Positions 1 through 59,485 of a DNA stretch of 59,485 nt are shown here, in pieces. Within the stretch, counting starts at the first letter, position 1. Each line of letters opens with the position of its first letter. The translations under genes and the position numbers were made by a program. Source of the DNA: Acidocella sp. (GTDB lineage: Bacteria; Pseudomonadota; Alphaproteobacteria; Acetobacterales; Acetobacteraceae); assembly GCA_029077825.1 (NCBI GenBank), contig JAQNCT010000012.1, forward strand, positions 1-59,485, written 5' to 3'. A model generated the notes under the pieces. The model was not told the DNA's origin. It made no database searches and saw only the letters and a program-made list of their open reading frames with translations.

Positions 1-100
1 TTGTTAGATATATATTAATAACCTTTAAATGTCTCTGTTTTATGAGATGCTGGTTGTGGATAACGACAATTTCCAATCCAGGGCGGGCCAATGGTTTTAT

Positions 101-129
101 TTGACAATAGATACCAATTTCATTGTATT
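101..129 (+). promoter_or_regulatory. Predicted sigma70-type promoter of the Flp pilin gene
   Basis: A perfect TTGACA at 101-106 is followed after 17 bases by TGTATT at 124-129 (4 of 6 matches to TATAAT), in an AT-rich leader. Transcription would start near 136 and leave an untranslated leader of roughly 130 bases before the pilin start at 270. The rest of 1-269 holds no convincing gene. This is a pattern match only. Confidence 0.45.
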
Positions 130-269
130 AGGACTTAGCCCTCAGGTCGGGTTGAAGCTGTGGATTAATAATGAACATTATTTAATCATAGCTTGGTGTC
201 TGAGACGTCTAGCCAGCCTATGTCGAGTGCCCTCTGTTGTTAACTTTCTCTCATGAAAAGGACTTTAAA

Positions 270-443
270 ATGCTTACTCATTACATTCGTACCGCTTTGT
301 CGCTCAAAATGGACAAGCACGCTGTTACCGCAATTGAATATGCTCTGATCGCCGCTCTTATTGCAGTCGTCATCATTGGTGCCGTCACCTCCTTGGGTAA
401 CAGTGTCAGCACAACCTTCGCGAAGGTTGGCAACGCAATTTAA
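270..443 (+). CDS. flp: Flp family type IVb pilin (prepilin)
   Basis: Major subunit of the thin, sticky Flp/Tad pilus, made as a 57-residue inner-membrane prepilin. Residues 14-22 carry the prepilin processing motif DKHAVTAIEY, with the conserved Glu-Tyr pair just after the cleavage site; it is followed by one hydrophobic helix (about 22-42) and a short polar tail, the standard Flp layout and length. I chose the ATG at 270 because AAAAGGA lies 8 bases upstream; the longer reading from 237 only adds non-pilin residues. It is the first gene of the tad locus, has its own promoter and is followed by a hairpin, which fits a subunit needed in large excess. The CpaA-type peptidase at 643 is its likely processing enzyme. 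Confidence 0.93.
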   Translation: MLTHYIRTALSLKMDKHAVTAIEYALIAALIAVVIIGAVTSLGNSVSTTFAKVGNAI

Positions 444-465
444 CTCAGTCTTCTGTGTAATGATG

Positions 466-497
466 AAACGGCCAGAAGCATCGTTTTCTGGCCGTTT
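466..497 (+). terminator. Hairpin after the pilin gene (terminator or attenuator)
   Basis: A perfect 12-bp inverted repeat, AAACGGCCAGAA (466-477) and TTCTGGCCGTTT (486-497), with an 8-base loop, begins 22 bases after the flp stop codon. It ends in three T residues followed by ATTATTA. It would end or weaken transcription between the abundant pilin and the assembly genes, or stabilise the short pilin mRNA. Confidence 0.72.
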
Positions 498-642
498 ATT
501 ATTACGTAAATTTCACGTTTTTGTTTGGCGTAATTAGATTAGAGATAGTTCAGTATTTCTTTACAAAGCATTGTTAATAAATGTTACCTGCCGAACGCAG
601 GCGAGGTTTCCGGGCGCACTAAAACAATGGGGTGGCTTTCAG

Positions 643-1188
643 ATGGTGGTAGCGGTTCTGTTGATTTCAGCGACGTGTCTGCTGGTCTATGCCGCGGTGC
701 ATGACCTGGCGGCCCGTACTGTGCCCAACTGGCTGCCGGTTTGCCTGGTGCTGCTGGGGCTTGGCGTGCGTCTTGCTGATCACTCACTGCGCAGTGGGTT
801 AATTGTTGCCACCGTGACTTTTGTAGCTCTGTTCATCATCTGGTTTAGTGGCCTTATGGGCGGCGGTGATGTTAAATTGTGGGCGGCAACCGTGCTGCTT
901 ATACCGCCGCACTGGCAGGTTGAAATGAGCTTTTTCCTGCGAGTTTTACTAATCGGCGGCGCGCTTGCCGTGCTATACTTGGCGCTTTGGCTGCCGGTTT
1001 CACGGCGGCGGGCCCAAACCGCCAACGTGCCGGCGATCGTGCGGGCGCGGGCGCAAAGTTTGCTTCAGCGCATTGCCCGCGCGGAGGTATGGCGCATTTC
1101 ACGGCGCGGGCCGCTGCCTTACGCGGTTGCTATTTCCGGCAGCGCCATTCTCACCCTCCTTCCTCTCTCGATGCAGAACTTAAGGTAA
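643..1188 (+). CDS. cpaA: Prepilin peptidase CpaA/TadV (A24 family)
   Basis: Inner-membrane aspartic peptidase that removes the leader of Flp prepilins. The 181-residue product is strongly hydrophobic with about five to six membrane segments. It carries both catalytic aspartates of the A24 family: one in the first cytoplasmic loop (VHDLAARTVPNWL, near residue 19) and one in the GxGD motif (MGGGDVKLW, near residue 71). It has no N-methylase domain, as usual for the short TadV type. The ATG at 643 places the first membrane segment directly at the N-terminus; upstream in-frame starts add only polar sequence and are rejected. Three bases separate it from cpaB, so they are probably co-transcribed. 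Confidence 0.9.
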   Translation: MVVAVLLISATCLLVYAAVHDLAARTVPNWLPVCLVLLGLGVRLADHSLRSGLIVATVTFVALFIIWFSGLMGGGDVKLWAATVLLIPPHWQVEMSFFLRVLLIGGALAVLYLALWLPVSRRRAQTANVPAIVRARAQSLLQRIARAEVWRISRRGPLPYAVAISGSAILTLLPLSMQNLR

Positions 1189-1191
1189 TTC

Positions 1192-2064
1192 ATGGTCGCC
1201 AAGCTTGCTCTCTTCCTTGTCGTGGCGATCGCTCTGGTCGCGGTGTCTATTTTTGGCGTTTCGCTATTGAACCAGTCGAAGCAAACGCCGGTCGTTGTGG
1301 CGCCACAAACCCAGCAGATTTTAGTTGCCGCCACCCTACAGCAAGCTGGCAATCTGTTGCAGCCCAGCGATATCGCGGCGGCGCCGGTGCCGGTGGGGAG
1401 TATCCCAGTGGGTGCCAGTCTTGATACCCCTGTAAACCGTTCCTCGTTGATCGGCGCCATGACCCGCCAGGCGATCAGCCCCGGCGAGCCAATTCTAAAT
1501 GGACAGGTCATCCACCCTGGTGATCACGGGTTTTTGGCAGCGGTTCTGGCGCCTGGAATGGTTGCAACCACCGTTGGTGTTGACGCGATTTCTGGAGCCG
1601 CCGGTTTGATCTGGCCAGGTGACCGCGTGGATTTATTGTTGACTCAGACCCTCGATGATCCCGGACTGCCGCCCGGCCAACGTATTGCGGCAGAGCTGGT
1701 CCTACGCGATATTAGGGTAATCGCTACTGGGCAACAGCTGGTACAAGGTAGCACCGCCCCCACGGCGGACAACAAAAGCCCGCTGCCACCGGCCACCACG
1801 GTTACCCTTGAAGTGACCCCCGATGAAGCGGCGCGCACGGCAGTTGCCACCAAACTCGGGCCGCTCTCGCTGGTCGTGCACTCGGCGGAATCCACGCCCG
1901 GTTCAAGAGCAGCTGCTGATCAGGCGGCTGCGGACGATAAACCGGTCTATGCCGGTCAGGTTTCGCCGGCTCTGCTAAATGGCCGCGGTGTCCAGTCGGA
2001 TGTTCCGGCGCCCCACGTTACCGTGATTGGTGGTAACGGCAGCGATCAGGATTTCAAATTCTAA
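1192..2064 (+). CDS. cpaB: Flp pilus assembly protein CpaB/RcpC
   Basis: Periplasmic, inner-membrane-anchored assembly protein of the Tad system, thought to act with the CpaC secretin. The 290-residue product begins with one membrane segment (about 4-26). An SAF-like fold follows (about 40-110), containing the family pattern in which a cluster near AAPVPVGSIPVG leads to a conserved region near RQAISPGEPIL. The RcpC/CpaB domain follows (about 115-230), with the typical GMVATTVGVDAISGAAGLIWPGDRVDLL-type region around residues 123-150. The C-terminal 50 residues are low-complexity and Ala/Asp rich. Its stop codon overlaps the cpaC start by one base (TAATG), indicating translational coupling. Confidence 0.9.
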   Translation: MVAKLALFLVVAIALVAVSIFGVSLLNQSKQTPVVVAPQTQQILVAATLQQAGNLLQPSDIAAAPVPVGSIPVGASLDTPVNRSSLIGAMTRQAISPGEPILNGQVIHPGDHGFLAAVLAPGMVATTVGVDAISGAAGLIWPGDRVDLLLTQTLDDPGLPPGQRIAAELVLRDIRVIATGQQLVQGSTAPTADNKSPLPPATTVTLEVTPDEAARTAVATKLGPLSLVVHSAESTPGSRAAADQAAADDKPVYAGQVSPALLNGRGVQSDVPAPHVTVIGGNGSDQDFKF

Positions 2065-3518
2065 TGGCAAGGAACTCAATTGTGACCTTCAAAAAACTCA
2101 TCTGGCCAGCTGGCGCGTTGCTGGCCGGCTGTTTGGCGATGGGCTTGCCTTCGCCAGCGGTCGCGCAAAATGCCGGCGTTCAGCCGTCAGCCCCTGTCGC
2201 ACCCAAGCCGGTATCCGGCAGTTTGAATCTCAACATGGGTTCCGGTCGGATAGTCAAGCTGCCGCACCCGGTGTCCAGTATTTTCGCGGCCGATCCGAAT
2301 GTGGTTGAGGTTCGCCCGGCCAGCCCAACGTCATTGTTCATGTTTGGCAAAGGTGTCGGCCAGACCAACGTCATAGCGACCGATGGCAGTGGTAATACGG
2401 TGGCGCAATATACCGTTGTGGTCGGCCCCTCAGCTTTTGCTGATAACCGGCTGACTGGCCAGTCAAAACTAACGTCGCCCACTGCTAATGTTCATGCCGA
2501 GAGTGAACCGGGCGGCATGATTGTACGAGGTACGGTTGATTCGCCCGAACAAGCCAACCAGGTACTTGGTCAGGCCAAGCTGATCAATCCTTCGGGGACG
2601 GTAACCAATGATCTGACTGTGAAAGAGCCGATCCAGGTCGAGTTAAAAGTGCGCATCGCTTATTTGTCGCGCAACGTTACCCGCCAGCTCGGGATTGACT
2701 GGAGCCAAATCGGTTCTTCAACATTTCGGATTGGTAAAACCTTTGTTGCCGCTTCTCTCGGAAATACCGGGACTGCTGCACCGTCAATTAGTGGTACAAA
2801 CCCTGGTACTTTGGGGGTTGGGGTTTCTTTCCCCCATGGCTCGTTCCAGGGTATTATTGATGCGCTAGCAACTGATAATTTAGCCCATATTGTCGCAGAG
2901 CCTACATTAACCACGTTAAGCGGTACTCAAGCTAACTTCCTTGTTGGTGGGCAGTTTCCAGTGCCTGTAGCAGGGGCAGGCTCAGCTACTGCAGCTGGTA
3001 GCGTTCAAACGGTTTCTGTTACATTCAAAAGTTTTGGCATCCAGCTTTCTTTCACGCCGACGGTTTTTTCAGACGGCAGAATTTCATTGCAAGTGGCGCC
3101 TCAATTGAGTCAAATCAGTGTAGCTAACTCCACAACATCGGGCGGCATAACAATCCCCGGCCTTAATGTGCAAGCTGCTTCCACGACCGTAATATTAGGT
3201 AGTGGTCAAGGCATGGCAATTGCCGGATTATTAGAAGACACGACTAACCAAACCGATAATGCTGTCCCAGGTCTTGGTGAAGTTCCCTTTCTCGGTGCTT
3301 TGTTCCGTGGTGATAGCTTCCAGCGTCAGCAACAAGAATTGGTTATTACGGTAACGCCGTACCTAGTTAATCCAGTCAGCAATACTGATATGTTAGCGTC
3401 GCCGGATGACGGCTGGTCACCCCCAAACGACCTGCAACGCATTTTATTGTTGCGTAATAGTGGCGGTCCCTACAAAAATGCCGCTATCCCGGGTGATGCT
3501 GGGTTCGTGGTGCAATGA
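2064..3518 (+). CDS. cpaC: Tad pilus outer-membrane secretin CpaC/RcpA
   Basis: Forms the outer-membrane ring through which the Flp pilus exits. The 484-residue product has a Sec signal peptide (about 1-34, ending near SPAVAQ). A pilus-type N-terminal secretin domain (about 45-125) follows, then a BON-like region (about 140-190) and the secretin barrel domain (about 250-445), which includes the conserved secretin motif VPGLGEVPFLGALFR near residue 407. Length and domain order are normal for the family. The start overlaps cpaB by one base. The second half (from about 2731) is visibly more AT-rich than its neighbours: by hand count 28 G/C of 60 at 2881-2940, against 44 of 60 at 5461-5520 in cpaF. 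This may mark recombination in the surface-exposed barrel. Confidence 0.92.
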   Translation: MARNSIVTFKKLIWPAGALLAGCLAMGLPSPAVAQNAGVQPSAPVAPKPVSGSLNLNMGSGRIVKLPHPVSSIFAADPNVVEVRPASPTSLFMFGKGVGQTNVIATDGSGNTVAQYTVVVGPSAFADNRLTGQSKLTSPTANVHAESEPGGMIVRGTVDSPEQANQVLGQAKLINPSGTVTNDLTVKEPIQVELKVRIAYLSRNVTRQLGIDWSQIGSSTFRIGKTFVAASLGNTGTAAPSISGTNPGTLGVGVSFPHGSFQGIIDALATDNLAHIVAEPTLTTLSGTQANFLVGGQFPVPVAGAGSATAAGSVQTVSVTFKSFGIQLSFTPTVFSDGRISLQVAPQLSQISVANSTTSGGITIPGLNVQAASTTVILGSGQGMAIAGLLEDTTNQTDNAVPGLGEVPFLGALFRGDSFQRQQQELVITVTPYLVNPVSNTDMLASPDDGWSPPNDLQRILLLRNSGGPYKNAAIPGDAGFVVQ

Positions 3519-3814
3519 TGTTGAAAGCTTCGCCTATGTCAAAGATTTTACTAGGACTAACACCCTTGTTATGTGTAAGTCTTACAGGATGTTATGCAGA
3601 CCCCTATCAAAATCCTGGAAACTGGTCGATGAACGGTGCGCCTCGAGAGAATATTGCTGTGCAAGCAGCGGACAAAACAGAGCTTTTTCAAGGTCATGGA
3701 GACAACACTTCTAACGGCGTCGCGGCTTCGGCCGCTGTGGACTCCGCTTTGTCAGGTGGCACTGCAGCTGGGTTGCAGAAGGCTCCCAAAGACCTTAGCT
3801 TTTCGACGAATTAA
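3515..3814 (+). CDS. Short CpaD-like pilus lipoprotein
   Basis: A 99-residue predicted outer-membrane lipoprotein in the cpaD position between cpaC and cpaE. The signal (MSKILLGLTPLLCVSLTGC if the internal start at 3536 is used) ends in the lipobox LTGC. The mature part begins DPYQNPGNWSMNGAPREN and carries a later ASAAVDSALSGG-type patch, which resembles the ends of CpaD proteins and the short CpaD forms of some alphaproteobacteria. Caulobacter-type CpaD is about twice as long, so most of that protein is absent here. The 3515 start gives an ATGA overlap with cpaC; 3536 gives a more standard signal length. The gene is AT-rich (21 G/C of 60 at 3541-3600). Assignment rests mainly on position and these motifs. 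Confidence 0.68.
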   Translation: MMLKASPMSKILLGLTPLLCVSLTGCYADPYQNPGNWSMNGAPRENIAVQAADKTELFQGHGDNTSNGVAASAAVDSALSGGTAAGLQKAPKDLSFSTN

Positions 3815-3863
3815 TGATACCGGCATTTAATTTGGAGTTGCCTGGTATGAGAGGATTGCAGTT

Positions 3864-5129
3864 ATGAATCAGGAAAGCTACCGCATGTCGACCTCGAATT
3901 CGGCTTCCCGGCCAGACCGTTTGACGGTCCTGGCCTTTCTGGCTGATGTGCAAACCGAGCAGGTGTTGCGTGATGGTCTTGGCGATATCGTTGCCAATGG
4001 CATGGATGTCAGGCGCGGTACTGTACGCACCGCTATTCAGGCGATGGCAAAACTGCCAACCCCTGAAGTTCTGATCATTGACATTTCGGGCGACGATCAG
4101 CCGCTCAGTGCCTTAGGTGAACTCTCCGATGTCGTGGAGCCTGGCGTGCGCGTGCTGGTCATAGGTGACACCGACGATGTGGATTTTTACCGTCACATCA
4201 CGCGTGGCATGGGTGTCATGGAGTATATTTTCAAGCCGATCACCCGTGAGGCGGTCGGCCGGCATTTTGCGCCGCTCATCACCCGCAAGACCGTAGGCTC
4301 TGATGCCGCGCGTGGTGGCCGTGTGGTGAGCTTGATGGGTGCGCGCGGCGGCGTCGGTACTACAACCATCGCTGGAAACCTCGCCTGGTATCTTGGTGTC
4401 ATTTCGAAACGCCACACGGTATTTGTGGAATCTGACCTGCACATGGGTTCAGGCGCCCTACTACTTGGCGGTAAAACCGGCCCCGGCTTACGGATGGCGC
4501 TGGAAACTCCCGATCGGATCGACCCGCTGTTCGTCGAACGCGCAGCCCAGCCCGTCTCCGAGCGCCTGCATGTTCTGGCCAGCGAGGAAAAACTCAGTGA
4601 ACCTCTGAATTACGCCAAAGGTGCTGCGCAGCGACTGATCGAAACGCTGCGTGTCCGTTATAATTTCGTTATCATGGACGTACCATTTCTGCCGATGCCC
4701 TGTAACCGCGAGTTGCTGGAATATTCGCATCATCGCGTTATCGTCATGGACCCCTCTTTGGCGTCGGTGCGTGACACGCTGCGCTTGATGGGGGTTCCTA
4801 ACGGACCCTGGCAGCCGCAATCTCCTACCATCGTCCTTAGCCGGCAGGGCCGCCCTGGTGGCTTGACCCGCAAGCAAATCGAAGACGCTCTGAAGGTCAA
4901 GATCGACGTGGTGATCCCAGACATGCCTAAGCAGTTGAACGAAAGTGCTAGCTTCGGCGAACCAGCTGTAACTGAACGTGGACCATTCCGTCAGGCGATA
5001 ATTGATCTTGGCCGTGAAATCGGCTTTGTCGGCGGCCGCGATGAAGGTGGTCCGCCGCCCGAGCCGACCAGTGCGTTAAGCTCCGTGGCCAATATATTCA
5101 AGGCTAGTAAGCTCGGCGGACTCTCGTGA
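3864..5129 (+). CDS. cpaE: Tad pilus localisation ATPase-like protein CpaE/TadZ
   Basis: MinD/ParA-superfamily protein that positions the Tad machine, usually at a pole. The 421-residue product has an atypical receiver-like N-terminal domain (about 20-140) and a C-terminal P-loop domain with GARGGVGTTTIAGNLA at about 159-174. The canonical deviant Walker A (KGGxGKT) is altered: the signature lysine is Arg and the P-loop lysine is Thr. That is common in CpaE/TadZ and suggests weak or no ATP hydrolysis. A Walker B-like stretch (FVIMDVPF) lies near residue 270. AGAGGA (3850-3855) lies 8 bases before the ATG. The stop overlaps cpaF by four bases (ATGA). Confidence 0.9.
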   Translation: MNQESYRMSTSNSASRPDRLTVLAFLADVQTEQVLRDGLGDIVANGMDVRRGTVRTAIQAMAKLPTPEVLIIDISGDDQPLSALGELSDVVEPGVRVLVIGDTDDVDFYRHITRGMGVMEYIFKPITREAVGRHFAPLITRKTVGSDAARGGRVVSLMGARGGVGTTTIAGNLAWYLGVISKRHTVFVESDLHMGSGALLLGGKTGPGLRMALETPDRIDPLFVERAAQPVSERLHVLASEEKLSEPLNYAKGAAQRLIETLRVRYNFVIMDVPFLPMPCNRELLEYSHHRVIVMDPSLASVRDTLRLMGVPNGPWQPQSPTIVLSRQGRPGGLTRKQIEDALKVKIDVVIPDMPKQLNESASFGEPAVTERGPFRQAIIDLGREIGFVGGRDEGGPPPEPTSALSSVANIFKASKLGGLS

Positions 5130-6574
5130 ATGATTCTAGTATGCCGGTGTTTGGTCGTCGGCGTAGCGATGGAATGGAGCTAATGACCTCGGTGCCGCTC
5201 CCAGCGGCACCGGAAGTGGTGATCGAAACCAACAACACCTCGCTCAACACGCAAGAACAGGACCAGTCGGCGGCAGTTATCGCCGCCGCCGCCGCCAACG
5301 CCGCGGCAGTCAATACCCGTACCGAAATTTCCGAACTGCGCGCCCAATGTCTTGCTAAAATGGATGCTACCGCCGTAGCAGCCTTGCACCCTGAACGTCT
5401 GTTGATCGAGGTCGAACGGTTAATCTCTGATCTTGCCACCGAGCGGCGCGTGCATCTTAACGGCCGCGAGCAGCGCCAGCTTGCCACCGAACTGGTGGAC
5501 GACATGCTCGGCCTGGGGCCCTTGGAGCCATTGCTTCTGGACGAAAGCATTAACGACATCATGGTCAACGGCCCTGATAAAACCTTCATTGAACGTGGCG
5601 GTAAACTCGTCCAAGTGCCGGTGCGCTTCCGTGACTGGACGCACCTTACCAACATCTGCCAGCGCATCGCAGCCTCGGTTGGCCGCCGGGTTGATGAATC
5701 CAGCCCGATGGTGGACGCTCGCCTTAAGGATGGTTCGCGTGTTAATATTATCCTGCCGCCGCTTTCCATTGATGGCCCCGCGCTATCAATTCGTAAATTC
5801 GCCAAAAAGCCGATTGATTTTGACAAGCTAATCGCTTTCGGCTCACTTACCCCTGCCATTGCGCGCGTGCTCGAAATTGCTTCCCGCTGCCGTCTCAACA
5901 TTATCGTCTCCGGCGGTACCGGCTCTGGTAAAACCACCATGATGAACGCGATGAGCCGCTTCATCGACCCAGCTGAACGTGTGGTGACCGTCGAAGACGC
6001 CGCCGAATTGCAATTACAGCAACCGCATGTGGTCCGGCTTGAAACCCGTCCGCCCAGCCTCGAAGGCAAGGGTGAAATCAACGCCCGCGATCTTGTGCGT
6101 AACGCGTTGCGTATGCGGCCTGACCGCATCATCATCGGTGAGGTCCGCGGCGCCGAGGCGTTCGATATGTTGCAGGCTATGAACACCGGCCACGATGGCT
6201 CAATGTCCACCATTCACGCCAATAATACACGCGACGCTCTGGCCCGTATTGAAAATATGGTGCAAATGTCGAGCATGGGGCTGACGCCTAAAGCCATCCG
6301 CAGTCAGGTCTCGGCGGCGGTGAATATCATCGTGCAAGTTGAACGCCAGCGCGACGGTGGCCGTCGTGTCACCCAGGTCACCGAGTTGGCAGGTCTTGAA
6401 GGTGAAACCCAGCTTCTGAATGATATTTTCAAATTTGAGGTGCTGGGCGAGACACCTACAGGCCGTGTCGTCGGCCGTTATGTCATAAGCAAAATGCGTT
6501 CAACATTTCACGAGCGGCTGCAATATTTCGGGCTTGACCGGGCCTGGGCTCATGCCCTTGAAGATATGGCCTGA
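5126..6574 (+). CDS. cpaF: Tad pilus assembly/secretion ATPase CpaF/TadA
   Basis: Hexameric GSPE-family ATPase that powers Flp pilus assembly and, in TadA homologues, retraction. The 482-residue product has an Ala-rich variable N-terminus (about 20-60) and an N-terminal domain with LGPLEPLLLDESINDIMVNG (about 131-150). The ATPase core carries a Walker A motif GGTGSGKTTMM (about 262-272). It is followed by an Asp/Glu box around VTVEDAAELQL, a Walker B region RPDRIIIGEVRG and a His box GHDGSMSTIHAN, all intact. Length is typical. It overlaps cpaE by four bases and tadB by one base (stop/start TGATG), so stoichiometric translation is likely. Confidence 0.95.
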   Translation: MNDSSMPVFGRRRSDGMELMTSVPLPAAPEVVIETNNTSLNTQEQDQSAAVIAAAAANAAAVNTRTEISELRAQCLAKMDATAVAALHPERLLIEVERLISDLATERRVHLNGREQRQLATELVDDMLGLGPLEPLLLDESINDIMVNGPDKTFIERGGKLVQVPVRFRDWTHLTNICQRIAASVGRRVDESSPMVDARLKDGSRVNIILPPLSIDGPALSIRKFAKKPIDFDKLIAFGSLTPAIARVLEIASRCRLNIIVSGGTGSGKTTMMNAMSRFIDPAERVVTVEDAAELQLQQPHVVRLETRPPSLEGKGEINARDLVRNALRMRPDRIIIGEVRGAEAFDMLQAMNTGHDGSMSTIHANNTRDALARIENMVQMSSMGLTPKAIRSQVSAAVNIIVQVERQRDGGRRVTQVTELAGLEGETQLLNDIFKFEVLGETPTGRVVGRYVISKMRSTFHERLQYFGLDRAWAHALEDMA

Positions 6575-7548
6575 TGAACGGAATTGTTATTGCCGTATTT
6601 ATTTTTATTGTTGTTTTGTTGGGTTTAGCCGGGGTTAGTTTTTCGTTAGTCATGAACTCGATGTCTCGGAAACAAAAGTTCGAGACCCGTATTTCCGGTG
6701 CCACATCTGACAATCAAAAACAGACCATCATCATGGGAGACCAGATCTCCCTTGCCAAGGTTGTTTCTCGCACTGATCTGGTAAAAACCCAGGCCGCCAA
6801 TGTCATCGGCGTTGATCTGCAACAGGCTGATGCCTATCCGATAAAATGGTGGCTGGTGCCGCCATTGTCGCTGGGGATCAGTTGGGTGGTGGTATGGCTT
6901 GCCACAAAATCTATCGGCTTTACATCGGTTTTGTATGTTCTCGGCTGGCCGATCGTCTGGTTCATTATTACAAAGGTCATGTTTATCTGGTTCAATAACA
7001 AGCGAAATAGCAAATTGCTTTCGCAGTTTCCAGATGCGCTGGGCACCATCGTTCGCTGTGTTCGCGTCGGTATCCCGATCGGTGAGGCTTTGCGCACCGT
7101 GGCCCGCGATGCGCCCGAGCCCACCAAACTGGAATTCGATATTCTGGCTGATAAGGTGCAGATCGGCATTCCCGTCGATGCGGCTTTGCGGGAGTTATCC
7201 GAGCGCGTCAAAGTCACGGAGTATCAGTTTTTTGCTACTGCTATCACGCTGCAAATGCGCTCTGGCGGCGCCATCACGCATACGCTGGAAACCCTCGCTG
7301 ATGTGATCCGCAAACGCGTCGGGTTGAAAGCCCGCGGTTTCGCGCTTACCTCCGAAGCTCGTACTAGCTCGATGATATTGGCGTTGCTGCCGTTCCTTAC
7401 TGGTACCGCACTTTATTTCATGAACCGATCGTACATCCTCCTTTTGTTTTATACCAAAAGCGGGCAGGCCTGCCTGGGCGGGGCGATTCTGATGCTATGC
7501 ATCGGTCTCGGCATCATTCAGTTCATGATCAGCAATGTGCTCAAATAG
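6574..7548 (+). CDS. tadB: Tad inner-membrane platform protein TadB
   Basis: One of the two polytopic GspF-type proteins that form the inner-membrane platform for CpaF. The 324-residue product has an N-terminal membrane segment (about 3-25), a central pair of segments (about 88-132), a T2SSF domain (about 150-290) containing LPDALGTIVRCVRVGIPIG-type sequence near 153-171, and C-terminal segments (about 265-320). It starts at the final base of cpaF and is followed 9 bases later by tadC. The first 60 bases are AT-rich, normal for a hydrophobic N-terminus. Confidence 0.9.
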   Translation: MNGIVIAVFIFIVVLLGLAGVSFSLVMNSMSRKQKFETRISGATSDNQKQTIIMGDQISLAKVVSRTDLVKTQAANVIGVDLQQADAYPIKWWLVPPLSLGISWVVVWLATKSIGFTSVLYVLGWPIVWFIITKVMFIWFNNKRNSKLLSQFPDALGTIVRCVRVGIPIGEALRTVARDAPEPTKLEFDILADKVQIGIPVDAALRELSERVKVTEYQFFATAITLQMRSGGAITHTLETLADVIRKRVGLKARGFALTSEARTSSMILALLPFLTGTALYFMNRSYILLLFYTKSGQACLGGAILMLCIGLGIIQFMISNVLK

Positions 7549-7557
7549 CCTCTTTCC

Positions 7558-8493
7558 ATGATCATCATTGTCTTCTCCATTATTCTCGCCCTTTTCTTCA
7601 CAGTCGCCGTACTCGGCTATTTTTTGATTGAGGAACTGACCCGTAAGGACCAGCTCACTAACCGCCTGCAATTCGTGACCGTGGCCACGAATGAAATCGT
7701 CGAAGACCTCAAGCCCGCAGTATCTCCCGTCATCGGGTTGGTATCCACCCTTGGCATGCTGGTTGCTCGCAGTGGGCTGCTGTCACGTAAAACCCTGTCC
7801 GAAATGACGGCCACACTCGAAGCGATCGGCTTTCGCGGTGGGCGCGGCCTGGGTCTGTTTATCGGCACCAAATTACTGTTGTTTCTGGTCACACCGGTGA
7901 TTGCCTATTTTGCGCTGCGTCATTACGGTACAACGCCATTTTTTGTGTTTGCCAAAATCTTGGGTGGTGCGGTGGTCGGGCTGCTGGCACCGGAAACCAT
8001 CGCCACCAATATTCGTACGCGGCACCTCAAAAAAGTCGAATCCGGCGTGGCTGATGCGCTCGACATGATGGTCATTTGCGCGGATTCCGGCTTGGCACTT
8101 GAAGCCAGCATCGCGCGGGTGGCCCAGGAACTGATTGTGCTGAATCCCGCTTTGTCCACTGAACTGACCCAAACATCGCAGGCCCTTACAATTGGCGCCG
8201 ATATGCGCAACGCCATGGAGGACCTTGGCCAGCGCACTGGAATCGATTCGCTCAAGCGTCTTGCCACAACTCTGATACAATCGCTGCAATATGGTACGCC
8301 ATTGACCCAGGCGCTTCGGACTCTTTCAGCCGAGCTAAGGCAGGAAGCATTAATTAAATTTGAGGAACGTGCGGGCAAGTTGCCGACTTTGATGACAATT
8401 CCTATGATTCTATTCATTTTGCCGTGTGTTTTTTTAATTGTTGCGGGTCCAGCCATGATTAACGTTCTGGCGACTCTGCACGGGATGAAGTAA
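7558..8493 (+). CDS. tadC: Tad inner-membrane platform protein TadC
   Basis: Partner of TadB in the inner-membrane platform. The 311-residue product opens with a membrane segment (about 2-23), has two segments around residues 98-145, then a T2SSF domain (about 155-285) with the TadC-type sequence DALDMMVICADSGLALEASI near 166-185, and a final membrane segment (about 281-303). Length and order match the family. It lies 9 bases after tadB and 9 bases before the TPR-SPOR gene. Confidence 0.9.
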   Translation: MIIIVFSIILALFFTVAVLGYFLIEELTRKDQLTNRLQFVTVATNEIVEDLKPAVSPVIGLVSTLGMLVARSGLLSRKTLSEMTATLEAIGFRGGRGLGLFIGTKLLLFLVTPVIAYFALRHYGTTPFFVFAKILGGAVVGLLAPETIATNIRTRHLKKVESGVADALDMMVICADSGLALEASIARVAQELIVLNPALSTELTQTSQALTIGADMRNAMEDLGQRTGIDSLKRLATTLIQSLQYGTPLTQALRTLSAELRQEALIKFEERAGKLPTLMTIPMILFILPCVFLIVAGPAMINVLATLHGMK

Positions 8494-8502
8494 AGCGATA
8501 AC

Positions 8503-9903
8503 ATGAATAATCGATCCATTATTATTTTGAGCGCGGTTTGCCTGCTTACTGCATGTGCGAAAACACCCGCCCAAATGCCGGCCAACACCGATAGCAATGG
8601 TAGTCCTGGGACGCTCAACGTTGCTGACGCGGCAATCGCGGGCGGTGATCCGACGATGGCGCTATCGGTCAGCCAGTCCGCTCTGCAATCTGACCCGAAC
8701 AATGTTGATGCGTTGATCCATGAAGGTGAGGCCTATTATGCGCTAGGTCGCTGCCCGGCTGCCGAGGCCGCCTTCAACCTGGCCATCACGCATGACCCGA
8801 AATCTTCGCAGGCCGAGACCGGGCTTGGCCGTTGTTTGATCAAAACAGATCCGGTGCAGGCTGATAAAGCCCTGGTTCTGGCGGTGCAGGATGATCCTGG
8901 CAACGCCGATGCCCTGAACGATCTTGGTATCGCCCGTGACCTCGAAGGTAACTTTGCTGGCGCGGTTGATCCTTATCGCAAGGCGTTGATCGCGCAACCT
9001 GGCATGACCGCCGCTGAAATCAACCTCGGGCTGTCGCTGGCGCTGTCCGGTAATGGCCAGGCAGCGCTGCAATATTTAGGCCCGTTGGCCACCTCTCAAA
9101 CCGCCACTCCAAAAATCCGTGAAGATTACGCCGCCGCTTTGGTGGCTACGGGGCAGGTGGCTGAAGCCCGGCATGTGCTGAGCATCGACCTGCCGCCAGA
9201 CGATGTTGACAAAGCCATCGATGGTTTCAATGCGATCATTGCCAACGCCCAGCCCCCCCTGCCAACCAGTGAACCGGCAGCACCGCCTACCACGCCGCAA
9301 GTGCAGACCACCGCTGTCACCACCACGTCGCTAACAACCTCCGCACCCGCAGTAGCCCCCCCTGTGCCAGCAGCGCCAACGCCAGCGGCTTCCTCGATGC
9401 CCGCGCAGATCGCACCGCCGGTGTCCTCGAGCGACACCAGCGCTTCAGCATCAACAACAACGTCGTCCGCAACAGCGTCCTACTCAACAGCGCCAGCCGC
9501 ACCGCCGCCCGCCGCCAAAGCCGCGGATATCACGGCCCCGCCGCCCGATACATCGTCAGCCGCAGCGGGCACCTCAGCACCGGCCGATGCCGCCCCACCA
9601 GCCGCAACACCGCCTGCGAATACCAGCGTGGCAGATACCACCGCAAACGTTGCGCCAGGCACCTATCAGGTACAGTTGGGCGCTCTGCCGTCGCAAGCGC
9701 AGGCGCAACATATCTGGGATAAATTATCCAGCGCCAATCCAGAATTGTTCGGCGATAAAACCCCGAACATTGTAAGCGCCACGGTTAAGGGCAAAACCTA
9801 CTACCGGCTTCGCACTGGCAGTTTTGCCAGCAAGGCCGAGGCCGCGAAATTCTGCGGCGAGGTTAGTGCTGCGGGCAGTGTCTGCACGCTGGCGAACTTC
9901 TAA
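8503..9903 (+). CDS. TadD-like TPR lipoprotein fused to a SPOR domain
   Basis: The 466-residue product starts with a lipoprotein signal ending in the lipobox LTAC (residues 14-17). Tetratricopeptide repeats follow (about 30-220, for example EGEAYYALGRCPAAEAAFNL and NDLGIARDLEGNFAGAVDPY). A long Ala/Pro/Thr/Ser-rich linker (about 245-380) leads to a C-terminal SPOR domain (about 384-466) beginning TYQVQLGALPSQAQAQ. TadD proteins are TPR lipoproteins that act as pilotins for the Tad secretin; SPOR domains bind denuded peptidoglycan, often at division sites. The fusion suggests a tether between the pilus and septal or polar wall. Position as last gene of the tad run supports a pilus role. The two domains are clear; the joint role is inference. 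Confidence 0.8.
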   Translation: MNNRSIIILSAVCLLTACAKTPAQMPANTDSNGSPGTLNVADAAIAGGDPTMALSVSQSALQSDPNNVDALIHEGEAYYALGRCPAAEAAFNLAITHDPKSSQAETGLGRCLIKTDPVQADKALVLAVQDDPGNADALNDLGIARDLEGNFAGAVDPYRKALIAQPGMTAAEINLGLSLALSGNGQAALQYLGPLATSQTATPKIREDYAAALVATGQVAEARHVLSIDLPPDDVDKAIDGFNAIIANAQPPLPTSEPAAPPTTPQVQTTAVTTTSLTTSAPAVAPPVPAAPTPAASSMPAQIAPPVSSSDTSASASTTTSSATASYSTAPAAPPPAAKAADITAPPPDTSSAAAGTSAPADAAPPAATPPANTSVADTTANVAPGTYQVQLGALPSQAQAQHIWDKLSSANPELFGDKTPNIVSATVKGKTYYRLRTGSFASKAEAAKFCGEVSAAGSVCTLANF

Positions 9904-9930
9904 CAACCAGCCGCCAGCTGCTACAAAAAT

Positions 9931-11325
9931 TTAAATAACCGCCTGTATCCGCGCCAGGCTTTCCGTAGCGCCAAGTGCTGCTAACGTTTCGTCAATCCCA
10001 GGGCTCATCGTGCTCCCGGTCAATGCGGCACGCAGCGGCTGCGCCACTTGCCCTAGCTTCAAACCCTCAGCTTCGGCAAAGGCCCGCAACGTCGCGTCAA
10101 GTTCAGCCAGTGAGAAATCAGTCGCGGCCAGTTTTGGTGCCAAACGCCCCAGCATGGCGCGAGCCTCCGTTGTCAGCAGCGCCAGCGCTTTTGGTTCAAT
10201 ATCCAGCGGCACCTGGCGCGACAAAAATGCTGATGATGTCGTCAAATCCAATAATGTCTTGGCGCGCTCCTTCAACCCCGGCATCAGCCGCGATAATTTA
10301 TCAGCCAGCCCATTGTTTACCGTTACACCGCATTGTTCTGGCAAACGCGCTATCACATCCGCCACCAACCGCGCATCGTCAGCACAGCGCAGCCACATGC
10401 CGTTCAGATGCGTCAACTTGGCATAGTCCATTCGGCTGGCAGCACGTCCCACACCATCCAGGTCAAATAACTTCACCTGCTCATCACGGCTTAAAAACTC
10501 GGAATCGCCATGTCCCCAGCCCAACCGCAGCAAATAATTACACAACGCTTCTGGTAAAAATCCTTGCTCGCGGAACTCCAGAATACTCACGGCGCCATGC
10601 CGCTTGGAGAGCTTCGCTCCATCCGCACCATGGATCAGCGGGATATGCGCAAATTTCGGCAATTCCCAACCCATTGCATGATAAATCTGAATTTGCCGGA
10701 AGGTATTGGTCAAATGGTCATCACCACGAATCACATGGGTAATCTCCATGTCATGATCATCCACCACCACCGCATGCAAATAGGTCGGCGTGCCATCCGA
10801 GCGCAGAATGATCATGTCGTCCAACTCGCTATTACTCACCGTCACTGTGCCTTGCACCAAATCTTCCAGCACTGTCTCACCCTCGCGCGGTGCTTTCAGC
10901 CGGATCGCCGGCTTCACGCCAGCGGGTGCGGTTGCCGGGTCGCGGTCACGCCAGCGGCCATCATAACGCGGTGGACGGCCCTCGGCTTGCGCCGTCTCGC
11001 GCATCTCGCGCAATTCATCTGGTGTACAATAACATTCATACGCCCGGCCCTGGGCCAGTAACGCCCGCGCTACCTCCACATGCCGTGCCTCCTGCTTTGA
11101 CTGAAACACCGGTGCCGCATCAGGTGTCAGCCCCAGCCATTCCAGCCCATCCAGAATCACCTGCACGGCCTCCTGCGTGGAGCGCGCCTTATCGGTATCC
11201 TCAATCCGGATCAGGAATTGGCCACCATGATGACGCGCAAATAAAAAGTTAAACAAAGCGGTCCGGGCACCGCCAATATGCAGCAATCCGGTTGGGCTAG
11301 GGGCAAAGCGTGTGCGTATTTTCAT
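9931..11325 (-). CDS. gltX: Glutamyl-tRNA synthetase
   Basis: Cytoplasmic class I aminoacyl-tRNA synthetase that charges tRNA-Glu; in bacteria lacking GlnRS it also makes Glu-tRNA-Gln for amidation. The 464-residue product has the HIGH-type signature in [20 protein letters not shown] (about 9-28), the DTDKARST element (43-50), the catalytic [11 protein letters not shown] stretch (201-211) and the second ATP-binding signature KLSKRHG (238-244). The C-terminal part is the usual helical anticodon-binding domain. Many alphaproteobacteria keep two paralogues (GltX1 and GltX2), and I cannot tell which this is. It is convergent with the tad locus, separated by only 27 bases. Confidence 0.94.
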
Positions 11326-11399
11326 GAGCTAGCCTGTAGCATCCTAAGCACTGGCCCGAAACCTCCCCACCTGCTAGCAAATCACAACCGGAGGTAGTT

Positions 11400-13427
11400 G
11401 TGGGCGCATTGCTAGCCTGGATCGAAGCAGAGCGAGGCCGTTTTACTCTGTTTCTACCCGTCGCCATGGGGGCTGCTGTCCTGGCCTATTTCGGTCTCAA
11501 GGCCGAGCCACCGCTCTGGCTGGGTGGCGTATTCGTGCTCACAGCACTCATCGCGCTGCTGACCGGCTGGCGCTTTCCGCCTACCAGGTTTGCTGCCGCC
11601 TTGGCGCTGGCCGCGGCATTGGGGTTCGCCCGCGCCGAATTTCGTACCAAAGCCATGCCGCCGATGCTTGACGTTCCCTACGGCACCGTTGCTCTCACCG
11701 GCAGCATCGCCAGTATCGACACATTGCCAACCGGCCGCCGCCTCACCATTGCCCCCGCCCAGTTCCAAACCGGTCCCATTTTGGCCCGCGCCCTGCACAT
11801 CAAACTTAGAAATACCGATACCACCGCGCTGGCCACCGGCGATGCCATCACCCTGCGCGCCATATTATTTACACCAGAGCGCCCGGCCTACCCCGGCGGT
11901 TGGGATGCCACGCGTGATGCCTATTTCTCCGGCCTTGGCGCGTCCGGCTTTGCCATCGGCCCGGTCTCCATCACTGCCCAAGCCAAGCCAAGTGGCATGG
12001 CGCTGCGGGTGCGGGGGCTGCGCGAAGCCATCGCCGATCGCATCATGGTGGTGTTGCCACAGGAAACCGGCAGCATCGCCGTCACCTTGCTCACCGGGCT
12101 GCAAAGCCAAATCCCTGGCCCCGAGCATCAGGACTTTATCACCGCCGGATTGGCGCACCTGCTGGCGGTTGCGGGGTTGCATGTCGGCATTGTCATGGGC
12201 CTGTTTTTTACCGCAAGCCGGTTTCTGCTCTCGCGCCCCGAGCGTTTGGCCTTACATCTGCCCGTTAAACCCGCCGCCGCCATCATCGCGTTGCTGGCAG
12301 GCGGTTGTTACGCGCTGCTGACAGGCACGCATTTACCGATTCTGCGCAGCCTCGCCATGGCCTCCTTGGTTACGATGGGCGTTATCGCAGGCCGCAAAGC
12401 GCTCTCCCTGCGTGGTTTGGCTCTGGCTGCCACGGTGCTGCTGCTGGCCACCCCCGAGGCTATCATCGGTGTCAGTTTTCAGATGAGCTTTTCAGCGGTA
12501 ATTGCTCTTATTACAGGATATTCTGCCGTCTCCCACTGGTTTGGTCGCCTTCATGAGGGCACCTCCCACGCCCACCGCGTGCTTGCTCACGGGGTTGGCT
12601 TATTCACCACCAGCCTGCTGGCGGGTGGTGCCTCCATGCCGTTCGCCGCCTATCAATTCCAACAAATGGAGCCCTACTGGATCCTGGCCAATTTGGTGGC
12701 CGTGCCGCTGACCGCCCTATGGGTGATGCCGCTTGGACTGCTCAGCCTGGCCCTGATGCCGCTGGGGCTTGGCTATCTCGCCATCGTGCCGATGGGTTGG
12801 GGTATTAAAATCATCGTCTGGCTGGCCGGCGCCATTGCCACCTGGCCGGATGCCATGTTGCGCGTGCCTCCCATGCCAGACCTCGCTATCATGCTATTCG
12901 CCACCGGCCTTATTTGGCTTTGCTTATGGCGTAGCCGGCCGCGCCTGCTGGGTCTGCCGCTGATGGCTGCCGCACTGCTGGTTTACCTCGCCGCCCGCCC
13001 GCCCGACGCTTTGCTCTCGCCCGACGCCCGGCTGATCGCCGTGCAAACGCCATCGGGCCTTGTCTTGCAACGCCAGCCCAAGGCCAACAGCTACACGCTT
13101 AACCAATGGCAAGCGCTCTGGCCCAGCCAGAGTTTTTCGCCGCCCGCCCCTGACGCCTGCGATGCCACCGGCTGCCGCTTCAGTTTGCCCTCTGGCAATA
13201 TGGTCGTTTTGTTGAGCACCCCACAAACCTGCCCTAGTGCCCCGCTCATCATCTCCCCCACCATGCTGCGCGGTATTTGCGATACCCCTGGCCGCACCGT
13301 CATTGACCGCCTCTTCACCTATCGCAACGGCGCCACCGCTATCTGGCTCACGCCCTCAGGCCCCAACATCGAAACCGACCGCGCCGAGCAGGGTGTCAGA
13401 CCATGGGTTCCGGCATGGCCGCGGTGA
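11400..13427 (+). CDS. comEC: ComEC/Rec2 family DNA-uptake channel, degenerate C-terminus
   Basis: Inner-membrane channel for single-stranded DNA entry in natural transformation. The 675-residue product has N-terminal membrane segments, a DUF4131/OB-like region (about 30-190) and the competence domain with the signature HLLAVAGLHVGIVMG (about 250-264) followed by many membrane segments to about 540. The C-terminal 130 residues occupy the place of the metallo-beta-lactamase-like nuclease domain but show no HxHxDH metal motif, so nuclease activity is unlikely; similar ends occur in other Rhodospirillales. Start is GTG at 11400, with CGGAGG at 11389-11394 five bases upstream. Confidence 0.88.
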   Translation: MGALLAWIEAERGRFTLFLPVAMGAAVLAYFGLKAEPPLWLGGVFVLTALIALLTGWRFPPTRFAAALALAAALGFARAEFRTKAMPPMLDVPYGTVALTGSIASIDTLPTGRRLTIAPAQFQTGPILARALHIKLRNTDTTALATGDAITLRAILFTPERPAYPGGWDATRDAYFSGLGASGFAIGPVSITAQAKPSGMALRVRGLREAIADRIMVVLPQETGSIAVTLLTGLQSQIPGPEHQDFITAGLAHLLAVAGLHVGIVMGLFFTASRFLLSRPERLALHLPVKPAAAIIALLAGGCYALLTGTHLPILRSLAMASLVTMGVIAGRKALSLRGLALAATVLLLATPEAIIGVSFQMSFSAVIALITGYSAVSHWFGRLHEGTSHAHRVLAHGVGLFTTSLLAGGASMPFAAYQFQQMEPYWILANLVAVPLTALWVMPLGLLSLALMPLGLGYLAIVPMGWGIKIIVWLAGAIATWPDAMLRVPPMPDLAIMLFATGLIWLCLWRSRPRLLGLPLMAAALLVYLAARPPDALLSPDARLIAVQTPSGLVLQRQPKANSYTLNQWQALWPSQSFSPPAPDACDATGCRFSLPSGNMVVLLSTPQTCPSAPLIISPTMLRGICDTPGRTVIDRLFTYRNGATAIWLTPSGPNIETDRAEQGVRPWVPAWPR

Positions 13428-13553
13428 GGGGAGGGCTGGATTACATCGTGGGGTGGATGAGCGCAGCGTAATCGCCTTACAAAAAGAGGCGGTGAGCCAC
13501 AAAAATTTACCATCTAAAGTTGACTAACCGTTAAAATTTGCTACCGCTATCCC

Positions 13554-15698
13554 ATGAGCTTCAGCCTAATCAACGGCCTGTCGCCTATCGCCGCTGGGCC
13601 GGCCGCCCTGCCGGAGCAGCTCATCATTTTGCGCCGTCACCGCCGCCTGATCCTCTTCGTCACCCTCGCGCTGCCGCTCATCGCCGCTGCCATCCTGTTC
13701 ACCCAGCCGCGTAGCTACACGGCCACCGGCGTCCTCATCTACAACGCGCCCGCGCCCGCCCAAGGCATCGCCGCCAGCCCACAGGACTTGGATGCGCTAA
13801 TTGCCAGCCAGAGTGCCATCATCACCAGCCTACCGGCTTTGCGCAGCCTGGCGGCCAGGTTTGACTTCGCTGACTTGCCAGCATTCAACGCCCCGGAGCG
13901 CTGGTGGTGGCCCTTTACCGACCAAAGCTCCGAGCCGGACCATCTGGCCTTGGCGGCGGGGCGGGCACTTGGGGTAACAGTTCCCCCCAACTCCCGGCTG
14001 ATCACCGTTGCCTTCACCAGTCCGGACCCCAGCCTCTCTGCCAAGGCGGCCAATTTCGCCATCCAGTCCTATCTTGACCATCAGCGCGACCAGTCATTTG
14101 CCAATCTGCAGGAATCCCAAAGCTGGCTGCAAACCCATCAGGCCAGTCTGCAAGCCGCACTTGATGCCACCGAAGCCCAGCTTGCCGCCGCCCGGCAGGC
14201 CGCCGGCATCGTGCCCGGCATGCAGGGTGATTTATCAGCCGAAACCGCCAGCCGCATTACCGCCTCCTTCATCGACGCCCAAAGTGCTTTGGCAATGGCG
14301 CAGGCCCGGTTGAAATCCGCCACCGCGGGTGACGCCGCCGCCGCCAACGCCGCCATCGCACCAAATTTGTTGCCGCTGCGCAAGGAGCAGGCTGATCTGA
14401 CAGCGCAGGTCAACGCAATGTCGCGCCAATATGGCCAAAGCTACCCCGAACTGGTCGCCGCTCAGACCTCGCTGGCTGCCATCAACGCCGAAATTGATGC
14501 CGAAACCGGCCGCGAGCTGCAAGCCGCCCGCGCCGAAGTGGCGGCTGATCAGGCCCAGGTCGCCGCTCTTCGTACCGCGCTGGACGCCGCCCGCGATGCC
14601 TCGCAGACGCAGGACCGGCAATCTGCTGCCATGCAGACGCTAACCGAGCATGCCAATGCACTGCGCGCCGATCTGAACGCCATCGCGACGCAGGCTGACC
14701 AACTGGCCCAGCAAACCGCGCTGGACCGGCCTATGGCGGTGATTGTATCCGCGGCCACGCCACCGGCTGAAGCCAACCCGGCGCACCATGGGCTCATCAT
14801 GGCGGCGGCGGCTGGCCTTGGCCTGTGCCTTGGCGTGCTGCTGGCTGGCCTTGCCGAAGCGCTGGACACCAGCTTCTGCTCCACTGGCGATTTGCAGTCA
14901 CGTCTCGGCCTGCCGTGTCTGGCGGCGGTGCCGCAGGTCAGCAACCCGCGCTTTGCCGTGCAGGACGCGCCGTTTTCGTTATTCGCCGAACAATTGCGGG
15001 CCTTGCGCACCGCGCTCACTTTCTCTGGCACCGCCCGAGTGCTGGCGATCACCGCCGCCCGCCCCGGCGAAGGCAAAACCACGCTCACAGTTGCTCTGGG
15101 CCGCGCCCTGGCGCTCGCCGGGGTGGCCGTGGCGGTGGTAGATGCCGACATCCGCCAGCCCAGCTTTGAAGTTCTGTTCGAGACCGGCGACCAACAGGGC
15201 CTGACTGACTATCTCTCCGGCTTCATCGGCCTGGATGAAATGACCTTGAAGGATTCCGAAACCGGGCTGCATGTCATCACCGCCGGCACCCAGGCCGCTG
15301 ATGCGCTGTCGCTGTTTTTGTCGCCCAAGCTCGCCGCCCTGCTGGCCTTGCTGCGCGAGCGTTATGAGATTGTGTTGATTGACGTGCCACCGGCTTTCGC
15401 GCTGGCGGAAACCCGGGTGCTGGCGCGCGCCGCTGATGCCACGTTGCTGTGCGTGCAATGGGGCAAAACCCCGGCCCGGATTGTCCAGGCGGCGCTGCAA
15501 ATTCTGCTTACCGCCAATGTTAAAGTTGCAGGCACAGTGCTCACCCGTGTTGATGCCAAAATTCATCGATCATCGGGTTTTCCCGACGCTGAAATCTACC
15601 AGCCGCGTTACGGCGGCTATTTTCGGCCACGCCAAGTAATGTCAGCGCGGCTCCCGCCCAGCCAGCAGAACGACATAGAATCGGCTGAACGGCAGTAA
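13554..15698 (+). CDS. Wzz-type chain-length regulator fused to a bacterial tyrosine kinase
   Basis: Inner-membrane polysaccharide co-polymerase with a cytoplasmic BY-kinase (GumC/Wzc/ExoP type) that controls exopolysaccharide polymerisation and export. In 714 residues: a Wzz domain with a first membrane segment (about 35-55), a periplasmic region rich in coiled-coil heptads (about 180-390), a second membrane segment (about 413-437), and a kinase domain with Walker A ARPGEGKTT (about 502-510), Walker A' AVVDADIRQPSF and Walker B IVLIDVPPAF. The C-terminus carries a small tyrosine cluster (EIYQPRYGGYF), the usual autophosphorylation site. Its 3' end overlaps the convergent small gene at 15642-15851 by 57 bases. 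An export partner of the Wza type is at 38.2-38.7 kb. Confidence 0.88.
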   Translation: MSFSLINGLSPIAAGPAALPEQLIILRRHRRLILFVTLALPLIAAAILFTQPRSYTATGVLIYNAPAPAQGIAASPQDLDALIASQSAIITSLPALRSLAARFDFADLPAFNAPERWWWPFTDQSSEPDHLALAAGRALGVTVPPNSRLITVAFTSPDPSLSAKAANFAIQSYLDHQRDQSFANLQESQSWLQTHQASLQAALDATEAQLAAARQAAGIVPGMQGDLSAETASRITASFIDAQSALAMAQARLKSATAGDAAAANAAIAPNLLPLRKEQADLTAQVNAMSRQYGQSYPELVAAQTSLAAINAEIDAETGRELQAARAEVAADQAQVAALRTALDAARDASQTQDRQSAAMQTLTEHANALRADLNAIATQADQLAQQTALDRPMAVIVSAATPPAEANPAHHGLIMAAAAGLGLCLGVLLAGLAEALDTSFCSTGDLQSRLGLPCLAAVPQVSNPRFAVQDAPFSLFAEQLRALRTALTFSGTARVLAITAARPGEGKTTLTVALGRALALAGVAVAVVDADIRQPSFEVLFETGDQQGLTDYLSGFIGLDEMTLKDSETGLHVITAGTQAADALSLFLSPKLAALLALLRERYEIVLIDVPPAFALAETRVLARAADATLLCVQWGKTPARIVQAALQILLTANVKVAGTVLTRVDAKIHRSSGFPDAEIYQPRYGGYFRPRQVMSARLPPSQQNDIESAERQ

Positions 15699-15851
15699 AA
15701 TTCGCTGTCGCCAGTCGATGAAATGTCGAACCCGGTAGCGCATGCCAAAATGCAAAATTATCGCCTCGCGCTGCGCCTTGGTGAAGCTCTGCGCTAGTTC
15801 TGGCTCAATCCGGCCCAAAAACCGCGCCAGCACCTCGCTATCCGCCGCCAC
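15642..15851 (-). CDS. Small conserved hypothetical protein linked to the acyltransferase
   Basis: A 69-residue basic, soluble protein with no signal or membrane segment. The pattern SFTKAQREAIILHFG, then a basic RHFIDWR segment, then PFSRFYVVLLAGREPR, resembles small uncharacterised proteins I recall from alphaproteobacterial polysaccharide regions; function unknown. It starts one base after the acyltransferase stop, so the two are probably one transcript. Its last 57 bases run antisense to the end of the Wzz/kinase gene. Confidence 0.6.
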   Translation of the reverse strand: MAADSEVLARFLGRIEPELAQSFTKAQREAIILHFGMRYRVRHFIDWRQRILLPFSRFYVVLLAGREPR

Positions 15852-15852
15852 G

Positions 15853-16863
15853 TTAGTCGGTCAGCCGGTCCAGTGCGGGCAGCCATCGCAAGCCATAGAT
15901 TTTTAGCGCCACCGGCAGCAGCACACCGGCCAGCAGTAGCGCTGCCGCGAGCGGCAGAAAATATGCGCCGTCCCAACTAACAAAGTGCAGCATGACGCCT
16001 TTCGCCAGACCGATGCTCATTGTGTTGAACAGATAAATCATAAAACTATACCGCCCCAGCCAGAGAAATATCCGGCTGAAGATTGGCCATGCATGTCTTA
16101 CCAAACCATGAAGAGCGGGCATTGAAATGGCGCCCACCGGCAACAGGCTTGCCGCCACCGGCCAGCTTGCGCCAAACGCTGCCACCATCAGCAAAGCCGT
16201 GGCAAACAGCAGCAGCAGACCGCGGTAATGCAGGTCAATAAAACGCATCCAGGCTGCCCCGCTGCGGCCAGCCCCCACGCCGAGCATAAAAAATATCGCG
16301 TAGCGGGCAATATGATCAGCATAAACATAAGGCGGCAGCGGCAGTAAATACAAAATAACTGCCCCGACAAGCAGCCATCGCAACCGCCCTCCATCTGCCC
16401 AAAGTAATACCGGCGTGGCGAGCGAGACCACAAACAGCACGAACAGATACCAGGTGGAGCCATCAGCACTGTCAGCGGTGTACCAAACCAGGCTCAATAG
16501 CCCCGCCAGCAGCCCATCAGGCGGGTGATCCACAAACATTACGCGCTGTGCTGCCAGTTTCCCTAGCACGCTGAGCAGCCCCAGCCCGAAAAACGGCAGC
16601 AGCAACCGCTCAGCCCGTGCCACCGCCAGCCGCGACCATTTTTTTGGCGGCAATAGCGCGGCCCCGCTCAGCACGCTCACCAGCCCACTGAGATACAGAA
16701 AAAACGGCATGTGGAACGCATAGACAGCCCGCCGCAATGGCTCGTACCACTCCACCCCCACTGGGTCCGCCCGCGCGACAAGATGGCCGAATACCACCAG
16801 CAAAATGGCCATTCCCTTGGCCTGGTCGATATCCATCCGCCGTTCCATACCCAACACAACCAT
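15853..16863 (-). CDS. Acyltransferase 3 family membrane protein (polysaccharide O-acylation)
   Basis: Polytopic inner-membrane acyltransferase, probably adding acetyl or succinyl groups to exopolysaccharide or lipid-linked sugar. The 336-residue product opens with MDIDQAKGMAILLVVFGHLV (about 10-29), where the His of the family's active-site region lies, followed by a YAFHMPFFLYLSG segment (about 48-60) and about ten hydrophobic segments. Length is typical. It is divergent from the beta-barrel gene at 16925 and followed by the 69-residue gene. Met codons at residues 1, 6 and 10 are all possible starts; the last would still leave the domain whole. Confidence 0.82.
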   Translation of the reverse strand: MVVLGMERRMDIDQAKGMAILLVVFGHLVARADPVGVEWYEPLRRAVYAFHMPFFLYLSGLVSVLSGAALLPPKKWSRLAVARAERLLLPFFGLGLLSVLGKLAAQRVMFVDHPPDGLLAGLLSLVWYTADSADGSTWYLFVLFVVSLATPVLLWADGGRLRWLLVGAVILYLLPLPPYVYADHIARYAIFFMLGVGAGRSGAAWMRFIDLHYRGLLLLFATALLMVAAFGASWPVAASLLPVGAISMPALHGLVRHAWPIFSRIFLWLGRYSFMIYLFNTMSIGLAKGVMLHFVSWDGAYFLPLAAALLLAGVLLPVALKIYGLRWLPALDRLTD

Positions 16864-16924
16864 GCCGCGTATATTTAGCCAATATGTGCATTGAAATAAT
16901 TTAAGGTTGTGTTAATCCTGCGAT

Positions 16925-18145
16925 GTGCGCCGTCTCCTCACCCTCGCAATCTCCGCTGGCCTGGCCTTTAGCGCGCAACCGGCGGTGGCGCTGGAGCTTG
17001 ATCAATTGCTCCCGATCGGGATTGCGGGTTTCAACGCAGCACCTAACGTTACCATCCTCACGCGCAAGCACCCGCAATATGACAGCCTGGGCATCCGCTG
17101 GGATGGTTGGGAAATTAATCCGGAACTAAGCCTCGGCGCCGGTTATGATTCCAACCCCAGTGGTATAGCGTCTGCCTCCGCCACCCTGAATGCCACGCCC
17201 AGCCTTTTACTGCATGACACCGCGCTAGGTTTTGGCGCCTATGCCGCCGCGCAATTCCAAAACTATATGCAATCACCCGCGCAGAATACCCATGGCTACA
17301 CGTTGGCGCTGGGCGAGGGGCTGTTGCTGCCTCACAATAGCTTGGTCCTGGCGCTGGCCCGGCTGCGCACTCAGGAAACTGGCTTCACGCTGGATAATTT
17401 TAGCGCCACCCGGCCCGTCACGCTCACCGGCACGGAATTTCGCGCCTCTGACAAATATACCACCGGCATGCTCACGCTGACGCCTGAATTCACCTATGCC
17501 ACCGCCATTACCCAGTCTCTGGCCAACCCCGCCTCCGCCAGCTTGGCTGCCACGAATATCGGCGGTGGGCTGACATTTACGTTCACGCCGGATGCCATCA
17601 CCAGCCTGGTTATGCGTCTGCACGCCTCGAACTGGCGCTTCAGCCAACCCGGCCAGAACGCCAATGACTATACCGCCTTAATCGGGCTTTCCAACGATGC
17701 TGAACATCTCTGGAGCTTTCGTCTGCTAGGCGGTGCCGCCGCCCGCCGGCCCAGCATCGGCACGTCGCAAGTCGTGCCGGTGCTGGAGGCCGCAGCCAGT
17801 TGGATGCCAACCCCTCTCACCAGCCTGGATTTCAGCGCCGCGCATGAAATCGAGGACCCCGAGCGACTCGATGCCGCCAGCTACACGTTGAGTGAAGCCA
17901 AACTCTCGCTGGCGCACGAGTTGCGCCGTAATATTATCATCACCGCTACCGCCAGTGCTACCCAGGCAAAATATTTTCACAACCCGCTCTCGGAAACGCT
18001 GCTGACCAGCGGCGTTACTCTCACCTGGCGTCTCAACCGTCAGTTCAGGCTGGTCACCGCCTATGACTTTAACGACCGGCAAGCCAATTTGCTGCGCGCC
18101 GCCAATGAGCATGTGGTAACTTTTACGCTCACCTGGGCGCCCTGA
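16925..18145 (+). CDS. Outer-membrane beta-barrel protein of an exopolysaccharide cluster
   Basis: The 406-residue product has a Sec signal peptide (about 1-23, ending AVALE). A body of alternating polar/hydrophobic beta strands follows, with repeated aromatic-ended turns and a C-terminus ending in VTFTLTWAP. The segment ELSLGAGYDSNP (about 65-76) is typical of the barrel proteins found in alphaproteobacterial exopolysaccharide clusters. Likely role is an outer-membrane component of polysaccharide export. The start is GTG at 16925; the overlapping ATG at 16923 is in another frame. Its stop is one base before the WecG gene, so the two are co-transcribed. Confidence 0.75.
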   Translation: MRRLLTLAISAGLAFSAQPAVALELDQLLPIGIAGFNAAPNVTILTRKHPQYDSLGIRWDGWEINPELSLGAGYDSNPSGIASASATLNATPSLLLHDTALGFGAYAAAQFQNYMQSPAQNTHGYTLALGEGLLLPHNSLVLALARLRTQETGFTLDNFSATRPVTLTGTEFRASDKYTTGMLTLTPEFTYATAITQSLANPASASLAATNIGGGLTFTFTPDAITSLVMRLHASNWRFSQPGQNANDYTALIGLSNDAEHLWSFRLLGGAAARRPSIGTSQVVPVLEAAASWMPTPLTSLDFSAAHEIEDPERLDAASYTLSEAKLSLAHELRRNIIITATASATQAKYFHNPLSETLLTSGVTLTWRLNRQFRLVTAYDFNDRQANLLRAANEHVVTFTLTWAP

Positions 18146-18146
18146 C

Positions 18147-18878
18147 ATGCCGGGCAACCGGCTTGATCTGCTCGGCATCAATTTCAATAACCTCACACTC
18201 CCTGCCGTCATCGATGAATTAATCCAGCGTCCGCGCGCGCGGCGTTTCACTTACATCGTCACCCCCAATGCCGATCACATCGCACGGTTGCAGCGTCAGC
18301 CAGGGTTGCGGCTGGTGTATGATGCCGCTTGGCTGCGTGTGCTGGATTCAAAATTCATCTGGCATGCCGCCCGTGCACTGCGCCAACCGGTGCCGCAGGT
18401 TACCACCGGCGCGGACATCACCGCCGCCTTATTATCTAACCTCGCCGCGCAGACCATCGCCGTTATCGGCATGTCGCCAGTGTCATTGCAGGCTTTGCAA
18501 TCGCGCTACCCGCATCTGACCATCGCTCACCACGCGCCGCCGCAAAATCTGCTGAACGATCAACTCGGCTTTTGCCGCGCCCGCGATTTTGCGGTGAGCA
18601 CCAATGCCCGCTTCACTTTCATAGCACTCGGCTCGCCGCTGCAGGAATTATTGGCCTACGCCATCGCCTGCCAGCCGAACGCTCTGGGGATAGGGTTATG
18701 CATAGGCTCCGCCTTGGAATTCTGTGCCGGCACTGAACCGCGCGCTCCTGCCTGGATGCGCGATAACGGCCTGGAATGGCTGCACCGGCTGGCCCGCAAC
18801 CCACGCCGCCTGGTGCGGCGCTATCTTATCGACGACCCGCCGGTATTACTGGCCCTGCTCAGGCAAACATGCCGTTGA
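18147..18878 (+). CDS. WecG/TagA/CpsF family glycosyltransferase
   Basis: Transfers a sugar, typically N-acetylmannosamine or its acid, to a lipid-linked sugar early in polysaccharide assembly, at the cytoplasmic face of the membrane. The 243-residue product carries the family patterns: VTPNADHIARLQ (about 38-49), VLDSKFIWHAARAL (about 66-79), the GADITAALL block (about 91-99) and a C-terminal region with GIGLCIGSALEFCAGTEPRA (about 180-199) and NGLEWLHRLARNPRRL. Length matches the family. The last 20 bases overlap the convergent hydrolase gene. Confidence 0.87.
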   Translation: MPGNRLDLLGINFNNLTLPAVIDELIQRPRARRFTYIVTPNADHIARLQRQPGLRLVYDAAWLRVLDSKFIWHAARALRQPVPQVTTGADITAALLSNLAAQTIAVIGMSPVSLQALQSRYPHLTIAHHAPPQNLLNDQLGFCRARDFAVSTNARFTFIALGSPLQELLAYAIACQPNALGIGLCIGSALEFCAGTEPRAPAWMRDNGLEWLHRLARNPRRLVRRYLIDDPPVLLALLRQTCR

Positions 18879-19860
18879 TAGTATCCAAATCGATATCCTC
18901 CAGCATTGCTGGCTGCCACTTCGGTGCACGGTCCTTATCCACCACCACCGCCCGCACCCCTTCAAAAAACTCAGGATGCAACGTGACTTTTTTCACCAGC
19001 CGCAATTCCGCCGCCAGGCACTGCCGCAATGTGCGATGCGCCCCATCCGCCACAATCTTGAACGACCAATTGATCGATGACGGCGACAAAGCCCGTAACG
19101 TTGCCAGCGTTTCATGAGCAAACTCACCGCCATCTTGTTCCAAAGCTGCGATAATTTCAGCCACGCTCGGCTTTGAGAATGCCGCGTTGATCAACGCCAT
19201 ATGCGGCGCCAGCGTGAAAGCGGGCAGGGGCTCGGCGAACCCAGCAATCACCGCCACCCCATCCGCCACGATCGCATCGGCCAGCGCAGGCAACCGCGCC
19301 CGGCTGACAAAATGCGTGGCCAACCCGGCATGCACCGCATCGGCACCCAAAATCCGCGTGCCGGTGAGTGCTAAAAACATCCCCAATGCTCCCGGCATCC
19401 GGGGCAGCAGATAGGTTGCGCCAATATCCGGAAACAACGCAATCGCGGTCTCCGGCATCGCAAACATCGCATGCTCACTCGCCACCCGATGACTGCCGTG
19501 CACTGAAATACCAATGCCGCCACCCAGACAAATTCCATCTATCAGCGCCACATATGGCTTGGGATATTCCGCAATCGTCTGGTTCATCCGGTACTCGGCC
19601 TCAAAAAAAGCCGCGATTGGCGCGGTCTCCCCGGCCATCCCCTGCGCCCTGATCGCCCGCACATCCCCGCCGGCGCAAAACGCCTTCTCGCCGGTAGCAT
19701 CCACCAGCACGGCGTGAACCTCCGCCATCCCGCGAAATGTCTCGAGGGCTGCCTCTACCTGCTCCACCATTCCCAAATCCAGGGCGTTCAGCGCTTTCGG
19801 CCGGTTTAGCCTTATCCGCCCGACGCGGCCTTCAACCCAGACGTTCACTGTCATATCCAT
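18859..19860 (-). CDS. 3-hydroxyisobutyryl-CoA hydrolase-like crotonase (ECH_2)
   Basis: Crotonase-fold enzyme, probably hydrolysing 3-hydroxyisobutyryl-CoA in valine breakdown. The 333-residue product has the oxyanion-hole patch EKAFCAGGDVRAI (about 58-70), GICLGGGIGIS (about 108-118) and the hydrolase-type block ETAIALFPDIGATYLLPR (about 137-154), which separates this group from simple enoyl-CoA hydratases. The C-terminal extension present in ECH_2 proteins is intact. Of three nearby ATGs I chose 19860, because the GAGG of the leader lies about 8 bases upstream; 19866 would leave only 2 bases. An enoyl-CoA hydratase of unknown substrate remains possible. Confidence 0.8.
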   Translation of the reverse strand: MDMTVNVWVEGRVGRIRLNRPKALNALDLGMVEQVEAALETFRGMAEVHAVLVDATGEKAFCAGGDVRAIRAQGMAGETAPIAAFFEAEYRMNQTIAEYPKPYVALIDGICLGGGIGISVHGSHRVASEHAMFAMPETAIALFPDIGATYLLPRMPGALGMFLALTGTRILGADAVHAGLATHFVSRARLPALADAIVADGVAVIAGFAEPLPAFTLAPHMALINAAFSKPSVAEIIAALEQDGGEFAHETLATLRALSPSSINWSFKIVADGAHRTLRQCLAAELRLVKKVTLHPEFFEGVRAVVVDKDRAPKWQPAMLEDIDLDTINGMFA

Positions 19861-19921
19861 ATGCATTTCCTCACAATTTTAACTTTGACGCGACGGCGTA
19901 AGCTGTGCGAACTTTTCTGCC

Positions 19922-20203
19922 ATGCTCGAGGCCGCCCGCCAACCGCCCGCCGATTCCGCCCTTTGGGCGGTGGTCGCCATTTTGGGCAAAGTCATCCGCA
20001 TCGCCGAAATTTACCCAAGCCGCGCCGCCGCCCTGGCTGACCAAGCTTGGCGCGAAGCCCAGGTGCGCGCTTATGCCGGGTTTCTGGAACGCTCATCCCA
20101 ACCTTTTCCGCGCTATGCGGTAAAACCGATCCGCCGGACTGATTTACCGCGCCGCTGGAAACCGCTCCCCGCCCTCGGCTTCCTGCGCGATCAGATGTTT
20201 TAA
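19922..20203 (+). CDS. Hypothetical small protein
   Basis: A 93-residue basic protein that I do not recognise. It has a hydrophobic helix (about 14-26, [13 protein letters not shown]), then an Ala/Arg-rich helix and a basic, Pro-rich tail. Codon third positions are G/C-rich like those of neighbouring genes, unlike the overlapping frame starting at 19905, so this frame is preferred. It is divergent from the hydrolase gene (61 bases between starts) and 29 bases upstream of fumC, with which it may be co-transcribed. Confidence 0.45.
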
Positions 20204-20232
20204 TTTTTTGCGTAACACCCCACTTAAGGGCA

Positions 20233-21633
20233 ATGAGAACACGCATCGAACATGACGCCCTCGGCGACGTCGAAGTCCCCGCTAATAAACTCTGGGGTGC
20301 CCAGACCGAGCGCAGCCGCCATAATTTCCCCATCGGCGTAGCGCGCTATGTGTGGGGCAGGGAGGTCATTCGGGGGTTTGGAATCCTTAAAAAAGCCTGC
20401 GCCCGCGCTAATCTGGCGCTTGGCCAACTCTCCGAGGAAAAAACCGGCCTCATCGTGCAGGCTGCGCAGGAAGTGATCGACGGAAAATGGGACGATGAAT
20501 TCCCGCTGGTGGTCTTTCAAACCGGCTCTGGCACGCAATCCAACATGAACGCCAACGAGGTCATCGCCAACCGCGCCATTCAAATCGCCGGCGGCGTGGT
20601 TGGCTCCAAAAACCCCATCAACCCCAACGATGATGTCAACCACGGCCAATCTTCTAACGACACATTTCCCGCAGTGATGCACATCGCCGCCGTCGAGGTG
20701 ATCGAAACCCGCCTGCTCCCCGCCGTTGCTCGCCTCGCGCAAATCTTCCGCAACCAGACCATTGAATTTGGCGATGTGGTGATGACCGGCCGCACCCATC
20801 TGCAAGACGCTACCCCTATCACGCTTGGTCAGGTCATTTCCGGCTGGGAGGCACAGTTGCTGGCGGCATCAACTTGCATCAAAAACGCGCTGCCTGGCCT
20901 CTATGAACTGGCCATCGGCGGCACCGCGGTCGGCACTGGCTTGAACGCCCACCCAAATTTCGGCGCCACAGTCGCGCAACTCGTCGCCATCGAAACCGGC
21001 AAACCATTCATCACTGCCCCGAATAAATTCGCCGCCCTCTCAGCGCACGACGCGATCGTCACCGCCTCCGCCGTACTTCGTACTTTGGCAGGTGCCGCGA
21101 TGAAGATTGCCAACGATGTCCGCTGGTACGCGTCTGGCCCGCGCACCGGCATCGGTGAAATCACCATCCCGGAAAATGAACCCGGCTCATCTATCATGCC
21201 CGGCAAAATCAACCCCACCCAGTGCGAGGCGCTAACCATGGTGGCGGTGCAGGTATTTGGCAACGACGCCGCTGTGGCCTTCGGCGGTTCCCAAGGCAAC
21301 TTCCAACTCAACGTGTTTAAACCAGTGATGCTCTCGAACCTGCTGGATTCTGCCAACCTGTTATCTGACGCGTTGGATGCATTCTCCACCCACTGCGCCA
21401 GCGGCATCGAACCAAATCTGCCGCGCATCGCGGCCCATCTCGTTGACAACCTGATGCTGGTAACCGCTCTAAACCCCCACATTGGTTACGAAGCCGCCGC
21501 CAAAACCGCCTTGCTGGCCCACCGCGAAAATCTAACACTGCGTGACGCCGCCTTAAAACTAGGCGTCGCCACTGAGGAACAATTCAACGAATGGATAAGC
21601 CCCGAAGACATGACACGGCCACTAAGGATTTAA
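20233..21633 (+). CDS. fumC: Class II fumarate hydratase
   Basis: Iron-independent, tetrameric fumarase converting fumarate and L-malate in the TCA cycle. The 466-residue length is standard. Visible motifs include the N-terminal [18 protein letters not shown] (about 8-25), substrate-binding [13 protein letters not shown] (about 99-111), [16 protein letters not shown] (about 183-198) and the superfamily signature [15 protein letters not shown] (about 318-332) containing the catalytic serine loop. A gene of the repeat family follows in the gap to the convergent CoxL-type gene. Class II fumarases tolerate oxygen and iron shortage, in keeping with an aerobe. Confidence 0.96.
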
Positions 21634-21670
21634 CCCAGAACCCCTCATTACGAGCCAACAGCGACGCATC

Positions 21671-21719
21671 ACGTCATTCTAATAACACATTCCCACGTCA
21701 TTCCCGCGAAGGCGGGAAT
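21671..21719. repeat. REP-like palindromic repeat between convergent genes (copy 1)
   Basis: Contains ATTCCCGC (21700-21707), a GAAG loop and GCGGGAAT (21712-21719), preceded by a partial unit (ACGTCATTCT at 21671) and a second ACGTCATTCC start. The same core occurs at 30.6, 52.1 and 54.3 kb. It lies between the stops of fumC and the convergent CoxL-type gene and could end both transcripts. Confidence 0.75.
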
Positions 21720-21767
21720 CTTATTACTTCATCATGGCCGTAAAAACGACCATCCTAACGTTAAGCT

Positions 21768-24062
21768 TTAGGCCGCCTTCGCCAAATGAATGGCCTCCCA
21801 AACTCGCTCCGGTGTCGCCGGCATATCAACTGTCCGCACACCATCCATTTTTAGCGCATCCACAATCGCATTCACCACCGCTGGCGGGCTACCCACAGCG
21901 CCGGCCTCGCCAGCGCCCTTCACCCCTAGCGGGTTGGTAGTGCAGGGGATTTCAATAAATTCCACTTCAATGTCTGGCAAATCATCAGCCCGCGGCACCG
22001 CATAGTCCATAAAGCTGCCCGCCACCAACTGCCCGGACTGCGAATCATATGAAACGCGTTCCATCAACGCTTGGCCAACACCTTGCGCCACACCGCCGTG
22101 CACTTGGCCGCGCACAATCATGGGGTTCACCGCCTTACCCACATCGTCAATCACCACGTATTTCACAATCGTTACCACCCCAGTCTCAGGGTCAATCTCC
22201 ACCTCCGCCACATGGCAGCCATTGGTAAAGGTGTGCGCATCAATTTTGGCAATCTCAGCGGTGTCCAATGCGCCCGGCTTCACTTGCGCCAATGTCATGA
22301 TATCAACCCCACGGTCGGTACCCACCACCGTGAATTTGCCGGCCACAAATTCAATATCCGCCACCGCTGCTTCCAGGTACTCCCCAGCCTCAGTCTTGCC
22401 CTTTTCAATCACGCTGGCAGCGGTAAGCAATATCGCCTGGCCTTCGGAATAAAGGCTGCGCGCCCCACCGGTGCCGCCGCCCATGGGAATGGTATCAGTA
22501 TCGCCCTGGCGAATGCGAATTTTGTCCCCATCAATCCCCAACTGGTCAACGGTCAACTGCACATAGGCTGTCTCATGCCCTTGCCCGGTGGATTGGGTGC
22601 CAACATACACATCCACAAACCCATCCCCAGCAAACTTAATCTCAGCCCGTTCAGTCGGCGCGCCACCTGTGGCTTCCAGATAATACGCCAAGCCAATACC
22701 ACGCCGCTTGCCGGCCTTGGCGGCCGCTGCCTGCCGGGCGGGAAACCCTGCCCAATCTGCTCGCGCCAGAGCAGCATTCATCACGCGTGCAAAATCGCCA
22801 GAATCATATGTCTGCTTCATCACCGTGGTATAAGGCATAGCTGATGGCGGCACGATATTGCGCATCCGCAGTTCAATCCTATCAATCCCCACCTCAGAGG
22901 CAGCGGTATCAATCAACCGTTCAACCAGATAATTACTCTCAGGCCGACCAGCGCCCCGGTAGGCATCCACTGGCACTGTGTTGGTAAAAGCACCCAAAAC
23001 ATTCAAATAAATCGCCTTAAAATCATAAATGCTCGCCAATACTTTGGCTCCCAGCATTGTGGGAATAAGCGGTGCGAAATTTGAATAATACGCCCCCATG
23101 TTCGCAATGGTACGAATGCGCATCGCAATGAATTTACCATCTTTATCCAGCGCTAATTCCGCCTTTGAGAGATGATCACGCCCATGCGTGTCTGATAAAA
23201 ATGCTTCCGAGCGTTCTGATGCCCAGCGCACCGGGCACCCTAATTTGCGTGCCGCATAGCAAACCAGCACCTGTTCAGCATATAAAAACAACTTCATGCC
23301 AAACCCGCCGCCCACATCCGGCGTAATCACCCGAAAAGCTTGTGGCTCAACCTTAAAAATAGCTTCCGCCAGCATGTTGCGAATTCCCCATCCGCCCTGG
23401 GTGTTGGTGGTCAGCGTCCAACGGTCATCCTCATAAACCGCGAGGGCCGCCCGCGCTTCCATCGAGGCCACCACAATCCGGTTATTCACCAGATTCAGCT
23501 TGGTTACATGATGGGCTTCGGCAAACAACGCATCCACCTCGTCTTTGTTGCCAAAGTCCCAGTCGAACGCGGTGTTGTTCGGCGCCTGCGCCCACAGCTG
23601 TGGTGCCGCCGGGTCAAGCGCTTCGGCCAGTTCGGTGATCGAGGTCACCGCGTCATAGTCAATCACCACCAATTCAGCAGCATCGCGCGCGGTTTGGATA
23701 GTGTCAGCCACAATAAATGCCACCGGGTCGCCCACATGGCGGACCATATCCACTGCCAGCACCGGGTGCGGCACACTGGCACGCGGTGAGCCATCGCGAT
23801 TCTTAAGCGGGATATTGCATGGCAACCCGCCAATTCCATCAGCGGCCAAATCCGCCCCGGTATAAACCGCCGCAACACCTGGCAACGCCCGCGCCGCCGC
23901 GGCATCCACCTTTACAATTTGCGCCGCCGCATAGCCGCTGCGCAACACGTAGCCAAACAATGCATTGGGCGAGGCCACATCATCGGTATATCGCCCGTGA
24001 CCGAGCAAAAGCCTGGGGTCCTCAACCCGGCGTACCGGCTGTGCCATACCAAATTTTGTCAT
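21768..24062 (-). CDS. Form II CoxL-like molybdopterin-binding subunit (xanthine oxidase family)
   Basis: Large catalytic subunit of a molybdenum hydroxylase. The 764-residue product has an aldehyde oxidase/xanthine dehydrogenase a/b hammerhead domain (about 15-135) and a molybdopterin-binding domain (about 145-750) with DVGGGFGMKLFLYAEQ near residue 250. The active-site loop reads AYRGAGR (about 367-373), which marks form II; true CO dehydrogenases (form I) have AYRCSFR with the Cu-binding Cys. The catalytic Glu is present in GVKGAGEAGAVG (about 719). CO oxidation is therefore unlikely; the substrate is unknown. The medium (FAD) and small (2Fe-2S) subunits are not adjacent. ATG 24062 is chosen because AGGAG lies 6 bases upstream. 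Confidence 0.88.
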   Translation of the reverse strand: MTKFGMAQPVRRVEDPRLLLGHGRYTDDVASPNALFGYVLRSGYAAAQIVKVDAAAARALPGVAAVYTGADLAADGIGGLPCNIPLKNRDGSPRASVPHPVLAVDMVRHVGDPVAFIVADTIQTARDAAELVVIDYDAVTSITELAEALDPAAPQLWAQAPNNTAFDWDFGNKDEVDALFAEAHHVTKLNLVNNRIVVASMEARAALAVYEDDRWTLTTNTQGGWGIRNMLAEAIFKVEPQAFRVITPDVGGGFGMKLFLYAEQVLVCYAARKLGCPVRWASERSEAFLSDTHGRDHLSKAELALDKDGKFIAMRIRTIANMGAYYSNFAPLIPTMLGAKVLASIYDFKAIYLNVLGAFTNTVPVDAYRGAGRPESNYLVERLIDTAASEVGIDRIELRMRNIVPPSAMPYTTVMKQTYDSGDFARVMNAALARADWAGFPARQAAAAKAGKRRGIGLAYYLEATGGAPTERAEIKFAGDGFVDVYVGTQSTGQGHETAYVQLTVDQLGIDGDKIRIRQGDTDTIPMGGGTGGARSLYSEGQAILLTAASVIEKGKTEAGEYLEAAVADIEFVAGKFTVVGTDRGVDIMTLAQVKPGALDTAEIAKIDAHTFTNGCHVAEVEIDPETGVVTIVKYVVIDDVGKAVNPMIVRGQVHGGVAQGVGQALMERVSYDSQSGQLVAGSFMDYAVPRADDLPDIEVEFIEIPCTTNPLGVKGAGEAGAVGSPPAVVNAIVDALKMDGVRTVDMPATPERVWEAIHLAKAA

Positions 24063-24120
24063 TCCCATGCTCCTGCTGTGCGTTGTACCGATATATGGGA
24101 ATGAACCTGAAAAAGTAAGG

Positions 24121-27100
24121 CTAATCCGGCTTTTGGCGCGGTTTAAAATACCGTTCACTAATCGTCTGAAACACCGCGTAAAGCAGCGGAATTATAAAAA
24201 TCCCAATCACGCTGGCGGCAATCATCCCAAAAAATACCGGTGTGCCCAATGACCTGCGGCTGATTTGCGCCGCCCCCGTGGCCACCACCAACGGCAACAG
24301 GCCAAACACAAAGGCAATCGAAGTCATCATCACGGCTCTGAACCGCATTCTAGCCCCTGCTTCGGCAGCTTCCAGAATCGGCACGCCCTCTTCGCGGCGG
24401 TCCTTGGCGAACTCCACAATCAGGATGCCGTTTTTCGCCGCCAGCGCAATCAGCGTCACCATGCCGATCTGCGCGTACAGATTCACATTAAGCCCGCATA
24501 GAGAAACCCCCAGCATCGCGCCGAACACCCCCACCACCACCGAGAGCAGCACTGGAATTGGAATAATCCAACTCTCATAAAGTGCTACCAGAAACAGGTA
24601 AGCGAACAGCAGCGAAAGTCCCAAAATCGGCCCCGTCTGTCCGGTTGCCGAAAGCTCCTGGTATGCGGTGCCTGTCCACTCATAGGCAAAACCAGCTGGC
24701 AGTGTGTGGGCTGAAACATCTGCCATCGCGGTCAGTGAATCTCCCGAGGAGACATTAGGCCCCGGCGTGCCGATGATCGGTATCGCTTCCACGTCGTTGT
24801 AACGCGAGATAATCTGCGGCTCCAAAATGGTACTTATTGTCGCCAATGATCGCATCGGAATCATCGCGCCGGATTGGCTGCGCACATAGCTTTGGAAAAT
24901 CGCATCCGGTGTATCGCGGTTGGAGGCCACCCCCTCGATGTTAACCTGCCAGATTCGCCCATACAAATTAAACTGGTTAACAAAATAGCCGCCCAGCGTG
25001 GCCTGCAAGGTGGTAAATATATCATTTATGTTCACGCCCAGAGCTTCCGCCTTGGTGCGGTCAATTTTCAAATAAATAGCAGGGTTTTTGGCATTAAAGG
25101 TTGAGAACACATGGCTCAGGCGCTTATCCTGGTTGGCGTTCACCAACAGCCCATCCAGCACGCTTTGAAACTGCGTCTGCGAGGCGCCTTGAGTATTCTC
25201 CAGCTCATATTGGAACCCGCCATTGGTTGAAAGCCCAATAATAGGTGGCAAATTGAATGCCACCAACTGCGCGCTTTGTAATTGGCTGCCGATTGCAAAA
25301 ACATGCTTGATAGCTTGGTCAACCCCATTGGCAATACCGGGACGGTCCGAAAACGGTTTCAGCCGCACCACCAAAAATGCAGCGTTTGACTCTGTCGTGC
25401 CATCCAGAAGCGAAAACCCGATGATCGAAATAACCTGCTGCACCTGCGGTAATTTGCGCACCTCGTCAGTTAAATGGTTAGCCACCACTTCGGTGCGATT
25501 CACTGAAGCGCCAGGCGGTAAGGTTACTTGCGCAAAAAATGCCCCTTGGTCCTCAGTTGGCAAAAACCCACCAGGCGTGATGTAGGCGATAACACCAGCA
25601 CCCAGGGCAAACACCAGAATTACCACCAACCCGATCCAGGATTTACGCAGCATCCGCTTGACCACATTGGAGTAGCCATCGCGCGTGCGATCAATGCCGT
25701 TTAAAATTCGCCCCAAAACTCCACGCCGCGCATGTTGTGGTTTAATCAACAATGCGCACAATGCAGGTGAAAGCGTCAACGCGTTCACCGCCGATATCAA
25801 CATCGCCACACTCACTGTGAATGCAAACTGCTGAAACAGCAGCCCTGACAGCCCAGGGATAAACGCAATGGGCACAAACACTGAAAGCAGTACCAGCGAA
25901 ATTGCGATAATCGGTGCGGTAATCTGCGTCATCGCCAGCTTGGTGGCCGCATTGGCGCTCATCTCCGGGTATGTTGCCATTACCCGCTCAACATTTTCCA
26001 CCACCACGATGGCATCATCCACCACAATGCCAGTCGCCACCACCAAAGCCAGCAATGTCACGGTGTTGGCTGAAAACCCAAACGCCAGCATAAACCCAAA
26101 CGCGCCGATCAGCGCAATCGGCACCACCACCATCGGCACAATGGTTGCCCGCCAGTCGCCGAGGAACAAAAACACCACCAGCACCACCAGCGCAAAGGCT
26201 TCTGCCAGTGTGGTCTCAACCTCATGAATAGTATCCAGCACAAATACCGAAGTGTCATATACCGTTGAAATCAGCAGTGTCGGCGGCGCTTGCTTTTGCA
26301 ACACCGCAATCTCTTTCTGAACCGCCGCCGAGGTGCTCACCGCATTGGCGCCGGGTGCCAAATAAATCCCCATCGCCAGACCGGCGTTATTATCAATCTT
26401 ATTAATCCGGTTCTGGGTCTGCGCCCCCAGCACCACGGTCGCCACATCCTTCAGCCGTAATAACGACCCATCCGGATTGGACCGGATCACGATATTGCCA
26501 AATTGCTCCGGCGTGGATAGCCGCCCTTGCGTCTCCACGGTCATCTGCATCTGTTGGTCATTGGCATCCGGCGGCATCCCAATCGCCCCAACCGGCGCCT
26601 GGATATTCTGCTGCTGCAACGCCGTGATAATATCCCCTGGCGTTAGCCCTAATTGGGTCAGCCGGTTGTTATTATAATTAATCCGCATCGAGTAATTTTG
26701 CGCACCAAACAAAAACGCCTGGCCCACGCCGGGTACGCGCGAAATCGGGTCAAGCAAATTGATCGTCGCATAATTAGAAATTTGGAGCGGCGTTAATTTA
26801 TTGCCGGGGCTTGATACAAACAAAAACGCCAGCACGGCGGCTGAGCGTTTGCGAACTGTTATCCCTTCCTGCTGCACCTGGGTGGGCAATTGCGATGTCG
26901 CCTGCTGCACCGCATTGGTCACGTTCACCGTATCAATGTCCGGGTTTGACCCTACCCGGAAGGTCACTGTCAGCGCGTAGCTGCCGTCGTTGGCGCTGGT
27001 TGATGACATATAAATTTCATCATTAATCCCGTTCACCGCCTCCTCAATCGGCTCGGCCACAGTGTCTTCCACCACCTTCGCCGAAGCGCCCGGGTACGTC

Positions 27101-27243
27101 ACGGTCACCTGCACCTGCGGTGGCACGATCGAGGGAAACTGTGCCACCGGTATCCGCGTCAGCGCGATCCCCCCAGCCAGCGTAATCACCATTGCGATCA
27201 CGATCGCAAAGCGCGGCCGATCAATAAAAAATGCTGAAAACAT
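24121..27243 (-). CDS. RND multidrug efflux permease (HAE1/AcrB family)
   Basis: Proton-driven inner-membrane trimeric pump of hydrophobic drugs or toxins. The 1040-residue product shows the two-fold AcrB layout: membrane segment 1 (about 12-30), a large periplasmic loop, segments 2-6 (about 340-490), a second loop and the final segments (about 860-1030). The proton-relay aspartate pair lies in [16 protein letters not shown] (about residues 409-410), and the family N-terminus FFIDRPRFA is present. Four bases separate it from the adaptor gene upstream, so they form one operon. No outer-membrane factor is adjacent; the pump must recruit one encoded elsewhere. Confidence 0.94.
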
Positions 27244-27247
27244 GAGC

Positions 27248-28390
27248 CTATTTCGCCAGCTTCGGGTTCACGATGATGCCCGGATGAACCCGCTGGATGC
27301 CATCCACAATCACCCGGTCTCCCGCGATCAGCCCCTTAACAATTTGTACGCTATCATTGGTATTGGTGCCCAGCACCACCGTCTGTCGGATAACCTTATT
27401 ATCACCGCCTACCTTCAGCACGTAATCACCAAGCTGGTCGGTAATTACAGCATCGCGCGGCACCACAATCTGGTTCTGTGGGTTGCGGCTGCGCAAAATC
27501 ACCGTGATAAACTCACCCGAGGTCAACTCTCTCGCCGCACCAGGCACATTGCCGGCACCAGGCAGCCGTGGGTTCGCAATCGTGCCCCGCCAGTTCAGCG
27601 TATCGGTGGTGGCGGTGATCTGATTATTAATGAAATCAATTCTGCCGGTCTGCCCATACATCCGCCCGTCCGGCAGTTGCACCAATAAATTTATGCCACT
27701 CAGCTCGTTTTGCGCCAGTGCCATGGCACGATATTTAAGCGCATCTACCACCGGCAGGGCAAAGGTCACATAAACCGGGTTCTCGCTCACAATGGTATCC
27801 AGCACGCCGCTGGTTGGGCCCACCACATTGCCCACATTCACTGAGGTTGCGCCGATTTGCCCATCCAGCGGTGCGTGGATTTCAGTGTAGCTCAAATTAA
27901 TCTGCGCCGTTTGCAGTTGCGCCTTGGCGGCATCAATCTGCGCCTTGTCACTCAGCGCCGTCGCCTTCGCTGCGTCCACGCTTGATTGCTGGCCCGCCGG
28001 TGTGTGCAACAGCGCCTCGGCCCGCTGCAAGGTCACATTGGCATTCTGCGACTGCGCGATTGCTGCTTCAACCTGCGCTTGTGCCTGCGCCACGGCCGCC
28101 TGATACGGGGCTTGCTCAATCACATACAGCAACTGTCCGGCTTTCACGTCGTCGCCATCTTTGAAATTCTGGGATTCCAAATATCCGGTGACCCGCGCAT
28201 TCAATTGCACGATATCAGTCGCCGCGATCCGCCCCACATATGACTGCTGAGCATATACTGGCTGCTCACTCACGCTCATCACCGATACGACTGGCGGCGG
28301 CGGATTGGCGTTCTGGGCCAAAGCAGGAGCACTCGACACCAGCAACCCTGGCAGAACCAATCCCACCAGACGGAAAGTTTTTTGAATCAT
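27248..28390 (-). CDS. RND efflux periplasmic adaptor (AcrA/MexA family)
   Basis: Membrane fusion protein linking the RND permease to an outer-membrane channel. The 380-residue product has a cleavable Sec signal (about 1-25, ending APALAQ) without a lipobox Cys. The lipoyl/barrel-sandwich half ([19 protein letters not shown]-type, about 75-93) follows, then a coiled-coil hairpin (about 95-170, Ala/Gln rich), the second lipoyl half ([18 protein letters not shown], about 172-189) and beta-barrel and membrane-proximal domains. First gene of the two-gene pump operon. A TATACT box lies about 15 bases before the start on this strand, but no matching -35 is obvious. Confidence 0.92.
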
Positions 28391-28566
28391 CCAGACCCCA
28401 AGTATATTTTTACACCAACGCCACGATTTTCTGATTCCGCAGTGCCATCGCGCCAGTCATTGCGGTAATATGGACCTCCACCGGGTTGGTCAATAAGTCT
28501 GCCATTATGTCAGCCCCGATGATTTGGCGGGTGGCCGGGCTGCGTTCAAACGACTAGAGCACGCCT

Positions 28567-29739
28567 ATGAAACCGGCTCGACTTTTCATCGCCATCGCGG
28601 GCGCCTTTCTCTCCGCGGCCTCGTTCTGGATGTCGCTGCCGCTGATCGCCGTATCGCTGCGCCGGGATGGGGTAAGCGATCTATGGGTCGGCCTTATCTC
28701 TGGCCTGCCCTGGCTAGGGCTGCTGGCTGTGTTGCCACTGGTACCGCGCCTGATCCGCCGCATTGGCCTGCAACGCACAGTGCTAACTGGCATGCTGGTC
28801 TCGATTCTGGTTTTCATCGGCTTCGCGAGCACCCGCTCGGTGATTATTTGGAGCCTGTTGTTTTGCATCCAGGGCGCCACGCTAGGGCTGCGCTGGGCCG
28901 CCATGGATACCTGGATCAACGGCGCCGTGCCGGACCATGCCCGTGGCCGCCTGGTCGGGCTGTATGAGTTGGTGGCCAGCGGCTCGATTGCCGCCGGCCC
29001 GGCCTGCCTGCTGTTTCTCGGCAATAGCGGATCGCTGCCATTTATTTTTTGCGCCGCCATCGTCACCCTGGCTTCAACACTGCTGTTCACCGCAGGCCGC
29101 GAAACCGCTATCAAAGTTCGGGTTAAAACCAATCTCTCGGTGTGGCGTATTCTCAAAATTGAGAGAGCCGCTTTTGTTGCTCTCGCGCTGGTCGGTGTCA
29201 CTGAGGCCTGTAATCTCTCTTTATTGCCATTGTTTGCTCTCGGCCTAGGCGCAACGGCGTCTGCCGCCTCAATGTATTTGGTTATTGTGCAGGGAGCCGG
29301 GGCGATAGGCGCGTTCCTGTTTGGCTTCCTGGCTGACAAATTCAGCCGCCCCGCCATTTTGCTAGGCACAGGCTTCATCACCATTGCCGGCCCGTTGGCG
29401 TTGCCGCTGCTCTATTCCAGCCCTTATTTATGGCCGCTGCTTTTGGTGTGGGGGCTCGCCATCGGCGGCATGTTTACCCTGAGCATGATTGTGCTGGGCG
29501 CGCGCTTTAAGGGTGACGCTTTGGCTTCAGCAGTGGCCCTGTCAATCGCTGTCTACACCATTGGCGGCATCCTTGGCCCACCGGCCATGGGCAGCCTTAT
29601 GGCCAGCTTCGGTGCCTTTGGTCTGCCGTATGGTTTGGCTGCCATTGCCGTGCTCAGCGTAGCCGCCGCTGGTTGTTTTGAAGTTTTGCGCCCGCATGTG
29701 GTATTAGCCCCCCAAATACACAGAGAAAGATCAACATGA
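28567..29739 (+). CDS. MFS transporter (YcaD-like)
   Basis: Major facilitator with about 12 membrane segments in 390 residues; substrate unknown. The first segment starts near residue 6. The loop after segment 2 contains VPRLIRRIGLQRTVLTG (about 59-75), and the block AMDTWINGAVPDHARGRLVG (about 114-133) resembles the YcaD group of MFS proteins. Its stop overlaps the map start (ATGA), so both are translated from one transcript. The 176-base gap upstream, shared with the divergent RND operon, contains no supported gene. Confidence 0.82.
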   Translation: MKPARLFIAIAGAFLSAASFWMSLPLIAVSLRRDGVSDLWVGLISGLPWLGLLAVLPLVPRLIRRIGLQRTVLTGMLVSILVFIGFASTRSVIIWSLLFCIQGATLGLRWAAMDTWINGAVPDHARGRLVGLYELVASGSIAAGPACLLFLGNSGSLPFIFCAAIVTLASTLLFTAGRETAIKVRVKTNLSVWRILKIERAAFVALALVGVTEACNLSLLPLFALGLGATASAASMYLVIVQGAGAIGAFLFGFLADKFSRPAILLGTGFITIAGPLALPLLYSSPYLWPLLLVWGLAIGGMFTLSMIVLGARFKGDALASAVALSIAVYTIGGILGPPAMGSLMASFGAFGLPYGLAAIAVLSVAAAGCFEVLRPHVVLAPQIHRERST

Positions 29740-30539
29740 TGGATGGCGGCGCCGATTCCCGGCGGATTCGAATATACGATCCCGAAGATTTTGCCCCCAT
29801 GCGCGACGCTGGCCGCTTGGCCGCTGAAACCCTGGACATGATCGGCCCTTATGTTGTGCCAGGCGTCACCACCGAGGCGCTGAACACGCTTTGTCATGAC
29901 TTCATCACGGCCCGCAACGCCATCCCGGCGCCGCTGAACTACCGGGGTTTCCCGAAATCCATCTGCACCTCGATCAACCATGTGGTCTGCCATGGTATCC
30001 CAAGCGATAAAAAGCTGCTGGACGGCGATGTCGTGAACATCGACGTCACGGTCATTCTGGAAGGCTGGTTCGGCGATACCAGCCGTATGTATGTGGCAGG
30101 CACCGCCAACACCCGCGCCAAACGCTTGATCGACGTCACCTACGAAGCCCTGATGCGCGGCATTGCGGCGGTCAAACCAGGTGCCACCTTCGGTGATGTC
30201 GGTTATACCATTCAAAAATTCGTGGAATCCCAGCGTTATACGGTCGTGCGAGACTTCTGCGGCCACGGCATTGGCCGGCAATTCCATGAGCCCCCAAATG
30301 TTTTGCATTTTGGCCGCCCCGGCGAGGGCCCGGTGTTCAAACCTGGCATGTTTTTCACCATCGAGCCGATGGTGAATGCTGGCCGCCCGGAAGTGAAAAT
30401 CCTCGAAGACGGCTGGACCGCCGTCACCCGCGACCGTACACTCTCCGCCCAGTTTGAACATATGGTGGGCGTTACCAACACCGGTTGCGAAATCTTCACC
30501 CTTTCCCCGGCAGGCTACACGGTCCCGCCGTACCTCTGA
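29736..30539 (+). CDS. map: Methionine aminopeptidase, type I
   Basis: Removes the initiator Met from nascent proteins. The 267-residue product has the pita-bread metallopeptidase fold with metal ligands in recognisable blocks: VCHGIPSDKKLLDGDVVNID (His near residue 87, first Asp near 105), GWFGDTSRMYV (second Asp), CGHGIGRQFHEPPNVLHFG (His), FTIEPMVNAG (Glu) and FEHMVGVTNTG (Glu). Length is typical of type I enzymes. ATG 29736 overlaps the MFS stop; ATG 29739 is an alternative. Followed by a repeat and convergent with the DUF3833 gene. Confidence 0.95.
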   Translation: MMDGGADSRRIRIYDPEDFAPMRDAGRLAAETLDMIGPYVVPGVTTEALNTLCHDFITARNAIPAPLNYRGFPKSICTSINHVVCHGIPSDKKLLDGDVVNIDVTVILEGWFGDTSRMYVAGTANTRAKRLIDVTYEALMRGIAAVKPGATFGDVGYTIQKFVESQRYTVVRDFCGHGIGRQFHEPPNVLHFGRPGEGPVFKPGMFFTIEPMVNAGRPEVKILEDGWTAVTRDRTLSAQFEHMVGVTNTGCEIFTLSPAGYTVPPYL

Positions 30540-30571
30540 CTGCCCAGGTCATCTCGAAACTCCCTTCGTCC

Positions 30572-30630
30572 CCCCGCATTCCCTTCAGTTATCCCCGCAT
30601 TCCTTTCAGTCATCCCCGCGAAAGCGGGGA
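30572..30630. repeat. Tandem and palindromic REP-like repeat (copy 2)
   Basis: Two 21-base direct repeats, starting CCCCGCATTCCCTTCAGTTA (30572-30592) and CCCCGCATTCCTTTCAGTCA (30593-30613), lead into a hairpin TCCCCGC (30613-30619), GAAA loop, GCGGGGA (30624-30630). It sits in the convergent gap between map and the DUF3833 gene. It is a C-rich variant of the copies at 21.7, 52.1 and 54.3 kb. Confidence 0.72.
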
Positions 30631-30646
30631 CCTCCCCATCCTCCGG

Positions 30647-31171
30647 CTATGAAGCCACCTTCTCAAACTGCTCCGAAACCTCAATCAATCGCACGCCTGC
30701 CTTGGTCACAATGGTGCGGATCATCACCGCACCATCATCCATTTGGTAAAACCATTGGTCCATGGTTACATTTTTTACTGAACTTCCAGGCGATGTTTCC
30801 AATGTCCAGGTCCAGTGAAACACCCGCCCGGAGGCCGTGCCAGCCGCCGTCCCGTCCATATCATTGGCCGTAGCATTATAGTGCCCGTTGCCAGTTTGAT
30901 GAAGTTCCCATGTCCGCACCTGAGTTTTGCCATCCACATGCAGCGTCTGCACCATTTTGATGCTATCCGGCCCGGTTGGCGTACCTACACAATCGGTGGT
31001 GACAATTCCGGTCGGTTGACCATCACGATTTTCTTCAACCCCCCAACTGGTCACATGCCCGGTAAAAAACGCTACCGGATCAAAACTTCCAGTTCCGGCA
31101 AATTTACCCGGTGTCAGCGGCGCACCGCACCCGGCCAACAGCAGCAAAGCCATCCAAACAACGCGCCTCAT
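30647..31171 (-). CDS. DUF3833 family lipoprotein
   Basis: The 174-residue product starts MRRVVWMALLLLAGCGAP, a lipoprotein signal with lipobox LAGC. The mature domain begins KFAGTGSFDPVAFFTGHVTSWG, which fits the DUF3833 pattern of a GxFxPxxFF...G.....G core, and continues as beta-rich sequence with FHWTWTLE and MDQWFYQMDDG (lipocalin-like in appearance). Function unknown. I chose 31171 because its ATG overlaps the ygfZ stop by four bases (ATGA); an upstream in-frame start at 31189 is possible. Confidence 0.75.
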   Translation of the reverse strand: MRRVVWMALLLLAGCGAPLTPGKFAGTGSFDPVAFFTGHVTSWGVEENRDGQPTGIVTTDCVGTPTGPDSIKMVQTLHVDGKTQVRTWELHQTGNGHYNATANDMDGTAAGTASGRVFHWTWTLETSPGSSVKNVTMDQWFYQMDDGAVMIRTIVTKAGVRLIEVSEQFEKVAS

Positions 31172-31977
31172 ACGTTCAGCACCAGCCACCCCGGCAGCTT
31201 GGGCGTCACCGGTGCGCCATCCAACAGCAGCGGCATTTCCAGCGCATCCACCCGCAACATCGCCAGCGCCACGCCATCGGCTGAGCTCCTGAGTGTGCCA
31301 ACCTCCTGCCCATTGGCCAGCACCGCCGTTCCAGCGACGGGAGCAGGGCCGCTCAGTGTTACTGGCACCAGCCGGCGCTTGACTAACCCACGGTATTTGG
31401 TCCGTGCCGTTAGCTCCTGGCCCATGTAGCAGCCCTTATTCCAATCCACCCCGTTCAACTCATCGAAACCTGCTTCCAGCAGCAGCGTTTTATCTGGTTC
31501 CAAATCCGGCGGGCCGTCCGGCAAACCAAGGTGCAGCCGGTGCGCGGCATAGGCGGCCGCATCGGCATTGGGTATCAGCACCTCAGGGCTCAGCAGCCTG
31601 AACCCGGCCTCGCGCAACCTGGGGTCTGGCGCGGTCAATGCCACGCGGGGTGGGGCTCCATCCCAAACGGCATAAACTGCCAGCTCATCTGAAACATCCG
31701 CCAGCACCACCGCCGCCCGCAATTTATAGCGCGACAGCTTGCTCACAATTGCCGCTACCGCCGCACGTGGAGCCTCTAGCAACAGCCGCTCATCGTCATA
31801 AAAAATAAAAAAATCCGCGGCATACCGCCCCTGCGGTGTCAGCATAGCCGCCCAAACCGCCCGCCCGTGCGCCGCCTGCGCCACATCGTTCGAGACCAGC
31901 CCATTAAGAAACGCCACCCGGTCAGCCCCGGTTACCGCAATCACGCCACGATCTGGCAAATGAGCAATTTGCGCCAT
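31168..31977 (-). CDS. ygfZ: YgfZ/GcvT-domain folate-binding protein (Fe-S cluster maintenance)
   Basis: Tetrahydrofolate-dependent factor that helps assemble or repair certain Fe-S enzymes, including MiaB and radical-SAM proteins. The 269-residue product carries the signature KGCYMGQELTARTKYRG (about 180-196) with the functionally important Cys, and the N-terminal GVIAVTGADRVAFLNGLVSN block (about 9-28). ATG 31977 (MAQIAHLPD) is preferred because upstream residues are not family-like. It is divergent from the heptosyltransferase-like gene (57 bases between starts) and coupled to the DUF3833 gene. Confidence 0.9.
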   Translation of the reverse strand: MAQIAHLPDRGVIAVTGADRVAFLNGLVSNDVAQAAHGRAVWAAMLTPQGRYAADFFIFYDDERLLLEAPRAAVAAIVSKLSRYKLRAAVVLADVSDELAVYAVWDGAPPRVALTAPDPRLREAGFRLLSPEVLIPNADAAAYAAHRLHLGLPDGPPDLEPDKTLLLEAGFDELNGVDWNKGCYMGQELTARTKYRGLVKRRLVPVTLSGPAPVAGTAVLANGQEVGTLRSSADGVALAMLRVDALEMPLLLDGAPVTPKLPGWLVLNV

Positions 31978-32034
31978 GCATTGATAATTGGGCGCATGGC
32001 AAGCGCAGGGCAAGCCATGCTACAGCCCTGTAAC

Positions 32035-32925
32035 ATGCGAATTTTATTTATTACCTCCTCACGGATCGGCGACGCCGTGATTTCATGCGGGATTCTGGAG
32101 CATTTGCGCCAATCTCACCCGCACGCCCGTATCACCGTTGCCTGCGGCGCGGTGGCTGAGGGCGTATTTTCCCGCCTGCCGGGGTTGGAGCAATTGATCG
32201 TTTTCGAGAAGCAACGCTTCGATCTGCATTGGCTAAAGCTGTGGACCAGACTGATCCCGTATGTCTGGGACATTGTGGTCGATGTGCGCGGCTCCGCTAT
32301 GGCGTTATTACTGCTTGCCAAAAAACGCCATATGCTGCGCGGCGGCCGCCGCCCGGGGCGGCGCTATGAGCAACTCGCCACCGGCATGGGGTTTGACCCA
32401 CCGCCCTTGCCAGTAACCTGGGTCGCCCCCGCGGATACAGCCAAAGCCGCCAATTTACTGCCCGATAACCCGGTTATCGGCCTTGGCCCCACCGCCAACT
32501 GGTCCGGCAAAATCTGGCCGGCGGAAAATTTCATCGCTTTGTTCAAAGCCCTTGCCACCGGCCCACTTGCTAATGCGCGCCCCGCCATCTTCGCCGGCCC
32601 TGGCGCCGCTGAACGCACCGCCGCCGCCCCGGTACTTGCAGCCCTACCCGGCGCAATCGACCTGGTGGGCTCACTCACCCTGCCGGAGGTTTCCGCCTGC
32701 CTGGGCCGCTGTGCTTTATTTGTAGGCAATGATTCCGGCCTGATGCATCTAGCTGCTGCCTCCGGCACGCCAACACTCGGGCTGTTTGGCCGCTCTCGTG
32801 CTGATGAATACGCCCCTGCTGGCCTGCACACCGCCATCGCCGTTGCCCCCGGCCCAGCCGGTGAGGCCCCCATGGAGGGCCTGACCGTTGCAGCCGCCCT
32901 GGCAGCAGCACGGCGTTTGTTATGA
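32035..32925 (+). CDS. Glycosyltransferase family 9 (heptosyltransferase-like)
   Basis: GT-B enzyme of the ADP-heptose:LPS heptosyltransferase family, expected to act on lipopolysaccharide core at the cytoplasmic membrane face. The 297-residue product begins MRILFITSSRIGDAVISCG with the GT9 GD pair. It has the central IGLGPTANWSGKIWPAENF block (about 146-164) that contacts the nucleotide sugar, and the acceptor/donor loop FVGNDSGLMHLAAASGTPTL (about 226-245). An upstream reading frame overlaps ygfZ and is not family-like, so ATG 32035 is chosen (31996 possible). The stop overlaps the next gene by four bases. Confidence 0.87.
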   Translation: MRILFITSSRIGDAVISCGILEHLRQSHPHARITVACGAVAEGVFSRLPGLEQLIVFEKQRFDLHWLKLWTRLIPYVWDIVVDVRGSAMALLLLAKKRHMLRGGRRPGRRYEQLATGMGFDPPPLPVTWVAPADTAKAANLLPDNPVIGLGPTANWSGKIWPAENFIALFKALATGPLANARPAIFAGPGAAERTAAAPVLAALPGAIDLVGSLTLPEVSACLGRCALFVGNDSGLMHLAAASGTPTLGLFGRSRADEYAPAGLHTAIAVAPGPAGEAPMEGLTVAAALAAARRLL

Positions 32926-33947
32926 AAATCGCCCAGATCATGGCCGGTGCGGCCAATGGCGGTGCGGAATTATTCTATGAGCGCATGACCATTGGCCTTG
33001 CCGCGGCCGGGCAGGAGGTGCTGCCGATTATCCGTGGCCACGCCAACCGCGTCGTCCGCCTGCAAGCCTCCGGCCTCACCCTGGCTACCGCCCGTTTCGG
33101 CGGGCCGCTCGATATTTTTACCCGCCCAAAAATTCGTAGCAGCTTGCAAAATTTCAAAGCCGACATCGCCATCGCCTGGATGAGCCGCGCCGCTGCCTTC
33201 CTCCCGAAAGGTGGTTGGGTCACCGCCGGCCGCCTCGGCGGCTATTACGATCTCAAATATTTCCGCTCCTGTGAGCATCTCATCGGTAACACCCGCGGCA
33301 TTACCAATTGGATCATCGCGCAAGGCGTGCCAGCCAGCCAGGTGCATTACCTGCCAAATTTTGTTGATGATTTCGCTGCCAGCGAGCCCGCCGCGCGGGC
33401 AGCATTTGGCGTGCCAGAGGATGCCAAGCTCATGCTCGGCCTTGGCCGCCTGCATCCAGTTAAAGGCTTTGATATCCTCATCCGTGCGGCAGCGTTGTTA
33501 CCGGATGTGTATTGCGTCATCGCGGGGGAAGGGCCAGAGCGCGCCCGATTGGATTCTCTCATTAACCAGCTCGGCGTTGCTGAGCGCGTCAAATTGCTCG
33601 GCTGGCGCAATGATTCTGGCGCGCTGCTAAAAGCCGCTGATATTTTTGTCTCCTCCTCCCGCCATGAGCCGCTGGGCAACATGGTACTGGAAGCCTTTGC
33701 CGCGCAAACACCGGTGCTGGCGGCAAAATCTGAAGGCCCAGGCGAGGTGATTCGCAACGGAAGTGATGGTATTCTGGTCCCGATCGACGATGCCGCCGCC
33801 CTGGCGGACGCCGCCAACACCATGTTGAACGATGTTTGCCTGCGGACAAAACTAGCTCTCGGCGGGCGGCAGCGCTTTGTAAATGAATTCAGTCAAGCCA
33901 CCGTCACCGCCGCCTGGCTAGAATTTCTGCACAAGGTACAGCGCTAA
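32922..33947 (+). CDS. Glycosyltransferase family 4 (GT-B)
   Basis: Retaining GT-B sugar transferase, 341 residues. The N-terminal domain begins MKIAQIMAGAANGGAELFYER, with the Gly-rich acceptor loop. The C-terminal domain has LMLGLGRLHPVKGFDILI (about 170-187), the nucleotide-binding stretch VYCVIAGEGPERARLD, and the donor-sugar E-x7-E motif in SSSRHEPLGNMVLEAFA (about 243-259). Start and stop overlap its neighbours (ATGA and TAATG), so it is translationally coupled to the GT9 gene and the amidotransferase. The context suggests LPS core or surface-glycan assembly. Confidence 0.88.
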   Translation: MKIAQIMAGAANGGAELFYERMTIGLAAAGQEVLPIIRGHANRVVRLQASGLTLATARFGGPLDIFTRPKIRSSLQNFKADIAIAWMSRAAAFLPKGGWVTAGRLGGYYDLKYFRSCEHLIGNTRGITNWIIAQGVPASQVHYLPNFVDDFAASEPAARAAFGVPEDAKLMLGLGRLHPVKGFDILIRAAALLPDVYCVIAGEGPERARLDSLINQLGVAERVKLLGWRNDSGALLKAADIFVSSSRHEPLGNMVLEAFAAQTPVLAAKSEGPGEVIRNGSDGILVPIDDAAALADAANTMLNDVCLRTKLALGGRQRFVNEFSQATVTAAWLEFLHKVQR

Positions 33948-35695
33948 TGTGCGGCATCGCCGGCATCATGCTCGCCCCTGGCCAGGTGCTAGATGAAACC
34001 CTGCTGGCCCGTCTCACTGCCGCCCTCGCGCATCGCGGCCCGGACGGGGCAGGGAGCTTCATCGCCGCTGATGGTGCACTCGCCCATACCCGCCTCGCCA
34101 TCATTGACCTCAGCACGGGCGACCAGCCGTTATTTTCCGGCCCGCTGACCCTTATCGCCAATGGTGAGATTTATAATTTCCTTGAAATCAAGCAGGATCT
34201 TCCCGGCGGCTACAGCACCAGCAGCGACTGTGAACCACCGCTGAAACTATTCTCCCGCTGCAGTGCTAATTATACAAAGTTCCTGCGCGGCATGTACGCC
34301 ATCGCGATTCATGACCGCGCTTTCCACACCCTCACACTCGCGCGCGACCCTTTTGGAATCAAGCCGCTTTATACAGTGCAAACCCCAGCCGGCATCGCCT
34401 TCGCGTCCGAGCCGCAAGCGTTGCTAGCCGCCGGTCTTGCCCCACGCAAAATTGACCATTCCAAGCTCGCCGAGCTGCTAAATCTACAATTCACCACCGG
34501 CAAACAAACTATTTTCCCAACCATTGAGCGCGTACTGCCCGGTGAAACGCTCACACTGCGCCACGGCGAAATCCAGACGGTCAATCATATTCCTGCCATT
34601 CTCTCAGGCCAAACCCCGCCCGCCACTGAGAGCGATGCGCTGGCCCGCCTCGATGAAGTTCTGCAAGACGCCGTTGATGTCCATCAGCGCAGTGATGTGC
34701 CCTATGGTATGTTCCTCTCCGGTGGCATTGATAGTTCTGCCATTCTGGCCATGATGGCGCGGTTGAATTCATCTCCCGTTCTTGCTTTCACTGCCGGCTT
34801 TGATGTGCCCGGCACCGCTGATGAACGAGACGCCGCAGCCGCCACTGCGCAATCAGTTGGTGCCCGCCATGAGCGTATCAACATTACCGAGGCCATGGTG
34901 TGGCAACATCTGCCGGAAATCATCGCCTGTATGGATGATCCGGTGGCGGATTACGCCATTATCCCCACCTGGTTTCTGGCCCGCCGCGCCCGCCAGGATG
35001 TTAAGGTCATTCTATCTGGCGAAGGTGGTGATGAGATGTTTGCAGGCTACGGTCGTTACCGCGCCGCCGCCCGGCCATTTCCGCTGGCCAAAAAAATGCG
35101 CGCCAAAGGCGTGTTTCACGGCCTTGATGTTTTGCGTCACCCGCCCAAACATTGGCGCGCTGGCATTGCCGCTGCAGAGTTTGCCATTGATGACCCTTCC
35201 GCCATCAAACGTGCCCAGCGCATTGATATACAAGATTGGCTGCCGCATGATCTACTCCTAAAACTTGATCGTTGCCTGATGGCGCATGGTATTGAAGGCC
35301 GCACGCCCTTTGTGGACAAGGAAATCGCCAAATTCGCCTTCTCACTGCCGGATAAATATCTCGTGCGTAACGGCCAGGGGAAATACCTGCTGCGCCTGTG
35401 GCTGGCCAAACATCTCCCGGCAGCCCAACCGTTTGCCAAAAAACAAGGGTTTGATGTTCCCATCGGCACCTGGATCGCCGCACAAGGTGCAATGCTGGGC
35501 GAACTGGTCGCCCAAAACCCACTCATCCAGGAGCTCGCCGCGCCTGAAAAAATTCGCGCTTTATTTGCCAGGGCGCATGAAAAGCGCGCAGGCTTCGCCG
35601 CCTGGGTGTTGTTGTTCACCGCTCTCTGGCACCGTCACCATATTCTCAACCTAGCCCCCGCGGGCGATGTTTTTTCCACTCTGAGGCAGCTATGA
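33947..35695 (+). CDS. asnB: AsnB-type glutamine-dependent amidotransferase
   Basis: Class II glutamine amidotransferase plus ATP-pyrophosphatase synthetase domain, 582 residues. Cys2 is the glutaminase nucleophile (MCGIAG). AHRGPDGAG (about 27-35) and LIANGEIYNF (about 69-78) follow. The synthetase half has the P-loop FLSGGIDSSAILAMM (about 261-275) and LSGEGGDEMFAGYGRYR (about 359-375). It could make asparagine, but homologues in polysaccharide clusters amidate uronic-acid sugars. Its lock-step position behind two glycosyltransferases (TAATG overlap upstream, ATGA overlap with pyrC downstream) makes sugar amidation plausible. The substrate cannot be read from sequence. Confidence 0.87.
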   Translation: MCGIAGIMLAPGQVLDETLLARLTAALAHRGPDGAGSFIAADGALAHTRLAIIDLSTGDQPLFSGPLTLIANGEIYNFLEIKQDLPGGYSTSSDCEPPLKLFSRCSANYTKFLRGMYAIAIHDRAFHTLTLARDPFGIKPLYTVQTPAGIAFASEPQALLAAGLAPRKIDHSKLAELLNLQFTTGKQTIFPTIERVLPGETLTLRHGEIQTVNHIPAILSGQTPPATESDALARLDEVLQDAVDVHQRSDVPYGMFLSGGIDSSAILAMMARLNSSPVLAFTAGFDVPGTADERDAAAATAQSVGARHERINITEAMVWQHLPEIIACMDDPVADYAIIPTWFLARRARQDVKVILSGEGGDEMFAGYGRYRAAARPFPLAKKMRAKGVFHGLDVLRHPPKHWRAGIAAAEFAIDDPSAIKRAQRIDIQDWLPHDLLLKLDRCLMAHGIEGRTPFVDKEIAKFAFSLPDKYLVRNGQGKYLLRLWLAKHLPAAQPFAKKQGFDVPIGTWIAAQGAMLGELVAQNPLIQELAAPEKIRALFARAHEKRAGFAAWVLLFTALWHRHHILNLAPAGDVFSTLRQL

Positions 35696-37014
35696 ACTTC
35701 GATCTTCTTATCCAAAACGGCAGCATCGTTCTTCCCTGGGGGATCATTGAAGCTGACATCGGCGTGACCCAAGGCTGCATCGTGGCCATTGGCAAAAATC
35801 TCGGCGCTGCCACTGAAATTTTTGATGCCACGCATCTGCACGTGCTGCCTGGTATCATTGACCCGCATGTGCATCTGCGTGACGGTGGCCAGGGTGGCAT
35901 CCCCGGCGTGGAAGACCTCCTCTCCGGTACCAAAGCTGCTGTGCTCGGCGGCGTTACCGCAGTGTTTGATATGCCCAACACCACCCCCGCTGCGGTTGAT
36001 GCTGAAACGCTGATCGCCAAACGCAACTACATCAGCGGCCATGCCTATTGCGATGTCGGTATTTATGTTGGCGCTACCACAGACAATGCTGACACCATTG
36101 GCAACCTTGAAACCATTGATGGTGTTTGTGCCATCAAAGTGTTCGCAGGCTCCTCAACCGGCAATCTGCTGGTAGCCTCAGACCATGATATTGAGCGCGT
36201 GATGCGCTCCGGCCGCCGCCGTATTGCCTTTCATTCTGAAGATGAAACGCGATTGCAAGACCGCCGCAAAAGCTTCACCTCGGGTGATGCCTACGCCAAC
36301 CATGCCATCTGGCGCGATGTTGAATGCGCCTTCCTGGGCACCCGCCGCATTATGGCGCTTGCCCGAAAAACCAAACGTCCCGCTCATATCCTGCATGTTT
36401 CCACCGCCGAAGAACTGGATTATCTAAAAGGCTTCCACGACATCGCCAGCGTTGAAGTGCTCCTCAATCACCTGGTACAATCCGCTCCCGATGTTTACGA
36501 GCGCCTGGGTGCCTACGGTGTGATGAACCCACCCATCCGTGATGCCCGCCATGTTGCCGCCGCCTGGGCCGCCATCGCTGATGGCACGGTTGACACCATC
36601 GGCTCTGACCACGCCCCGCATTCGCGCGCCAATAAGGAAAAACCCTGGCCTGATTGCGCCGCCGGCTTAACCGGTGTGCAAACCTTGCTGCCAATGATGT
36701 TGGAGCAAGTCCATCAGGGTAAATTATCTTTGTTGCGCCTGGTTGACCTTATGTCCGCTGGCCCCGCCCGCATCTACGGCGCGGTCAACAAAGGCCGCAT
36801 CGCGGCTGGCTACGATGCTGATTTTTCCATTGTGGACCTTAAACAAACCGAAACCATTAACAACGCTGCCATGGCCAGCCAATGCGGCTGGACACCGTTC
36901 GACGGCGTTTCCGTTACTGGCTGGCCGGTAGCCACCATCGTTCGCGGCAACATTGTCATGCAGGAAGGCAGCGTTGCCAACCCAATCGGGCAGCCCATTC
37001 ATTTTAACTCGTAA
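35692..37014 (+). CDS. pyrC: Dihydroorotase (amidohydrolase)
   Basis: Zinc amidohydrolase that closes carbamoyl-aspartate to dihydroorotate in pyrimidine synthesis. The 440-residue product has the metal motif DPHVHLRDGGQGG (about 58-70), VFDMPNTTPAAVDAETL (about 100-116), a central KVFAGSSTGNLL, IAFHSEDE (His near 183), HILHVSTAEE (His near 232) and SDHAPH (about 309-314). The HxH and downstream His residues are intact, so it is unlike inactive PyrC' partners of PyrB. pyrB is not adjacent; pyrE lies at 53.5 kb. It is the last gene of the glycosyltransferase-asnB operon (ATGA overlap). A related cyclic amidase is less likely given MPNTTP and SDHAPH. Confidence 0.87.
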   Translation: MNFDLLIQNGSIVLPWGIIEADIGVTQGCIVAIGKNLGAATEIFDATHLHVLPGIIDPHVHLRDGGQGGIPGVEDLLSGTKAAVLGGVTAVFDMPNTTPAAVDAETLIAKRNYISGHAYCDVGIYVGATTDNADTIGNLETIDGVCAIKVFAGSSTGNLLVASDHDIERVMRSGRRRIAFHSEDETRLQDRRKSFTSGDAYANHAIWRDVECAFLGTRRIMALARKTKRPAHILHVSTAEELDYLKGFHDIASVEVLLNHLVQSAPDVYERLGAYGVMNPPIRDARHVAAAWAAIADGTVDTIGSDHAPHSRANKEKPWPDCAAGLTGVQTLLPMMLEQVHQGKLSLLRLVDLMSAGPARIYGAVNKGRIAAGYDADFSIVDLKQTETINNAAMASQCGWTPFDGVSVTGWPVATIVRGNIVMQEGSVANPIGQPIHFNS

Positions 37015-37016
37015 GT

Positions 37017-38207
37017 TTAGCTATTAATCGGCGTCCAATAGCGCATTGCCACCGCCAGCATCATCGCTTGCATGGCGCATACAATCGCCACGCAGCCAGG
37101 CCAGCCAAATATATGCCACACACCCGCGGGCAAAATTCCGCCAGCACTGCCGCCAATATAATAGCACATCACATACAGCCCCACGGCAGTTGACTTTGCC
37201 TCCCGCGCCGCCTGGCTTACAAACGCGGTGCCCACGGTCTGCTGCACAAACACACCAGAACAAAACATCAGCAGCCCGGCAATAATCACCCACAGCGGCC
37301 CGGCCAGCGTGACCATCAATCCCAACACCAATATCGGTGCCGCCGCCGCCATCACGCGCCGCCTTCCAAACCTATTCGCTAACCGTCCCGCCAGCGGGCT
37401 CATCACCACCCCGCCCAGATACACCACAAAAATACTGCCAAGTGCTGCCGGCCCCAGAAAATACGGCGCCCCCGCCAGCCGGAAATTCACATAAGTAAAC
37501 ACCGCAATCAGGCTGAACAACACCCCAAACCCCACTGCAAAAGTTGCCAGTAACCGCGGGTTCGATAAATGAACCGGGAATGATTTCAGGGCGCGCACCA
37601 TCCCATACTGCGGCTTAAAACGTTGTTCCGGTCGCATCATCACCGCCACCACCATCGCCATGGTAAAGGTAATGCCTGCCACCACCAACATCGCACCGCG
37701 CCAGCCAATCACCTGCGTGGCAAAACCAGTAATCAACCGCCCGCTAAAGCCACCAGTAATCGTGCCTGCCATGTAAATTCCGGCCAGCCGCGCGGTTAGT
37801 GGCCCCTCGGTTTCATCGCCAATGTAGGCAATTGTCACTGTAAAAATAAATGGCAGCATTAACCCCTGCACAAACCGCCAGAACACAAATGTCTCGAAAT
37901 TTCTGGCATTCGCTGCCAGCGCTGTGGGAATCACCAGCAGTATGGCAGCACTCAATATCAGCCGTTTGCGACCAAACCTGTCAGATATCGCCCCCACCAC
38001 CGGTGCTACCATGGCTGTCGCCAATAACGGCGCTGTCACCGAAAGCCCGGTTTGCGCCTGCGGCACATGAAATGCATCAGCCAACACCGGTAAAATTGAC
38101 TGCGTGCAATACATGTTGATGAAAGTGGCAATCCCGGCGGCAATCACCGCTACGTTCATTTGCCATGTGCCTGGCTTAAAATCGTCTCTCGAAAACCGTA
38201 ATGACAT
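37017..38207 (-). CDS. MFS transporter (YnfM-like, drug or metabolite efflux)
   Basis: Major facilitator with 12 predicted membrane segments in 396 residues. The motif-A loop after segment 2 reads GAISDRFGRKRLILSAAIL (about 77-95), and a second copy after segment 8 reads GRLANRFGRRRVMAAA. The N-terminal TFINMYCTQSILPVLADAF resembles the YnfM/arabinose-efflux group. Substrate unknown. ATG 38207 overlaps the wza-like gene by 32 bases; the later ATG 38159 would avoid overlap but remove part of the lead-in to segment 1. Convergent with pyrC with only two bases between the stops. Confidence 0.82.
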   Translation of the reverse strand: MSLRFSRDDFKPGTWQMNVAVIAAGIATFINMYCTQSILPVLADAFHVPQAQTGLSVTAPLLATAMVAPVVGAISDRFGRKRLILSAAILLVIPTALAANARNFETFVFWRFVQGLMLPFIFTVTIAYIGDETEGPLTARLAGIYMAGTITGGFSGRLITGFATQVIGWRGAMLVVAGITFTMAMVVAVMMRPEQRFKPQYGMVRALKSFPVHLSNPRLLATFAVGFGVLFSLIAVFTYVNFRLAGAPYFLGPAALGSIFVVYLGGVVMSPLAGRLANRFGRRRVMAAAAPILVLGLMVTLAGPLWVIIAGLLMFCSGVFVQQTVGTAFVSQAAREAKSTAVGLYVMCYYIGGSAGGILPAGVWHIFGWPGCVAIVCAMQAMMLAVAMRYWTPINS

Positions 38208-38742
38208 CGCCAGGTTCTGCCAGTGCCGTAATGGAGGCGCGATACTGGGCAGGGCCCCTGCCAAAATCACGCGTTACCCCTACGTAGCCTTGCTCCGCCC
38301 GGTACGTGAAGCCTCCGGCGATGGAAATTGCGGTCAGAACAGTCATGCCCGGGCGGTATGGGTACTGGCCCGGATTATTCACCTCACCCAGCGCGTAAAA
38401 CGGCCGGTATTTTGAAACCTCAACGGCCACCCCCGGCGCAAGAATCAGGTTTTTGGCTTTCAGCAAAGCGGTAATCGCATCCGCTAACTCTGACGTCGTG
38501 TCTGTGGCGGCCGGTACCAGCCCCAGCAGCGGCACATCAATCATCCCGCTATCATCAACAACAAATTGACCCGACAATTGTGGCTGGTCATAAACCCGTA
38601 TTTTTAGCCCATCCCCAGCCCCCAGCCGGTAAGTACCCGTGGGCCCAGGGGGCAGTTTTGGCAAATTGGAACCATCAGCCGCCAACACAGCGCAACCGCT
38701 CACCAAAAAACCAGAAAGGGTAATAAAGTTGCGGCGTTGCAA
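38176..38742 (-). CDS. Wza-type polysaccharide export lipoprotein
   Basis: Outer-membrane or periplasmic export protein of the Wza/OtsA class, 188 residues. The N-terminus QRRNFITLSGFLVSGC combines a twin-arginine-like RRNFI motif with a lipobox (VSGC), so it may be a Tat-exported lipoprotein. A Poly_export domain follows (YRLGAGDGLKIRVYDQPQL, about 38-56; DDSGMIDVPLLGLVPAA, about 63-79), then one SLBB-like domain (FYALGEVNNPGQYPYRPGM, about 113-131). It is short, like GumB/ExoF-type proteins. No ATG is in position; TTG 38742 has GGAG five bases upstream (TTG 38754 is an alternative). It probably serves the exopolysaccharide genes at 13.5-18.9 kb. Confidence 0.83.
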   Translation of the reverse strand: MQRRNFITLSGFLVSGCAVLAADGSNLPKLPPGPTGTYRLGAGDGLKIRVYDQPQLSGQFVVDDSGMIDVPLLGLVPAATDTTSELADAITALLKAKNLILAPGVAVEVSKYRPFYALGEVNNPGQYPYRPGMTVLTAISIAGGFTYRAEQGYVGVTRDFGRGPAQYRASITALAEPGDVITVFERRF

Positions 38743-38801
38743 ACGACTCTCCAATCAGAGATTGTTCACAATTACCCAACTACACGTAAAAGGGAAACCC
38801 C

Positions 38802-39941
38802 TTATGCGGCTAACCCTGCCACCGATGCAGCTAATTTACGCAAATGATAATCAGAATCACCAAACATTTGCTCAATCATCGTCAACCGCTTGAAATAATG
38901 TCCGGCTTTATATTCCATGGTCACCCCAATGCCGCCATGCAATTGAACAGATTGCTGGCCGATAAACTTAGCAGAGCGCCCAATTTGCACCTTGGCCGCT
39001 GAAATTGCGTTACCGCGCGCCACTTCATCCGCATCATCCACGCAAAGTGCGGCATAAATCGCCATTGAACGCGCCTGTTCCAGCATCACCAGCATATCCA
39101 CCGAGCGATGCTGCAACGCCTGGAACGAGCCAATGGCGACCCCAAATTGCTTGCGGGTTTTCAAATACTCAACGGTCATCTTCACCAGCGCATCCATGGC
39201 GCCCACCGCTTCGGCACAAAGCCCGGCAATCGCCTCATCCACAGCGCGCGTTAAAATCGCGTAGCCCTTGCCAACGCCACCAATCACATTGCTAACCGGC
39301 ACCCGCACCGAGCCAAATGAAACCTCAGCCGCATGTTGCCCATCCTGTGTTGGGTAACCACGCCGGGAAATACCAGCACTTTTGGCATCCACTAACAGCA
39401 ACGTAATGCCATCCACATCGCGCCGGTTGCCTGATGTTCGCGCCGCCACAATAAAATAATCCGCAGCCCCCCCGCCAAGCACAACGCTCTTTTCACCTTC
39501 CAGCACATATTCGGTGCCATCAAGTTTTGCGGGCATACTGACATCATTTAAATCATAACGTGACCCACGTTCAATATTTGCCAGCGCTATAATCGCCTCA
39601 CCTGAGACAATATCAGCGATTTTATGATCGGCTTTACCGTATTTCAAAATCGCCCCAGCCAGCACCACGCACGCTAAATACGGCTCTACCGCCAGCGCCG
39701 TGCCCATTTCTTCCATCACAATCATGGTCTCAACTGGCCCGCCACCAAACCCACCTTGCGCCTCGGAAAAGGGCAGAGACAATATCCCAGCCTCGGCATA
39801 TTCTGCCCACACCGCCGGATCATAGCCGTTGGGGTATTTTTGATATCCCTTGCGCTTTTCAAAATCGCCATAGCGCGAGGCCATCAACTTCCCCACGCTT
39901 TCTTTCAGCAACTTCTGGTCATCGGTAAAATCAAAGTCCAT
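38802..39941 (-). CDS. pimD: Acyl-CoA dehydrogenase, PimD-like small subunit
   Basis: FAD-dependent acyl-CoA dehydrogenase of 379 residues. It has the N-terminal helical domain (MDFDFTDDQKLLKESVGKLM), a middle beta domain with ANIERGSRYD and VVLGGGAADYFIVAA (about 154-168), and a C-terminal domain with RKQFGVAIGSFQALQHRSVD (about 265-284) and QLHGGIGVTMEYKAGHYFKR (about 336-355). Paired with the 404-residue dehydrogenase 11 bases upstream, it matches the PimC/PimD two-subunit arrangement of Rhodopseudomonas palustris. Last gene of the operon. Symbol assigned from gene order and size, not from a search. Confidence 0.75.
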   Translation of the reverse strand: MDFDFTDDQKLLKESVGKLMASRYGDFEKRKGYQKYPNGYDPAVWAEYAEAGILSLPFSEAQGGFGGGPVETMIVMEEMGTALAVEPYLACVVLAGAILKYGKADHKIADIVSGEAIIALANIERGSRYDLNDVSMPAKLDGTEYVLEGEKSVVLGGGAADYFIVAARTSGNRRDVDGITLLLVDAKSAGISRRGYPTQDGQHAAEVSFGSVRVPVSNVIGGVGKGYAILTRAVDEAIAGLCAEAVGAMDALVKMTVEYLKTRKQFGVAIGSFQALQHRSVDMLVMLEQARSMAIYAALCVDDADEVARGNAISAAKVQIGRSAKFIGQQSVQLHGGIGVTMEYKAGHYFKRLTMIEQMFGDSDYHLRKLAASVAGLAA

Positions 39942-39952
39942 TACAAAACTCC

Positions 39953-41164
39953 TTAAAAACCCAGAATTGCCTTAGCAATAATATTGCGTTGAATTTCATT
40001 TGACCCACCGTAGATCGAAATTTTCCGCGAATTAAAATAGGTCGGCCCGGCCGAGGCCGCATAGTCTGGCCCAATCGGCGGCTCATTGGTGCGGTCCTCA
40101 TCATCCATTGAGGCGGCAAACGGCAGCACATACGGCCCCATCACATCCATCATCAGCTCGGTTGTCACCTGTTGCAATTCCGAACCTTTGATTTTCAGTA
40201 TCGATGAATTCGGGTCAACCTCGCCATGCCTGCCGCGCTTGCGCGCCTCGGCCAGCACCCGCAGCTGGGTAATCTCCAGCGCCTTCAACTCAATTTCCAC
40301 ACTCACCAGTTTTTCACGAAACCATGGTTGGTCCAGTAGCTGCGTATCACCATAGCGCTCAATTTTCGCGAGTTCCTTAATCCGCCGGATACGCTGCTTG
40401 GATACCCCAATCCGGGCAATTCCCATCCGCTCGTTGGTCAGCAAGTACTTGGCATAATCCCAACCGCGATTTTCCTGCCCCACCAAATTCTCAGCCGGCA
40501 CCTTCACCTCATCAAACCACACCTCATTTACCTCACGCCCGCCATCAATCAATTGAATTGGCCGTACCGTGACCCCCGGTGTTTTCATATCCACCAGAAT
40601 AAATGAGATCCCCTGCTGCTTCTTCTCCGCTTGTGGGTTGGTGCGCGCAAGCACAAAAATCCAATCGGCATATTGCGCCAAGGTCGTCCAGGTTTTCTGG
40701 CCGTTGATGATATAAAAATCGCCCTCGCGCCGCGCCGTGGTTTTCAACCCGGCCAGGTCAGACCCAGCGCCTGGCTCTGAGAATCCCTGGCACCACCAAA
40801 TATCTAAATTTGCCGTCGCAGGCAGGAACTTCTTTTTTTGTTCCTCTGTCCCAAACGTCGCTATCACTGGCCCCACCATTGAGCAATTAAACTGCAAGGG
40901 TGAAGGGGCAGGGGCCTGCTGCAACTCATCCAGAAAAATATATTCCTGCATCGGCCCCCAGTTCTGCCCACCCCATTCAACCGGCCAATGCGGCACCGCC
41001 CAGCCCTTGGCATTCAACTTGCGCTGCCACTCAACAAAATCATGCTTGCCAATCTCGCGCCCCAGCACCAGCTTCTCACGCGTCTCAGGCGATAATTCCG
41101 CTGCAATAAACGCCCGCACTTCATCACGAAACGTAATTTCTTCAGCCGATAAATTCAAATCCAT
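39953..41164 (-). CDS. pimC: Acyl-CoA dehydrogenase, PimC-like large subunit
   Basis: FAD-dependent acyl-CoA dehydrogenase of 403 residues. The N-terminus MDLNLSAEEITFRDEVRAFI is typical. The flavin-binding region has WCQGFSEPGAGSDLAGLKT (about 127-145) and YIINGQKTWTTLAQYADWIF (about 154-173), and the C-terminus ends ISIYGGSNEIQRNIIAKAIL. It is the long-acyl type that pairs with a smaller partner. ATG 41164 is chosen over the preceding GTG at 41167. It sits 16 bases after the CoA ligase and 11 before pimD-like, so it is expected to act on the CoA esters made by that ligase. Confidence 0.78.
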   Translation of the reverse strand: MDLNLSAEEITFRDEVRAFIAAELSPETREKLVLGREIGKHDFVEWQRKLNAKGWAVPHWPVEWGGQNWGPMQEYIFLDELQQAPAPSPLQFNCSMVGPVIATFGTEEQKKKFLPATANLDIWWCQGFSEPGAGSDLAGLKTTARREGDFYIINGQKTWTTLAQYADWIFVLARTNPQAEKKQQGISFILVDMKTPGVTVRPIQLIDGGREVNEVWFDEVKVPAENLVGQENRGWDYAKYLLTNERMGIARIGVSKQRIRRIKELAKIERYGDTQLLDQPWFREKLVSVEIELKALEITQLRVLAEARKRGRHGEVDPNSSILKIKGSELQQVTTELMMDVMGPYVLPFAASMDDEDRTNEPPIGPDYAASAGPTYFNSRKISIYGGSNEIQRNIIAKAILGF

Positions 41165-41180
41165 CACAAAATTTCCCTTA

Positions 41181-42851
41181 TTAACCTGCGTTCAACTTTG
41201 CCGCTTCTTCAGCCAGCAATTCCTTCTTTGATAATTTCCCAACCGGTGTCTTTGGCAACGCCTCACGAAATTCCAAAGCTGACGGCATCTCGTGGCGTCC
41301 AATTTTATCACTCAAAAACGCCCGCAACTCATCCAATGAAAATTCCGCCGCTCCAGCTCTCAACTTAATAAACGCCTTCGCCGCTTGGCCGCGATACTCA
41401 TCGGCTATTCCAATCACACTGCATTCCTCAACGCTGGGGTGCTCGTATATCGCATCCTCAATCATGCGCGGATAAACATTAAACCCACCTGAGATTATCA
41501 TGTCCTTCTTGCGATCAACCAGATATAACATGCCATCGGCATCCATCTTGCCAATGTCACCAGTTAGAAAAAACCCATCGATGAAATCTTTTGCTGTCTC
41601 AGCTGGCTTATTATAGTAACCCTTAAATATATTCGGCCCCTTCACCCGCAACTCTCCGATTTCACCAACGCTTAACACGCGTGCCGGATCATTTAGTGCC
41701 ACAACCTGCGCCTCAATTCCCGGCAAAGGCACACCAACGGAGTCTTCCCTGAAAATACCCTCCATCAAATGCCCAGCCCCGGCTGAGGCTGTTTCGGTCA
41801 TTCCCCAACCGCCACCAATCCGCTTGCCCACCAGCCGTTCAAACCGTGCCGCAACTTCCACCGGTAATGGCGCTCCTCCAGAAGCCACGTGCTTCAGCGA
41901 CGAAAAATCACGCTTTTCAATTCCCGGAACCGCATTCAGCGCAATCCACATGGTTGGTACGCCCGGAAAATAACTGGCGCGCTTCACCTCAATATCCCGC
42001 AAAATCGCATCAACATCAAACCGTAAATGCAACAGCAATGCTGATCCACGCTTCATTTGCCACAACAGCAACACCACCAGTGCATAAATATGAAAGAAAG
42101 GCAGCACGGCAATTACCCGCAGCTTTTTATTTTTGTCTTCCGGTGTTTGGCCCTCATAAAACTGATCATATATCGCAACCGAGGCCCCCAGCGTTGCATG
42201 CGTATGCATCGCTCCTTTAGGAAGTCCCGTGGTTCCACCTGTATATTGCAGCACCGCAAGGTCTGTGGGTACCAGCACCGGCCAAGTCTCCGGCAGTACC
42301 GCATCAAACAATGTATTGAAATTCAAAATCGCCGGATTCCCCTCCGGCACCGCCACAATCGGCAGGCCAGGGGCAGGGCCGTACACCGCATCGTCGCCTA
42401 CAATCAACCGGTCAATAAACCCACCGGCCAATAATTTCTGTGCGCCCTCCAGCATCGGCCCAATATTTGTTGTTATCAAAATCCGCGCCCCACTATCGGT
42501 CAGCTTATGAACCAACTCACGCGGCGCATCCAATGGCGAGAGATGTACAACCACTCCGCCGGCCTTCAGCACCCCAAAAAAACTAAATGGATGATACGGC
42601 GTATTGGGCAAATATAACGCCACCTTCTCACCAGGCTTTAACCCCAACGCCAGTAACCCCGCGGCGGTCTGATGCACCTTGCGGCCAAACTCGGCATAGG
42701 AGATTTCAACGCCGCGATAATCAATAAACAGCCGGTGCCCATGCGCCGTTATACAATTCTGCAAATGCTCGGGCAGCGAAATTTGCGGTGGCACAATATC
42801 CCAAACCAACCCCGGCGGGTACGATGCCTCCCACGCAAATTTCCGTGCCAT
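41181..42851 (-). CDS. pimA: Acyl-CoA ligase, PimA-like (dicarboxylate/long-chain fatty acid)
   Basis: ATP-dependent, AMP-forming CoA ligase of 556 residues. The AMP-binding core is YTGGTTGLPKGAMHTHATL (about 207-225), with GWGMTETASAG (about 347-357), the hinge region LTGDIGKMDADGMLYLVDRK (about 424-443) and the C-terminal lysine region LPKTPVGKLSKKELL (about 534-548). The N-terminal residues KFAWEASYPPGLVWD resemble PimA-type dicarboxylate-CoA ligases. It starts in the stop codon of the bifunctional gene upstream (TAATG) and is followed by the two acyl-CoA dehydrogenases. Substrate (pimelate-like dicarboxylates or long-chain acids) is inferred. Confidence 0.8.
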   Translation of the reverse strand: MARKFAWEASYPPGLVWDIVPPQISLPEHLQNCITAHGHRLFIDYRGVEISYAEFGRKVHQTAAGLLALGLKPGEKVALYLPNTPYHPFSFFGVLKAGGVVVHLSPLDAPRELVHKLTDSGARILITTNIGPMLEGAQKLLAGGFIDRLIVGDDAVYGPAPGLPIVAVPEGNPAILNFNTLFDAVLPETWPVLVPTDLAVLQYTGGTTGLPKGAMHTHATLGASVAIYDQFYEGQTPEDKNKKLRVIAVLPFFHIYALVVLLLWQMKRGSALLLHLRFDVDAILRDIEVKRASYFPGVPTMWIALNAVPGIEKRDFSSLKHVASGGAPLPVEVAARFERLVGKRIGGGWGMTETASAGAGHLMEGIFREDSVGVPLPGIEAQVVALNDPARVLSVGEIGELRVKGPNIFKGYYNKPAETAKDFIDGFFLTGDIGKMDADGMLYLVDRKKDMIISGGFNVYPRMIEDAIYEHPSVEECSVIGIADEYRGQAAKAFIKLRAGAAEFSLDELRAFLSDKIGRHEMPSALEFREALPKTPVGKLSKKELLAEEAAKLNAG

Positions 42852-44959
42852 TACGCGGCCACCTTTACCGTTCCGCTAATATCGCCAAACTTGCCATTCG
42901 TTGCTGCCAGGTTCCTCAATAAGACTGAGGGTTGTAATCCAGCATCGCCGGTTAGCGCCGCGTAATGCTCCAGCGCCTCACAAATTACCTTAGCACCTAC
43001 CAGGTCCGCATAAAAACACGGCCCGCCCTGCCAAACTGGCCAGCCATACCCGTATGCCCAAACCACATCAATATCTGAAGCCCGCACCGCAATGCCTTCT
43101 TCTAAAATCCGTGCGGCTTCGTTGATCATTGGATAAAACATCCGCTCAAAAACTTCTTGCTCCGAGATATTGCGTCGCTTTATTCCAAGTTCTTCAGCTT
43201 TCTGCGTGGCTAGAGCTATAACTTCAGGATCCGGCATTGGCACGCGCGCGCCATTTTCGTAAATATAATACCCTTTGCCAGTCTTCTGCCCAAAGCGGCC
43301 AGCCTCGCACAAAGCATCGCTAACCGGCGCTTTCACGCCGCGGCCCTTGCGTATCCGCCACCCCACATCCAGCCCGGCCAAATCCCCCATCGCATACGGC
43401 CCCATGGGAAAGCCAAATTTCAGCACCACCGCATCAACATCCTGCGGTTTCGCCCCCTCCAGCAGCAACCGCTCACATTCGGTCGAACGCCGTGCCAGCA
43501 TCCGGTTTCCCACAAACCCATCGCAATTACCTACAACAACCGGTATCTTTCCCAGCAGCTTGCCAGCCGCCACCGCTGTCGCGATCGCTTCCATCGAACT
43601 ATGTTTACTTCGCACAATCTCCAGCAGCTTCATCACATTCGCCGGCGAGAAAAAATGCATCCCCACCACATCCCCTGGGCGCGACGTACTTTGCGCAATC
43701 GCATCAACATCCAAGGTCGATGTGTTTGAGGCCAGCAAAGTTCCAGGCTTGGCAATTTTATCAAGCCGGCCAAAAATCTCTTTCTTCAGGGCAATTTCTT
43801 CAAACGCCGCCTCTATCACAATGTCGGTATCGGCAATCACGTCCCAATCCAACGTACCCGCAATCAGCGCCAGGCGTTTATCCATGGCGTCTTGCTGCAA
43901 TGCCCCGCGCTCCACCGAAACCGCGTAAGTTTGTTTGATTCGCGCCAGCCCTTTGGTAAGAAATTCTTCAGTGGTCTCCACAATCGTTACGGGCACCCCG
44001 GCATTGGCAAAGCACATCGCAATGCCGCCCCCCATTGTGCCGCCTCCAATAACCACGGCTTTTTTAATCGCCGCGGGCTTCACACCCGCTGGCATATCCG
44101 TCACTTTTGCCGCTTCGCGCTCGGCGAAAAATATATGCCGCTGTGCCCGGCTTTGGTCACCCACTACCAATTTCATAAACAATGCGCGCTCAGCGTCCAG
44201 CCCAGCCTCGAATGGCAGCATGAACGAATTGCGCACGGCTTCCACACAGGCGGCAGGCGCATCAACGCCCACAAATTTTTTCAAAGCCGCCTTCGCCGCC
44301 GCTTCAAATGCCGCTGGGTTTTCACGCGCCGGTAAAATCTTCTCCTCGCGGTCCCGTACCTTCACCAGTGGCACGGCCTCCACCAGCACGCGCCTGGCAA
44401 ATGCCACCGCCCCAGCAATAGGCTCTGTCACAATCTCATCAATAATCCCATCTGCCAGCGCTACGTTCGCCGGCACCGGCGCCCCCGCCACAATCATCGC
44501 CACCGCCTTTTGCGGCCCAACCAAACGCGGCAGTCTCTGCGTCCCGCCAGCCCCTGGCAGCAGCCCCAACTTTACCTCTGGCAGACCCATCCGCGCATCA
44601 GCACGCGCCACCCGGAAATGACACCCCAGTGCAATCTCCAGCCCACCACCCAACGCGGTGCCAAAAATTGCCGCCACCACCGGCTTAGGGCTGGTCTCTA
44701 ATTGTGCAATCACCTCCTGTAACCCGGGTTGCATCAGCGGCTTACCAAATTCGGTAATATCGGCACCCGCAAAAAACGTCCGGCCCTTGCAGCCCAGCAC
44801 AATCGCTTGCACCGCATTATCAGCCACCGCTTGCCGCACCGCCGCCACCAGGCCTTCCCGCACCGCATGCCCCAGAGCGTTTACCGGCGGATTATCGGCC
44901 AAAATCAGCGCAACACCGTCAGTAACGGTTAGCTCGATACATCCATTGATCTGGACCAT
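42851..44959 (-). CDS. pimF: Bifunctional enoyl-CoA hydratase/3-hydroxyacyl-CoA dehydrogenase, PimF-like
   Basis: Beta-oxidation enzyme of 702 residues doing hydration and NAD-dependent oxidation. The crotonase domain (about 1-190) has RTFFAGADITEFGKP (about 60-74) and GTALGGGLEIALG (about 99-111). After a linker, the NAD-binding domain has VVIGGGTMGGGIAMCFANAG (about 305-324) and FFSPANVMKLLEIVR (about 440-454). The C-terminal 3HCDH domain ends near 680. ATG 44959 is chosen because GGAGG lies five bases upstream. First gene of a four-gene operon F-A-C-D; the pim thiolase gene (pimB) is absent. Divergent from the class II aldolase. Confidence 0.88.
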   Translation of the reverse strand: MVQINGCIELTVTDGVALILADNPPVNALGHAVREGLVAAVRQAVADNAVQAIVLGCKGRTFFAGADITEFGKPLMQPGLQEVIAQLETSPKPVVAAIFGTALGGGLEIALGCHFRVARADARMGLPEVKLGLLPGAGGTQRLPRLVGPQKAVAMIVAGAPVPANVALADGIIDEIVTEPIAGAVAFARRVLVEAVPLVKVRDREEKILPARENPAAFEAAAKAALKKFVGVDAPAACVEAVRNSFMLPFEAGLDAERALFMKLVVGDQSRAQRHIFFAEREAAKVTDMPAGVKPAAIKKAVVIGGGTMGGGIAMCFANAGVPVTIVETTEEFLTKGLARIKQTYAVSVERGALQQDAMDKRLALIAGTLDWDVIADTDIVIEAAFEEIALKKEIFGRLDKIAKPGTLLASNTSTLDVDAIAQSTSRPGDVVGMHFFSPANVMKLLEIVRSKHSSMEAIATAVAAGKLLGKIPVVVGNCDGFVGNRMLARRSTECERLLLEGAKPQDVDAVVLKFGFPMGPYAMGDLAGLDVGWRIRKGRGVKAPVSDALCEAGRFGQKTGKGYYIYENGARVPMPDPEVIALATQKAEELGIKRRNISEQEVFERMFYPMINEAARILEEGIAVRASDIDVVWAYGYGWPVWQGGPCFYADLVGAKVICEALEHYAALTGDAGLQPSVLLRNLAATNGKFGDISGTVKVAA

Positions 44960-45032
44960 GTTATCCTCCATTGGCATTTCAGCTTTCGGTCAGTTGAGCC
45001 GCACTTCCCGTTTACGTCAAGGTAAGTATCCG

Positions 45033-45683
45033 ATGCCGCATTTGCAACAACGCACAGCCCTCATCGCCGCCGCCCGCAGCTTGGCGGGGCTAGGCCTCAA
45101 CACCGGCACATCTGGTAATTTAAGCCTGCGCACCGACCACGGCATGCTTATCACCCCCTCCGCCATCCGCTACGACGACATCACCACCGAGATGATCGCG
45201 ATGATGCCGTTGACAAGTGATTACGGCGTTTGGGAAGGCCCAAAACGCCCCTCTTCGGAATGGCGGTTCCATCTCGACATTATGCGCGCCCGGCCAGATA
45301 TCGGCGCCATCGTTCATACCCATGCGCCCTATTGCACGGCGCTCGCCATGGCCAGACGGGATATTCCAGCCTGCCACTACATGGTCACCCGCTTCGGCGG
45401 CGCCGATGTTCGCTGTGCGCCCTATGCTCTGTTCGGCACTGCCGAACTATCAGCACTTGCCGTCGAAGCGCTGGAGGGTCGAACCGCCTGCTTGCTCGCT
45501 AACCACGGCCTGATAGCCACTGGCGCCACGCTCGACGCCGCGATGGGCACCGCGGTCGAGTTGGAAATGCTGGCCAAACAATATTGCCTCTCGCTCAGCA
45601 TCGGCGGCCCGGTGCTGCTAACTGCGCAGGAAGTCGCCGAGGCCCAACAACAATTCGCCACAGCGTATTTACCCAATGAATAG
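45033..45683 (+). CDS. Class II aldolase/adducin family protein
   Basis: Zinc-dependent aldolase-fold protein of 216 residues related to L-fuculose-phosphate aldolase and other sugar-phosphate enzymes. Visible family elements are TSGNLSLRTDHGMLITPSAI (about 28-47), PSSEWRFHLDIMRARPDIGA (about 73-92), metal-binding HTHAPY (about 94-99), and LLANHGLIATGATLDAAM (about 153-170). Substrate unknown. ATG 45033 is used; upstream in-frame sequence is antisense to the hydratase gene. Followed 18 bases later by the GDPD gene, so probably co-transcribed. Confidence 0.82.
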   Translation: MPHLQQRTALIAAARSLAGLGLNTGTSGNLSLRTDHGMLITPSAIRYDDITTEMIAMMPLTSDYGVWEGPKRPSSEWRFHLDIMRARPDIGAIVHTHAPYCTALAMARRDIPACHYMVTRFGGADVRCAPYALFGTAELSALAVEALEGRTACLLANHGLIATGATLDAAMGTAVELEMLAKQYCLSLSIGGPVLLTAQEVAEAQQQFATAYLPNE

Positions 45684-45701
45684 CGCCAATGAGTAACGCC
45701 A

Positions 45702-46433
45702 ATGCACAACATAAAGCGTAAAGCTGCCATCTATGGCCATCGCGGGGCGAGGGGCGAGTGCCCCGAAAACACCATGGCGGGCTTCGCCTATGCTCTCGCC
45801 GCGGGCGTCACCGGCTTTGAGACCGACATTTCCCTCACTGCCGATCTCATCGCGGTGCTGCACCACAACCCCAACCTTGCCGACGGCCGGCTGATCCGCG
45901 ACCTGAATTTCGCCGACCTCTCTGGCATCCCCACGCTGGCGCAAGCCCTGGCGCAATTCCCTCACCTCAACTGGCTGTTGGAAATCAAAACCTTCCCGCC
46001 AACGCCCGAGAAATGCCTCGCTCCCGCGCTGATGGTGGAAAAAACCCTCAGCGCAATTGCCGCCTCCGGCATTTCGCCAGACCGCATCAGCATCCTGGCG
46101 TTCGATTGGTCAGTTCTACGCGAAGTGGCCACCCAAGCGCCCACCATCCCCCGGGTCTGCCTGACCGCCCCCGACACCGAAGCTGAACCGGCGTTATGGT
46201 GGGGCGTACCTGGTCCGGTCAGCACCCCCCAGGCGGTGGCCGACAGCGGCGCCACCGCCTGGGCCGCGCATTTTGAAACCCTAAGCGAACATAAAATTTC
46301 TGAGGCCCGCGCCCTGGGCCTTAAAATCTACAGTTGGACAGTCAACGACCCGCCGCAATATGAACGCTTGTCTCCGCTGATCGACATCATCATGACCGAC
46401 TACCCAACCCGCTTTATTCCGCCGCCACATTAA
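45702..46433 (+). CDS. Glycerophosphodiester phosphodiesterase (UgpQ-like)
   Basis: Cytoplasmic phosphodiesterase (no signal peptide) of 243 residues, releasing glycerol-3-phosphate from deacylated phospholipids. The TIM-barrel active-site blocks are YGHRGARGECPENTMAGF (about 10-27) and GFETDISLTADLIAVLHHN (about 38-56), with the metal-binding Glu-x-Asp and the second catalytic His, then WLLEIK (about 88-93) and YSWTVNDPP near the end. Length is typical of UgpQ. The last 20 bases overlap the convergent unknown gene. Confidence 0.9.
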   Translation: MHNIKRKAAIYGHRGARGECPENTMAGFAYALAAGVTGFETDISLTADLIAVLHHNPNLADGRLIRDLNFADLSGIPTLAQALAQFPHLNWLLEIKTFPPTPEKCLAPALMVEKTLSAIAASGISPDRISILAFDWSVLREVATQAPTIPRVCLTAPDTEAEPALWWGVPGPVSTPQAVADSGATAWAAHFETLSEHKISEARALGLKIYSWTVNDPPQYERLSPLIDIIMTDYPTRFIPPPH

Positions 46434-47070
46434 ACGCCCAGAAATTTGCCTGCGGCGAGGTGCGGGCAATAAACGCCCGCATTTCCGGCTGCAGCCAGCC
46501 ATCTGGCCCCAGCAGCACGTTTACCGGCACAAAAAACTCATGCGCGTGCGGCACTTGATGGGTTGAAAACCCTTCGTAATCCTTCGGCCGTAATCCATAC
46601 ATCACCCTGATATCGCGCACCGGCACCGTAAAGCCTTCGGTCGGTGCGGTTTTCAAAAGCTGGGTGCGCTTCCAGCGCGGTGTGCCGTCGGTGGTGGCAA
46701 ACTCGCCGAGCAGCCACTTCAGCGGACAAACCGCCAGCAGCGAATGCATCGATGGCGAAAAGCGCGAGCGCTTATCCAGCAAATTGGTAAACGAACCGCA
46801 CACCTCGATGACAAATATATCCACATAAGGGTCGCGCTCGCTGCCACCAAAATTCATCCATAACCCATCTGGAACAGTACGCAGACGGTTGGTGCCGGGC
46901 AGCTTTAAATAAGGGTTCTCAATATCGTCATTCACCACCGGCCGGGCTTTCAACCATGCGCCACCCCACATGCCTTCATCCAGCCCAGGCGGCCGGTTCG
47001 GCCAGGCTCGTAATTTTTGCCGCACCAACGCATCCAGACTCACGATCGGCATCATTGTCTCCAGTTTCAT
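46414..47070 (-). CDS. Hypothetical protein, 218 residues
   Basis: Unrecognised soluble protein with no signal peptide or membrane segment. It is Trp/Pro rich (RAWPNRPPGLDEGMWGGAWL) with a FVPVNVLLGPDGWLQPE block near the C-terminus. Coding is supported by balanced composition and G/C-rich third positions. The upstream 194-base gap is AT-rich with two palindromes, so it may have its own regulation. Its end overlaps the GDPD gene by 20 bases. No function can be offered. Confidence 0.6.
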   Translation of the reverse strand: MKLETMMPIVSLDALVRQKLRAWPNRPPGLDEGMWGGAWLKARPVVNDDIENPYLKLPGTNRLRTVPDGLWMNFGGSERDPYVDIFVIEVCGSFTNLLDKRSRFSPSMHSLLAVCPLKWLLGEFATTDGTPRWKRTQLLKTAPTEGFTVPVRDIRVMYGLRPKDYEGFSTHQVPHAHEFFVPVNVLLGPDGWLQPEMRAFIARTSPQANFWAFNVAAE

Positions 47071-47145
47071 TTCAGGTTTTATACAACCTTAACTAGAATA
47101 CTGACCAAAACGACTCGAGATGCAAGATGTATTTTAGGTCAATTT

Positions 47146-47199
47146 GAAATTAATTTCTGGAAAACATAAAAATGAGTAATTTATAATATGTTTATAAAT
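47146..47199. promoter_or_regulatory. Pair of AT-rich palindromes upstream of the unknown gene
   Basis: GAAATTAATTTC (47146-47157) is a perfect 12-base palindrome. ATTTATAA (47179-47186) and TTATAAAT (47192-47199) form a perfect 8-bp inverted repeat with a TATGT spacer. They lie in the most AT-rich short gap of the window, upstream of the minus-strand unknown gene and downstream of the tetR stop. They could be operators of an unseen regulator; a role is not proven. Confidence 0.4.
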
Positions 47200-47264
47200 C
47201 AGAAACCTCGCCGCGCAACTTCCCACCGTGCCCGGATCATCCTTAGGCAGGGCCAGATAGCTGA

Positions 47265-47915
47265 CTATAACCCTGGATTGCAATAAGCTGCCAGGAATAC
47301 CCGTACTGCCCCGGTTACCACCTGCTCTATCTCCGCCTCGCTGGCGCGGAAGGCCGCGTTGGTGCGCGCCCGCATCACCAGCCTAGTCTGCGACAGGGCA
47401 AAAAACTGCTCAGCGGCAAACACCGGATCGCTCGCCTGCAATCGTTCTGCCGCCACTTGCCGCGATATCCAGCCGGCCATTTTGGCAACCATGATGTTCG
47501 GCCCGGCCTCAATGAATGCCTGCGCCAGCTCCGGAAATTTTGAGGCTTCCATTACTGCCAGCCGGTAGATCGCCATGCCGCGTGGCGAGAGCATCATCCG
47601 CAGCATGGCCCGGCAGATCCGTGCCAGTTCAGCTTCAACAGCAATCCCCTCCGGCGCGTCTTTGAAAACCTCCTGCACCAGACAATTGCAATTCTCCCGC
47701 ACAATGGCCCCAAACAGGGCTTCCTTGCCGGGAAAATAATTATACAGCGTGCCCTTCGAGACATTGGCCGCCGCCGCAATCTGCGACATTGAGGCACCCT
47801 CATAACCATCGCGCATGAACACCGCCGCCGCCCCGGCTACAATCCGGTCCCGCCGCTCAGGGGAGAGCGTATCAGGGGAGTGCGTATCAGGGTCAATTTG
47901 CACCAATTCTGCCAT
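47265..47915 (-). CDS. TetR/AcrR family repressor of the adjacent efflux operon
   Basis: The 216-residue product has a short leader and a TetR helix-turn-helix domain (about 20-70): RRDRIVAGAAAVFMRDGYEG, then ASMSQIAAAANVSKGTLYNY (about 41-60), in which KGTLYNYF is the recognition-helix pattern. The C-terminal helical half is a ligand-binding/dimer domain of unknown ligand. It is divergent from the emrA-like gene, with a perfect palindrome in the 70-base gap, the standard arrangement for a local repressor that also controls itself. Confidence 0.92.
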   Translation of the reverse strand: MAELVQIDPDTHSPDTLSPERRDRIVAGAAAVFMRDGYEGASMSQIAAAANVSKGTLYNYFPGKEALFGAIVRENCNCLVQEVFKDAPEGIAVEAELARICRAMLRMMLSPRGMAIYRLAVMEASKFPELAQAFIEAGPNIMVAKMAGWISRQVAAERLQASDPVFAAEQFFALSQTRLVMRARTNAAFRASEAEIEQVVTGAVRVFLAAYCNPGL

Positions 47916-47952
47916 CTCTTGATCTTGACGCTGTTTGGTGCGAAACGCAAGT

Positions 47953-47971
47953 TGACCGAACCGATCGGTCA
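47953..47971. promoter_or_regulatory. TetR-family operator between tetR and emrA
   Basis: TGACCGA (47953-47959) and TCGGTCA (47965-47971) are exact inverted repeats around ACCGA; the inner ACCGATCGGT is itself a 10-base palindrome. The site lies 37 bases before the repressor start and 14 bases before the emrA start, ending 4 bases before its GGAGAG ribosome-binding site. Bound repressor could thus block both genes. GACCGATCGGTC-like palindromes are common TetR/AcrR targets. Confidence 0.75.
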
Positions 47972-47985
47972 GTTTGGAGAGTCAA

Positions 47986-48978
47986 ATGAGCCAGCCACCG
48001 CAAACCCGCAGCAGGAAACCGTTTGTCATATTGTTCCTGGTGTTGGCCAGCGTCGCGGCTGCCGGACTGGTCTATTATCTCCTCAACCGCGGCTATGAAA
48101 CCACTGATGATGCCCAGATCGACGGCAATATCTACCAAATATCGCCGCGCGTGGCCGGTCAGGTGGTGCAGGTACTGGTAAATGACAATCAACATGTCAC
48201 CCAAGGCCAGGTTTTGGTCCAACTTGACCCGCGTGATGAGCAAGCTGCCCTGGCCAAGGCCGAGGCCGATCAGGCGCAGGCGCAGGCACAAGTGGCCGTG
48301 GCGCAGGCCAACCAAGGCCAGGCCACCGCCAATATCACCGTTGCCGACGCTTCCTTCCTGCAGGCTAAGCAGGATTATGACCGCTATCGTGCCATCAACC
48401 AGCGCGCCATCAGCCAGCAGCAACTGGATTCTGCCACCGCCACCATCAGCGCCGCCAAGGCTAAATATGATTACGCCCTCCAGCAGCAGGTCGGCGCCCA
48501 AGCTTCGGTCACCGCTGCCGAGGCTGCCCTGACAGCCGCCAATGTCGCTGTCGACAACGCCAAGCTGCAACTTTCCTACACCAGCATCACCGCGCCCGCC
48601 GCCGGCCGGATCGCCATGCGTACCGTCCGCGCCGGCAATGTCGAGGCGGCGGGTGCTGGCCTCATGGCTCTCGTCGGCGACGATGTCTGGGTCACCGCCA
48701 ACTACAAGGAAACCCAGCTATCTGGCATCCATCCTGGTGAACCCGCTACCATTACTGTTGATGCCATCCCGGGCATTACTTTTAAGGCGCATGTCGATAG
48801 CATCGGGGCAGGGACCGGCGCGGTATTCAGCCTGCTGCCGTCTGAAAACGCCACCGGCAATTATGTCAAAGTCATCCAGCGCGTCCCGGTGAAGCTAGTG
48901 TTCGATGACAATCGCGCCGCTCAATTCGGCCTTGCCCCTGGACTATCAGTATTGCCCAGCATCACCATCCAGCCATGA
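47986..48978 (+). CDS. emrA: EmrA/HlyD family periplasmic adaptor
   Basis: Membrane fusion protein of an MFS tripartite pump, 330 residues. One N-terminal membrane anchor (about 11-32) is followed by YETTDDAQIDGNIYQISPRV (about 37-56), the hallmark EmrA start of the barrel-sandwich domain. A long Ala/Gln-rich coiled-coil hairpin (about 85-190) and the second lipoyl half with YTSITAPAAGRIAMRTVRAG (about 197-216) follow. ATG 47986 has GGAGAG (47976-47981) four bases upstream, preferred over the in-frame TTG at 47974. It overlaps emrB by four bases. Confidence 0.92.
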   Translation: MSQPPQTRSRKPFVILFLVLASVAAAGLVYYLLNRGYETTDDAQIDGNIYQISPRVAGQVVQVLVNDNQHVTQGQVLVQLDPRDEQAALAKAEADQAQAQAQVAVAQANQGQATANITVADASFLQAKQDYDRYRAINQRAISQQQLDSATATISAAKAKYDYALQQQVGAQASVTAAEAALTAANVAVDNAKLQLSYTSITAPAAGRIAMRTVRAGNVEAAGAGLMALVGDDVWVTANYKETQLSGIHPGEPATITVDAIPGITFKAHVDSIGAGTGAVFSLLPSENATGNYVKVIQRVPVKLVFDDNRAAQFGLAPGLSVLPSITIQP

Positions 48979-50507
48979 GCGCTGTCGCCGCCCACCCGGC
49001 CGATGATCTGCCACGCTCACCGGCGGGGCCATTCAACCCCTGGTTCATCGCCGGCGTGGTGTCGCTGGCCACCTTTATGGAGGTGCTGGACACCACCATC
49101 GCCAATGTCGCGCTCACCCATATGGCCGGCTCGCTCGGCGCCAGCGAAGATGAAAGCACCTGGATTCTCACCAGCTATCTGGTGTCCAATACCGTCATCC
49201 TGCCGATCAGTGGCTGGCTCGCCAATGTTATTGGCCGCAAAAGGTTTTATCTTATCTGCGTCGCGTTGTTCACCATCAGCTCGGTCGGCTGCGCCTTCGC
49301 GACCACCTTGCCGATGATGCTGATCGCCCGGGTCTTCCAGGGCCTCGGTGGTGGCGGCCTGGCCCCGGTGACACAGTCCATGCTGGCTGACAGCTTCCCG
49401 CCGGCAAAACGCTCCCAGGCCTTCGGCGTCTTTGGTCTCACCGTCATCGCCGCCCCGGCCACCGGCCCGATCATCGGCGGCTGGCTCACCGATAATCTCT
49501 CTTGGCACTGGATCTTTCTGATCAACCTGCCGGTCGGGCTGATCGCTTTCACCCTGATCAGCGTGTTCATCTCGGAACCGGCCATCATGGTCAAGGAGCG
49601 CATCGAGCGTCTCAAAGGTGGTTTGAAGCTCGATTATGTCGGTCTGTTCCTGGTCACTGTGGGCTTTGGCATGTTGCAAATTTTTCTTGATAAATTCCAG
49701 GAAGATGATGGTTTTTCCTCGCCCTTCATCCTCACCAGCTTCATCATCGTGATCGTCTCGCTCAGTCTGCTGGCGGTGTGGGAATGGCAGCACCCTTATC
49801 CGGTGATGAACGTGCGGCTGTTCAAAATCCGTAACTTCGCCGTCGGCAATATCCTGTTATTTTTTGTCGGCTTCATTCTGCTCAGCTCGACCCAGCTTCT
49901 GCCCGAATTGACGCAAACGTTGCTGGGCTATGATTCCACCACCTCGGGTTTTGCGCTGGCGCTGGGCGGCATGTTCACCATCGGGCTGATGCCGGTGGCA
50001 GGCTACATCACCGGCCGCCATGTATCGGCAAAGCTGCTGATGGGGCTTGCCTTTATTGAGGTCGGCATCGCCTTGTTGTTGCAAAGCTCGATCTCACCGG
50101 CTGTCTCGTTTGGCTTTATTTCAACTTACCGCGTGTTGCAGGTCATCGCTTTGCCGTTCATTTTCATTCCGGTAAATTCGGTCTGCTACATCGGCGTACC
50201 GCCGAAAAATAACGGCGAGGCTTCAGCCCTCATCAATCAATCGCGCAATCTCGGTAGTTCGGTCGGCATTTCCTTCGTCAACACCATGCTTGCGTATCGG
50301 CTGCAATTTCATCACGCCCGGCTGACAGAAGCGATAACGCCGTATACCAGCCTGCACGGGCAGCGGCTTTCTCAAATCGGCCCAATGGTGCAAACTCAAG
50401 CCTCATTTTTAAGCTATTTGGATATGTTTCACCTGATTGGCATTATCGCGCTGATGCTTTGGCCCTTGGTATTTTTGTTAAAATCGCCGCCAAAATCGGC
50501 GTTATAG
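48975..50507 (+). CDS. emrB: EmrB/DHA2 family MFS efflux permease
   Basis: Fourteen-segment drug:proton antiporter of 510 residues. The DHA2 signature LDTTIANVAL lies in segment 1 (about 36-45), and the motif-A loop GWLANVIGRKRFYL lies after segment 2 (about 79-92). The antiporter motif C-like stretch VIAAPATGPIIGGWLTDNLS (about 157-176) follows. Length and motif order match EmrB. The start overlaps emrA (ATGA). The stop TAG overlaps the AGGAG ribosome-binding site of the outer-membrane factor, so the three genes form a complete tripartite pump. Confidence 0.94.
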   Translation: MSAVAAHPADDLPRSPAGPFNPWFIAGVVSLATFMEVLDTTIANVALTHMAGSLGASEDESTWILTSYLVSNTVILPISGWLANVIGRKRFYLICVALFTISSVGCAFATTLPMMLIARVFQGLGGGGLAPVTQSMLADSFPPAKRSQAFGVFGLTVIAAPATGPIIGGWLTDNLSWHWIFLINLPVGLIAFTLISVFISEPAIMVKERIERLKGGLKLDYVGLFLVTVGFGMLQIFLDKFQEDDGFSSPFILTSFIIVIVSLSLLAVWEWQHPYPVMNVRLFKIRNFAVGNILLFFVGFILLSSTQLLPELTQTLLGYDSTTSGFALALGGMFTIGLMPVAGYITGRHVSAKLLMGLAFIEVGIALLLQSSISPAVSFGFISTYRVLQVIALPFIFIPVNSVCYIGVPPKNNGEASALINQSRNLGSSVGISFVNTMLAYRLQFHHARLTEAITPYTSLHGQRLSQIGPMVQTQASFLSYLDMFHLIGIIALMLWPLVFLLKSPPKSAL

Positions 50508-50516
50508 GAGCTTTTC

Positions 50517-52001
50517 TTGGTCATCTCTTTTAATTCACGGCTGCTGGTTGCCTGCCTGTTCACTACCGCGCTCAGCGGCTGTGAAGTCGGGCCGAATTTC
50601 ACCAAGCCCCATGCTGCCATCCCACCGGCATACATCCAAGACCAGCCAGCCGCTGAAACCACACCTTATGTCACCGGCGATGCGGTGGACCCGAAATGGT
50701 GGGAAAGCTTCAACGACCCTGAACTGACCAAGCTGGAAACTGAGGCGGTGGCTGGCAACCTTGATTTGCAAATCGCCACCCAGCATCTGCTGGAGGCGCA
50801 AGCGCAGGCGCAAATCGCGGGCGCACCGCTATTCCCCAGCCTTAACGGCAATGGCTCCTACACCCGCGAGGCTCCCAGCAAGGAAGGTATATTCACCGCG
50901 TTTGGCTCCGGCGCTAATGGCGGTCTGGCGGGCGGCGGTATCCTGCCGCTTAACCTTTACCAGTATGGGCTGCAGTCGATATTTGACATTGATCTATGGG
51001 GCAAAAACCGCCGCGCGGTTGAGGCCGCCGTGGCAGCCGCGCAATCCTCCGAGGAAGCCCGCCGGGCCGCATTATTGAATGTCGAGGCGCAGGTCGCCAG
51101 CGCCTATATCCAGATGCGCGGCGCTGAAACCGTTCTTACCCTCACGCAGCAAAACCTTGAATCCGCAAACCAGTTGGTAAAGCTCACCAGCGAGCGTGAA
51201 CAGGCGGGTCTCACCACCGCGCTCGACGTCGCCAACGCCCGCGCCACACAGGCCCAAATCGCCAGCCAGGTCTCCACCCTGATCTCCCAGCGTGATACTT
51301 ATATGGGCCAGATCGGCATGCTGCTGGGCGTTACACCGGTAACGCTTCCCGCCGAGCTTGCAACACCTGCCGCCGTGCCGTTGACGCCGCCCTCAGTACC
51401 GGTCGGCCTGCCGTCTGATTTGCTCCGCCGCCGCCCCGATGTGCGCGAAGCCGAGGCCAGCCTGCATGAAGCCACTGCCGAAACCGGCGTCGCGGTTGCC
51501 AGCTTCTTCCCTGACATCTCGCTCTCCGGCTCGGTCAGCCTGCAGGCGTTGCAACTCAGCAACCTCAACGAATTCAAGGCAATTACCTATGCCGCCGGCC
51601 CGGAAATCACCATCCCGATCTTCCAGGGCGGTCAGCTCAATGGCCAGTTGAATTTGCGCAAGGCCCAGCAAAAAGAAGCCGCCATCAGCTACGCCAAAAC
51701 CGTGCTGACGGCGTTTTATCAGGTCGATGTGGCGCTCGTGACCTATAATCAGGAACACGCCACGCTCGCACAACTAACCGTTGAAACCCAGCAAAGCAAA
51801 ATCGCGCTCAACCTCGCCGAAGAACAGTACAAGCAGGGCCTCGCCGACTATCTGGCGGTGCTGAACGCCGAGCAAAACTTCATTGCTGCCCAGCAGGCGC
51901 AAGCGCAAGCCGTAGCACAGCTCTCCGGCGATTTGGTTACCCTGTACCAAGCGCTTGGCGGCGGCTGGGAAGGCACGTTCCCGGAGGCATCTGCCAAATA
52001 A
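50517..52001 (+). CDS. Outer-membrane efflux lipoprotein (NodT/OprM family)
   Basis: TolC-like outer-membrane channel of 494 residues completing the EmrAB pump. The signal ends in lipobox LSGC, followed by EVGPNFTKPHAAIPPAY, typical of the family. Two repeated coiled-coil/barrel halves follow (about 60-260 and 270-480), with GLPSDLLRRRPDVREAEASL (about 300-319) and PIFQGGQLNGQLNLRKAQ at the second half. The start is TTG at 50517, with AGGAG (50506-50510) six bases upstream; no ATG is suitably placed. A strong hairpin follows the stop. Confidence 0.9.
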   Translation: MVISFNSRLLVACLFTTALSGCEVGPNFTKPHAAIPPAYIQDQPAAETTPYVTGDAVDPKWWESFNDPELTKLETEAVAGNLDLQIATQHLLEAQAQAQIAGAPLFPSLNGNGSYTREAPSKEGIFTAFGSGANGGLAGGGILPLNLYQYGLQSIFDIDLWGKNRRAVEAAVAAAQSSEEARRAALLNVEAQVASAYIQMRGAETVLTLTQQNLESANQLVKLTSEREQAGLTTALDVANARATQAQIASQVSTLISQRDTYMGQIGMLLGVTPVTLPAELATPAAVPLTPPSVPVGLPSDLLRRRPDVREAEASLHEATAETGVAVASFFPDISLSGSVSLQALQLSNLNEFKAITYAAGPEITIPIFQGGQLNGQLNLRKAQQKEAAISYAKTVLTAFYQVDVALVTYNQEHATLAQLTVETQQSKIALNLAEEQYKQGLADYLAVLNAEQNFIAAQQAQAQAVAQLSGDLVTLYQALGGGWEGTFPEASAK

Positions 52002-52020
52002 CCCCGATTACAAAATAACA

Positions 52021-52049
52021 GGGGGCTGCGGTGATAAACCGCAGCCCCC
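52021..52049. terminator. Strong hairpin between the efflux operon and icd
   Basis: GGGGGCTGCGG (52021-52031) and CCGCAGCCCCC (52039-52049) form an 11-bp perfect stem with a 7-base loop, 19 bases after the efflux stop. Read on the minus strand, the stem is followed by TGTTATTTTG, T-rich enough for termination of icd; on the plus strand only TT follows. It probably acts in both directions. Confidence 0.78.
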
Positions 52050-52071
52050 TTCGTCATCCCGCCCCCTCGCC

Positions 52072-52091
52072 ATTCCCGCGCAGGCGGGAAT
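52072..52091. repeat. REP-like palindromic repeat (copy 3)
   Basis: ATTCCCGC (52072-52079), GCAG loop, GCGGGAAT (52084-52091), preceded by a partial CGTCATCCCGC unit at 52052. It differs from the 21.7-kb copy only in the loop. It ends four bases before the icd stop codon, in the convergent gap between the efflux operon and icd. Confidence 0.78.
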
Positions 52092-52095
52092 CTCC

Positions 52096-53310
52096 TCACT
52101 TCATCGCAATTTGCAAATTGCTGTCGATCTTATCAAGGAAGTCCTGGGTGTTCAGCCAGGGCGCATTCTTACCGATCAACAACGCTAAATCCTTCGTCAT
52201 GAAGCCAGATTCCACGGTCTCCACGCACACCCGTTCCAAGGTTTCAGCAAACGCCGTCACATCCGGCGTGCCATCAAACTGGCCGCGATAAATCAACCCA
52301 CGCGTCCAGGCAAAAATACTAGCGATCGGGTTGGTGCTGGTCGGCTTGCCCTTTTGGTGGTCGCGGTAATGGCGTGTCACGGTGCCATGTGCGGCTTCGC
52401 TCTCCACCGTTTTACCATCCGGGCTCAGCAGCACTGAGGTCATCAGCCCTAAGCTGCCGAAACCCTGCGCCACAATGTCGCTTTCCACGTCGCCATCATA
52501 ATTCTTGCAGGCCCATAAATACCCGCCGTTCCACTTCAGCGCGCTGGCCACCATGTCATCAATCAACCGATGCTCATAAGTTAAACCCTCGGCCTCATAA
52601 CGAGCCTTGAATTCATTGTCGTAAATTTCCTGGAAGGCATCCTTGAACATGCCATCATAGGCTTTCAGGATGGTGTTTTTGGTTGACAAATACACCGGAT
52701 ACTTGCGCATCAACCCGTAGTTCAAACTAGCGCGGGCAAAACCCTGAATGGAGGCCAGGGTATTATGCATACCCATGGCAACACCTGGGCCTTTGAAATC
52801 ATGTACATCCATCAGCATTGGCGCGCTGCCATCAGCCGGGTGGTAGGTGAGCTGCACCAAGCCGGGGCCTGGGATTTTGGTCTCGGTGGCGCGGTAAATA
52901 TCGCCATAAGCATGGCGGCCAATGACAATCGGCTCAGACCAATGCGGCACCAGGCGCGGCACGTTTTTGCAAATAATCGGCTCACGGAAAATCGTGCCAT
53001 CCAGCACGTTGCGAATCGTGCCATTCGGGCTGCGCCACATTTTTTTAAGGTTGAATTCCTTTACCCGCGCTTCATCAGGGGTAATGGTCGCGCATTTTAC
53101 GCCCACGCCATATTGCTTGGTGGCATAGGCGGCATCCAGAGTGACTTGGTCGTTGGTTTCGTCGCGGTATTCAATCCCGAGGTCAAAGTACTTCAGGTCG
53201 ATGTCGAGGTAGGGGAGAATGAGTTTTTCCTTGATGAACCCCCAGATGATCCGGGTCATCTCATCGCCGTCCATTTCAACAACCGGGGTCTTTACCTTGA
53301 TTTTGGCCAT
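52096..53310 (-). CDS. icd: NADP-dependent isocitrate dehydrogenase (type II, eukaryote-like)
   Basis: TCA-cycle enzyme converting isocitrate to 2-oxoglutarate with NADPH formation. The 404-residue homodimeric type is shown by the N-terminus [19 protein letters not shown] and [15 protein letters not shown] (about 72-86). The substrate loop [19 protein letters not shown] (about 94-112) and [20 protein letters not shown] (about 306-325) are also clear. This form is usual in alphaproteobacteria and differs from the E. coli type. AGGAG lies 8 bases before the ATG. 2-oxoglutarate is also a product or substrate of the 54-57 kb gene pair. Confidence 0.96.
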
Positions 53311-53463
53311 ATTTCAGCTCCTGAGTTATAGTTATTTCCTAATCACCATCGCCCGGCCCCACAACCCTCACGCACGCGTTAACCCTGCTTAACCCCGTCA
53401 AACCCCGCATGGACGCCATGCGCCCGGCGCGATAGAAAACCGCTTCAACCAAGGGGGCTTTCG

Positions 53464-54207
53464 ATGAGCGGACGGATTGCGGCAAAAATTGACTGGGCGA
53501 GCGACTGGGACCGCGACGCCGCGCTGACCACCGCCCGGCTGTTGCTGGAAATCAAAGCGGTGAATTTCCGCCCCGAGGAGCCTTATACGCTCACCTCCGG
53601 CTGGAAATCTCCGGTCTATATTGATTGCCGGAAAATCATTTATTTCCCCCGGGCGAGGGCTAAAATCTGTGATCTGGCGGTTGAGAAAATCTCACGCCAC
53701 ATCGGCTACGAGGCCATCCAGGCGGTGGCGGGCGGCGAAACCGCTGGGATCCCGTTTGCCGCCTGGATTGCCGAGCGGATGGCAGCACCAATGGCCTATG
53801 TACGCAAACAACCCAAGGGCTTTGGCAAAAACGCCCTGATCGAGGGCGATGTGCCAGAGGGGCTGAATACCTTGCTGGTAGAGGATTTAACCACTGACGG
53901 CGGCTCAAAAATCGCCTTCGCCAAAGCGTTGCGCGACGCCGGGGCCATTTGCAACCATACTTTTGTGGTATTCTTCTACGGGGTTTTCCCCGGCAGCTTT
54001 GAGACTTTGAAGAAAATGGACATCGAACTGCATCATCTCTGCACCTGGTGGGACGTGCTGGAAGCCGCCAAGGACCGGCCATATTTCTCTGATTCCGCTT
54101 TGGCCGGGGTGCGCAAATTCCTTGAAGACCCGATGAAATGGTCTGCCGCCCACGGCGGCGTTGCCACCGCCGAGGAAGCGTTGGCGAAAAAACTGGGGAA
54201 GGGCTGA
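53464..54207 (+). CDS. pyrE: Orotate phosphoribosyltransferase
   Basis: Joins orotate and PRPP to give orotidine monophosphate in pyrimidine synthesis. The 247-residue product has the orotate-binding YTLTSGWKSPVYIDCRKI (about 41-58), the flexible catalytic loop RKQPKGFGKNALIEG (about 117-131) and the PRPP motif LLVEDLTTDGGSKIAF (about 137-152). It is about 30 residues longer than the E. coli enzyme, owing to an N-terminal extension and a C-terminal tail, as in other alphaproteobacteria. An AAGGGGG box precedes the ATG. A repeat array follows directly. Confidence 0.93.
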   Translation: MSGRIAAKIDWASDWDRDAALTTARLLLEIKAVNFRPEEPYTLTSGWKSPVYIDCRKIIYFPRARAKICDLAVEKISRHIGYEAIQAVAGGETAGIPFAAWIAERMAAPMAYVRKQPKGFGKNALIEGDVPEGLNTLLVEDLTTDGGSKIAFAKALRDAGAICNHTFVVFFYGVFPGSFETLKKMDIELHHLCTWWDVLEAAKDRPYFSDSALAGVRKFLEDPMKWSAAHGGVATAEEALAKKLGKG

Positions 54208-54212
54208 AACCT

Positions 54213-54294
54213 CGTCATTCCCGCCCTCCTCACGTCATTGCCGCGCTCGCACGTCATTCCCGCGCCCATCACGTCATTCCCGCGTAGGCGGGAA
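54213..54294. repeat. Degenerate tandem repeat ending in REP-like hairpin (copy 4)
   Basis: Four 19-20-base units begin CGTCATTCCCGCC (54213), CGTCATTGCCGCG (54233), CGTCATTCCCGCG (54252) and CGTCATTCCCGCG (54272). The last runs into TTCCCGC (54277-54283), GTAG loop and GCGGGAA (54288-54294), the same hairpin as the other copies. The array starts six bases after the pyrE stop and lies in the gap to the convergent dehydrogenase gene. Confidence 0.8.
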
Positions 54295-54388
54295 CCTTCT
54301 AACTTTACGTTAGTCAATTCCCAAATTTCCCGTTAGCTGCAATGGCTTACGGTCAAAATGTTACACGTGTACCCAAACTAACATAGCG

Positions 54389-55663
54389 TCATTTCCAGTT
54401 GTAAAGCGACTCGCTCAGTATGGTTTGCAACACTTTTGCATCCACCATTTTTGGTGCCCCCGCCAGCAACCGTTGCTGCTTTAACGCTCCAGCAATAATC
54501 TCAGGAAAATCCGCCTCGCTATAGCCAAGCTCAGCAATCCCTGATGGGGCGCCAACAGTTTTCATGATATCAATCAACGCGGCCGGCAAACTCTCAGCAT
54601 CAGGGTGAGTAATTTCATGCCCGCGCAGTAATGCCGCCGCATGAATATGTTTGGCGGGTGCCGCATCATAAGTATAGCGAAACGCTGCCGGCGAACTAAC
54701 AATCACCGAATACCCATGCGGCACAAAGCCGTAATTACGTGAATAACCTTGCGCATGAAACACATGCTTCATGCCAGCAATTGGGTAGGCAATGGAATGG
54801 GGAATATGTACCCCCGCGGTCCCAAACCCGATGCCCGCCATGGTGGCCCCCAGCATCATGGTGCCGCGCGCTTCGGTATCATCGCCATCCGCCACCGCGC
54901 GAGCCAAAAACTGCCCGGCAAACTCAATCGCTTTCAATGACCAGATATCCGCCACCGGGTTTGAGCCTTGGTATGGCGGGCGCTCATCAGGTGAGGCTGG
55001 TTTCGGGCGTTCATTAAAGGGTTTTGAAATATAGCTCTCAATGGCATGGCAAAGCACATCCAACCCCGCGGAGGCGGTCACACCGCCTGGGGTGGAGCGC
55101 GCCAGGTCAGGGTCCACAATCGCCAGGGTTGGCCGCATATAGCGGTGTGAAATCCCGGTTTTCACATGCAGTTGCGGAATATCCAAAATCGCCACCGTGG
55201 TGGCCTCTGACCCCGAACCCGAAGTGGTGGGCAGGCAAATGAGAGGCTTGAGCGGCGAGGGGGGGTTTTGGCCGCCACCAATCGGTGGGTTAACATAATC
55301 CATAATCGCGCCGCCATGCACCGCAATCAAATTCATAATCTTGGCGGTATCAATGGTTGAACCACCGCCCAAAGCCACAAACCCATCGGCGCGGTGTTGC
55401 TTGCAAAAATCTACCGCCCGGTTGAGGGAGTCCAGGGTTGGCTCAACGCGGATATCCTCAAAGCGGGCGAAATTTACCCCGGATTTCGCGATAATAGCCT
55501 CGATTCGCTCGATCAGTCCGAATCCATGCAGTGCCGGGTCAGTGACCAATATCACGCTGGTCAGGCCAAACCGCTTTAATTCCCAGCCCAATTCCTCAGC
55601 GCTACCGGTGCCGAATTTCAACTGGGTTGCCTCGAGCGTGAAAATGCTCTCAAATTCAGACAT
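54389..55663 (-). CDS. Iron-dependent alcohol dehydrogenase, hydroxyacid-oxoacid transhydrogenase (ADHFE1) type
   Basis: Group III Fe-ADH of 424 residues. It has the NAD-binding GGGSTIDTAKIMN (about 98-110), LPTTSGSGSEAT (about 144-155) and metal-ligand blocks SAGLDVLCHAIESYI (about 193-207), GVHIPHSIAYPIAG (about 281-294) and GFVPHGYSVIV. The insertion RPKPASPDERPPYQGSNPVA (about 213-232) is characteristic of HOT/ADHFE1, the enzyme that couples 4-hydroxybutyrate oxidation to reduction of 2-oxoglutarate to D-2-hydroxyglutarate. It lies divergent (77 bases between starts) from a D-2-hydroxyglutarate dehydrogenase-like gene, which supports this. A plain alcohol dehydrogenase role is not excluded. 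Confidence 0.82.
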   Translation of the reverse strand: MSEFESIFTLEATQLKFGTGSAEELGWELKRFGLTSVILVTDPALHGFGLIERIEAIIAKSGVNFARFEDIRVEPTLDSLNRAVDFCKQHRADGFVALGGGSTIDTAKIMNLIAVHGGAIMDYVNPPIGGGQNPPSPLKPLICLPTTSGSGSEATTVAILDIPQLHVKTGISHRYMRPTLAIVDPDLARSTPGGVTASAGLDVLCHAIESYISKPFNERPKPASPDERPPYQGSNPVADIWSLKAIEFAGQFLARAVADGDDTEARGTMMLGATMAGIGFGTAGVHIPHSIAYPIAGMKHVFHAQGYSRNYGFVPHGYSVIVSSPAAFRYTYDAAPAKHIHAAALLRGHEITHPDAESLPAALIDIMKTVGAPSGIAELGYSEADFPEIIAGALKQQRLLAGAPKMVDAKVLQTILSESLYNWK

Positions 55664-55740
55664 TGCTGTTTCCCCTTGTTGCTTTTGCTTTCATCATTCA
55701 GTCAGGCAACAAGGTCAATCTTCATAGAGGTAGCTTGTTG

Positions 55741-57150
55741 ATGTTGGATCTGATCAACCAGTTGCGGGCTGCGCTGGGCGACAAGGCTGTTCTTGCAAAT
55801 ACACCCGAAACCGCTCCGTTTGAGACGGACTGGCGGCGGATCTACCACAATAAATCCGTCTGCGTTGTACTGCCCGAAACCACCGCGCAAGTGGCCGCCG
55901 CAATTCGTATAGCGGCGGCGGCTGGGGTGAAGCTGGTGCCGCAAGGCGGCAACACCGGGCTGGTGGCGGGTGCTGTGCCCACCGCCGGGCCGCCACAAAT
56001 TGTCATGAATTTACAACGGATGAATAAAATCCGCACCATCGATGCCACGGGTGACACCATTACAGTTGATGCTGGTGTGACCCTGCAGGCAGTGCAGGAG
56101 GCTGCGGCCAGGTCAGGGCGGTTATTCCCGGTCAGTCTGGCCGCTGAGGGCTCGGTGCAGATCGGCGGCGCGATTTCCACCAACGCCGGCGGCATCCAGG
56201 TGCTGGCCTATGGCTCAATGCGCGCTCAGGTACTGGGGCTTGAAGTGGTGCTGGCCGATGGCCGCGTCTGGGATGGGTTGCGGTTGTTGCGCAAGGACAA
56301 TACCGGCTTCGATTTGAAGCAGATTTTCATCGGCGGCGAGGGCTTGCTGGGAATTATCACCGCCGCGGTGTTGCGACTGCACCCCGCGGTAACCGCGCAC
56401 GCCACCGCTCTGGTGGGGGTGCCCAACATCTACGCGGCGGTGGCGTTGTTCAAAGCGTTGCAGGTGCAGGCCGGTCAGTCGGTCAGCGCGTGCGAATTTA
56501 TCACGGCCGGGGCGTTGGCTCTGGGCCTGGCGCATAGCCCCGCCATCCGCCTGCCATTTACCGCGGCCAATTATGTGCTGGTGGAAATCTCCGCCCACGC
56601 ACCCGGCCAGGGCGTGCAGGAAATTTTACTCTCAGTGCTTGAACCTTTGCTGGAAAGTGGCATCGCCAGCGATGTGGTGGTGGCGCAGTCCGAGCGTGAG
56701 CGGGCGGATTTATGGCGAATGCGCGAAACCTTATCGGACGGCGAACTGGCCGCCGGCGGTTCAATCAAGCATGATATCTCGGTGCCGATCAGCGATATTC
56801 CGGTGATGGTGGCGGCGGTTGAGACGCTGGTGGCACAGCGGTTTCCGGGTTTCCGGCTGAATATTTTTGGCCATCTTGGCGATGGCAATCTGCATCTGAA
56901 TGTCCGCCCGCCGGCGGGTCGCACGCTGGCTGATATTGGCGCCAGTAAAGCTGCGATTACTGAGGCGGTGGAACGTCTGGCGATGGACTATGCCGGGAGC
57001 TTCAGCGCCGAGCACGGCATCGGCCAGATGCGTCTTGAAGGCATGGCGGCGCACAAATCATCGGTGGAGCTGGATTTGATGCGGGCGCTAAAGACAGCAC
57101 TTGACCCGCAAGGACTGCTAAACCCCGGCAAAATGCTGCCGGAGCCATAA
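55741..57150 (+). CDS. FAD-linked oxidoreductase, D-2-hydroxyglutarate/D-lactate dehydrogenase family
   Basis: VAO/FAD_binding_4 flavoenzyme of 469 residues that oxidises a D-2-hydroxyacid and passes electrons to an acceptor other than NAD. The FAD domain has VCVVLPETTAQVAAAIRIA (about 37-55), PQGGNTGLVAGAVP (about 66-79) and GSVQIGGAISTNAGGIQVLA (about 138-157). The C-terminal domain has NIFGHLGDGNLHLNVRPP (about 377-394), with substrate/metal His residues, and SAEHGIGQMR (about 423-432). It resembles D2HGDH-type proteins more than glycolate oxidase GlcD. Paired divergently with the HOT-like gene, it would regenerate 2-oxoglutarate. ATG 55741 is used; AGAGG at 55726-55730 is 10 bases upstream. 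Confidence 0.83.
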   Translation: MLDLINQLRAALGDKAVLANTPETAPFETDWRRIYHNKSVCVVLPETTAQVAAAIRIAAAAGVKLVPQGGNTGLVAGAVPTAGPPQIVMNLQRMNKIRTIDATGDTITVDAGVTLQAVQEAAARSGRLFPVSLAAEGSVQIGGAISTNAGGIQVLAYGSMRAQVLGLEVVLADGRVWDGLRLLRKDNTGFDLKQIFIGGEGLLGIITAAVLRLHPAVTAHATALVGVPNIYAAVALFKALQVQAGQSVSACEFITAGALALGLAHSPAIRLPFTAANYVLVEISAHAPGQGVQEILLSVLEPLLESGIASDVVVAQSERERADLWRMRETLSDGELAAGGSIKHDISVPISDIPVMVAAVETLVAQRFPGFRLNIFGHLGDGNLHLNVRPPAGRTLADIGASKAAITEAVERLAMDYAGSFSAEHGIGQMRLEGMAAHKSSVELDLMRALKTALDPQGLLNPGKMLPEP

Positions 57151-57151
57151 A

Positions 57152-57181
57152 ACAACCGGGGCAATAATGAACCCCGGTTGT
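57152..57181. terminator. Bidirectional hairpin between the flavoenzyme and cytochrome genes
   Basis: ACAACCGGGG (57152-57161) and CCCCGGTTGT (57172-57181) form a 10-bp perfect stem with a 10-base loop, between two convergent stops. On the minus strand it is followed by TTTTATGG, suiting termination of the cytochrome operon. Confidence 0.72.
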
Positions 57182-57192
57182 GAATTATGAAA

Positions 57193-57585
57193 TTACTTGC
57201 CTGTCAGGGTGGCAAGATAAGCGATGACATCAGCGCGGTCACCAGCGTCCGGCAGCCCGGCATAGGGCATTTTGGTGCCGGGCACATAGCTCTGAGGGGC
57301 TGCGAGAAATTTATCCAAAGAGGCGTCATCCCAGACCAGCTTGGCACCCTTCAGAGCCGCGGAGTATTCATAGCCTGCTGCCATAGATGCGGCCGGCTTG
57401 CCATAAATCCCTGCTAGCGACGGCCCGATACCATTGGCGCCCGGTGTCACACCGTGACACATGGCACATTGGCTTTGAAATACGCCAGCACCCTTGGTGG
57501 CGTCACCCGCCGCCAGCGCCGAGCTGGCACCTGCCAGCATCAACATAGCTGTGGCCAGGCCGAATAATTTGCTCATGGATGTCAT
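57193..57585 (-). CDS. Small periplasmic class I c-type cytochrome
   Basis: Soluble monoheme cytochrome c of 130 residues. A Sec signal (about 1-26, ending ALAAG) is followed by the heme motif CAMCH (Cys40, Cys43, His44) and a distal Met ligand in VPGTKMPYAG (Met106). The intervening GPSLAGIYGK and YSAALKGAKLVWDDASLDKF segments are typical of cytochrome c2/c550-like folds. GAGGGA lies 7 bases before ATG 57585. It is 23 bases downstream of the cytochrome-porin gene and likely co-transcribed, which makes it a candidate periplasmic electron carrier for that protein. Confidence 0.92.
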   Translation of the reverse strand: MTSMSKLFGLATAMLMLAGASSALAAGDATKGAGVFQSQCAMCHGVTPGANGIGPSLAGIYGKPAASMAAGYEYSAALKGAKLVWDDASLDKFLAAPQSYVPGTKMPYAGLPDAGDRADVIAYLATLTGK

Positions 57586-57608
57586 TGTTGTTTCCCTCAG
57601 TTAAAGTT

Positions 57609-58955
57609 TCAGAAAGCGAGCCAGATGCCGGTGAATAATGTATTATTGGCGTTCGCGCTGGCTCCCGCGCCATCATAATTGCTACTGCGGCCGCTGAAGG
57701 TTGGGAAGATGATCGCTTCAACAAAAAATTTCGCATTTGCCCAGGGCATGATTTTCGGGCCGCCGTTGTTCCATGGATAATAGTCAATCTCAGTTGTAAA
57801 ACTGCTGGTGTTGGGTTTGCCGTTGGCACTACCACTATAAGCCAGGGCGTCACTGCTGCCAACAATATTGCTGTAGGTTTCGGTGATGCCGTATTTTTGG
57901 TGTAACAAATATGAAGCCGTCAGCGTTATAGTATCAAGGCTGTCATTTAAGTTGCTGCTATTCCCCGCAGCATAGGTTGCCGATAGATGCTGCCATTCAT
58001 GAACATAGGCCGCCTGTAACGAGAGCGCGTATGTGGACGAGATGAACTGCAATTGTGAGTCCACCCCAAGATCGGTCATGTGGTCGGCGGGGTCGTGCGA
58101 GACGCCGCTGGGAATCGGGTTATCCTGCAGGCCGATGGCGCCAAGCTCAAATGAATTATTTGCCCAACTATGCTGCCAGGCCAGGCGGCCATAAGGAATG
58201 GCGCCCGAAATTGGGTTGTAGCCTACACCCAGTGTATGGCCGAGATTATTCGGCAGCGATTGATACACGTTAGCTTCAGCATACAAAAGGTCGCTCAGGG
58301 TGATGTTCATGGCGCCGTAAGCACCCAGGCCCATCACCTTCCCACCCAGTGAGGCCAACTGCACAGCGGCAGGCGGGCCAGCGCCTAGCGAGTCGGGCAA
58401 GAATGGGTAACCCCAGGCGGGTGGCGTATTCCATAAATCGGTTACACCGGGGTTGTTGTTGAAGGTGAAGCCGTAGAACAGCGGTTTTTTCAGAAACGTC
58501 GTCAGACGCGCCAACCGGATGTCAGTGTTGTCCCACGAAAAACTATGGCCAATGCCGTTATAAGTGGCCTGGATGAACGCGCCCAACCCAATTTTTGCAT
58601 CAAGCGCGCCACCGTAAAAGATACTGGTTTGCTGGACTGACCAGGCGTTGTTGGAGGGATAATTAGGCGCCAGCCCTCCCGGCACTTTGTTTTGCACATG
58701 GGTGAAGCCGATTTGCGACATCAAGGCCAGATTCTTGAAATCCGGGAACATGCCGCCTGCGACATAACCTTCTAGTTTGAACTCCCGCCCGTACGGGGTG
58801 AGTTGGGGAAAGCCGATATGGCAGGCCGAACAAGGCTCACCTGTTTGTGCGGCAAAAGCCGGGATGGCATGGGCGGCATTGGTATCTGCAAGGTATCCCG
58901 TGAGGGCGAGGGCCACAACGGTCCAGGGCAGGCGTGTAATTGAGACTCTGGCCAT
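57609..58955 (-). CDS. Cyc2-like outer-membrane monoheme cytochrome fused to a beta-barrel
   Basis: The 448-residue product has a Sec signal (about 1-30, ending AHA). Directly after it comes IPAFAAQTGEPCSACH (31-46), a single CxxCH heme site in the setting seen in Cyc2 proteins (AxPxFARQTGxxCxxCH). PQLTPYGREFKLEGY follows. The remaining roughly 380 residues are alternating beta-strand sequence rich in Gly, Asn, Tyr and Trp, ending in Phe (GIWLAF), as in outer-membrane porins. Cyc2 of Acidithiobacillus moves electrons from Fe(II) across the outer membrane by this plan. Related proteins of unknown role also occur widely in Proteobacteria, so iron oxidation is not established. First gene of a two-gene operon with the small cytochrome c. 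Confidence 0.78.
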   Translation of the reverse strand: MARVSITRLPWTVVALALTGYLADTNAAHAIPAFAAQTGEPCSACHIGFPQLTPYGREFKLEGYVAGGMFPDFKNLALMSQIGFTHVQNKVPGGLAPNYPSNNAWSVQQTSIFYGGALDAKIGLGAFIQATYNGIGHSFSWDNTDIRLARLTTFLKKPLFYGFTFNNNPGVTDLWNTPPAWGYPFLPDSLGAGPPAAVQLASLGGKVMGLGAYGAMNITLSDLLYAEANVYQSLPNNLGHTLGVGYNPISGAIPYGRLAWQHSWANNSFELGAIGLQDNPIPSGVSHDPADHMTDLGVDSQLQFISSTYALSLQAAYVHEWQHLSATYAAGNSSNLNDSLDTITLTASYLLHQKYGITETYSNIVGSSDALAYSGSANGKPNTSSFTTEIDYYPWNNGGPKIMPWANAKFFVEAIIFPTFSGRSSNYDGAGASANANNTLFTGIWLAF

Positions 58956-59068
58956 TATTTTGCTCCATTTAATTTCATAGCCGCCAATACCGGCAAAAAC
59001 CCAACATCTTCATTGATATAGATCAATAGTTGCAGAATTTCGCTACTAACGGCCGCCCTGGAGATAAC

Positions 59069-59485
59069 TCAGGCGCTGACCCGGTTGCGGCCGGCGGTTT
59101 TGGCCCGGTACAAGGCCGTGTCAGCATGTTCGATCAGGGTATCGCCGCTGATCGGATGGGACAGATGCGTGTAAACCCCGATACTGGCTGTAATAATGCC
59201 GAATGGTGAACCTGGGTTCGCGTGCTGCAGATCGGTGATGGCGGCCAGCACCCGCTCGGCGACTTCAACCGCGCGCACTCCATCGGTGCCCGGCAAAATG
59301 AGCAAAAACTCGTCCCCACCATAGCGGATTAAAATATCGCTCTTACCGCGCAGATTATTGCGGATGGTGTCAGCGACCACCCGCAGGCAATGGTCGCCCC
59401 GCAAATGACCAAGCTGATCATTGAGAGATTTGAATTTATCGATATCGATCATGCAGATGCTGAGCGGGATCAGGTTCTTGGTGGT
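59069..59485 (-). CDS. GGDEF-domain diguanylate cyclase (5' part beyond the window)
   Basis: C-terminal 138 residues of a GGDEF protein; the reading frame stays open to the window end, so sensor domains upstream are not visible. The domain shows PLSICMIDIDKFKSLNDQLG with the metal-binding Asp and substrate Asn, then HLRGDHCLRVVADTI, the active-site loop RYGGDEFLLILPG and SIGVYTHLS. All residues needed for making cyclic di-GMP are present. The usual inhibitory RxxD is not in place before the loop (RGKSD instead), so product feedback may be weak. Cyclic di-GMP commonly controls pili and exopolysaccharide, both encoded in this window. Confidence 0.9.
   Translation of the reverse strand, partial: TTKNLIPLSICMIDIDKFKSLNDQLGHLRGDHCLRVVADTIRNNLRGKSDILIRYGGDEFLLILPGTDGVRAVEVAERVLAAITDLQHANPGSPFGIITASIGVYTHLSHPISGDTLIEHADTALYRAKTAGRNRVSA

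Follow-up and report, generated by a model that had tools for sequence, protein, structure and literature searches.

Cytochrome-porin gene and its neighbors

The 59,485 nucleotides of Acidocella DNA that were analysed as a whole (the window) contain a pair of co-oriented genes, whose products are supported as a Cyc2-like cytochrome-porin and a cytochrome c. The features of this locus are as follows.

57609-58955, minus strand: gene for a Cyc2-like cytochrome-porin of 448 aa (ATG start, end ...GIWLAF, last residue Phe), recognized from the ORF, homologues, barrel model and porin fold matches
58866-58955, minus strand: signal-peptide-like residues 1-30, with cleavage read by eye after AHA
58842-58868, minus strand: N-terminal signature AIPAFAAQT, with Ala in place of the Arg of the published consensus AXPXFAR[Q/K][T/Y]
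58818-58832, minus strand: heme c attachment motif CSACH, residues 42-46, from sequence and alignment
57193-57585, minus strand: gene for a periplasmic class I monoheme cytochrome c of 130 aa, an ATG-start ORF 23 nt downstream of the porin gene
57454-57468, minus strand: CAMCH heme motif of the 130-aa cytochrome c, from sequence
57152-57181, minus strand: hairpin with an 11-bp stem, a likely terminator, flanked by the stop codons of two convergent genes, the cytochrome gene and one for an FAD-linked oxidase

Both ORFs and the gap between them agree with an earlier sequence-only reading of this DNA, which had also described the larger product as having a signal peptide, a single CxxCH, a barrel-like region and a terminal Phe. 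A signal-like N-terminus is recognizable by eye, exactly one CxxCH was counted in the 448-aa protein (near the N-terminus, in the context AIPAFAAQTGEPCSACHIGFPQL), and 16 strands were modelled. This length and the one CxxCH agree with the size and heme site given for Cyc2-like cytochrome-porins in PMC8406198 (at least 365 aa together with a heme-binding site), which delimits the group by blastp similarity (1E-5) to a known Cyc2 as well. A passage of that paper gives AXPXFAR[Q/K][T/Y] as the N-terminal signature of Cyc2 that precedes CXXCH, as a consensus and an aid to recognition rather than a criterion for inclusion, and the protein fits every specified position except Arg, which is Ala. The protein is filed here as a Cyc2-like homologue and not as Cyc2 in the strict sense. 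Searches of Pfam and NCBIfam gave no match and a search of PDB sequences gave two chance-level matches only, and therefore no family name is taken from them. The ORF is not a product of chance, because full-length homologues occur in dozens of genomes. A promoter scan recognized three sites against 2.1 expected, none of them upstream of the porin gene.

The soluble monoheme cytochrome c that had been read downstream is of class I, as the 130-aa protein matched PF00034 (E-value = 5.8e-10) and cytochromes c of the PDB (E-values down to 8.7e-28). The hairpin after the pair has a folding energy of -26.2 kcal/mol and a z-score of -5.3, a value that none of 200 shuffles equalled, as is fitting for a likely terminator; a simple consensus terminator scan did not list it. 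Of 49 non-overlapping window ORFs chosen (at least 90 aa), the 47 other than the pair have no CxxCH. The remark that no multiheme protein or oxidase lies nearby thus holds for the window but not for the genome, which encodes a cytochrome c oxidase and a tetraheme PufC.

Elsewhere in the window, a run of plus-strand ORFs at 571-9900 resembles, by eye, a Tad/Flp pilus assembly cluster. Genes for GGDEF-domain proteins adjoin cyc2 in several loci (59069-59485 in the window, 7079-8020 in L067 of an Ideonella plasmid, and 8929-10188 in L351 of genome G099); such genes being common, they may be chance neighbors.

Predicted structure of the porin

AlphaFold2, with 80 input sequences, gave a model with a pLDDT of 88.5, in which a heme domain at the N-terminus leads into a 16-strand barrel; residues 2-31 are helical apart from one strand of three residues and are followed by 16 longer strands. 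The VIA list for this model is filled by 16-strand porins, with the OmpC type at the top. The best E-value in Foldseek belongs to the alginate exporter AlgE (E-value = 4.8e-9, TM 0.45) rather than to a 16-strand porin, and 16-strand porins rank next. Taken with the single heme motif, the model shows the 448-aa protein as a predicted 16-strand barrel of the outer-membrane type, with a short N-terminal domain that bears one heme c motif. The Met at mature position 49, present in 121 of 132 aligned rows, is a possible candidate for the sixth heme ligand. This fold is the one for which the sequence-only reading had suggested a structure prediction, and that reading had further depended on a closed barrel and on there being no homologue clade of unrelated function; the model does resemble closed porin barrels, and such a clade did not turn up among the homologues compared.

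A 16-strand porin with an N-terminal heme domain is also the published prediction for the cluster 1 Cyc2 of neutrophiles (Cyc2PV-1, Gallionellaceae and Chlorobium), which were compared through papers only; of these, Cyc2PV-1 has been produced in E. coli together with cytochrome c maturation. PioAB, MtoAB and MtrAB are likewise outer-membrane electron conduits. This situation is different from that of the window protein with its one heme and 16 strands, as they have a decaheme cytochrome in a 26-strand barrel, according to a passage of PMC8406198. The decaheme cytochrome of the DmsE/MtrA family that marks the Mtr, Mto and Pio systems was not recognized in the genome, where TIGR03508 gave 0 matches at an E-value of 0.01; 14 control genomes were likewise below the cut-off, so that the search had no positive control.

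Distribution and conservation of the homologues

Homologues of the 448-aa protein were found in 41 of 150 genomes of the Acetobacteraceae, the family of the window, and in 88 of 398 genomes of the phylum (E-value of 0.001), 70 of these 88 through the N-terminal part alone. A scan of titled genome contigs gave at least 579 confirmed Cyc2-like places, and the best 80 that were retained include Pseudomonadota, Bacteroidota, Gemmatimonadota and Acidobacteriota. Matches were obtained in 63 of 369 genomes sampled from the class, and none of the 18 stretches from 15 of them, inspected by ORF order only, had the order cyc2-cyc1-cup-cox. A rusticyanin search of the 398 phylum genomes, which aimed at an Acidithiobacillus Cyc2 as an anchor, gave none above the cut-off.

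Nine plasmid records carry a Cyc2-like gene, and eight were inspected. Plasmid pACRY03 of Acidiphilium cryptum JF-5 has an intact cyc2, followed by a C-terminal remnant and then by a c-type cytochrome gene, and its Cyc2 is the nearest named relative among those fetched (57% identity to the window protein). Cytochrome c genes are also found near cyc2 on plasmids of Caballeronia, Polymorphobacter, Methylocystis, Paraburkholderia and Ideonella, and further plasmid searches with L035 and L055 as queries gave no additional named organism. Decay is visible on the Acidiphilium plasmids: the remnant on pACRY03 (L060, 7351-7804) lies beside the intact gene, and on pACMV3 of Acidiphilium multivorum (L062, 5890-7258) cyc2 is split. 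A plasmid deposited as unnamed1 of Acidithiobacillus ferrooxidans YQ-N3 (L061) shows no difference from pACRY03 across 8,730 compared bases and is possibly an Acidiphilium passenger in the culture; because of this identity it was rejected as an Acidithiobacillus anchor for the tree.

In the alignment of 132 homologues, the C, C and H of the heme motif are kept in 132 of 132, the PXL four residues past CXXCH (CSACH-IGF-PQL in the window protein) has its P and L in 132 of 132, and Q7, T8, C12, C15, H16, P20, L22, G26, F29 and K30 (numbering of the mature protein) do not vary; these figures are inflated at the scanned sites, because 79 of the 132 rows came from a pattern scan that covered part of the signature and heme region. 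Many positions of the barrel are conserved too. In the window's branch, 29 of the 31 rows (30 loci of the family plus pACRY03) are without the signature Arg. The loss is seen in 4 of the 101 rows outside the branch; 79 of these 101 came from a scan that allowed only Arg or Ala at the site and show no loss. With the scan rows set aside, the fair figure outside the branch is 4 of 22, all four being Alphaproteobacteria by kinship or name. A search with the published motif would therefore miss most of the proteins of this branch.

In a tree of 60 rows, the window, six family rows and pACRY03 form a clade of eight rows with a support of 100/100. This is in agreement with a tree of 139 rows, which omits L001 (the window, entered as WIN), L061, L062, L057 and L092, all of them duplicate or partial rows, together with the four phylum loci that match in the N-terminal part only (L048, L051, L054 and L056). 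Group f38, which matches in its N-terminal part only, stands far from the window in the tree, the rows of which include no characterized Cyc2; that f38 corresponds to the cluster 1 Cyc2 is a guess. A passage of PMC10654088 places homologues of Acidiphilium, Acidisphaera and Acidocella in the same similarity network as the Cyc2 of Acidithiobacillus.

Gene neighborhood of cyc2

Of the 30 family loci, counting the window, 19 encode a cytochrome c like that of the window at a distance of no more than 1.5 kb from cyc2, and in 18 of them the two genes share a strand; over all 147 loci examined, 30 have such a neighbor. Within the window's own clade it is recognized in five of the eight rows, namely in all except L002, L004 and L006, and many loci elsewhere have a two-heme cytochrome downstream of cyc2 instead.

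In genome G043, a cyc2-like gene and a gene for a class I cytochrome c lie downstream of pufL, pufM and pufC, all in one orientation (L335, G043:C3, 5828-10996). This is the second cyc2 of that genome, and it is 32% identical to that of the window. A single puf-cyc2 operon was rejected, because a terminator-like structure, seen by eye as a GC-rich hairpin with TTTTTT after it, separates pufC from cyc2. Just one of the 18 genomes having both traits has cyc2 beside puf, in a count made by eye and limited by draft contigs.

Electron transport chain encoded in the genome

The genome (2.55 Mb in 112 contigs, with a completeness estimated at 100%) contains one Cyc2. A cytochrome c oxidase operon exists on a different contig from the pair, with COX1 and COX2 recognized by model and the aa3 type by eye, and a second COX1 fragment is also present. 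PufL, PufM and a tetraheme PufC are encoded, as well as a cbb operon with the large and small chains of Form I RuBisCO (by models) and with FBPase, PRK, aldolase and CbbX (by eye). No match to rusticyanin was obtained in the genome at an E-value of 0.001, and we could not find any HiPIP in it.

Only one cytochrome b gene was found. In the bc1 locus (L191, G000:C86, 2961-4658), the Rieske protein reads CELLGN..CPCDGS, compared with CTHLGC..CPCHGS in solved Rieske proteins, and cytochrome b has Ala where the second His of helix B is expected. The Rieske protein has thus lost the two histidines that bind the cluster, and with them a cysteine of the disulphide. From these residues, the sole detected bc1 appears to be unable to reduce cytochrome c. 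The chain need not be the minimal one that had been envisaged from the window, given a genome with cytochrome c oxidase, PufLMC, a Calvin-cycle operon and a bc1 without the Rieske histidines.

The Cyc2/rus pathway of Acidithiobacillus ferrooxidans is similar in having a cytochrome-porin gene followed by a cytochrome gene, with a cytochrome c oxidase in the genome; PMC8406198 quotes a redox potential of 560 mV for A. ferrooxidans, and potentials of several hundred mV suit Fe(II) oxidation in acid. The pathway is different in that the window's partner is a monoheme class I cytochrome and not the cytochrome c4 Cyc1, that rusticyanin was not found, and that the oxidase is on another contig; the combination of rusticyanin and a diheme Cyc1 with cyc2 that defines a rus-type pathway is thus not recognized here.

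Association of Cyc2 with Form I RuBisCO

In the sample of 150 genomes of the family, Form I RuBisCO was taken as a PF00016 score above 400 bits, a threshold set after seeing a gap from 441.2 to 246.3 bits. Cyc2 was found in 41 genomes, Form I RuBisCO in 25 and both in 16, so that Cyc2 is present in 16 of the 25 Form I genomes versus 25 of the 125 others (Fisher p = 2.6e-5); in the 126 high-quality genomes the p-value is 3.6e-4. On an rpoB tree, which is based on a single gene with some partial rows and covers 140 of the 150 genomes (10 have no rpoB row), a Pagel-type test of correlated evolution gave a likelihood ratio (LR) of 23.3-23.4 (p = 1e-4). None of 78 null simulations reached the observed LR (maximum 13.3), and the fitted rates place gains of Cyc2 on Form I backgrounds. 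The supported branches alone leave eight independent pairs, with a mean of 2.2 in the same direction versus 0.2 in the opposite one, which are too few to be significant. Any RuBisCO-family match also showed an association with Cyc2 (p = 0.0012), and RuBisCO relatives other than Form I showed none (p = 0.31).

Three traits were tried against Cyc2, namely Form I RuBisCO, the reaction centre and HiPIP. The reaction centre was rejected as a correlate (present in 18 of the 41 genomes with Cyc2 and in 34 of the 109 without it; p = 0.18, LR 4.0), and HiPIP was set aside as a companion, as it occurs in 8 of 41 Cyc2 genomes (Fisher p = 0.029, correlated-evolution p = 0.064) and not in that of the window. 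Form I RuBisCO and the reaction centre are mutually linked, the latter being found in 20 of the 25 genomes with Form I and in 32 of the 125 without it (p = 4.7e-7). Among the 52 genomes with a reaction centre, Cyc2 is found in 13 of 20 with Form I and 5 of 32 without it (p = 7e-4); where the reaction centre is missing (98 genomes), the corresponding numbers are 3 of 5 and 20 of 93, a weak difference (p = 0.083). Cyc2 tracks Form I RuBisCO and not the reaction centre alone, and therefore goes with CO2 fixation rather than with light use as such. CO2 fixation requires an outside electron donor, and the association favours an inward flow of electrons, probably from Fe(II). Form I RuBisCO is absent from 25 of the 41 Cyc2 genomes, and two other genomes of the same genus that were sampled have Cyc2 and neither Form I RuBisCO nor a reaction centre.

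Direction of electron flow

On balance, the pair probably constitutes a Cyc2-type electron inlet that leads from Fe(II) through cytochrome c to the oxidase or the reaction centre, where both the direction and the substrate are what we infer. Fe(II) would enter the barrel from outside and reduce the heme, and the heme, at the periplasmic mouth, would reduce cytochrome c; from cytochrome c, the electrons would reach the oxidase when it is dark and, by way of PufC, the reaction centre when there is light. Because bc1 is apparently unable to reduce cytochrome c, an outside donor at cytochrome c would be needed for NAD+ reduction and Form I CO2 fixation. Several findings speak against such an inlet: Cyc2 exists in the same-genus genomes without Form I RuBisCO or a reaction centre, the signature Arg is replaced, the genome has neither rusticyanin nor HiPIP, the link with Form I is weak where there is no reaction centre, and three of the eight rows of the clade have no neighboring cytochrome. 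According to a passage of PMC4725956, Acidiphilium strain JA12-A1 is unable to oxidise Fe(II).

Electrons of the cell could instead leave through cytochrome c and the barrel heme to external Fe(III), in a dissimilatory or detoxifying reduction. We regard this as unlikely, although the nearest named homologue fetched lies with a cytochrome on pACRY03 of A. cryptum JF-5, a strain that reduces Fe(III) according to a passage of PMC8790237, Cyc2 or Cyc2B of acidithiobacilli is tied to ferric reduction in parts of PMC10715153 and PMC8790237, and the same-genus Cyc2 genomes have no Form I RuBisCO. The Form I association points to electron intake, and the only bc1 detected is without both Rieske histidines and one histidine of cytochrome b; with the flow from quinol to cytochrome c apparently shut off, a conduit to external Fe(III) would have no electrons to draw on, except where some other enzyme can reduce the cytochrome. 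The suggestion that the pair might work in either direction is thus kept in a less even-handed form, since the quinol-to-cytochrome route needed for outward flow looks non-functional.

An inward conduit might also be fed by a donor other than Fe(II), such as Mn(II), Cu(I), humic substances, an electrode or syntrophic partners. The wider family is spread over many lineages, including Bacteroidota, Gemmatimonadota and Acidobacteriota; passages of PMC8406198 note homologues in many organisms not known as iron oxidisers, where their role is open, and caution that Cyc2 may have additional functions, and a passage of PMC10715153 allows for "other reduced metals". All three biochemically tested Cyc2 representatives cited in the former paper, as far as its passages go, oxidise Fe(II), however, and a different donor seems improbable to us. 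Still less credible, indeed hardly to be expected, is a porin or redox sensor with a heme domain outside energy metabolism, or a relic. A missing signature Arg, the split copy of A. multivorum and the remnant on pACRY03 would suit it, whereas conservation extends over the heme motif and many positions of the barrel, the frame and the partner cytochrome are intact, and the association with Form I RuBisCO exists.

It is conceivable, as a tentative extension of the inlet reading, that the organism is an acidophilic purple bacterium with a linear, bc1-independent photosynthesis, in which electrons would run from Fe(II) through Cyc2, cytochrome c and PufC to the reaction centre, and on to quinone, NADH and Form I RuBisCO, with Cyc2 taking the part of PioAB or FoxEYZ. 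A passage of PMC13390463 describes phototrophic Ferrovaceae that have both Cyc2 and PufLM, and for three of the four species thiosulfate is the preferred donor.

Gene pairs of this kind are already published: sections of PMC10715153 describe Cyc2 with an adjacent mono- or diheme cytochrome c in the Acetobacteraceae and a derangement of bc1 in the acidophilic members, and propose that the pair serves as a bypass of bc1. Compared with the systems described there, PufLMC, Form I RuBisCO, cytochrome c oxidase, a deranged bc1 and the pair are found here in a single genome, and the statistical link with Form I and the loss of the signature Arg are added. In the passages and sections of the literature covered, we could not find any report of a Cyc2-Form I RuBisCO association, of the Arg loss or of a puf-cyc2 neighborhood.

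By combining a bc1 without Rieske histidines with a reaction centre, an oxidase and the Calvin cycle, this genome makes the role of Cyc2 homologues outside the known iron oxidisers a testable question. Because its bc1 is without these histidines, the electrons of cytochrome c would need another source, for which Cyc2 is a concrete candidate, and the family-wide link with Form I RuBisCO gives independent support for a role of Cyc2 in electron intake.
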